A stretch of 34,343 nt of DNA from Bacteroidota bacterium (GTDB lineage: Bacteria; Bacteroidota; Bacteroidia; Flavobacteriales; Flavobacteriaceae): assembly GCA_029561105.1 (NCBI GenBank), contig JAKQJQ010000256.1, positions 1 to 34,343 of the forward strand, written 5' to 3'. Positions 1 to 34,343 of the stretch are shown piece after piece; position 1 is the first letter of the stretch, and the number at the start of each line of letters is the position of its first letter. Under the pieces are notes generated by a model that saw only the letters and a list, made by a program, of their open reading frames with translations, ran no database searches and was not told the origin of the DNA. The translations under genes and the position numbers were made by a program.

Positions 1-2
1 GG

Positions 3-74
3 GACGGGCAGTGGTTCTTTGACTATTTCCAGAACGATCAATTGGTTTCTCAGGCCGTAGACGTGAAGTTTTAA
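3..74 (+). CDS. possible C-terminal fragment of an unknown protein (5' end outside window)
   Basis: Reading in phase from base 3 gives about 23 residues rich in aromatic residues (reading DGQWFFDYFQNDQL and ending AVDVKF) before a TAA at 72-74. Codon choice looks like that of the neighbouring genes, so it may be the end of a gene entering from the left. No family can be recognised from so short a piece. The opposite strand is also open here, from an ATG at 113 to the window edge, so the strand is not certain. Bases 75-194 hold no gene I can support. Confidence 0.35.
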   Translation, partial: DGQWFFDYFQNDQLVSQAVDVKF

Positions 75-194
75 CCGATGCCCGTTTGCGTTAAGGATGG
101 CAGCGGAAATCATTTTGGCTGTCACGAGGTACGAAGTGCAGTCAAAATATTGCAGCGTACAGCCTGGCCGCAGGCAACGCCCTTAATCAATTAA

Positions 195-1472
195 TTAGTA
201 ATTGTATTTGTCTTTCCAGCGGTTTTTTAAAAATTCGCGCGTACCGTTTTCTCGCGAATTATTTCCAGGAACATAAAATGGCGTGCCAGCGATAGCGTCG
301 GGTAGGAATTCCTGGTCTGCGAAATTGTTGTCATAACTGTGCGCGTATTTGTACGCGTCGCCGTAACCCAATTCCTTCATGAGCTTGGTTGGCGCATTGC
401 GCAAATGTATGGGCACGGGCAAATCGCCGGTTTGCTTGACGGTTTGCTGCGCTTTGCCGATGGCTTCGTAACTCGCGTTGCTTTTGGGTGAAGTGGCGAG
501 GTAGACTGCGCATTGGCTTAAAATGATGCGGCTTTCGGGATAGCCGATTGTGGTCACGGCCTGAAAAGTGTTATTGGCGATTACCAGTGCGGTTGGGTTG
601 GCGTTGCCGATGTCTTCGCTGGATAGGATGAGCATGCGGCGCGCGATGAATTTGACATCCTCACCACCTTCGATCATACGGGCCAACCAGTAGACGGCAC
701 CGTTGGGATCACTGCCGCGGATGGATTTGATGAAGGCCGAAACGATATCGTAATGTTGCTCGCCGGTTTTGTCATACAATACGGTATTTTGTTGTACCAG
801 TTCAAACACGCGATCGTTGGTGATTGAAATTTGACCTTCAGGCGATGCGTTTACGACGAGTTCAAAGATATTTAATAGCTTGCGTCCGTCGCCGCCCGAA
901 AGGCGTAAGAGCGCCTCGGTTTCCTTTAATTTTATTTTTTTGGTTTGTAGCACGACGTCGGTTTTCATGGCGCGGTGCAATAGCGCTTCGAGATCGGCTT
1001 TGGTGAATGGGTTGAGGATGTAGACCTGACATCGCGACAGTAAAGCGGGAATCACTTCGAAACTGGGGTTTTCTGTGGTTGCGCCGATAAGGGTGATGAT
1101 GCCTTTTTCTACAGCAGCCAAAAGTGAATCCTGTTGCGATTTGCTAAAACGGTGGATCTCATCAATGAACAAGATGGGGTTTTTTGCGGTGAACAATCCG
1201 CCGGCTTGTTTGGCTTTGTCTATCACGTCACGGATGTCCTTGACGCCCGAGTTGATGGCGCTTAAGATGTAGAATGGTCTTTTGGATTGCTCGGCGATGA
1301 TTTGTGCGAGTGTGGTTTTACCGGTTCCGGGCGGTCCCCAAAATATTAATGAAGGGATAATGCCCTTTTCGATTTGTTGCGTGAGCGAGCCTTTGGGCCC
1401 AACGAGGTGCAGTTGGCTGATGTAATCTTGTAGGTGTTGCGGGCGGATTCGTTCGGCGAGCGGTGCTTCCAT
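195..1472 (-). CDS. rarA: replication-associated recombination protein A (RarA/MgsA family AAA+ ATPase)
   Basis: This is a 425-residue AAA+ ATPase that acts at stalled replication forks in the cytoplasm; the family is related to clamp loaders and RuvB and forms tetramers that bind single-stranded DNA ends. Visible motifs are Walker A GPPGTGKT (residues 46-53), Walker [10 protein letters not shown] (101-109), sensor-1 [10 protein letters not shown] (130-139) and a likely arginine finger in LLSRCQV (near 147). The C-terminal half carries the family's helical tetramerisation region. I chose the ATG at 1472. An in-frame TTG at 1490 would add six residues encoded inside a GGTNCAR repeat, which is unlikely. 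The gene is transcribed away from the rhomboid gene. Family assignment is secure; the exact role in this organism is inferred. Confidence 0.95.
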
Positions 1473-1475
1473 GTT

Positions 1476-1509
1476 GGGTAAAGGGTTCAAGGTTCAGGGT
1501 GCAGGGTTT
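1476..1509. repeat. degenerate heptanucleotide repeat GGTNCAR, copy 1
   Basis: Heptads GGTTCAA, GGTTCAG and GGTGCAG run in tandem just upstream of the rarA ATG, preceded by GGGTAAAG. The same heptad occurs before rpsD and in the carA leader. Because it lies within a few bases of the rarA start, it forms the 5' untranslated region or translation-initiation region of that gene. The rest of the rarA-rhomboid gap (1510-1660) is AT-rich, with only weak promoter-like sequence. Confidence 0.7.
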
Positions 1510-1660
1510 GATGCTGTAAATTTAACGATTTCTGACTAAGGTTTGAGATTTTAACTTTACGCGGGTGCTGAATGGGAATGAGCTTTTAAAAATCTGACAA
1601 AATTTCAGGCTATTGCAATTGGATGTATTTTTGAGTAGCGCCGTGGACAAACAGATCATT

Positions 1661-2443
1661 ATGACCGAACATTATTTTAAATTCTCGCCTTCTGTAATCC
1701 TGCTGCCTTTTCTTTCGGTGTTGTTTTTATGGATTGTTTTTTGGGCGGGTTTGAACTTTCACCTCAATCTGGAAACGTATGGTATTTACCCCAGAACTTT
1801 TGAAGGGTTGCGGGGGATTCTGTTTAGCCCGTTTATCCATGGAAGTATAGAACATTTGTACAACAACTCGATTCCGCTGTTGATTTTGATAGCGGCGCTG
1901 CGCTTCTTTTATCGCGATCAGGCATTTGAGGTTTTGGGTTACGGTGTGCTGCTCTCGGGCTTCCTAACCTGGGTGATTGGCAGGGAATCGTACCATATTG
2001 GCGCGAGCGGGTTGATTTATGTGCTCGTGAGCTTCATTTTTTTCAAGGGAATTAAAACGCGGTATTATCGCCTTGTGGCGTTGTCATTGATGGTGATTCT
2101 GTTGTATGGCAGTATGGTGTGGTATATTTTCCCAGACGTACAGGAAGGTATTTCGTGGGAAGGCCACCTGGCAGGTTTGATTACCGGTTTCGCTTTCGCC
2201 ATGGTGGTCAAGACGCCCGAGTACAAGAAAATTTTTAGATATGATTGGGAAGATCCTGATTTTGATCCGACCGGCGACAAGTTTCTGGAGCGTTTTGACG
2301 CGAACGGAAATTTCGTGAATCTTCCGAAACCTGAAGAGATTGAGGTTACTTCTGAAGAGCTTACTTCAACGCAGCCCGAATATCATGTTTTTTTTGATGC
2401 GGTGGAAAACAAGTATATCATTAAACCCAAAACCGAAAATTAA
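1661..2443 (+). CDS. rhomboid family intramembrane serine protease
   Basis: This is a 260-residue membrane protein of the rhomboid family, which cleaves substrates within or next to transmembrane segments in the inner membrane. The catalytic serine lies in HIGASGLIY (Ser116) and the histidine in WEGHLAGLITG (His169); the upstream HGSIEHLYNNS stretch (residues 60-70) has the family's conserved His and Asn. About six hydrophobic segments are followed by a polar cytoplasmic tail of roughly 70 residues. The ATG at 1661 gives a start just before the first membrane segment; upstream in-frame non-ATG codons would add an unconvincing extension. The gene converges on rlmB and overlaps its 3' end by four bases. 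The substrate is unknown. Confidence 0.92.
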   Translation: MTEHYFKFSPSVILLPFLSVLFLWIVFWAGLNFHLNLETYGIYPRTFEGLRGILFSPFIHGSIEHLYNNSIPLLILIAALRFFYRDQAFEVLGYGVLLSGFLTWVIGRESYHIGASGLIYVLVSFIFFKGIKTRYYRLVALSLMVILLYGSMVWYIFPDVQEGISWEGHLAGLITGFAFAMVVKTPEYKKIFRYDWEDPDFDPTGDKFLERFDANGNFVNLPKPEEIEVTSEELTSTQPEYHVFFDAVENKYIIKPKTEN

Positions 2444-3174
2444 CTTCTTTGGCGCACGGTTTCGTACAGGAAAGCCCCACAGGCTACAGAAACATTGAGT
2501 GATCCGATGGTTCCGAACATCGGAAGTTTTGCTTTTTCATCTACGATTTTTAATACCGAGGGATTGATGCCACGGTCTTCGCTCCCCATGACGATGGCGA
2601 CGGGCTCGTTGAGCGCGACATCATAGATGGATTGCTCGGTTTTTTCTGTGGCCGCGACGGTTTTGATTCCAGATGCTTGTAAAAGGAAAATAGCATCCTT
2701 GATGTGTTCTACTTTGCAGATTGGAATATTAAACACTGCGCCCGCAGAAGTTTTTACAGTGTCGCCATTGACTGGAGCCGAGCCTGCTTTTTGCACGATG
2801 ATGCCATCCACGCCGGTACATTCGGCAGTCCTTATGATGGCGCCAAAATTGCGCGCGTCTGAAATCTGATCGAGGATTAGAAACAACGGTGCTTTTTTGG
2901 ATTCGGTAACTTTTTCTACCAGTTTTTCTAAATCGTAAAAAGCGATAGGAGAGATGGAAGCCACTGCACCTTGGTGGTTATTGGGCGTAAGGCGGTTGAG
3001 TTTTTCTGCCGGGACGTAAGAAAAATTTACATCGGCACGTTTCATGACCTTCATTAGGTCTTTCATCAATTCTCCCGAAACTTCTTTCTGGATGAATACT
3101 TTGTCTACTGCTTTGCCGGATTGAATGGCTTCGATTATTGCTCTGATGCCGAATATTTGGTGTTCTTTTTCCAT
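2440..3174 (-). CDS. rlmB: 23S rRNA (guanosine(2251)-2'-O)-methyltransferase RlmB
   Basis: This is a 244-residue SpoU/TrmH-type (SPOUT, trefoil-knot) methyltransferase. RlmB methylates the ribose of G2251 in the P loop of 23S rRNA using S-adenosylmethionine. An N-terminal substrate-binding domain (about 1-80) is followed by the knot domain with motif 1 DQISDARNFGAIIRTA (around 102-117; Asn109, Arg115), motif 2 IVMGSEDRGI (194-203) and motif 3 LPMFGTIGSLNVSVA (217-231). The ATG at 3174 begins MEKEHQIFGI, the usual family start; an eight-residue upstream extension would cross the promoter. Other SpoU methyltransferases of this size (TrmH-like) are the only real alternative. Confidence 0.92.
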   Translation of the reverse strand: MEKEHQIFGIRAIIEAIQSGKAVDKVFIQKEVSGELMKDLMKVMKRADVNFSYVPAEKLNRLTPNNHQGAVASISPIAFYDLEKLVEKVTESKKAPLFLILDQISDARNFGAIIRTAECTGVDGIIVQKAGSAPVNGDTVKTSAGAVFNIPICKVEHIKDAIFLLQASGIKTVAATEKTEQSIYDVALNEPVAIVMGSEDRGINPSVLKIVDEKAKLPMFGTIGSLNVSVACGAFLYETVRQRS

Positions 3175-3178
3175 GCCG

Positions 3179-3186
3179 CAAAGATA
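3179..3186 (-). promoter_or_regulatory. candidate -7 promoter element of rlmB
   Basis: On the minus strand this reads TATCTTTG, an exact match to the Bacteroidetes TAnnTTTG element, five bases upstream of the rlmB ATG. If it is used, the transcript would have almost no leader. No clear TTTG is found at the -33 position, where the preceding terminator hairpin lies, so confidence is modest. Confidence 0.4.
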
Positions 3187-3190
3187 TAAA

Positions 3191-3216
3191 AAAACCACCC
3201 TGAAAAGGGTGGTTTT
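3191..3216 (-). terminator. intrinsic terminator after the susCD cassette
   Basis: An 11-bp perfect stem (AAAACCACCCT with AGGGTGGTTTT) closes a four-base loop. On the minus strand it is followed by a run of T. It lies 17 bases past the stop of the last lipoprotein gene of the cassette, so it should end that transcript before rlmB. Confidence 0.85.
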
Positions 3217-3233
3217 GTTTGGTTGAAGAAATA

Positions 3234-3743
3234 TTAATATTCGTCTTCCTTAAATCCGGTTCTTTTATGACCTTCATAGATAATGTCATAACCATCGGCG
3301 TCGTAGCTGTAGTGAATTCTACAGGTAATTTTATCAACCACATGACCGCCTTTTGAAATTGCGCCATTTTTGATAATCTGCCCTTCGGTGATGGTTACCG
3401 TTGAATCGTCAGATCCACCGTCATGGATATTAAGCGCATCGGTTGCAGAGAACTGTCCCGTTGCAGGATTCATGAAGATTTTACTCTTAATGTAGTATCC
3501 ATTTTCAAAATCATCGAGCCACATCGTGTTATCATTGGCTGCAGTGTTGTACGTAGAGTGTAAAGCATGCTCCACTAAAACGTGTCCATCGGTATCGGTA
3601 AGGGTAATGAACCAATCTCCGGCAAAGTTACCGGTTGTTGTCATCCCTGGATCCGGATCTCCTCCTTCATCACATGATACTAATGAAGTGATTAAGAAAA
3701 TACTGAAAAGTACTTTAATAAAATTATTTTTTACTAGATTCAT
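3234..3743 (-). CDS. small exported lipoprotein of a SusCD cassette (lipid-binding/lipocalin-like family candidate)
   Basis: This 169-residue protein has a lipoprotein signal peptide with lipobox LVSC (Cys24), followed by an acidic stretch (DEGGD) like the surface-export signals of Bacteroidetes lipoproteins. The mature part begins with a GDWFITLTDTDG segment, then HSTYNTAANDNTMWLDD and several predicted beta strands. This pattern resembles the Pfam Lipid_bd family (lipocalin-like, often annotated as a putative hydrolase), which is common next to SusD genes; I recognise it from memory only. It is the last gene of the minus-strand cassette, ten bases after the preceding lipoprotein gene and just before the terminator. 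The ligand is unknown. Confidence 0.75.
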   Translation of the reverse strand: MNLVKNNFIKVLFSIFLITSLVSCDEGGDPDPGMTTTGNFAGDWFITLTDTDGHVLVEHALHSTYNTAANDNTMWLDDFENGYYIKSKIFMNPATGQFSATDALNIHDGGSDDSTVTITEGQIIKNGAISKGGHVVDKITCRIHYSYDADGYDIIYEGHKRTGFKEDEY

Positions 3744-3753
3744 TTTTATAATA

Positions 3754-4500
3754 TTAAAGTTGAACTTGAGTTAGGGTTGCAACGAATGTATAGCTGGTTG
3801 CAGGTGGCGCTAGCCATGCACAAGTCAATACGATTTTCTTGGTTACAGGATTCACTTGTACATCTGTGATGTTAGCTGTACCACCAAAACCAACGTTGGT
3901 TAACGGACCACCTGGGAAGGTAAAAGTATTGCTTGGGATATCACCGGCGATTTTACCGCCTGGAGTAATGTAGCCGATTCCTAAGGCCCTGCCATATTCA
4001 TACCATCCACCAAAAGCATCAGATATTTGGTACGTTCCGTCTGTGTTTTTCCAGATGTAGATGTACTTGATGTTTTGATAGGCCGCACTAGGGGTTACAC
4101 CGTTTCTTGAAATGGTACACGTGTAAACACCCTCGATACTTGTTACCAAGTCACCGGTTTTGTATACAATTACCTTACGGTTAGCAGTACCGTCAAATCC
4201 GTCTGCGTTGGTTGCAGTGTAGGTCACCAAATATTCGTCGGTAATATTCGTGTCTAATGTTGTTCCACCTCTGTATTTTCCGGCAGCCGTCGTAGTCACG
4301 TCTATTTCGTTAGAACCTTCCATGGCAACAGCACCCGGGTCTACATAAGTTGTTCCCTGTGGGACAAAATATGGGTCATCTCCTGAGACTGTTATAATAG
4401 GGTAGTTGGTAATTTTAGATACGTTTGCCGTATCTTTTTCGTCACAAGAGGTCAACAACGCACTTGTGAGAACTAATGATGCAATAATTATCTTTTTCAT
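3754..4500 (-). CDS. surface lipoprotein with Ig-like (DUF5011/DUF5012-type) domain
   Basis: This 248-residue protein has a signal peptide ending in the lipobox LTSC (Cys19) followed by acidic DEKD. Residues about 35-125 form one Ig-like beta-sandwich unit with a YPIITVSGDDPYFVPQGTTYVDPGA start and an EYLVTYTATNADGFDGTA end, the pattern of DUF5011-type bacterial surface domains. The rest is Gly- and aromatic-rich beta structure of no family I know. I chose the ATG at 4500, which starts directly at the signal peptide; the gene then lies five bases after the susD stop. By position it corresponds to SusE/SusF-like accessory lipoproteins that help bind the substrate at the cell surface. That role is inferred. 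Confidence 0.75.
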   Translation of the reverse strand: MKKIIIASLVLTSALLTSCDEKDTANVSKITNYPIITVSGDDPYFVPQGTTYVDPGAVAMEGSNEIDVTTTAAGKYRGGTTLDTNITDEYLVTYTATNADGFDGTANRKVIVYKTGDLVTSIEGVYTCTISRNGVTPSAAYQNIKYIYIWKNTDGTYQISDAFGGWYEYGRALGIGYITPGGKIAGDIPSNTFTFPGGPLTNVGFGGTANITDVQVNPVTKKIVLTCAWLAPPATSYTFVATLTQVQL

Positions 4501-4505
4501 ATTTT

Positions 4506-5969
4506 TTAGTTTTGATCCCACCAAACAGGTGTTGTTAATGGTACTAATGCCGGTGCTTTTGTATTGGCATTTCTTTCACTTAAAGGATATACAAATCGCT
4601 TAGGAAATAAACCTCCAGTTGACCCGTTCACAGCATAAGCCAATTGACCAGGAACGTAAGCGATATTTGACTGTGGAACCGTCGAGGTACGTGGATATCC
4701 GGTACGGTTAGTTTCAAAGAAAGCTTCAAAACCGTTACCAGGGAATAATGCCGCCCATTTTTGGGTAATAATAGCTTCTAGTTTTTGGTCGAACGTACCG
4801 GCTGTTGGGTATTCATATGCACCTCCTGCGGCCACATATGATGCGCCACTCAATCCGTACTTTGTGAAGTTTTCTATTACAGCAGCGTCGTAGAGTGCTT
4901 TACCACTACCGAAACCATATCTTTCTACAGCTTCTGCTTGCAATAGCAAGCTCTCTTCAAGACTCATAAAATAAACAGGAGTTTGAGGGTTTAGTTTTAC
5001 GACAGCAATGGTGCCTGCACCAACAGGATTGTTGTAATCTCCTTGGTTAAGCGCATTTCCAGCCAAATAGTAGGCGCCTCTTCTTGTATCACCGTTATTC
5101 GTAAAGAAAGAGGCCATCGTGGTGCTCATTCTTAGGTTAGTAGCAACGTTCAGACGTCTGTTGTTGTACTCATACAAAGGATTACTTTGGTTGATGGCAT
5201 CGGTAAATATAGGATCCCCGTTACCGTCAACAATCATTCCCGCATCTTCGTCTAAGAATGAAACTCCTGAACTCAATAAAGCAGTGATGCCAGCGCTTGC
5301 AACAGAAGCTCTGTCACTATTGGTTTGCCTCATGTAGATTTTCAATTTCATCGTATTGGCAAACTTAGTCCAAGCGTCCATGTTTCCGTGGAATACAAAG
5401 TCATCATTTCCAGGAATAATACCTGTAGAGGTTGACAAATCTTTTGATAGTGCAAGATTCAAATCGTTGATCATTTGGTCATAAATTTGTTGACCACTAT
5501 CAAATGAAGGCTCTAAAATTTCTGAGTTGTTGGCTTCCGAATAAGGAACACTGCCATACATGTCGGTCAATACCTGTGAACCTTGTACTTCAAGAACCGT
5601 AGCAATAAGGAAGTAATTCCAGTTTCCTTCGGCCAATGCTCTTCTTTTTACGTTACGGATATCACCCAATGCATCGTACATACCATCCCATCCAAAGTTG
5701 TAGTCTGAAGTACCCACGGCATAATTGTCAATATCTTTATATTGGTTGGCGGCGTTACTTTGTGTCCAATATTGTGACCAAAATCCCCCAAGAATAGCGT
5801 AAGTAGCGCCTTCAGACCCAGCCAATCCTGCGATACCTGCAGGCAACTGAGACGATAGCGGTGCCTTATCCGGATCTAGTAGATCAGGGTCTCTGTTAAT
5901 GTCTAGGTCGGTGCTGCAACTGGTTATTGCAGTTGACAGAACTAAAATACTTATGATGAACTTTTTCAT
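4506..5969 (-). CDS. SusD/RagB family nutrient-binding outer-membrane lipoprotein
   Basis: This 487-residue protein has lipobox ITSC (Cys18). SusD proteins form a lid over the SusC barrel and capture substrate at the cell surface. The N-terminal part shows the helical TPR-like fold (for example FGWDGMYDALGDIRNVKRRA and YFLIATVLEVQGSQVLTDMYGSVPYSEA), and the end has the family's WAALFPGNGFEAFFETNRTGYPRT and FPKRFVYPLSERNANT segments. The length and pattern fit the SusD-like_2 subgroup. It lies ten bases after susC and is surely co-transcribed with it. The substrate cannot be read from the sequence, and no glycoside hydrolase, peptidase or regulator lies next to it. Confidence 0.95.
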   Translation of the reverse strand: MKKFIISILVLSTAITSCSTDLDINRDPDLLDPDKAPLSSQLPAGIAGLAGSEGATYAILGGFWSQYWTQSNAANQYKDIDNYAVGTSDYNFGWDGMYDALGDIRNVKRRALAEGNWNYFLIATVLEVQGSQVLTDMYGSVPYSEANNSEILEPSFDSGQQIYDQMINDLNLALSKDLSTSTGIIPGNDDFVFHGNMDAWTKFANTMKLKIYMRQTNSDRASVASAGITALLSSGVSFLDEDAGMIVDGNGDPIFTDAINQSNPLYEYNNRRLNVATNLRMSTTMASFFTNNGDTRRGAYYLAGNALNQGDYNNPVGAGTIAVVKLNPQTPVYFMSLEESLLLQAEAVERYGFGSGKALYDAAVIENFTKYGLSGASYVAAGGAYEYPTAGTFDQKLEAIITQKWAALFPGNGFEAFFETNRTGYPRTSTVPQSNIAYVPGQLAYAVNGSTGGLFPKRFVYPLSERNANTKAPALVPLTTPVWWDQN

Positions 5970-5979
5970 TTTGTTTTTT

Positions 5980-8900
5980 TTAGAATGTTAATTTAAGGCT
6001 AGCTCCGTAAGATCTTTGCGATGGATTGGTACCAAATTCGCCTACTTCACTCAATAAATCGTTTCCGAAAGTTGACAACTCAGGATCGATGTAAGGATTC
6101 TCATCAGGAGTCCATAAAGCTAAGTTTTTACCATATAAAGTAAATGAAGCATTTACGAGTCCTAATCTTTTGACTGTTTCAGAAGGGAAGCTGTACGTCA
6201 ATGCTACATCTCTCAACCTCACGAATGTTTTGTCAATTACATGACCTGGCTCGATAGCAGGGTTATTAGATGGATTCCAGTAGTCGGTAACCGAACCAAA
6301 TGATACTGCTGTAGTGTTTTCCTCATAACCGGTAACGTTTCCACTGCCGTCCAACACTTCTACTACAGAGTTAGGAATGATGAATGTGTTACGATTGTTA
6401 TAGGTTGTTTCAGGCCCATTTCCTACGAAGTGCGATAATTTCTTAGTGTAAGAATACATTTCACCTCCTTGTTTCCAGTCGATGCCGAAAGTAAGCGATA
6501 GGTTTTTGTAAGAAACTTTGTTTTTGAGACCCATTACAAAATCTCTCTGAGAATTTCCTACTGCTTGTTCGTCGTCGGTTGGTTTATAAAAACCTGTCGC
6601 AGGGTCAACGATTGGTTGTCCGCTTGGAGACAATTTTGGAACGAATGTGCTGAAAACACCTAATGGCTGGCCTTTAACAGCATTCCATGATACACCATAG
6701 ATTGATTGCAATTGGATTTTTTCTACGCCGCCTTTGATATCTGTTACTTCAGACTCATTTTTAGTAAAAGTCGTTGTAAAGTCCCATTGGAAGTTAGTTG
6801 TTTTTACTGGAACTACATTTAATACGAGTTCAACACCCCTGTTAGTCAAATCTACAAGGTTATCGGTTTGGGTAGCAAACCCGGTTGAAGTTGGAAGCGG
6901 TCTTGTAAAAATCAAGCCATCTGATTTTTTATCGTATACAGAAGCATCGATGTTGACTCTCTTTTTGAATAAATTGGCTTCCACCCCAAATTCTAACTCG
7001 CCAACTTTTTCTGGTTTTAGATCGGGATTACCCAAGTTTGCAGCGTACTCGTATCCGTTAACTCCTCCGATAGGAAGGAAAATATTTCCAAATCCTAATA
7101 CGGCGTTTCCAGGAATCAAGCCTGAAGATGTTTGATAAGCACCGATTTGATTACCCAATTGAACATCATTAGCAGTACGGGCGTAGCCGGCTCTTAATTT
7201 CACGAAGTAATCATTAGAATCCACAACAATCCCGCTCAAACTCGCTGCTGGATAAAAGTAGGAATTGCTTGCTACGTCTAAGGTAGATGACCAGTCATTT
7301 CTTCCGGTTAAAGTAAGGAAAAGTCTGTTTTTGAACGAAGCTTCCAAAGATCCAAAAACGCCAAAGTTGCGTCTCAATGCGTCATTCTGAAATACTGTAG
7401 GCTTAACAGAAGAGTTTGACAGTTCGTAAAACCCTGGGATGTCAAGATTGGTAATTTGTGCTTGGAGTTGATTTACTTTCCTTTCGTTAGTATTAAAACC
7501 GACAAATGCGTTTACATTGAAATTTTCACCAACAGCGCTATTGAAGTTCAACATCAAGTTGGTATCGAATTCTACATATTCATTAGATCGCTCGGTCACA
7601 CCACCTACTGACTCGTTTGCACCACCATCGCTTTGAGGGGTGTTAGGATCGAAAGTAACCTTAGCTCCGTAAGATTTTATTTTTTCGTATCTGTAATCAC
7701 CACCTGCCTGATAGCTCAAAGAGAATTTTTTGTTGAAAGCGTAGTTTAGGTTGATGTTACCAAAAAGCCTGTTTCCATCGATGGTTGTTTTGTTTTCACT
7801 TACAACAAACCAAGGGTTAGAAGCGTAAGGGGTGAAGTAGTTACTAGGGGTGTTGTAAGGATTGTTGATGTAATCTTTAAGATCCAATACACTGATGTCG
7901 GTAGGGATTTGAAGCATTTCCTGGATCAAGGTATTTCCTTCTCCGGCATCGTTTCCTTGCCCAGTGTTCACCGCATTCTGCATTTTCCTTACATAATTAA
8001 GCGAAGTTCTTACACTCAATTTTTCAGAATTCATTGCGGCATTCAAACCGAAAGTTTTCCTGTTGTAGGCATCAGCAACTGTCGGGATGATACCGTCTGA
8101 AGTTACGTCAGTGAAATTAACAGAAAAGTTAGAGTTGTCTCCGCCTCCTGAAATACGAACACCATTGGTGTAAGTGGTACCCACTTCATAAAATTCCCTT
8201 ACGTTGTCTTTCAAAGCTACGTAAGGCTTAATCTGTTGCGCATTGTCAATGATTGTTCCCCACGGACGAATCTCTCCGTTGAATGCAGGACCCCATGATC
8301 CGTTTTCATTACTGGTTGTGTTCTGCGGTTGCCCTGCCCAGTTAGAGAATGACAATCCCGCCCAACCTTGTCCAAATTGTTCCTGCAAATGCGGTACCCT
8401 TGCGATTTCAGAAAAATCAGCAGAGTTACTCAATTCGACAGATATTTTTGATTTGTTTTTTGCAGATTTTGTTGTGATGATGATGACACCTTGCCCTCCT
8501 CTAGAACCGTATAACGCTGTCGCAGCCGAACCTTTAAGTACCGTCATGCTTTCTACATTGTTCGGGTCGATATCGCTGATACCGGTACCGGCATCAAAGC
8601 TTCGGGTGCTTCCGGTAAAACTTCCCGAAGCGTTGTTGATTGGCGTTCCGTCTACCACGTATAAAGGATTCGTTCCTTGAAAGGAGCTAATACCTCTAAT
8701 GATTACTTTGGTAGAGGCACCTACCTGAGCCGGAGCAGAGATGTCAACACCCGCAATTTTTCCTGATAGTGACTCGAAAACATTGGTGTTGGTGACTTCG
8801 GTAAGTTCTTTCGAGCTTATGGTTGTCGTGGCATACCCCAATTCTCTTTTTTGTCTTTTAATACCCAAAGCGGTAACGACTACACCTTCCAGTTGAACAG

Positions 8901-9189
8901 AGTCATCAGTCATTTTTACTTTCATGTTGGCCGATGCAGGCATTTGCATGGTCTTCATGCCAAGAAAGCTAAATACCAAAACCTGTCCTTGGCTGGCATT
9001 GATTTTAAATTTCCCATCAAAATCGGTTTGTGTTCCGTTTGATGTTCCTTTAACTAGGACATTTACCCCAGGAATTGGTAACCCGGCTTGGTCGGTAACC
9101 GTACCACTTACAGCAATGTCCTGCGCAAACGTGACTTGCGCTATTAGCACTAGAAGCAGCGCTAAGAATCCATTAAACTTTAGTTTCAT
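5980..9189 (-). CDS. SusC/RagA family TonB-linked outer-membrane transporter
   Basis: This is a 1069-residue TonB-dependent transporter. It has a signal peptide (1-22, cleaved after FA), a carboxypeptidase-regulatory-like beta domain (about 26-100, with VSGTVTDQAGLPIPGVNVLVKG), the SusC-type linker VVVTALGIKRQKRELGY, a plug domain (about 115-240, with VIIRGISSFQGTNPLYVVDG) and a large beta barrel ending in the outer-membrane signature SLKLTF. Together with SusD it forms a pedal-bin importer for oligomers such as glycans or peptides, driven by TonB-ExbBD. It lacks the extra N-terminal STN domain, so direct signalling to an anti-sigma factor is unlikely, and no sigma/anti-sigma pair is present nearby. 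It heads the four-gene minus-strand cassette. Confidence 0.97.
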   Translation of the reverse strand: MKLKFNGFLALLLVLIAQVTFAQDIAVSGTVTDQAGLPIPGVNVLVKGTSNGTQTDFDGKFKINASQGQVLVFSFLGMKTMQMPASANMKVKMTDDSVQLEGVVVTALGIKRQKRELGYATTTISSKELTEVTNTNVFESLSGKIAGVDISAPAQVGASTKVIIRGISSFQGTNPLYVVDGTPINNASGSFTGSTRSFDAGTGISDIDPNNVESMTVLKGSAATALYGSRGGQGVIIITTKSAKNKSKISVELSNSADFSEIARVPHLQEQFGQGWAGLSFSNWAGQPQNTTSNENGSWGPAFNGEIRPWGTIIDNAQQIKPYVALKDNVREFYEVGTTYTNGVRISGGGDNSNFSVNFTDVTSDGIIPTVADAYNRKTFGLNAAMNSEKLSVRTSLNYVRKMQNAVNTGQGNDAGEGNTLIQEMLQIPTDISVLDLKDYINNPYNTPSNYFTPYASNPWFVVSENKTTIDGNRLFGNINLNYAFNKKFSLSYQAGGDYRYEKIKSYGAKVTFDPNTPQSDGGANESVGGVTERSNEYVEFDTNLMLNFNSAVGENFNVNAFVGFNTNERKVNQLQAQITNLDIPGFYELSNSSVKPTVFQNDALRRNFGVFGSLEASFKNRLFLTLTGRNDWSSTLDVASNSYFYPAASLSGIVVDSNDYFVKLRAGYARTANDVQLGNQIGAYQTSSGLIPGNAVLGFGNIFLPIGGVNGYEYAANLGNPDLKPEKVGELEFGVEANLFKKRVNIDASVYDKKSDGLIFTRPLPTSTGFATQTDNLVDLTNRGVELVLNVVPVKTTNFQWDFTTTFTKNESEVTDIKGGVEKIQLQSIYGVSWNAVKGQPLGVFSTFVPKLSPSGQPIVDPATGFYKPTDDEQAVGNSQRDFVMGLKNKVSYKNLSLTFGIDWKQGGEMYSYTKKLSHFVGNGPETTYNNRNTFIIPNSVVEVLDGSGNVTGYEENTTAVSFGSVTDYWNPSNNPAIEPGHVIDKTFVRLRDVALTYSFPSETVKRLGLVNASFTLYGKNLALWTPDENPYIDPELSTFGNDLLSEVGEFGTNPSQRSYGASLKLTF

Positions 9190-9286
9190 TTTAAATTATT
9201 TTGAATTAGTTCCTACAAAAATCCTAATTTATTGTTAAGATTCCTAATCTCAAAGGCGTTTTTTCTTCACTTTTTTTGAAAAAATA

Positions 9287-10954
9287 TCAAAAGTTTGCCT
9301 TGAAGCTGATATGAACTATTGAATTTGAGAGTTTTACAGCTTGGTTTTTAGTGTTGCCGTTAGCATAAACAATATTGAAAAGTCCGTTTTTGGTAAGTAA
9401 GCCAAAACCAAAGCCAAAGCCAAAAATGCTGTCGTTACGATTGTTGCTTTCGTCTCGATAATAGCCGTAGTCAATAATAGAATGTGTGTAAATTCCGGGC
9501 GATAGCACATAGCGATATTCGGTCAAAAGCGATGTAAACAGGCTGGCTTGCAGACTGTTTTCGTTGAAGCCTCGTATCGAGTTGATCCCGCCAAATCGGT
9601 AGAGTTCGTTTATAATATATTTGTCGCTTCCCAGATAGTAATTCTGGCTTTTAAGATTGATGCTGTTCTTGTCGTTTAGATAGAAATTGTGTTTCAAATC
9701 GGCAAGGATGAAAAATTGGTCGTTTTTTTCCTGCTTTGAATTCCTGGAACCGATACCGGTCTTAAGAAGAATCTTCGTTTTTTCTGGAAAAAGGAAATCG
9801 TCGGGTTTGTAACCGAGATACTCGAAATCGGTCGTAAAAAAAGCGTTTTTAAAGTCGCTGATGCTGGCCGAATTCAGGTTCTGGATATCGCTGGATTCTG
9901 TAGATTGATACCCTAAATAAATCCGTGTATTGTAGTTGAAAAAATAGCCCAATCCAATGGCGGTTTTGGTGTTCTGGAATGTGCTGTCCTGCTTGAAAAT
10001 ATTAAGCTCGCCTTTGATGCCGAAAGGGCTTTTAAAAACATACGGCAATTCAATTCGGGCGTCGAATGTCTTTTGGTTTTTGCCGTCGCTTTTCCAGTAT
10101 AAGGCAAAGGTTTCGCCGGTGTTAAGGATGTTATTCAAAGTCAAATCTACGTAACCGCTCAGGATTACTTTTTTTCTGTCGTCAGTGGTAAAACCCACAA
10201 ACCCATCAAAGCTGTTTGCTTTGACTTTTTCAAGATAGACGTAGATTTTCGTAGAGTCGCGCGAGAACAGTATTTCGGGATATTTCGTTTGCTTGACGAA
10301 TCGGAATTTCTCAAAATCTGCATGCAATTTCTTTAAGTTTTCCTGGTTGAAAATCTTGTTGCGGTACATGCGTTTGATGTTGTGTTTGTGTCCTTCGGGG
10401 AATTTTGCATAACCATTCACGACTATGTCGTTGACGCTTCGTTGTTTTTCCTGGATGAGTAGCATCTCGGCTCGAATTTTTTTTCCTTTTTTTTCCAGGT
10501 CGACGAGTTGCAGTTTGGCGAGCGGGAATCCTTTTTTCTCGAGTTTTGCTAATGTTTGATTCAACAACGATTCGATTTCGGTGTAACGGATTTGAAGCGT
10601 GTCTTGCCCTTTCTCAAAAATGCCCAGTGTTTTAAGTGGCGATTCCTTACTTATATACAGATCAGCACGCTCGGTTTTACGTCCCAAACTGCAATAAAAA
10701 ACAAAAGTGGAGTCGTTGGTTTTTTGGTTGCTTTCTATTTGGTATTCGAGATAGCCCAATTTGGCCATTTTTTTAGAAAACAAATTTGTTTCCTGTACGA
10801 CTTCTTTCGCGTTGGGATGTTTCGATGCGTAACCAATAGAGTCGATGGTTTTGGTTTCAAGGTCGGATTTTCCGTAAATTTTAAGATGCAAGTTTTGAGC
10901 ACCCGCCAATTGTGCTGCCAAAAATACGACCAATAAACAAACAATCTTTTTCAA
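9287..10954 (-). CDS. Omp85-like outer-membrane protein (BamA/TamA superfamily barrel), function unknown
   Basis: This 555-residue exported protein has a signal peptide (about 1-19, cleaved near AGAQ). The N-terminal 210 residues are mixed alpha/beta and may contain one or two diverged POTRA-like units. The C-terminal part is rich in amphipathic beta strands and carries GGINSIRGFNENSL (455-468), the RGF loop motif typical of Omp85 barrels, and ends in Phe. The start is TTG, directly after an in-frame TGA; no ATG precedes the signal peptide, so TTG is the only sensible start. It ends in TGA. A gap of 97 bases separates it from susC, so it may be transcribed separately. It could help insert or export a surface protein, but nothing in the sequence says which. 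Confidence 0.8.
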   Translation of the reverse strand: MKKIVCLLVVFLAAQLAGAQNLHLKIYGKSDLETKTIDSIGYASKHPNAKEVVQETNLFSKKMAKLGYLEYQIESNQKTNDSTFVFYCSLGRKTERADLYISKESPLKTLGIFEKGQDTLQIRYTEIESLLNQTLAKLEKKGFPLAKLQLVDLEKKGKKIRAEMLLIQEKQRSVNDIVVNGYAKFPEGHKHNIKRMYRNKIFNQENLKKLHADFEKFRFVKQTKYPEILFSRDSTKIYVYLEKVKANSFDGFVGFTTDDRKKVILSGYVDLTLNNILNTGETFALYWKSDGKNQKTFDARIELPYVFKSPFGIKGELNIFKQDSTFQNTKTAIGLGYFFNYNTRIYLGYQSTESSDIQNLNSASISDFKNAFFTTDFEYLGYKPDDFLFPEKTKILLKTGIGSRNSKQEKNDQFFILADLKHNFYLNDKNSINLKSQNYYLGSDKYIINELYRFGGINSIRGFNENSLQASLFTSLLTEYRYVLSPGIYTHSIIDYGYYRDESNNRNDSIFGFGFGFGLLTKNGLFNIVYANGNTKNQAVKLSNSIVHISFKANF

Positions 10955-11131
10955 TCAGTTTAAAATTTTGATAAAGTAACGCAAAAATCGGCAGTTTAAT
11001 ATCTTAAATAATTTGTTCTGGATTTTAACCAAACCAAGCCATGGCGGCCTCTCAATTTTGGTGATTTTGGGAAAATCCTATCCTGCTAAAACACAAATAT
11101 TTACTTAGTGGAAAAATTAATGAACAGAGGA

Positions 11132-11162
11132 TTTGTTTCATTAAAAATTATTATTACATTTG
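11132..11162 (+). promoter_or_regulatory. promoter of the str-S10-spc-alpha ribosomal block
   Basis: TTTG (11132-11135), a 19-base spacer and TACATTTG (11155-11162) match the Bacteroidetes housekeeping promoter very well. Transcription should begin near 11169, leaving a leader of about 47 bases before rpsL. The leader opens with a small CCCG...CGGG hairpin (11167-11181). The rest of the gap back to 10955 is AT-rich and probably also holds the promoter of the divergent Omp85-like gene, which I could not place. Confidence 0.85.
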
Positions 11163-11215
11163 CAACCCCGTAAAAAGCGGGAATTTTATAACGTAATATA
11201 TTTTTAGTATTCATT

Positions 11216-11599
11216 ATGCCAACAATTCAACAATTAGTAAGAACTGGAAGAACCCAGATAACTAAGAAGAGTAAATCGGTAGCTTTGGATTCATGTCCTC
11301 AAAGACGTGGCGTTTGTACGCGTGTTTACACTACGACTCCCAAAAAGCCAAACTCAGCGATGCGTAAAGTAGCGCGTGTACGTTTGACTAACGGAAACGA
11401 AGTGAACGCTTACATCCCAGGTGAAGGACACAACCTCCAAGAGCACTCGATAGTATTAGTTAGGGGTGGAAGGGTAAAAGATTTGCCGGGAGTTAGGTAT
11501 CACATCGTTCGTGGTGCGCTTGATACATCAGGTGTAGCAGGAAGAACGCAGAGAAGATCTAAGTACGGAGCAAAACGCCCTAAAGAAGCGAAAAAGTAA
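11216..11599 (+). CDS. rpsL: 30S ribosomal protein S12 (uS12)
   Basis: This 127-residue protein sits at the decoding centre and controls translational accuracy. The conserved [13 protein letters not shown] (40-51) and [17 protein letters not shown] loops are intact. The lysines whose change gives streptomycin resistance in other bacteria are of the wild type. [13 protein letters not shown] is also standard. It is the first gene of the 32-gene ribosomal block, directly after the promoter, and is followed 23 bases later by rpsG. No Shine-Dalgarno sequence is visible before its ATG. Confidence 0.98.
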
Positions 11600-11622
11600 T
11601 TAAAAACTTTTAAGAAAAAGAC

Positions 11623-12099
11623 ATGAGAAAAAGACAGGCCAAAAAAAGACCTCTTTTACCAGATCCAAGGTTTAATGACCAATTGGTAACGCGTTTTGTG
11701 AACAACTTAATGTGGGATGGTAAAAAATCAACTGCTTTTAAAGTATTTTATGATGCGATTGACATCGTAGAATCTAAGAAGCAAGATGCTGAAAAATCAG
11801 CATTAGAAATCTGGAAAGATGCTTTAACCAATGTGATGCCACACGTAGAAGTACGTAGCCGTCGTGTAGGTGGAGCTACCTTTCAAATCCCAATGCAAAT
11901 TCGTCCAGACCGTAAAATCTCCATGGCAATGAAATGGATGATCCTTTACGCACGTCGCAGAAATGAGAAATCTATGGCTCAAAAATTAGCTTCTGAAGTT
12001 TTAGCTGCTGCTAAAGAAGAAGGTGCCGCTGTTAAAAAGAGAATGGATACTCATAAAATGGCCGAAGCAAATAAAGCATTCTCTCACTTTAGATTTTAA
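11623..12099 (+). CDS. rpsG: 30S ribosomal protein S7 (uS7)
   Basis: This 158-residue protein starts assembly of the 30S head by binding the 3' major domain of 16S rRNA and lies near the E site. It begins [17 protein letters not shown] and contains the typical [18 protein letters not shown] segment and a helical C-terminus ending KAFSHFRF. Length and start fit the family. It is six bases upstream of fusA, in the usual str order. Confidence 0.98.
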
Positions 12100-12105
12100 T
12101 CAGAA

Positions 12106-14262
12106 ATGGCAAGAGATTTAAAATACACCAGAAATATTGGAATTGCTGCTCACATTGATGCCGGTAAAACGACAACAACAGAGCGTATCCTTTTTTATAC
12201 CGGAAAATCACACAAAATCGGTGAGGTGCACGATGGTGCTGCAACGATGGACTGGATGGCGCAGGAGCAAGAGCGTGGTATCACGATTACTTCGGCTGCG
12301 ACGACCTGTGAGTGGAATTTCCCAACCCAACAAGGTAAAGCTATTGCAGAAACATTGCCCTACCACTTCAACATTATCGATACTCCCGGACACGTGGATT
12401 TTACCGTAGAGGTAAACCGTTCGCTTCGTGTACTAGACGGACTGGTTTTCTTGTTTTCTGCCGTTGACGGTGTTGAGCCTCAATCAGAGACCAACTGGAG
12501 ACTTGCCGATCAGTACCGCGTTCCACGTATGGGATTCGTCAATAAAATGGACCGTCAGGGTTCTAACTTCTTAGGCGTTTGCCAACAGGTTCGCGATATG
12601 TTGAAATCAAACGCTGTGGCGATTACTTTGCCAATCGGTGATGAAATCGACTTTAAAGGTGTTGTGGATTTGGTTAAAAATCAAGCTATCGTATGGCATG
12701 ACGAAACCCAAGGCGCTACTTTTGATATCGTGCCAATCCCTGCGGATATGGTTGCCGAAGTAAAAGAATACCGCGATATCCTTATCGAAGCGGTTGCCGA
12801 TTACGATGAAAACTTGCTGGACAAGTACATGGAGGATCCCGATTCAATCACAGAAGAGGAAATCAACACTGCCTTACGTGCTGCTACGATTGATATGGCT
12901 ATCATCCCGATGATTGCTGGTTCTTCGTTCAAAAACAAAGGAGTTCAGTTTATGTTGGATGCCGTTTGTAAATACTTGCCTTCTCCGCTAGATAAAGAAG
13001 GTATCCAAGGGATTCACCCTGACGATGCCGAATTGCTAGAAGAAGACCAAACCAAAATCTTGCGTCGTCCAGACGTAAAAGAGCCATTCGCTGCCTTGGC
13101 ATTTAAGATCGCAACAGACCCGTTCGTTGGTCGTTTGGCTTTCTTCCGTGCTTATTCAGGACGTTTGGATGCTGGTTCTTACGTATTGAACACACGTTCA
13201 GGAAACAAAGAAAGGATTTCTCGTATCTACCAGATGCACGCCAACAAACAAAACCCAATCGAGTACATCGAGGCCGGTGATATTGGTGCGGCTGTTGGAT
13301 TTAAGGATATCAAGACAGGAGATACTTTGTGTGATGAAAAACACCCAATTATCCTCGAATCTATGAAATTCCCTGCGCCGGTAATCGGTATTGCCATTGA
13401 GCCTAAAACTAAGGCCGACGTAGATAAAATGGGTATGGCTTTGGCTAAATTGGCCGAAGAAGATCCAACGTTTACTGTTCGTACAGACGAGGCTTCAGGA
13501 CAAACGATTATTTCAGGAATGGGTGAGCTTCACTTGGACATTCTTGTAGATCGTATGAAACGCGAATTCAAAGTAGAGGTAAACCAAGGTGAGCCTCAGG
13601 TTGAATACAAAGAAGCTTTCACAAGATCGGCACAACACAGAGAAACTTATAAGAAACAATCGGGTGGTCGCGGGAAATTCGGTGATATCGTATTCCGTTT
13701 GGAGCCAGCTGACGAGGTTGACGGTAAAGTTCCTGTAGGATTGCAATTCGTAAATGAAGTAAAAGGTGGTAACGTTCCTAAAGAATATATCCCTTCTGTA
13801 GAGAAAGGTTTCCGCGAAGCCATGAAACAAGGGCCTCTTGCAGGTTACCAAGTGGATAGTCTTAAAGTGACTTTACTCGACGGGTCTTTCCATCCTGTGG
13901 ATTCTGATGCGCTTTCGTTTGAATTGGCAGCAAGAATGGGTTATCGTGAAGTGGCGAAAGCTGCCGGAGCGATTATTCTTGAGCCAATCATGAAAATGGA
14001 AGTAATTACTCCAGAAGAGAATATGGGAGATATCGTAGGTGATATCAACCGTCGTCGCGGACAGGTGAATGACATGGGTGACAGAAACGGAGCAAAAACC
14101 ATCAAGGCTGATGTGCCATTGTCTGAAATGTTCGGATATGTAACAACTTTGAGGACTTTGTCTTCTGGTCGTGCCACGTCAACCATGGAGTTTTCACACT
14201 ACGCTGAAACACCGGCTAACATTTCGGAAGCTGTAATCAAAAAAGCAAAAGGAACCGCTTAA
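12106..14262 (+). CDS. fusA: translation elongation factor G
   Basis: This 718-residue GTPase drives translocation of tRNAs and mRNA on the ribosome and, with RRF, ribosome recycling. G motifs are all present: AHIDAGKT (15-22), RGITI (57-61), DTPGH (92-96) and NKMD (146-149). Domains II-V follow, with [10 protein letters not shown] and SGGRGKFGD in domains III-IV. The short in-domain insertion after the switch region ([20 protein letters not shown]) is also seen in Bacteroidetes EF-G. Unlike the str operon of E. coli, tuf does not follow; rpsJ comes next. Some Bacteroidetes carry a second, divergent EF-G, but this one is the canonical copy by position. Confidence 0.98.
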
Positions 14263-14273
14263 TACTTTAAAAG

Positions 14274-14579
14274 ATGAGTCAAAAAATCAGAATAAAATTG
14301 AAATCTTACGATCACATGCTCGTGGACAAGTCGTCTGAGAAGATTGTAAAAACAGTAAAAAGCACTGGAGCGGTGGTAACTGGCCCAATTCCTTTGCCAA
14401 CACATAAAAAATTGTTTACCGTTTTGCGTTCACCGCACGTAAACAAAAAAGCACGTGAGCAGTTTGAAGTGATGTCTTACAAAAGACTGATCGACATCTA
14501 CTCTTCTTCTTCAAAAACCATCGACGCGCTCATGAAATTAGAGTTGCCAAGTGGTGTTGAAGTAGAAATCAAAGTCTAA
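14274..14579 (+). CDS. rpsJ: 30S ribosomal protein S10 (uS10)
   Basis: This 101-residue protein is part of the 30S head. Outside the ribosome it pairs with NusB in transcription antitermination. It begins [20 protein letters not shown] and has the [24 protein letters not shown] segment of the family. It lies 11 bases after fusA and is followed by the first large gap in the block, which contains a terminator-like hairpin. Confidence 0.98.
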
Positions 14580-14604
14580 GTAAATCCCTCAAAAGGATAT
14601 AAAA

Positions 14605-14632
14605 AAGTGCCGGAGTTTCGGTTCCGGCACTT
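14605..14632 (+). terminator. terminator/attenuator-like hairpin between rpsJ and rplC
   Basis: A perfect 10-bp stem (AAGTGCCGGA with TCCGGCACTT) closes an eight-base loop and is followed by CTTATTTT. It stands 25 bases after the rpsJ stop, inside the ribosomal block. It could end part of the str transcript, act as an attenuator for the S10 genes, or be an RNA-processing site. The downstream stretch 14650-14691 is almost pure A/T and has no convincing promoter, so complete termination here would leave rplC without an obvious start of transcription. Confidence 0.6.
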
Positions 14633-14691
14633 CTTATTTTGCCTAATGGGATCAAAAATTAAATTCATTATTAATTATTAATTATTTTTTT

Positions 14692-15306
14692 ATGTCTGGG
14701 TTAATCGGAAGAAAAATCGGCATGACCAGCATCTTTGATGAAAACGGGAAAAACATTCCTTGTACGGTAATCGAAGCTGGACCATGCGTAGTTACCCAAG
14801 TCAGAACCACAGCGGTCGACGGGTATGAAGCGTTGCAACTGGGTTTCGATGACAAAAACGAGAAACATTCCACTAAAGCGGCCGTTGGTCACTTTAAAAA
14901 AGCTGGAACTGTAGCTAAGAAAAAAGTCGTTGAGCTCCAATTTGAAAACGAGTACAAACTAGGTGATGTATTGACAGTTGATGTCTTTACAGAAGGCGAG
15001 TTTGTGGATGTACAAGGTACATCAAAAGGAAAAGGATTCCAGGGTGTTGTAAAAAGACACGGATTTGGCGGGGTTGGTCAATCAACTCACGGTCAGCATA
15101 ATCGTCTCAGAGCACCTGGTTCTGTTGGAGCATCATCATATCCGTCACGCGTATTCAAAGGAATGCGTATGGCTGGAAGAATGGGTGGTGACAGTGTAAA
15201 AGTTCAAAACCTTAGAGTATTGAAAGTAATGGCAGACAAAAACCTGATTTTGGTAAAGGGTGCTGTTCCTGGACACAATAACTCTTATGTAATCATTCAG
15301 AAGTAA
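14692..15306 (+). CDS. rplC: 50S ribosomal protein L3 (uL3)
   Basis: This 204-residue protein is one of the first to bind 23S rRNA, and its long loop reaches toward the peptidyl-transferase centre. It begins [20 protein letters not shown] and has the conserved [23 protein letters not shown] loop. Around the position where E. coli L3 is methylated on Gln by PrmB, this protein reads GASSYPS and has no Gln, so that modification is not possible here. Its TAA stop overlaps the rplD ATG by one base (TAATG), which suggests translational coupling to rplD. Confidence 0.98.
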
Positions 15307-15935
15307 TGGAAGTAAAAGTTTTAAATATCAGCGGAAAGGAAACTGGAAGAAAAGTACAGCTTTCTGATGACGTTTTTGGAATTGAGCCAAACAACCACGC
15401 GGTTTACTTAGATGTAAAATAGTATTTGGCCAACCAAAGACAAGGAACGCACAAAGCAAAAGAACGTGCCGAAGTAACTGGATCTACTCGTAAGATCAAG
15501 AAACAAAAAGGTACTGGTACAGCGCGTGCGGGATCGGTTAAGAATCCATTGTTTAAAGGTGGTGGTACTGTTTTCGGGCCACGTCCGAGAAGCTACTCTT
15601 TCAAATTGAACAAAAATTTGAAGCGTTTGGCCAGAAAATCGGCTTTCTCTATCAAGGCGAAAGAATCGAATCTGATCGTTGTAGAAGACTTCAATTTTGA
15701 TGCTCCGAACACTAAAAATTTCATTAATGTTTTGAAAGCTTTAGGGTTAGAAAGCAAAAAATCTTTGTTCGTGTTGGGTGATACAAATAAAAATGTATAT
15801 TTGTCCTCACGCAATTTGAAGACCTCTAGCGTTATAACTAACTCAGAATTAAGCACTTACGCGATATTAAACGCGAATAATTTGGTGCTTATGGAGAGTT
15901 CGATAGAAGGAATTCAGGAAAATTTAAGCAAATAA
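15306..15935 (+). CDS. rplD: 50S ribosomal protein L4 (uL4), interrupted by an in-frame TAG at codon 39
   Basis: L4 binds domain I of 23S rRNA and lines the exit tunnel; in E. coli it also represses its own S10 operon. The reading frame starts at the ATG overlapping the rplC stop and encodes [17 protein letters not shown], the usual flavobacterial N-terminus. After ...HAVYLDVK it meets TAG (15420-15422), then continues with [18 protein letters not shown] and a normal L4 up to ENLSK. Related L4 proteins, as I recall them, have Gln (CAG) at this point, so one C-to-T change explains the stop. Read through, it is 209 residues. A TTG at 15426 could instead restart translation to give 170 residues lacking part of the globular domain. 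No other damage is seen, so the gene is probably functional or the base is an error. Confidence 0.9.
15420..15422 (+). other. in-frame amber codon (TAG) in rplD
   Basis: The local reading is GTA AAA TAG TAT TTG GCC, where GTA AAA CAG TAT TTG GCC would give the usual V-K-Q-Y-L-A. The base following TAG is T. The next possible start, TTG, begins three bases after the stop codon. Confidence 0.95.
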
Positions 15936-15942
15936 TAGGAAG

Positions 15943-16233
15943 ATGAGTATCATAATTAAGCCTATAGTAACTGAAAAAGTAACCAAGCAAAGTGAGGTTT
16001 TGAACCAATTTGGCTTCGTGGTTGACAGAAAAGCAAACAAAGTACAAATTAAGAAAGCTGTAGAAGCTGCTTATGGCGTAACTGTTTTGGATGTGAACAC
16101 CATGAATGTAAGGCCAGATCGCTCTACAAAATACACCAAAAGTGGACTTATCAGCGGAAAAACGAATGCTTACAAAAAAGCAATCGTTTCAGTAAAAGAA
16201 GGAGAAACAATAGATTTTTACAATAATATCTAA
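15943..16233 (+). CDS. rplW: 50S ribosomal protein L23 (uL23)
   Basis: This 96-residue protein lies at the exit of the ribosomal tunnel and is the docking site for trigger factor, SRP and the translocon. It begins MSIIIKPIVTEKVTKQSE and has VQIKKAVEAAYGVTVLDVNTMN followed by a basic TKYTKSGLISGKTNAYKKA loop, as in the family. It lies seven bases after rplD and 16 bases before rplB, so any polarity from the rplD stop codon would affect it first. Confidence 0.98.
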   Translation: MSIIIKPIVTEKVTKQSEVLNQFGFVVDRKANKVQIKKAVEAAYGVTVLDVNTMNVRPDRSTKYTKSGLISGKTNAYKKAIVSVKEGETIDFYNNI

Positions 16234-16249
16234 TCAATAAGGCAGCACT

Positions 16250-17074
16250 ATGTCAGTTAGAAAATTAAAACCTATTACCCCTGGTCAGCGATTTAGAGTT
16301 GTGAATAGTTTTGACGCTATCACAACTGATAAGCCGGAGCGTTCATTGCTCGCACCGATAAAAAACTCAGGAGGTAGAAATAGTCAAGGAAAAATGACCA
16401 TGCGTTACACAGGCGGTGGTCACAAGCAGCGTTATCGTATGATTGATTTCAAAAGAACTAAAGCCGGAATTCCTGCTACAGTGAAATCAATCGAGTACGA
16501 TCCAAACAGAACTGCATTCATCGCATTGTTGGCTTATGCCGACGGTGAGAAAACATATGTAATTGCTCAAAACGGTTTGCAAGTAGGTCAGAAATTGGTT
16601 TCTGGCGAAGAAGCACAACCAGAAATCGGTAACACGTTGCCATTGAGCAAAATTCCATTGGGTACCGTTATTTCTTGTATCGAATTGCGTCCAGGACAAG
16701 GAGCGGTTATCGCTCGTTCGGCCGGAACATTCGCACAATTGATGGCACGTGATGGAAAATACGCTACGATTAAAATGCCATCAGGAGAGACAAGATTAAT
16801 CTTGCTTACTTGTTCGGCTACGATCGGAGCAGTATCTAACTCTGACCACCAATTGATCGTATCTGGTAAAGCAGGTAGAACAAGATGGTTAGGAAGAAGA
16901 CCTAGAACCAGACCAGTTGCCATGAACCCTGTCGATCACCCAATGGGTGGTGGTGAAGGACGTTCTTCAGGAGGTCATCCACGTTCAAGAAAAGGATTGC
17001 CAGCTAAAGGTTACAGAACCCGTGCGAAGCAAAACCCGAGCAACAAGTACATTGTAGAACGCAGAAAGAAATAA
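16250..17074 (+). CDS. rplB: 50S ribosomal protein L2 (uL2)
   Basis: This 274-residue protein is needed for subunit joining and peptidyl-transferase activity. It begins [19 protein letters not shown] and contains the RNA-binding OB-fold ([15 protein letters not shown]) and SH3-like domains. The functional [15 protein letters not shown] loop, with the conserved His, is near the C-terminus. The length is that of a full family member, and it lies seven bases upstream of rpsS. Confidence 0.98.
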
Positions 17075-17080
17075 TAAGAT

Positions 17081-17359
17081 ATGGCACGTTCATTAAAAAA
17101 AGGACCTTTCGTTCACTATAAGTTAGACAAGAAAGTTCAGGAGAATATTGAAAAAGGAAACAAAGGTGTCGTGAAGACCTGGTCTCGCGCGTCTATGATT
17201 ACTCCTGACTTCGTTGGACAAACTATCGCAGTTCACAATGGTCGTCAGTTCGTACCGGTTTACGTAACAGAAAACATGGTAGGTCACAAATTAGGAGAGT
17301 TTTCACCGACAAGATCTTTTAGAGGTCACGCTGGAGCAAAAAATAAAGGTAAAAAATAA
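17081..17359 (+). CDS. rpsS: 30S ribosomal protein S19 (uS19)
   Basis: This 92-residue protein lies in the 30S head, contacts S13 and helps form bridges to the 50S subunit. It begins [19 protein letters not shown] and includes the typical [23 protein letters not shown] (split across the central sheet) and [18 protein letters not shown]. It is followed six bases later by rplV. Confidence 0.98.
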
Positions 17360-17365
17360 GAAGCA

Positions 17366-17776
17366 ATGGGAGTTCGTAAAAGAGAAAGAGCCGAAGGCAT
17401 CAAAGAAGCTAACAAGCAGATTGCTTTCGCAAAGTTGAATAACTGCCCTACTTCACCTAGAAAAATGCGCTTAGTAGCAGACTTGGTAAGAGGACAGAAG
17501 GTAGAAAGAGCGTTGAACATCTTAAGGTTCAGCTCTAAAGAAGCATCACGCAAACTAGAGAAGCTGTTGTTGTCTGCAATCAATAACTGGGAGCAGAAAA
17601 ACGCAGACGGAAACGTTGCAGAAGCTGGCTTAATCGTGAAAGAAATCCGTGTTGACGGAGGAATGATGCTCAAAAGACTTCGTCCTGCGCCACAAGGAAG
17701 AGCACACAGAATTAGAAAACGTTCGAACCACGTAACCATCGTACTCGGACAATTAGATAACACACAAAGCAACTAA
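17366..17776 (+). CDS. rplV: 50S ribosomal protein L22 (uL22)
   Basis: This 136-residue protein binds all domains of 23S rRNA, and its beta hairpin forms part of the tunnel constriction together with L4. The helix with [15 protein letters not shown] and the hairpin ending [17 protein letters not shown] are conserved. The first 20 residues ([20 protein letters not shown]) are a charged extension as in other Bacteroidetes. It is spaced five bases from rpsC. Confidence 0.97.
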
Positions 17777-17781
17777 GAGAA

Positions 17782-18549
17782 ATGGGACAGAAGACAAATC
17801 CAATCGGAAACAGACTTGGGATCATCAGAGGTTGGGATTCTAACTGGTTTGGAGGTAATGACTACGGTGACAAAATCGCCGAGGATTACAAAATCAGAAA
17901 GTACATCCACGCCCGTTTATCTAAAGCTAGTGTATCAAAAGTGATCATCGAGAGAACTTTGAAGCTTGTAACCGTTACTATCACTACTGCAAGACCTGGT
18001 ATCATTATCGGGAAAGGTGGCCAAGAGGTAGACAAGTTGAAGGAAGAACTTAAGAAAATTACTGACAAAGAGGTTCAAATAAACATCTTTGAAATCAAAA
18101 GACCTGAACTCGATGCGTTTCTAGTTGCGTCAAGCATCGCCCGTCAGATCGAAAGCCGTATTTCTTACAGAAGAGCAATCAAAATGGCTATTGCTGCCTC
18201 TATGCGTATGAACGCAGAGGGTATTAAGGTTTTGATCTCGGGTCGTTTGAATGGTGCTGAGATGGCGCGTTCAGAAGGTTTCAAAGAAGGACGTATTCCT
18301 CTATCAACTTTCAGAGCCGATATTGACTACGCACTAGCTGAAGCACATACTACTTACGGTAGAATGGGTATCAAAGTGTGGATCATGAAAGGTGAAGTTT
18401 ACGGAAAGAGAGATCTTTCTCCGCTTGTAGGAATGGACAAAAAACAATCCGGACAAGGTGGTGATCGTAAAGGTGGTGATGCTCCTCGTGGAGACCGCAA
18501 ACCTTTCAACAAAGACAGAAAACCTGGAGGAGACCGTAAAAGAAAGTAA
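17782..18549 (+). CDS. rpsC: 30S ribosomal protein S3 (uS3) with Gly/Arg/Lys-rich tail
   Basis: This 255-residue protein lies at the mRNA entry channel and takes part in the ribosomal helicase activity. The KH domain contains [20 protein letters not shown], followed by the S3 C-terminal domain with [19 protein letters not shown] and [17 protein letters not shown]. The last 35 residues or so form a low-complexity tail made almost only of Gly, Asp, Arg and Lys (with units such as GGDRK and KPGGDRKRK). This tail is absent from E. coli S3 and is probably disordered and RNA-binding. Confidence 0.97.
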
Positions 18550-18571
18550 ATTTTTTAAAAAGTAAAGAAAA

Positions 18572-18997
18572 ATGTTACAGCCTAAAAGAACAAAATACCG
18601 TAAGGTACAGAAAGGTAGAATGAAAGGAAATGCCATGCGTGGTCATGAACTTTCAAACGGAATGTTCGGAATTAAATCTGTACACGAAGATGGGATGTTC
18701 CTTACTTCACGTCAAATAGAGGCTGCACGTATTGCTGCAACCCGTTACATGAAAAGGGAAGGTCAACTTTGGATTAAAATTTTCCCAGACAAGCCAATCA
18801 CCAAAAAACCTCTTGAGGTACGTATGGGTAAAGGTAAAGGAGCCGTTGAATATTGGGCTGCTGTTGTTAAGCCAGGAAAAATCATGTTTGAAGTAGGTGG
18901 TGTGCCGTTGTCAGTTGCAAAGGAAGCTTTGCGTTTGGCCGCTCAAAAACTACCGGTAAAAACCAAATTCGTCGTTGCTAGAGATTTCGAAGCATAA
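18572..18997 (+). CDS. rplP: 50S ribosomal protein L16 (uL16)
   Basis: This 141-residue protein sits near the A site and helps tRNA accommodation. It begins [19 protein letters not shown] and contains [38 protein letters not shown] and [12 protein letters not shown], all typical. The arginine in the [12 protein letters not shown] loop is the one hydroxylated in E. coli L16. It is preceded by a 22-base A-rich spacer after rpsC. Confidence 0.98.
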
Positions 18998-19008
18998 TTC
19001 AAAACATT

Positions 19009-19200
19009 ATGAAACAAAAAGAAATTAAAGATCTTTCCGTAGCAGAATTGCAGGAAAAATTGAGCCAGACTAAGAAAACGTATAACGACCTGAAAATGGC
19101 GCACTCGATTTCTCCTATTGAGAATCCTTTGCAGATCAGAACAGTTCGCAGAACTGTGGCAAGATTGGCAACTGAGTTAACCAAAAGAGAGTTACAATAA
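19009..19200 (+). CDS. rpmC: 50S ribosomal protein L29 (uL29)
   Basis: This 63-residue two-helix protein lies beside L23 at the tunnel exit. It begins MKQKEIKDLSVAELQEKLSQ and ends with IRTVRRTVARLATELTKREL, the usual form. It lies 11 bases after rplP and 14 bases before rpsQ. Confidence 0.97.
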   Translation: MKQKEIKDLSVAELQEKLSQTKKTYNDLKMAHSISPIENPLQIRTVRRTVARLATELTKRELQ

Positions 19201-19214
19201 TTGTATTCTGAAAG

Positions 19215-19472
19215 ATGGAAAAAAGAAATTTAAGAAAAGAAAGAATTGGTGTTGTGACGTCAAACAAGATGGACAAGTCTATCGTTGTGGCGCAAACTAC
19301 GAAAGTAAAGCACCCGTTATACGGTAAGTTCGTGTTGAAGACTAAAAAGTATCACGCACACGACGAAACAAACGACTGTAACATCGGTGACACGGTGCGT
19401 ATCTCTGAGACACGTCCATTGTCAAAGACCAAATGTTGGAGATTAGTTGAAATCATTGAAAGAGCTAAGTAA
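19215..19472 (+). CDS. rpsQ: 30S ribosomal protein S17 (uS17)
   Basis: This 85-residue OB-fold protein is a primary 16S rRNA binder in the 30S body. It begins [22 protein letters not shown] and includes [19 protein letters not shown] and the typical end [22 protein letters not shown]. Only two bases separate it from rplN. Confidence 0.98.
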
Positions 19473-19474
19473 TT

Positions 19475-19843
19475 ATGGTACAACAGGAATCAAGATTAAA
19501 AGTAGCAGACAACACGGGAGCAAAAGAAGTTTTGACCATCCGTGTATTGGGTGGAACGAAACGTCGTTATGCCTCTGTCGGAGATAAAATTGTAGTGTCA
19601 ATCAAAGACGCAACACCAAACGGAAACGTGAAAAAAGGTGCTGTATCTACTGCAGTTGTTGTACGTACCAAAAAAGAAGTGAGAAGAGCCGATGGTTCTT
19701 ACATCCGTTTCGACGATAACGCTTGTGTTCTTTTGAACGCTGCGGGAGAAATGAGAGGAACTCGTGTTTTTGGTCCGGTTGCAAGAGAGCTTCGTGAAAA
19801 ACAATTCATGAAAATTGTATCATTAGCGCCTGAGGTGCTTTAA
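19475..19843 (+). CDS. rplN: 50S ribosomal protein L14 (uL14)
   Basis: This 122-residue protein lies on the subunit interface and forms an intersubunit bridge; it is also the docking site of the silencing factor RsfS. It begins [20 protein letters not shown] and ends [16 protein letters not shown], both standard. [25 protein letters not shown] is the family's signature region. Confidence 0.98.
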
Positions 19844-19854
19844 TTATTTGCAAG

Positions 19855-20139
19855 ATGATAAAGCTAAAGATAAAATCAGGAGACACTGTAAAGGTAATCG
19901 CAGGTGACCACAAAGGCACCACCGGAACCGTTACCCGTGTTTACAAAGAGAAAAACAAAGCGATCGTTGAAGGCGTGAACATGGTATCGAAACACACGAA
20001 ACCAAGTGCTAAAAATCCACAAGGCGGAATCGTTAAGAAAGAAGCACCAATCCACATCTCTAACTTGTCAAAAGTTGAAGGTACAGCCAAACCGGCTGCT
20101 GCGAAAGGCGCAAAAAAAGAAACTAAGAAAGCTAAATAA
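19855..20139 (+). CDS. rplX: 50S ribosomal protein L24 (uL24)
   Basis: This 94-residue protein helps start 50S assembly and lies near the tunnel exit. It has a KOW motif ([20 protein letters not shown]) and the conserved [23 protein letters not shown] segment. The C-terminus is a short Ala/Lys-rich tail. It is only two bases upstream of rplE. Confidence 0.97.
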
Positions 20140-20141
20140 TC

Positions 20142-20693
20142 ATGGCATATATTCCAAGACTTAAACAAGAGTACAAAGACCGCGTTGTGTCTGCTCTTAA
20201 AGAAGAATTCGGTTATAAAAACGTAATGCAGGTTCCTAAATTGGAGAAAATCGTTTTGAGCCGTGGTGTAGGTGCAGCAGTTTCTGACAAGAAATTGATT
20301 GACTATGCAGTAGATGAATTGACCAAAATCACCGGGCAAAAGGCCGTTTCTACCATCTCTAAAAAGGACGTTGCGTCTTTCAAATTGAGAAAAGGAATGC
20401 CAATCGGTGCCAAAGTAACTTTACGTGGCGAAAGAATGTATGAGTTCTTAGACCGTTTGGTAACTTCGGCTTTACCACGTGTTCGTGATTTCAACGGAAT
20501 CAAAGCTACTGGTTTTGACGGAAGAGGAAACTACAACCTTGGGGTTTTAGAGCAAATCATCTTCCCTGAAATCGACATCGACAAAGTGAACAAAATCTCT
20601 GGAATGGACATCACTTTCGTGACTTCGGCCGCTACAGATAAAGAGGCTCAATCATTATTGAGAGAATTAGGTTTACCTTTTAAAAAGAACTAA
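20142..20693 (+). CDS. rplE: 50S ribosomal protein L5 (uL5)
   Basis: This 183-residue protein belongs to the 5S rRNA complex in the central protuberance and contacts P-site tRNA. It begins [20 protein letters not shown] and contains [20 protein letters not shown] and [20 protein letters not shown], the family signatures. It has the full family length. rpsN follows after three bases. Confidence 0.98.
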
Positions 20694-20696
20694 GAC

Positions 20697-20966
20697 ATGG
20701 CTAAAGAATCAATGAAAGCCCGTGAGGTGAAAAGAGAAAAAACGGTAGCAAAATACGCTGAGAAAAGAAAGGCTTTGTTAGAAGCCGGAGATTACGAAGG
20801 CTTGCAAAAGTTACCTAAAAACGCTTCACCAGTACGTTTGCACAACCGTTGCAAATTAACGGGAAGACCAAGAGGATACATGCGTCAGTTTGGAATTTCA
20901 CGTGTTACTTTCCGTGAGATGGCCAACAATGGGTTGATCCCAGGCGTTAAGAAAGCCAGCTGGTAA
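20697..20966 (+). CDS. rpsN: 30S ribosomal protein S14 (uS14), zinc-free long form
   Basis: This 89-residue protein is in the 30S head. It is the long form that lacks the CxxC...CxxC zinc ribbon: there is only one Cys, in [20 protein letters not shown]. It begins [20 protein letters not shown]. After it comes a 155-base structured gap before rpsH, the second break in the otherwise dense block. Confidence 0.98.
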
Positions 20967-21121
20967 GAAAACAAATTTTGTTTATTCAACAGATAGTCGT
21001 AAGTTTGCCGGATTTTTGCCGCGAACTGGCAACTATCTGTTGATTAATTAGTAAGAGTTTTAATGGTTTCAGGTTCTACCGGAAAGGCCGGGACGAATAC
21101 CAAAACCGCAATTTTAATTAT
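20967..21121 (+). other. structured intergenic region between rpsN and rpsH (candidate regulatory RNA)
   Basis: No gene is present. A perfect 12-bp inverted repeat (20986-20997 with 21032-21043) encloses a 34-base loop that has its own short TGCC/GGCA pairing. Just before rpsH a second fold is possible, with GGTTT (21065-21069) pairing AAACC (21103-21107) around a CCGG/CCGG stem (21079-21082 with 21088-21091). In E. coli the protein S8 represses the spc operon by binding mRNA, so an autoregulatory leader for rpsH is a natural guess, but no similarity to the known S8 site is evident. There is no strong T-run, so it does not look like a simple terminator. Confidence 0.6.
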
Positions 21122-21520
21122 ATGTACACAGATCCAATTGCGGATTATTTGACAAGGGTTAGAAACGCCGTGGCTGCAAACCACAAAGTCGTTGAAATCC
21201 CTGCATCTAATCTGAAAAAAGAGATTACCAAGATCTTGTTTGATCAAGGGTATATCTTGAGCTACAAGTTTGAGCAGAACACCGTTCAGGGTTCTATCAA
21301 AATTGCTTTGAAGTACGACAAGGACACCAAAGAGCCTGTCATCAAAGACATCCAAAGAATCAGTAAACCGGGTTTACGTAAGTATGCTGGTGCTGCCAAA
21401 TTACCAAGAATCCTTAACGGTTTGGGTATTGCGATCGTTTCAACTTCTAAAGGTCTTATGACTGGTAAGCAAGCGAAACAATTGAACGTTGGTGGTGAAG
21501 TAATTTGTTACGTTTACTAA
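21122..21520 (+). CDS. rpsH: 30S ribosomal protein S8 (uS8)
   Basis: This 132-residue protein is a central organiser of the 30S body and binds helix 21 of 16S rRNA. It begins MYTDPIADYLTRVRNAVAAN and contains RISKPGLRKYAGAAKLPRIL and the end GLMTGKQAKQLNVGGEVICYVY, all typical. The structured region just upstream makes it a candidate for autogenous control. Confidence 0.98.
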   Translation: MYTDPIADYLTRVRNAVAANHKVVEIPASNLKKEITKILFDQGYILSYKFEQNTVQGSIKIALKYDKDTKEPVIKDIQRISKPGLRKYAGAAKLPRILNGLGIAIVSTSKGLMTGKQAKQLNVGGEVICYVY

Positions 21521-21538
21521 TCTTAAAAATCGAAAGAA

Positions 21539-22081
21539 ATGTCAAGAATAGGTAAAAACCCCATTACGATTCCTGCCGGCGTAACTGTTGAAGTAGCTGG
21601 TAACGTAATTACAGTAAAAGGAAAATTAGGTCAATTGACACAAGAGTACAGCGATGTAGACGTGAAAATTGAAGAAGGCGTGATCACTGTTGAGCGTTCT
21701 TCCGACCACAAAACCCAAAGAGCAAAACACGGTTTGTACAGGGCTTTGATCAGTAACATGATCACAGGAGTATCGACAGGTTTTACAAAAGAACTCGAAT
21801 TGGTAGGTGTAGGTTATAGAGCTTCAAACCAAGGACAAAAATTAGATTTGGCTTTGGGTTTCTCTCACAACATTATCTTAGAAGTTGCTCCGGAAGTCAA
21901 ACTCGAGACCGTTTCTGAGAAAGGTAAGAATCCAATCGTAAAACTCACTTCTCATGACAAGCAATTGCTTGGAGCTGTAGCTGCGAAAATCAGAGGTTTC
22001 CGCAAACCAGAGCCTTACAAAGGAAAAGGAGTTAAGTTCGTAGGTGAAGTATTAAGAAGAAAAGCTGGTAAATCCGCTTAA
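21539..22081 (+). CDS. rplF: 50S ribosomal protein L6 (uL6)
   Basis: This 180-residue protein has two repeated domains and lies near the factor-binding site of the 50S subunit. It begins [20 protein letters not shown] and ends with the signature [20 protein letters not shown] followed by LRRKAGKSA. It is 18 bases after rpsH. Confidence 0.98.
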
Positions 22082-22094
22082 AAAATATAAGATT

Positions 22095-22445
22095 ATGTCA
22101 TTAACAAAATCTGATAGAAGACAGAGAATTAAGTTCAGAATTAGAAAGATTGTTAGCGGTACTGCTGCAAAACCACGTCTTTCTGTATTCAGAAGTAATA
22201 AAGAGATCTACGCTCAACTCATCGATGATGTGAACGGAGTAACTTTATTGGCTGCGTCTTCAAGAGAAAAAGGAGTAAGCAAAGGTACCAACGTTGAAGT
22301 TGCTTCGGCTGTAGGAAAACTGGTTGCTGAGAAAGCGTTAAAAGCCGGAATCGATACCGTAACCTTCGACAGAGGCGGTTATTTGTATCACGGTCGTGTT
22401 CAATCATTAGCAGAAGGCGCAAGAGAAGCCGGCTTAAAATTCTAA
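22095..22445 (+). CDS. rplR: 50S ribosomal protein L18 (uL18)
   Basis: This 116-residue protein binds 5S rRNA together with L5 and L25. It begins [20 protein letters not shown] and contains [20 protein letters not shown] and the end [19 protein letters not shown], which are standard. It lies four bases before rpsE. Confidence 0.98.
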
Positions 22446-22449
22446 TTAT

Positions 22450-22971
22450 ATGTCAAATTATAAAAATATAGAAGCAGTAAAGCCAAGCGGACTTGAACTT
22501 AAAGATCGTCTGGTAAGTGTGAATCGTGTAACCAAAGTTACAAAAGGAGGTCGTGCATTCGGTTTCTCTGCCATTGTAGTTGTTGGAGACGAGAACGGAG
22601 TAGTAGGTCACGGATTGGGAAAATCAAAAGACGTTTCTGAAGCCATCGCGAAAGCGGTAGAAGATGCTAAGAAAAACTTGGTGAGAATTCCTTTGAGCGG
22701 ACAATCTGTTCCACACGAGCAAAAAGGTAAATTTGGCGGAGCGCGTGTATTCTTGATGCCTGCATCACATGGTACAGGAGTTATTGCTGGTGGAGCTGTT
22801 CGTTCGGTTCTGGAATCAGTAGGAATCCACGACGTATTGTCAAAATCACAAGGATCATCAAACCCTCATAACGTGGTAAAAGCAACTTTCGATGCTTTAT
22901 TGCAAATGAGAAGCGCGCACACCATTGCCAAGCAAAGAGGCGTGTCTTTAGAGAAAGTTTTTAAAGGATAA
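22450..22971 (+). CDS. rpsE: 30S ribosomal protein S5 (uS5)
   Basis: This 173-residue protein is near the mRNA entry site and affects fidelity; changes in its N-terminal loop give spectinomycin resistance in other bacteria. The double-stranded RNA-binding-like region has [21 protein letters not shown], and the C-terminal part [20 protein letters not shown]. The first 20 residues ([20 protein letters not shown]) are in the usual form for the group. Confidence 0.98.
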
Positions 22972-22983
22972 TCACAGGAAATT

Positions 22984-23166
22984 ATGGCAAAGTTATTAGT
23001 AAAACAAGTTAGAAGCAAAATCAACTGTCCGCTTACACAAAAACGCGGTCTTGAAGCTTTAGGTCTCCGTAAAATGGGACAAACTGTAGAGCACGAGTCA
23101 AATCCTGCAATCCTTGGGATGATAAACAAAGTAAAACACTTAGTTTCCGTAACGGAAGTTAAATAA
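22984..23166 (+). CDS. rpmD: 50S ribosomal protein L30 (uL30)
   Basis: This 60-residue protein begins [20 protein letters not shown] and has the typical [20 protein letters not shown]. It is present between rpsE and rplO as in the E. coli spc operon. No zinc motif is expected in this family and none is seen. Confidence 0.97.
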
Positions 23167-23178
23167 CAAATCACAGTG

Positions 23179-23634
23179 ATGAATTTAAGTAACTTACAAC
23201 CTGCTGAAGGTTCGACGCACAATCAGAATAAGAGATTAGGTCGTGGAGAAGGTTCTGGTAAAGGCGGCACTGCTGCAAGAGGCCACAAAGGAGCCAAATC
23301 ACGTTCTGGTTATTCTAAAAAGATTGGGTTTGAAGGAGGTCAAATGCCACTTCAAAGACGTGTGCCTAAGTTTGGTTTCAAAAACGTCAACCGCAAAGAG
23401 TACGAAGGGGTAAATCTTGACACACTTCAATTATTGGTTGATAACGGAATCGTTACCGATGGTGCTGTTGACATGACAGTATACGTAACCAACCGTTTGG
23501 CTACCAAAAATGAAATCGTAAAGATTTTAGGACGTGGCGAATTGAAAGCCAAATTGAAAGTGTCCGCTCACAAATTTACTGCAACTGCAAAAGCCGCTAT
23601 CGAAGCTGCCGGAGGAGAAGCTGTAACCCTATAA
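23179..23634 (+). CDS. rplO: 50S ribosomal protein L15 (uL15)
   Basis: This 151-residue protein binds 23S rRNA late in 50S assembly. It begins MNLSNLQPAEGSTHNQNKR and has the Gly-rich RNA-binding arm (GRGEGSGKGGTAARGHKGAK) and GFEGGQMPLQRRVPKFGF. The start is ATG at 23179; the GTG at 23176 just before it would add only one residue and is less likely. It precedes secY by 13 bases. Confidence 0.98.
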   Translation: MNLSNLQPAEGSTHNQNKRLGRGEGSGKGGTAARGHKGAKSRSGYSKKIGFEGGQMPLQRRVPKFGFKNVNRKEYEGVNLDTLQLLVDNGIVTDGAVDMTVYVTNRLATKNEIVKILGRGELKAKLKVSAHKFTATAKAAIEAAGGEAVTL

Positions 23635-23647
23635 CCGATCAAGTAAG

Positions 23648-24991
23648 ATGAAGAAATTTTTTGAATCATTAGCCAGTGTTTGGAGAATCGAAGAACTAAA
23701 GAATAGAATTCTATTTACCTTATTGCTTCTCGTAGTGTACCGTTTTGGTGCGCATGTTACGCTTCCAGGTATTGATGCTACTCAGTTAAACAGTTTAGCA
23801 GGGCAGACTAAAGATGGTATTGGTTCAATTCTGGACATGTTTACAGGTGGTGCTTTCTCGAAAGCCTCTGTATTTGCTCTGGGTATCATGCCTTATATTT
23901 CTGCATCGATTGTGGTTCAGTTGATGGGTATTGCGATTCCTTACTTGCAAAAACTTCAGAAAGACGGCGAAAGCGGAAGAAAAAAACTCAACCAAATTAC
24001 ACGTTGGTTGACCATCCTAATCACCTTGGTTCAAGGTCCCGGATACATTTACAACCTATACAGAACCTTGCCAAACAGCGCGTTCATGTTAGGTTTTGAT
24101 TCTTTCTCTTTCTTGTTCTCTTCGGTGTTGATCTTAACAACAGGTACCATTTTCGCAATGTGGCTTGGAGAAAAGATTACAGATAAAGGAATCGGAAACG
24201 GAATTTCCTTGTTGATCATGGTAGGAATTCTCGCGAGGCTTCCACAAGCGTTCATCCAGGAATTTACATCAACGATCACCAACAACAACGGAGGGCCAAT
24301 GTTATTGGTTCTAGAAGTGATTGTTTGGTTGTTAGTCATCATTGCCTGCGTTCTTTTGGTTATGGCGGTCAGAAGAATCCCGGTACAGTACGCACGTCGC
24401 ACGACCACCGGAGATTTTGAGCAAGACATGATGGGTGGCAACAGGCAGTGGATTCCACTCAAACTGAATGCATCGGGAGTAATGCCAATCATTTTCGCCC
24501 AGGCAATTATGTTCATCCCGGCGGCACTCGCAGGATTGTCACAGTCTGAGACTTCACAGTCAATTGCCGGCGCGTTCAGCAACATGTTCGGATTCTGGTA
24601 TAACTTCGTATTTGCAACCTTAATCGTTGTCTTTACGTTCTTCTATACCGCAATCACGGTTCCAACCAACAAGATGGCAGATGATTTGAAACGAAGCGGT
24701 GGCTTCATTCCCGGTATCAAACCAGGAGTAGACACTTCTGATTTCTTAGATCATGTGATGTCTTTGATTACTTTCCCAGGGTCATTATTCTTGGCGCTAA
24801 TCGCTGTGTTCCCAGCAATTGTCGTGAGTTTTGGTGTACAACAATCATGGGCAATGTTCTTTGGAGGTACGTCATTGATCATTATGGTGGGTGTTGCAAT
24901 CGATACGATTCAGCAAATTAACTCTTACCTATTGAACAGGCATTATGACGGCTTGATGAAAAGCGGTAAAAACAGAAAAGCAGTAGCTTAA
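23648..24991 (+). CDS. secY: protein translocase subunit SecY
   Basis: This 447-residue inner-membrane protein forms the Sec protein-conducting channel with SecE and SecG. About ten hydrophobic segments are visible. Conserved parts are [11 protein letters not shown] near the N-terminus, [30 protein letters not shown], the cytoplasmic loop [12 protein letters not shown], and [17 protein letters not shown] late in the protein. It lies in the spc cluster; unlike in many bacteria, adk and map do not follow and infA comes directly after four bases. Confidence 0.98.
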
Positions 24992-24995
24992 TTTT

Positions 24996-25211
24996 ATGGC
25001 AAAGCAATCAGCAATAGAACAAGATGGATCAATAATAGAAGCATTGTCTAATGCAATGTTTCGTGTAGAATTAGAAAACGGACACATCGTTATCGCACAT
25101 ATTTCAGGAAAGATGCGCATGCACTACATCAAGTTGCTTCCCGGCGACAAGGTGAAACTCGAAATGAGCCCTTACGATTTATCCAAAGCAAGAATTACTT
25201 ACCGTTATTAA
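24996..25211 (+). CDS. infA: translation initiation factor IF-1
   Basis: This 71-residue S1-like OB-fold protein binds the A site of the 30S subunit during initiation. It begins [20 protein letters not shown] and contains [20 protein letters not shown] and [20 protein letters not shown], as in all bacterial IF-1. It sits between secY and rpmJ, the common order in many bacteria. Confidence 0.98.
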
Positions 25212-25222
25212 AAATAAAACAG

Positions 25223-25339
25223 ATGAAAGTAAGAGCATCAGTAAAGAAACGTAGTGCCGAGTGCATCATCGTTCGCAGAAAAGGAAGATTATACGTAATC
25301 AACAAAAAGAATCCTAGATTTAAACAAAGACAAGGATAA
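25223..25339 (+). CDS. rpmJ: 50S ribosomal protein L36 (bL36), zinc-free type
   Basis: This is a small 38-residue gene. The ATG at 25223 opens [20 protein letters not shown] and it ends [12 protein letters not shown] before TAA. L36 normally binds zinc through three Cys and one His. Here only Cys14 remains: the other ligand positions are Ser11, Asn27 and Phe33/Lys34, so zinc binding is lost. It is 11 bases after infA and two bases before rpsM. Confidence 0.95.
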
Positions 25340-25341
25340 TT

Positions 25342-25716
25342 ATGGCAAGAATAGCAGGGGTAGACATCCCAAAAAACAAAAGAGGAGTTATCGCTTTGAC
25401 CTACATCTTCGGAATAGGCAGAAGCCGTGCAGCTGAAATCTTGGCAAAAGCCAACGTATCAGAAGATATCAAAGTTCAAGACTGGAATGACGATCAGATC
25501 GGAGCCATCCGTGATGCTGTGTCATACTATAAGATTGAAGGAGAATTGCGTTCTGAAACATCTTTGAACATCAAGCGTTTGATGGACATCGGTTGCTACA
25601 GAGGAATCCGTCACAGATCTGGTTTGCCATTGCGCGGACAAAGAACCAAGAACAACTCAAGAACAAGAAAAGGTAAGCGTAAAACTGTTGCGAACAAGAA
25701 AAAAGCAACTAAATAA
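25342..25716 (+). CDS. rpsM: 30S ribosomal protein S13 (uS13)
   Basis: This 124-residue protein at the top of the 30S head contacts P-site tRNA and the 50S subunit. It begins [20 protein letters not shown] and contains the helix-two-turn-helix [16 protein letters not shown] and the basic [20 protein letters not shown] tail. It is eight bases upstream of rpsK. Confidence 0.98.
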
Positions 25717-25724
25717 TAAATAAT

Positions 25725-26108
25725 ATGGCTAAAGCAACAACAAAAAAACGTAAAGTTATCGTTGAATCGACTGGTGAGGCTCATATTAGCGCTACCTTCA
25801 ACAACATCATCATTTCCTTGACCAACAAAAAAGGCGAGGTGATTTCTTGGTCTTCAGCAGGTAAAATGGGTTTCCGTGGTTCTAAAAAGAACACACCTTA
25901 CGCAGCTCAGATGGCAGCAGAAGATTGCAGCAAAGTAGCGTTAGAAGCGGGACTTAAGAAAGTGAAAGTGTATGTAAAAGGACCAGGAAACGGACGCGAG
26001 TCTGCCATCCGTTCAGTACATAACTCAGGTATCGAAGTAACCGAAATCATTGACGTTACTCCAATGCCGCACAATGGATGTAGGCCTCCAAAAAGAAGAA
26101 GAGTCTAA
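25725..26108 (+). CDS. rpsK: 30S ribosomal protein S11 (uS11)
   Basis: This 127-residue protein lies on the 30S platform beside the Shine-Dalgarno helix region. It contains [20 protein letters not shown] and the signature end [18 protein letters not shown], which includes the Asn known to form isoaspartate in E. coli. It begins with a short basic extension ([14 protein letters not shown]). A 247-base gap with a repeat element follows it. Confidence 0.98.
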
Positions 26109-26111
26109 ATT

Positions 26112-26273
26112 GGGTGCAGGGTATAAGGTGCAAGGTGCAGGGTAAAAACCAAAACACCTGACTTCCTACCCTGAATTCTAAATCTCAAAAAGTAGGGAGT
26201 ATCCCAAAGGCACGAAAGGGTAGTAAGTTTGAATATAACTACAATCTGTGCCTTTAACCCTGAACCTTGAACC
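26112..26273. repeat. intergenic repeat element with inverted ends between rpsK and rpsD (GGTNCAR copy 2)
   Basis: The left end is a tandem of heptads (GGTGCAG GGTATAA GGTGCAA GGTGCAG). The right end carries the reverse heptads CTGAACC and TTGAACC. Bases 26128-26145 pair with 26256-26273 at 15 of 18 positions. Inside is a perfect 8-bp inverted repeat, AAAGGCAC (26206-26213) with GTGCCTTT (26248-26255), and a near-perfect CTTCCTAC/GTAGGGAG stem. There is no reading frame of note. The 82 bases from 26274 to rpsD hold no clear promoter. Confidence 0.7.
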
Positions 26274-26355
26274 AAAAATAAGTATAACCTGAGCGGGTTT
26301 ACGGTTATCGGAGGATTTGACCTGAATTCATAATCGCTGCTCTAAATTTTTTAAA

Positions 26356-26961
26356 ATGGCAAGATATACTGGTCCACAAACCAAAATCGCCCGTAAATTC
26401 GGCGAAGCTATTTTCGGAGAAGATAAATCTTTCGAAAAAAGAAATTACCCACCCGGACAACACGGGATGGCAAAGAAAAGAGGTAAAAAATCCGAGTACG
26501 CTGTCCAGCTCATGGAAAAGCAGAAAGCAAAATACACCTACGGAATCCTTGAAAAGCAATTCCGTGGCCTTTTCGAAAAAGCATCTGCAGCACGTGGTGT
26601 TACAGGTGAAGTGTTAATCCAATTGTGCGAAGCGCGTCTGGACAACGTAGTATACAGAATGGGTATTGCCTCTTCTCGTCGTGCTGCACGCCAAATCGTT
26701 TCACACAGACATATTACCGTAAATGGAGAGAATGTGAACATCCCATCATACCATTTAAAACCTGGCGATAAAGTAGCCGTTCGTGAAAAATCAAAATCAG
26801 TAGAATCTATCGAGCGTTCATTGGCTAATTCTTCTCACGTATATGAGTGGATCACCTGGAACAACGATTTAAAAGAAGGTGTTTTCGTATCGGTTCCTGC
26901 ACGTTTGCAGATCCCAGAAAACATCAAAGAACAGCTCATCGTCGAATTGTACAACAAATAA
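26356..26961 (+). CDS. rpsD: 30S ribosomal protein S4 (uS4)
   Basis: This 201-residue primary 16S rRNA binder starts assembly of the 30S body; in E. coli it also represses the alpha operon. It begins [20 protein letters not shown], without the zinc-binding Cys cluster seen in some S4 proteins. The S4 RNA-binding domain is at about residues 90-155 ([20 protein letters not shown], then [19 protein letters not shown]). The repeat-bearing gap before it could separate its regulation from that of rpsM-rpsK. Confidence 0.98.
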
Positions 26962-26981
26962 TAATTGACTCAGTCAAAATT

Positions 26982-27974
26982 ATGGCAATATTTAATTTTC
27001 AGAAGCCCGATAAAGTTATCATGATCGATTCAACCGATTTCGAAGGAAAATTTGAGTTTCGTCCTCTCGAACCCGGTTACGGATTGACCGTTGGTAATGC
27101 GCTTAGAAGAGTGATGCTTTCTGCTTTAGAAGGCTACGCGATTACTTCTGTGCGCATCGAAGGTGTAGACCACGAATTTTCTACGATTTCAGGAGTTGTC
27201 GAAGATGTTACCGAAATCATCCTTAACCTGAAACAAGTGCGTTTCAAGCGTCAGATCGAGGACGTTGACAACGAATCGGTGACGATTTCTGTAACCGGTA
27301 AAGACCAATTGACTGCAGGTGACTTCCAAAAATTCATCTCAGGATTCCAGGTGTTGAACCCAGAATTGGTGATCTGTAATTTAGACAGCAAAATCAAACT
27401 CAACTTCGAGCTTACTATCGAAAAAGGGCGCGGTTATGTTCCTGCAGAAGACAATAAAAAACAAAACGCAGCCATCGGAACCATTTTCACCGACTCTATT
27501 TTTACGCCAATCAAAAACGTAAAATACGCCATCGAAAACTTCCGTGTAGAGCAAAAGACAGATTATGAGAAATTGGTTTTCGAAATCAAAACCGACGGTT
27601 CCATCAATCCAAAAGATGCTTTAACAGAAGCTGCCAAAGTTTTGATCCACCACTTCATGTTGTTCTCTGACGAAAGAATCACCCTTGAGGCCGACGAAAT
27701 CGCCCAAACGGAGTCTTACGACGAAGAATCATTGCACATGCGTCAGTTGCTTAAAACCAAATTGGTCGATATGGACTTATCTGTCCGTGCGCTCAATTGC
27801 TTGAAAGCAGCCGAAGTGGATACCCTTGGAGATCTTGTATCTTTCAACAAAAATGACCTGATGAAGTTCCGTAACTTCGGTAAAAAATCACTCACCGAGC
27901 TCGACGAGCTTGTTGCCGTGAAGAACCTTACCTTCGGAATGGACTTGGCCAAATACAAATTAGATAAAGAATAA
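26982..27974 (+). CDS. rpoA: DNA-directed RNA polymerase subunit alpha
   Basis: This 330-residue subunit dimerises to start assembly of RNA polymerase. The N-terminal domain has [20 protein letters not shown] and the C-terminal domain (about 250-330) has the helix-hairpin-helix region [20 protein letters not shown] and [16 protein letters not shown], which binds UP elements and activators. I chose the ATG at 26982 ([12 protein letters not shown]); a longer frame upstream overlaps the end of rpsD and is not a real extension. It lies 20 bases after rpsD. Confidence 0.98.
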
Positions 27975-28034
27975 TAGCTTCCTATTTTGCTCTCCAAAGC
28001 GGATTGAGCAAGAGGATGTTTAAAAAAACACGTC

Positions 28035-28667
28035 ATGAGACACGGAAAAAAGAACAACCACTTAAGCAGACAGACTGGACACAGAAAAGCGATGTTGGCC
28101 AATATGGCTTGCTCACTTATCGAGCACAAGCGCATCAACACCACTGTCGCTAAAGCCAAAGCGTTAAAGCAATTCGTTGAGCCGCTTATTACCAAATCAA
28201 AAGAAGATACTACCCACAACCGTCGTATCGTTTTCGCTTACCTACGTAGCAAATACGCTGTAACAGACTTGTTCCGCGATGTAGCTGCCAAAGTGGGTGA
28301 TCGTCCGGGAGGTTACACCCGTATCATCAAAGTAGGGAATCGTTTGGGAGATAACGCCGACATGGCGATGATTGAACTTGTAGATTTCAACGAATTGTAC
28401 AACGGAGGTAAAAAAGAGGAGAAAAAATCAAAAAGCCGTCGTGGCGGAAAAGCAAAAGGCGCAACTACAGCTCCTGCTGCTCCAAAAGCTGCTGCACCGG
28501 TTGTTGAAGAAACTCCTGTTGAAACTCCAGAAGCAGTTGTTGAAGAAACAGTTGAGACGCCAGTTGCAGAAGTGGAAACTCCAGAAGTTGACTCGAGCGC
28601 TAGCGAACAGGCCGAAGCTTCAGAAGCACCAGCTGCCGACGAGACAGAAGAAAAGAAAGAAGAATAG
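28035..28667 (+). CDS. rplQ: 50S ribosomal protein L17 (bL17) with long acidic tail
   Basis: This 210-residue protein has a normal L17 core in the first 115-120 residues ([20 protein letters not shown]; later [20 protein letters not shown]). The tail of about 75 residues starts with a Lys/Arg stretch and is then made of Ala, Pro, Glu, Val and Thr with repeated [10 protein letters not shown] units, ending in TEEKKEE. E. coli L17 has 127 residues. The tail is presumably disordered. The stop is TAG followed at once by in-frame TGA, the only TAG terminator seen in the window. It is the last gene of the ribosomal block. Confidence 0.97.
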
Positions 28668-28689
28668 TGATTTCAACTTTCAACATATC

Positions 28690-28721
28690 AAGGGACAAGC
28701 TTTTAGTTTGTCCCTTTTTTT
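28690..28721 (+). terminator. intrinsic terminator of the ribosomal block
   Basis: A 9-bp stem AAGGGACAA/TTGTCCCTT (28690-28698 with 28708-28716), extendable by two pairs, is followed by a run of T up to 28721. It lies 23 bases after the rplQ stop. Confidence 0.92.
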
Positions 28722-28757
28722 ATATTTTTTTGTGAAGCATAACCATACTTTCTTAAA

Positions 28758-28822
28758 CGGCAACTGTCCCGCTGTCCGCGCTACGCGGTAGCTTGCTCCC
28801 ATCGGGGCTAAACCCGATGCAA
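28758..28822. repeat. GC-rich intergenic element with two small hairpins (possible dispersed repeat)
   Basis: This GC-rich stretch stands out in an AT-rich gap. It contains CCGCG-cta-CGCGG (28776-28788) and CATCGGG-gctaaa-CCCGATG (28800-28819). The wording CGCTACGCGGTAGCTTGCTC followed by CATCGGGGCTAAACC is, from memory, like intergenic sequences repeated in many Flavobacterium genomes. Copy number cannot be judged from one occurrence. Confidence 0.45.
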
Positions 28823-28827
28823 CCGTT

Positions 28828-28855
28828 TTCATAAGATGTTCATAAACGTTCATAA
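28828..28855. promoter_or_regulatory. three helically phased TTCATAA direct repeats upstream of the carA promoter
   Basis: TTCATAA occurs at 28828-28834, 28839-28845 and 28849-28855, with starts 11 and 10 bases apart, so the copies fall on the same face of the DNA. The last ends 16 bases before the -33 element of the carA promoter. This is the layout expected of a regulator-binding array. The regulator is unknown; pyrimidine or arginine control would suit carA. Confidence 0.5.
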
Positions 28856-28871
28856 AAAACAATCGCGTGAT

Positions 28872-28903
28872 TTTGCGGCATCATGACATTACCATTAGAT
28901 TTG
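28872..28903 (+). promoter_or_regulatory. promoter of carA
   Basis: TTTG (28872-28875), a 20-base spacer and TAGATTTG (28896-28903) match the Bacteroidetes promoter. The start of transcription should be near 28910, right where the heptad repeat begins, giving a leader of about 90 bases. Confidence 0.85.
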
Positions 28904-28917
28904 CAATAAGGGTACAG

Positions 28918-28974
28918 GGTGCAAGGTGCAAGGTACAGGGAGAACCTGTACGCCTGTACCCTGAACCCTGCACC
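28918..28974 (+). repeat. heptad-repeat hairpin in the carA leader (GGTNCAR copy 3)
   Basis: Tandem heptads on the left (GGTACAG GGTGCAA GGTGCAA GGTACAG, from 28911) face reverse heptads on the right (CTGAACC CTGCACC). Bases 28918-28939 can pair with 28953-28974 at 19 of 22 positions around a 13-base loop. An alternative short stem GTACAGG/CCTGTAC lies inside. In the RNA this would be a large 5' hairpin. Its right arm is followed by a run of six A. Confidence 0.75.
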
Positions 28975-28998
28975 AAAAAACAACAACTAACTACACAC

Positions 28999-30117
28999 AT
29001 GAAATACACAACAAAACATCCTGCGATACTACTCCTATCAGACGGCACCATCTTCCACGGCAAATCCATCGGCATTTCAGGGACCACCTTTGGCGAGCTT
29101 TGCTTCAACACAGGCATGACCGGCTATCAGGAAATCTTCACCGATCCTTCTTACTTCGGGCAAATGATCATCGCCACCAATCCGCACATCGGGAATTATG
29201 GGGTCAATGACAAAGAGACAGAATCAAATTCAGTTAAGATTTCAGGACTCATCTGCAAGAATTTCAGTTTCAACTATTCACGTCCCGACGCTTCCCAAAG
29301 TCTGGAAGAATATTTCCAAAAGCAAAACCTCGTCTGCATCTCCGATGTCGATACGCGCGCGCTCACCGCTTACACACGTGACAACGGCGCCAAAAACGCC
29401 ATCATCTGCACCGACGGAACGCCAATCGAGGAACTAAAAATGAAGCTTGCGCAAGTGCCAGATATGAAAGGCCTCGAACTGGCTTCAAAGGTTTCCACCA
29501 AACAACCGTATTTCTTCGGTAACGAAAACGCCAAATACAAAATATCCGCACTCGATTTGGGCATCAAGACCAATATCCTGCGCAACCTTGCCAAACGCGA
29601 TTGCTATATTAAGGTGTTTCCTTACGATGCCACTTACCAGGATTTGGCCGCGTTCAACCCAGATGGCTATTTTCTTTCTAACGGTCCCGGCGACCCCGAG
29701 CCTTTAGCTGGTGCAATACAGGTTGCCAAAGACATCCTCGCCGACAACAAACCGCTATTCGGTATCTGTCTTGGTCACCAGATTATCGGTCTTGCGAATG
29801 GTATCCCAACCTTCAAGATGTTCGGCGGACACCGAGGCATCAACCATCCTGTTAAAAACCTGCTTACCGGAAAAGGCGAAATCACTTCGCAAAACCACGG
29901 GTTTGCAGTAAACCGTGAAGCAGTAGAGGCGCATCCCGACATCGAAATCACGCACATTCATATCAACGACAACACCGTAGCGGGCATGCGTATGAAATCG
30001 AAAAATTGCTTTTCGGTGCAATACCATCCTGAGGCAAGCCCGGGCCCGCACGATTCGAGTTATTTGTTTGACCAGTTTATAGAGAATATGGCCAAGGTGG
30101 CCGTTGCCACAGTATAA
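28999..30117 (+). CDS. carA: carbamoyl-phosphate synthase, small (glutaminase) subunit
   Basis: This 372-residue subunit hydrolyses glutamine and passes ammonia to CarB for carbamoyl phosphate, the precursor of pyrimidines and arginine. The N-terminal CPSase domain (1-150; SDGTIFHGKSIG, ELCFNTGMTGYQEIFTDPSY) is followed by a class I glutamine amidotransferase domain with the triad Cys257 (FGICLGHQ), His343 and Glu345 (QYHPEASPGPHD). I chose the ATG at 28999; a longer frame would run back through the promoter and repeat. carB is not next to it in the window. It converges on a minus-strand gene pair across a shared terminator. Confidence 0.97.
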   Translation: MKYTTKHPAILLLSDGTIFHGKSIGISGTTFGELCFNTGMTGYQEIFTDPSYFGQMIIATNPHIGNYGVNDKETESNSVKISGLICKNFSFNYSRPDASQSLEEYFQKQNLVCISDVDTRALTAYTRDNGAKNAIICTDGTPIEELKMKLAQVPDMKGLELASKVSTKQPYFFGNENAKYKISALDLGIKTNILRNLAKRDCYIKVFPYDATYQDLAAFNPDGYFLSNGPGDPEPLAGAIQVAKDILADNKPLFGICLGHQIIGLANGIPTFKMFGGHRGINHPVKNLLTGKGEITSQNHGFAVNREAVEAHPDIEITHIHINDNTVAGMRMKSKNCFSVQYHPEASPGPHDSSYLFDQFIENMAKVAVATV

Positions 30118-30148
30118 AAAAAGGGACCTCATTGCGGGTCCTTTTTTT
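30116..30148. terminator. bidirectional terminator between carA and the converging minus-strand genes
   Basis: A GGACC/GGTCC stem (30124-30128 with 30137-30141) is extended by a GT pair and by A-run/T-run pairing on both sides. The A-run on the left and T-run on the right let it work for both strands. It overlaps the stop codons of both flanking genes. Confidence 0.8.
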
Positions 30149-31139
30149 ATATTTTGCCTTTAAGAAATTGGCGCTGGGTTTGTATCCAACGGTCTGTGAG
30201 TGCTTTGGTTTGCTGCTTGGCGGCGGCAAGGCTTTCGTTGAATTTGTTTTTGGTAACCGTGAGCTGTTGTTCAAGCAGGTGTAGCTTTTGGGTAGGCTCT
30301 GGCTTGTCAAGCTCTGCTTTTTCTGTGTTGTTTAGGTTAGACAACGCCTGGATATAATCTTTATATGCCGGGATCAGTGTTTGGTTGCGCGATGTCAAAA
30401 ACGCAATCAAATCGGCGTTGGCCACATTGAGTGATTGGTCTACATTGGTTTTTTTGTAGGTTTCAATTTGCGCCAGCGATTCGTTGCAAACTTTGTTTAT
30501 AAAAGCCACGCATTTATTCACGGTGGCATCGTCGGTGGTCAAAAGCAAATCCCACAATTTCACATCCAATACATTGAGTTTGAAAAAAATCAGGCTTTGG
30601 TGCGCGTTGTATTCAAAAGCAATACGGTCGGCAAAATAGCGGTCGTGTTCCAGGCGGTTGCGTTTGCTGAACCAGCGTTTGGCATTGGTGTAATCAACCA
30701 TCGATGCGTAGTAATTGATTACGTTGCGGGTTTTGGTGTCGAAAAGGGTAGCCATTTCATCCAAATCCAACCCGCGTTGCGCTTGGTAGTCCTCTAATTG
30801 CAATGTCTGGTCATCGAGTAGTACCAGCATATTTTGGGTCATTTTCAAAAAGGTGTCCCTAAGCGTGGTGTCACCGCCAAATCCCTTGTCGTTACTGATG
30901 ATGATGGCATTAATGCGCTCGAGTTTGTTGTGAATTGTGGCTAAAGTGGCCTGCGACCGCGATGCTTTCTCCCCGTTGATCAATGATGCCGAGTGCGCCA
31001 CCAGCGATTCAGAGATGAAGCGTTCGTTTTTCTCGAAATCGGCAAGATAGGCTTGTGCGGTCCTGTAGTTTTGCGCCTGCGAGGGCGATGACACGGCAAC
31101 AAGCAACAAAAGACATAAAAGTAAAGGCTTTGCATTCAT
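30147..31139 (-). CDS. exported helical protein of unknown function, paralogue A
   Basis: This 330-residue protein has a signal peptide (1-22, cleaved in SQAQN) and no lipobox, so it should be periplasmic or secreted. The mature part is almost entirely predicted helix with many Asn, Leu and Lys. It shares with the next gene upstream the start QNYRT..AY..DF.KNE.F, then SRSQ, NKGF, LRD.F.KM and EYNA.Q...FK.NV.D.K, so the two are tandem paralogues. I chose the ATG at 31139, directly at the signal peptide. The final 60 residues look like a coiled coil (LLEQQLTVTKNKFNESLAAA). I do not recognise the family with confidence; a helical cell-surface or cell-division-related protein are only guesses. 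Confidence 0.7.
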   Translation of the reverse strand: MNAKPLLLCLLLLVAVSSPSQAQNYRTAQAYLADFEKNERFISESLVAHSASLINGEKASRSQATLATIHNKLERINAIIISNDKGFGGDTTLRDTFLKMTQNMLVLLDDQTLQLEDYQAQRGLDLDEMATLFDTKTRNVINYYASMVDYTNAKRWFSKRNRLEHDRYFADRIAFEYNAHQSLIFFKLNVLDVKLWDLLLTTDDATVNKCVAFINKVCNESLAQIETYKKTNVDQSLNVANADLIAFLTSRNQTLIPAYKDYIQALSNLNNTEKAELDKPEPTQKLHLLEQQLTVTKNKFNESLAAAKQQTKALTDRWIQTQRQFLKGKI

Positions 31140-31204
31140 GGTGATGGCTTTAAAATGGTGGTAATAGACCAGGTTTTCAACACTGGGAGATGCCAATCTT
31201 AAGA

Positions 31205-32287
31205 TTAACGACTGGCGAGTTTGCTGTCTGGTAATGTATAGTGCTCGTGGATGTTTTCAAATTCGCTGTTTTTTTGCAGGAACCTGCTGTTGGCGATTAC
31301 CCAATGGTCCACCATCGCTTTTTTGGTCGCCTGGATCTGATCGAAGGCAGCAAAGAACGCATTCTTTTTAGCGTTGAATGATTTCACCTTCTGGTTGTAG
31401 GCAGCCACAGATGCGGTGGTCTCTGGTCCTTTAGAAGCTTTGAGCGCAGCGAGTTGGGCAGACGCTTCGGCGTAAGCGGTAAATAAGGTGCCGAAAGCCG
31501 ATTCCTGGCTGGCGATCAGGTTGGCAAATCTAACATTGGCCTCATTTAAAGAATTGTCTTTGAATACGTCTTTGTATTGGTTGGTTTTGCTGACGACATC
31601 CTGATGGAAGGCTTCAATGAGTTGCAGGCATTGGGCCACACCCGATTGGTCTTTGGCGTGGAGCAGATTGACCAACTTTTGGTCGATGACGTTCATTTTG
31701 TAGAATAAAAAGTTCTGCCTGGCGTTGTATTCGAGCACATTTTTTTCGCTCTTGTTTTTGAATCCCACGTTGAATTGCGATCCGAAAACCCTTTTGCTTT
31801 TGTCGAAGTTTTTGACTTCCTGGTAATATTCGGTCATCGCTTTCTCCTTTTGTGTCAGGTTGGCGAGGATCTTGTCAAAACGTAATGCACTTTGATAATC
31901 GTAGTCATTGAGGATCAGGCTGCCGTTTTTAAGGGATTCGATTGTTTTTTCATTCATCTTAATGAAACTGTCGCGCAACAGCGTATTGTTCTCAAACCCT
32001 TTGTTGTTGGTGAGCAGGTTTTTATTGATGCTGGCCAGTTTGTCTATGATTCGTCCAGAAGTGGTTTGCGAACGACTATCGCGCTGCGACTCTACAATCG
32101 TAGCCGAATAATCGATCAATGCTTTTTTGACAAACATCTCGTTTTTGCCAAAGTCATCCATATAGGCTTCTATTGTGCGATAATTCTGGGCGTGCAGCGA
32201 TCTTGAAAACAAAGCCATCAAGGCAACCAGCACAATCATTACCGATTTGCGGTTTGCTGTTTGAAGAAAAAGGGTACTATTTTTCAT
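31205..32287 (-). CDS. exported helical protein of unknown function, paralogue B
   Basis: This 360-residue protein has a longer signal peptide (1-33, with SVMIVLVALMALF, cleaved in LHAQN) and a mature part that is clearly related to the downstream paralogue over most of its length, sharing NYRT, NKGF, LRD.F.KM, EYNARQ...YKMNVIDQK and SLNEAN. It is mostly helical, with an Ala-rich coiled-coil-like end (AYNQKVKSFNAKKNAFFAAF) and an extra 20-residue tail not found in the other copy. I chose the ATG at 32287, which lies just after a promoter-like element; longer frames start upstream of that element. The two genes are 65 bases apart and probably form one operon. Confidence 0.7.
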   Translation of the reverse strand: MKNSTLFLQTANRKSVMIVLVALMALFSRSLHAQNYRTIEAYMDDFGKNEMFVKKALIDYSATIVESQRDSRSQTTSGRIIDKLASINKNLLTNNKGFENNTLLRDSFIKMNEKTIESLKNGSLILNDYDYQSALRFDKILANLTQKEKAMTEYYQEVKNFDKSKRVFGSQFNVGFKNKSEKNVLEYNARQNFLFYKMNVIDQKLVNLLHAKDQSGVAQCLQLIEAFHQDVVSKTNQYKDVFKDNSLNEANVRFANLIASQESAFGTLFTAYAEASAQLAALKASKGPETTASVAAYNQKVKSFNAKKNAFFAAFDQIQATKKAMVDHWVIANSRFLQKNSEFENIHEHYTLPDSKLASR

Positions 32288-32311
32288 AACGTAAGTTGTT
32301 GAGTGATAAGG

Positions 32312-32319
32312 CAAAGTTA
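32312..32319 (-). promoter_or_regulatory. candidate -7 promoter element of the paralogue operon
   Basis: On the minus strand this reads TAACTTTG, an exact TAnnTTTG match, 24 bases upstream of the chosen ATG. No good TTTG is found at the -33 distance, so it is a candidate only. Confidence 0.5.
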
Positions 32320-32618
32320 TAGTGCCAAGAACCGCTTCGTGTTGCAGCATCTTACGAAATGTTTGTAGGATTTCAGGAAATGAATTGGAATGTTGTAAAT
32401 TTTAATTATTGAAAATCAAGCTGTTATGACTTTATTTTCGATTAAACCAGATATCATTATTCTTTTTGAATCGACCAGAAGTGCGACAATTGCGGTGGCG
32501 GGCTGAAAATCAGTTCCATCAGGCTGGACTTTTGCGACCGAACCCAACCCTGTGGCTTACGATAACGATTACGTTGATAATTATTTGGATTTATCCGTAG
32601 CGATTGATCAAGTTCCAA
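32320..32618. other. divergent intergenic region between the paralogue operon and eno
   Basis: No complete gene is seen. From 32470 to 32565 the plus strand has an open stretch of 31 codons directly after a TGA with no start codon. It would read IDQKCDNCGGGLK, then a second Cys pair (DFCDRTQPCG) before TAA. This could be a remnant of a small zinc-ribbon gene or chance. The remainder is AT-rich sequence without recognisable repeats. Confidence 0.3.
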
Positions 32619-32626
32619 TATATTTG
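32619..32626 (+). promoter_or_regulatory. candidate -7 promoter element of eno
   Basis: TATATTTG is an exact match to the Bacteroidetes TAnnTTTG element, 28 bases upstream of the eno ATG. The -33 element is weak or missing. Confidence 0.55.
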
Positions 32627-32648
32627 CAACAACAATCATTCAAAATAA

Positions 32649-33947
<1,299 letters not shown>

Positions 33948-33969
33948 TACCAAAAAGCATTTACTATTG

Positions 33970-33998
33970 AAAACCCGATGGCTTGTACATCGGGTTTT
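33970..33998 (+). terminator. intrinsic terminator of eno
   Basis: A perfect 11-bp stem (AAAACCCGATG with CATCGGGTTTT) closes a seven-base loop and ends in a T-run. It starts 22 bases after the eno stop. Confidence 0.9.
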
Positions 33999-34093
33999 TG
34001 CGTTTGCTATGACAGCCAAATTGCAATCCTTTTCATTTTCTCGGCCAAACCGCACATTTCCTCATTCGTGTATTTTTGGGAATACAGAAATGT

Positions 34094-34101
34094 TACATTT
34101 G
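34094..34101 (+). promoter_or_regulatory. candidate promoter -7 element of the last gene
   Basis: TACATTTG matches TAnnTTTG, 21 bases before the ATG at 34123. A TTTG lies at 34075-34078, but the spacing of 15 bases is shorter than usual. Between the eno terminator and this site I see nothing else. Confidence 0.55.
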
Positions 34102-34122
34102 TTTCGAGCAATAAGCCAGCAA

Positions 34123-34343
34123 ATGAAAAAGCATTTCCTATCCTATTTTTTTGTGTTCCTGTGCATGGCGGGACAATCGCAAAATAAAGCGATTGACAGC
34201 CTCGACGGGATTTTGCGGACGGCCAAAAACGACATCGATAAGACGCAGGCACTCAACGCCATGGCCAATGCCTACAAAACGGTCGACCCAAAGAAAATGC
34301 AAGATTACGCACTCCAGGCGCTGCAGTTGTCACAAAGAATCCA
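34123..34343 (+). CDS. N-terminal part of an exported, probably TPR-containing protein (3' end outside window)
   Basis: The ATG at 34123 opens MKKHFLSYFFVFLCMAGQSQ, a signal peptide, and the frame stays open to the window edge (73 codons). The mature part (AIDSLDGILRTAKNDIDKTQALNAM..., then AMANAYKTVDPKKMQDYALQ and ALQLSQRI) has the spacing of TPR helices, with repeated A...Y...A.QAL. In Bacteroidetes, proteins with this start are usually TPR sensor histidine kinases or TPR/LuxR-type regulators. Which one cannot be told from this piece. Confidence 0.75.
   Translation, partial: MKKHFLSYFFVFLCMAGQSQNKAIDSLDGILRTAKNDIDKTQALNAMANAYKTVDPKKMQDYALQALQLSQRI

Follow-up and report, generated by a model that had tools for sequence, protein, structure and literature searches.

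A direct-repeat block shared by carA, carB and purL in Flavobacterium, read as a putative operator

Upstream of carA, the genome studied here (G000) carries a block containing two tandem copies of TTCATAA, whose counterpart in other Flavobacterium species recurs before carB and purL and falls into two registers one helical turn apart relative to the -7 box. From sequence comparison, this block is probably a direct-repeat operator at which a putative regulator, one that would have to face RNA polymerase, would control the synthesis of carbamoyl phosphate and purines. Short and conserved, with three target genes and a spacing that can be measured, the block offers a direct handle for finding the regulator, and its two registers amount to an experiment by nature on how helical phasing acts in promoters of Bacteroidota. 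It had been claimed that no known flavobacterial regulator motif matches the repeat, and none is described in the literature that we searched; nor did we find a description of any nucleotide-synthesis regulator in Flavobacterium, which is weak evidence of novelty because subscription literature was thinly covered. We put forward more tentatively, as a fuller version that may well not hold in all its parts, that an undescribed Flavobacterium regulator links carA and carB with purL through a two-register direct-repeat operator, with the dispersed element Flavo-1, next to the operator at carB, supplying the -7 box there at precisely the fitting distance in some species.

Array and promoter before carA

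The window, by which we mean the whole 34,343-nt stretch that was analyzed, contains the three exact forward-strand copies of TTCATAA at steps of 11 and 10 bases that the original prediction had described (Table 1). At up to 3 mismatches the window has a single instance of the spaced triple, while none of 100 shuffles has any, and TTCATAA is the sole 7-mer whose copies form a threefold series with steps of 10 or 11, with no such case in 200 dinucleotide shuffles (one- and two-letter words excluded). The single word is not enriched (7 found, 8.2 expected). The triple is not a chance occurrence. Folding of the array gave no hairpin (z +1.45). Directly downstream, separated from the array end by 15 bases, the promoter has the form already reported for it, TTTTG-N20-TAGATTTG, and from the position of its -7 box we infer that carA transcription starts at about 28908; according to an excerpt of one study, this box spans -12 to -5 relative to the start (PMC9723704).

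Table 1. Features around the array, in coordinates of the window
Feature	Position	Strand	Remarks
rplQ (ribosomal protein L17), gene upstream of the array	28035..28667	+	Pfam PF01196
Flavo-1-like dispersed element (RF01705), between rplQ and carA, not part of the operator	28761..28813	-	30.9 bits, E 7.7e-5
TTCATAA copy 1	28828..28834	+	Local to the window's genome (G000); TTCAAAA in G286
TTCATAA copy 2	28839..28845	+	Conserved block, half 1
TTCATAA copy 3	28849..28855	+	Conserved block, half 2
Conserved block ATGTTCATAAACGTTCATAAAAAA	28836..28859	+	Unchanged before carA in G286; matches TGTTYATAAASNTTNATAA; putative operator core
-33 box TTTTG	28871..28875	+	Read from sequence
-7 box TAGATTTG	28896..28903	+	60 nt downstream of block start
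carA, carbamoyl-phosphate synthase small subunit	28999..30117	+	Pfam; NCBIfam TIGR01368, E 8.4e-138

Several other features were seen near carA. A strong inverted repeat at 28909-28974, in the presumed carA leader, has an RNA fold of -38.5 kcal/mol (z -5.28), and pieces of it are dispersed across G000; a mir-5391 match at this hairpin was rejected as far under the cut-off. Beyond carA, two adjacent ORFs on the reverse strand (30147-31196 and 31205-32350; 349 and 381 aa) gave no Pfam match at E 0.001. A different leader, ATGAAAC...GTTCCATGAGAC, lies within the last 95 nt before carA in other species, at L012, L045, L130, L220 and further loci (11 distinct cases among 195 upstreams, by a loose pattern) and is lacking in the window. 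The carA leader of a near relative of the window (L123, from G320) carries a tandem array of the 7-mer AGCTAAC, a possible slippage site.

Conservation of copies 2 and 3

Genus-wide searches covered 398 genomes drawn from a larger group, among them the window's own genome, G000, whose assembly has a contamination of 4.59%. The triple array was rejected as a conserved unit, being present in only 1 of the 398 genomes, G000 itself, a result that on its own would refute the finding. The conserved unit is instead made up of copies 2 and 3. An alignment of distinct carA upstream regions comprised 129 sequences at first and 195 in the end (a first set of 140 carA loci gave 129 distinct upstreams, 127 with a -7 box, and 80 further stretches added 66, with 13 repeats and with L236 left out since its carA start was not located), and the counterpart of copies 2 and 3 in other species appeared as the block ATGTTTATAAACTTTNATAA. 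Written as TGTTYATAAANNTTNATAA (ATGTTYATAAASNTTNATAA), of which the window's ATGTTCATAAACGTTCATAAAAAA is one form, it is present within 2 mismatches in 23 of the 195 upstreams; the other 172 have more than 2 mismatches, so most Flavobacterium lack the block. Thus the expectation that footprinting before carA would recover the array fails for the triple and is borne out for copies 2 and 3. The same division applies to the suggested operator layout: copies 2 and 3 are conserved beyond their surroundings, stand at set helical registers to the promoter and are shared with carB and purL, as is expected of a regulatory operator, and the three-copy array as a unit is not supported.

In a distant genome, G286, all 24 of the window's 24 nt are unchanged before carA at a carA DNA identity of only 71%, and the stretch from block to -33 box has diverged from that of the window. 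The block of G286 stands 60 nt from a TAnnTTTG, as in the window, with a second TAnnTTTG at 33. Copy 1 is altered there, and we read it as an additional local repeat. In a group of 20 carA rows, positions that the pattern leaves free are kept as well: all 20 rows have an A immediately preceding the block, for instance, and all 20 have a T at offset 12.

A CarA tree built from 144 distinct proteins by a quick method requires 7 changes to account for the 26 block-bearing rows, 25 of which fall in one group of 33. Such clustering is what would be seen if the block were a relic or neutral stretch, alike by descent only; we regard this as very unlikely, given that the window and G286 agree in all 24 nt next to a diverged stretch, and given the same word at the same spacing before unlinked genes. 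G000 lies outside the block-rich group, among four relatives without the block: the window's nearest rows (G320, G284, G213 and G073) have 5-8 mismatches, none within 2. Four other loci (L126, L128, L131 and L060) carry TGTTCATAA in the 60 register but differ from the complete block at 4 positions, as though only one half had survived. The history of the block may be one of retention with losses elsewhere, of transfer, or of independent gain.

Gene specificity and spacing to the -7 box

The anticipated occurrence of the element before related genes was borne out, as the block of copies 2 and 3 also precedes carB and purL in related Flavobacterium, where the identities of CarB and PurL are supported by protein family matches. 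The exact word TGTTYATAAASNTTNATAA was found in 28 of 398 genomes against 10 matches of a reversed control (reversed-control counts, here and for the composite pattern below, were made by hand from the result tables). This word occupies 28 distinct places: 21 are upstream of carA, at distances of 73-162 nt, and 3 precede purL; the remaining four were discarded as targets, three lying within ORFs and one being an intergenic palindrome. Allowing 2 mismatches in six genomes gave 22 sites, which is not above the 20 of the control, so this depth is uninformative by itself; five of these sites precede carA and two precede carB (L303 and L314, the carB sites of G162 and G188), and the other 15 were read as coding or chance. 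A second block site in G000 was not found at 2 mismatches.

The carB start was sought in 30 genomes and located at 28 loci, all but those of G000 and G021. In 11 of the 28 the terminator of the preceding gene is directly followed by the block within 2 mismatches, and another three loci (L329, L319 and L344) have it in the same place with 3-4 mismatches; a 3-mismatch match at L335 lies before that terminator and was left out of the count. For purL, sought in the same number of genomes, 29 loci were obtained (none in G021), 3 with the exact word. At 14 of the 29 there is a looser form, TTGT[CT]NANAA, whose distance to the -7 box is 50 nt in 7 loci, G000 (L371) among them, and 59-60 nt in the other 7, which include G286 (L372, in the 59 class). 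It was seen at most once in any of 500 shuffles, a generous control because the form was picked after inspection and the shuffle keeps base composition only; the search patterns in general, and this purL form most of all, were picked after viewing the data. Since no carB start was found in G000, the regulon in that genome rests on carA and the weak purL form. The upstream gene, with carA after rplQ and carB after an rpmH-like ORF, is weakened as an explanation of these occurrences by purL, whose upstream sequence is not ribosomal-looking by eye (the rpmH-like ORF was likewise recognized by eye). A second TTCATAA pair in G000 (C79) was rejected: it has as neighbors what we take to be ribosomal protein genes and a response regulator, not nucleotide genes.

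Spacing was measured with the composite pattern TGTTNATAAANNTTNATAA-N19-49-TANNTTTG. Of 398 genomes, 35 contain it, at 40 sites in total, against 8 for the reversed control, and the 40 were classified from 30 search loci and 10 fetched stretches as carA (21), carB (13), purL (3) and other (3). From block start to -7 box, the carA sites measure 48 (2), 49 (15), 50 (2) or 60 nt (2, the window and G286), the carB sites 59 (11) or 60 (2), and the purL sites 50 (3), so that all 37 fall at 48-50 or 59-60, one helical turn apart, where 39-69 was allowed. The three stray sites, at 59, 60 and 66, show that spacing alone does not separate targets; they were rejected, and their neighboring ORFs are presumably an ftsH-like ORF near one of them, upp-like and DUF4254-like ORFs on either side of another, and a small DNA-binding-like ORF downstream of the remaining one. 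Outside the exact composite set, L094 has the block at 59 and L084 a 4-mismatch form at 39. Related species share descent, so the 37 sites cannot be counted as that many independent events; the weight rests on the number of genes (three) and of registers (two), and on a register that has changed at least once at carA.

Separately, the stray block at 66 (L384, from G102, at about 1500) lies between the upp-like gene, which we assume to belong to pyrimidine salvage, and a divergent ORF.

With the -7 box placed as above, a spacing of 49 puts the block at about -61 to -42, and the spacing of the window puts it at about -72 to -53. On the preferred reading, a sequence-specific DNA-binding protein, probably as two adjacent subunits arranged head to tail, would occupy the repeats 10-11 bp apart and dock upstream of the -33 box, on a helix face permitting contact with RNA polymerase. 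It would thereby tune carA, most likely activating it; in related species carB and purL would be under the same protein, and carbamoyl-phosphate and purine synthesis would be coordinated. Activation is hinted at by the 20-row carA group, whose -33 box is weak, with G in 0 and 1 of 20 rows at the two columns where G is expected; the TTTTG of the window is intact. No candidate for the regulator was found.

Two further explanations bear on the same geometry. Biosynthetic genes are frequently subject to end-product repression, and the set carA, carB and purL would suit the operator of a repressor responding to end products; the position of the block upstream of the core promoter, at a distance that shifts by approximately whole turns, fits contact with polymerase better than blocking, and we therefore hold a repressor to be unlikely. 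The block might also be an UP-type element, read by the alpha C-terminal domains of RNA polymerase with no separate regulator. UP elements are A/T-rich and extend from about -59 to -38, and the block, likewise A/T-rich and phased with the promoter, occupies a similar position in the 49 register with two 10-bp subsites, but lies farther upstream, at about -72 to -53, in the window. However, a generic booster would hardly retain a single 19-bp word before three genes and few others (37 of 40 composite sites), and the block, unlike an UP element, is specific to certain genes and has G and C at fixed places, which makes this explanation quite unlikely. Our literature search returned no UP consensus for Bacteroidota.

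Known operators and neighboring Flavo-1 elements

The direct-repeat operator proposed here has partial counterparts elsewhere. Its layout, to judge by comparison, resembles the tandem sites of OmpR/PhoB-type winged-helix response regulators: the Pho box of PhoB, too, lies upstream of the core promoter and is built of tandem direct repeats at intervals of about one turn, with a half-site, TGTCATA, that resembles the TTCATAA of the window. An excerpt of the literature describes the Pho box as two 11-bp repeats in 22 bp (PMC3978041). The steps compare as 11 bp in the Pho box, 11 and 10 in the window and 10 in the conserved pair. However, the units of the block are TTCATAA, TTTATAA or TTNATAA, so that membership in the Pho box class would fail on the half-site, and its targets are carA, carB and purL, with no phosphate gene recognized among the sites found. 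A second comparison is with the ARG box of ArgR, an A/T-rich operator at carAB of other bacteria that forms an 18-bp inverted repeat. The block shares with it the A/T-richness and the location at car genes, but is a direct repeat and also stands before purL; at the search settings used, the array was not found to contain both arms of any inverted repeat.

The Flavo-1-like element that adjoins the array in the window falls below the gathering score (30.9 against 42 bits) and is separate from the block, which also occurs without it. Flavo-1 appears as a Bacteroidetes motif in an excerpt of one survey (PMC2864571), and a passage of another study reports matches in F. psychrophilum in sense and antisense with no clear function (PMC9723704). 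That the block is part of this dispersed element, or its insertion site, would agree with the Flavo-1-like elements adjoining it before the window's carA and before carB of G162 and G188, where an Rfam Flavo-1 match lies between block and carB. We consider such an origin extremely improbable, given that G000 has at least 141 Flavo-1 matches (from 150 of 726 candidates scored) but one block, and that the block is read from the sequence without Flavo-1 at carB in G040 (L324) and before purL.

Among other carB upstreams, the TAnnTTTG at spacing 59 in G013, G273, G071 and G001 seems, by eye, to lie inside a Flavo-1 element, and L325, L334 and L406 are among those where it looks as though Flavo-1 had supplied the -7 box.
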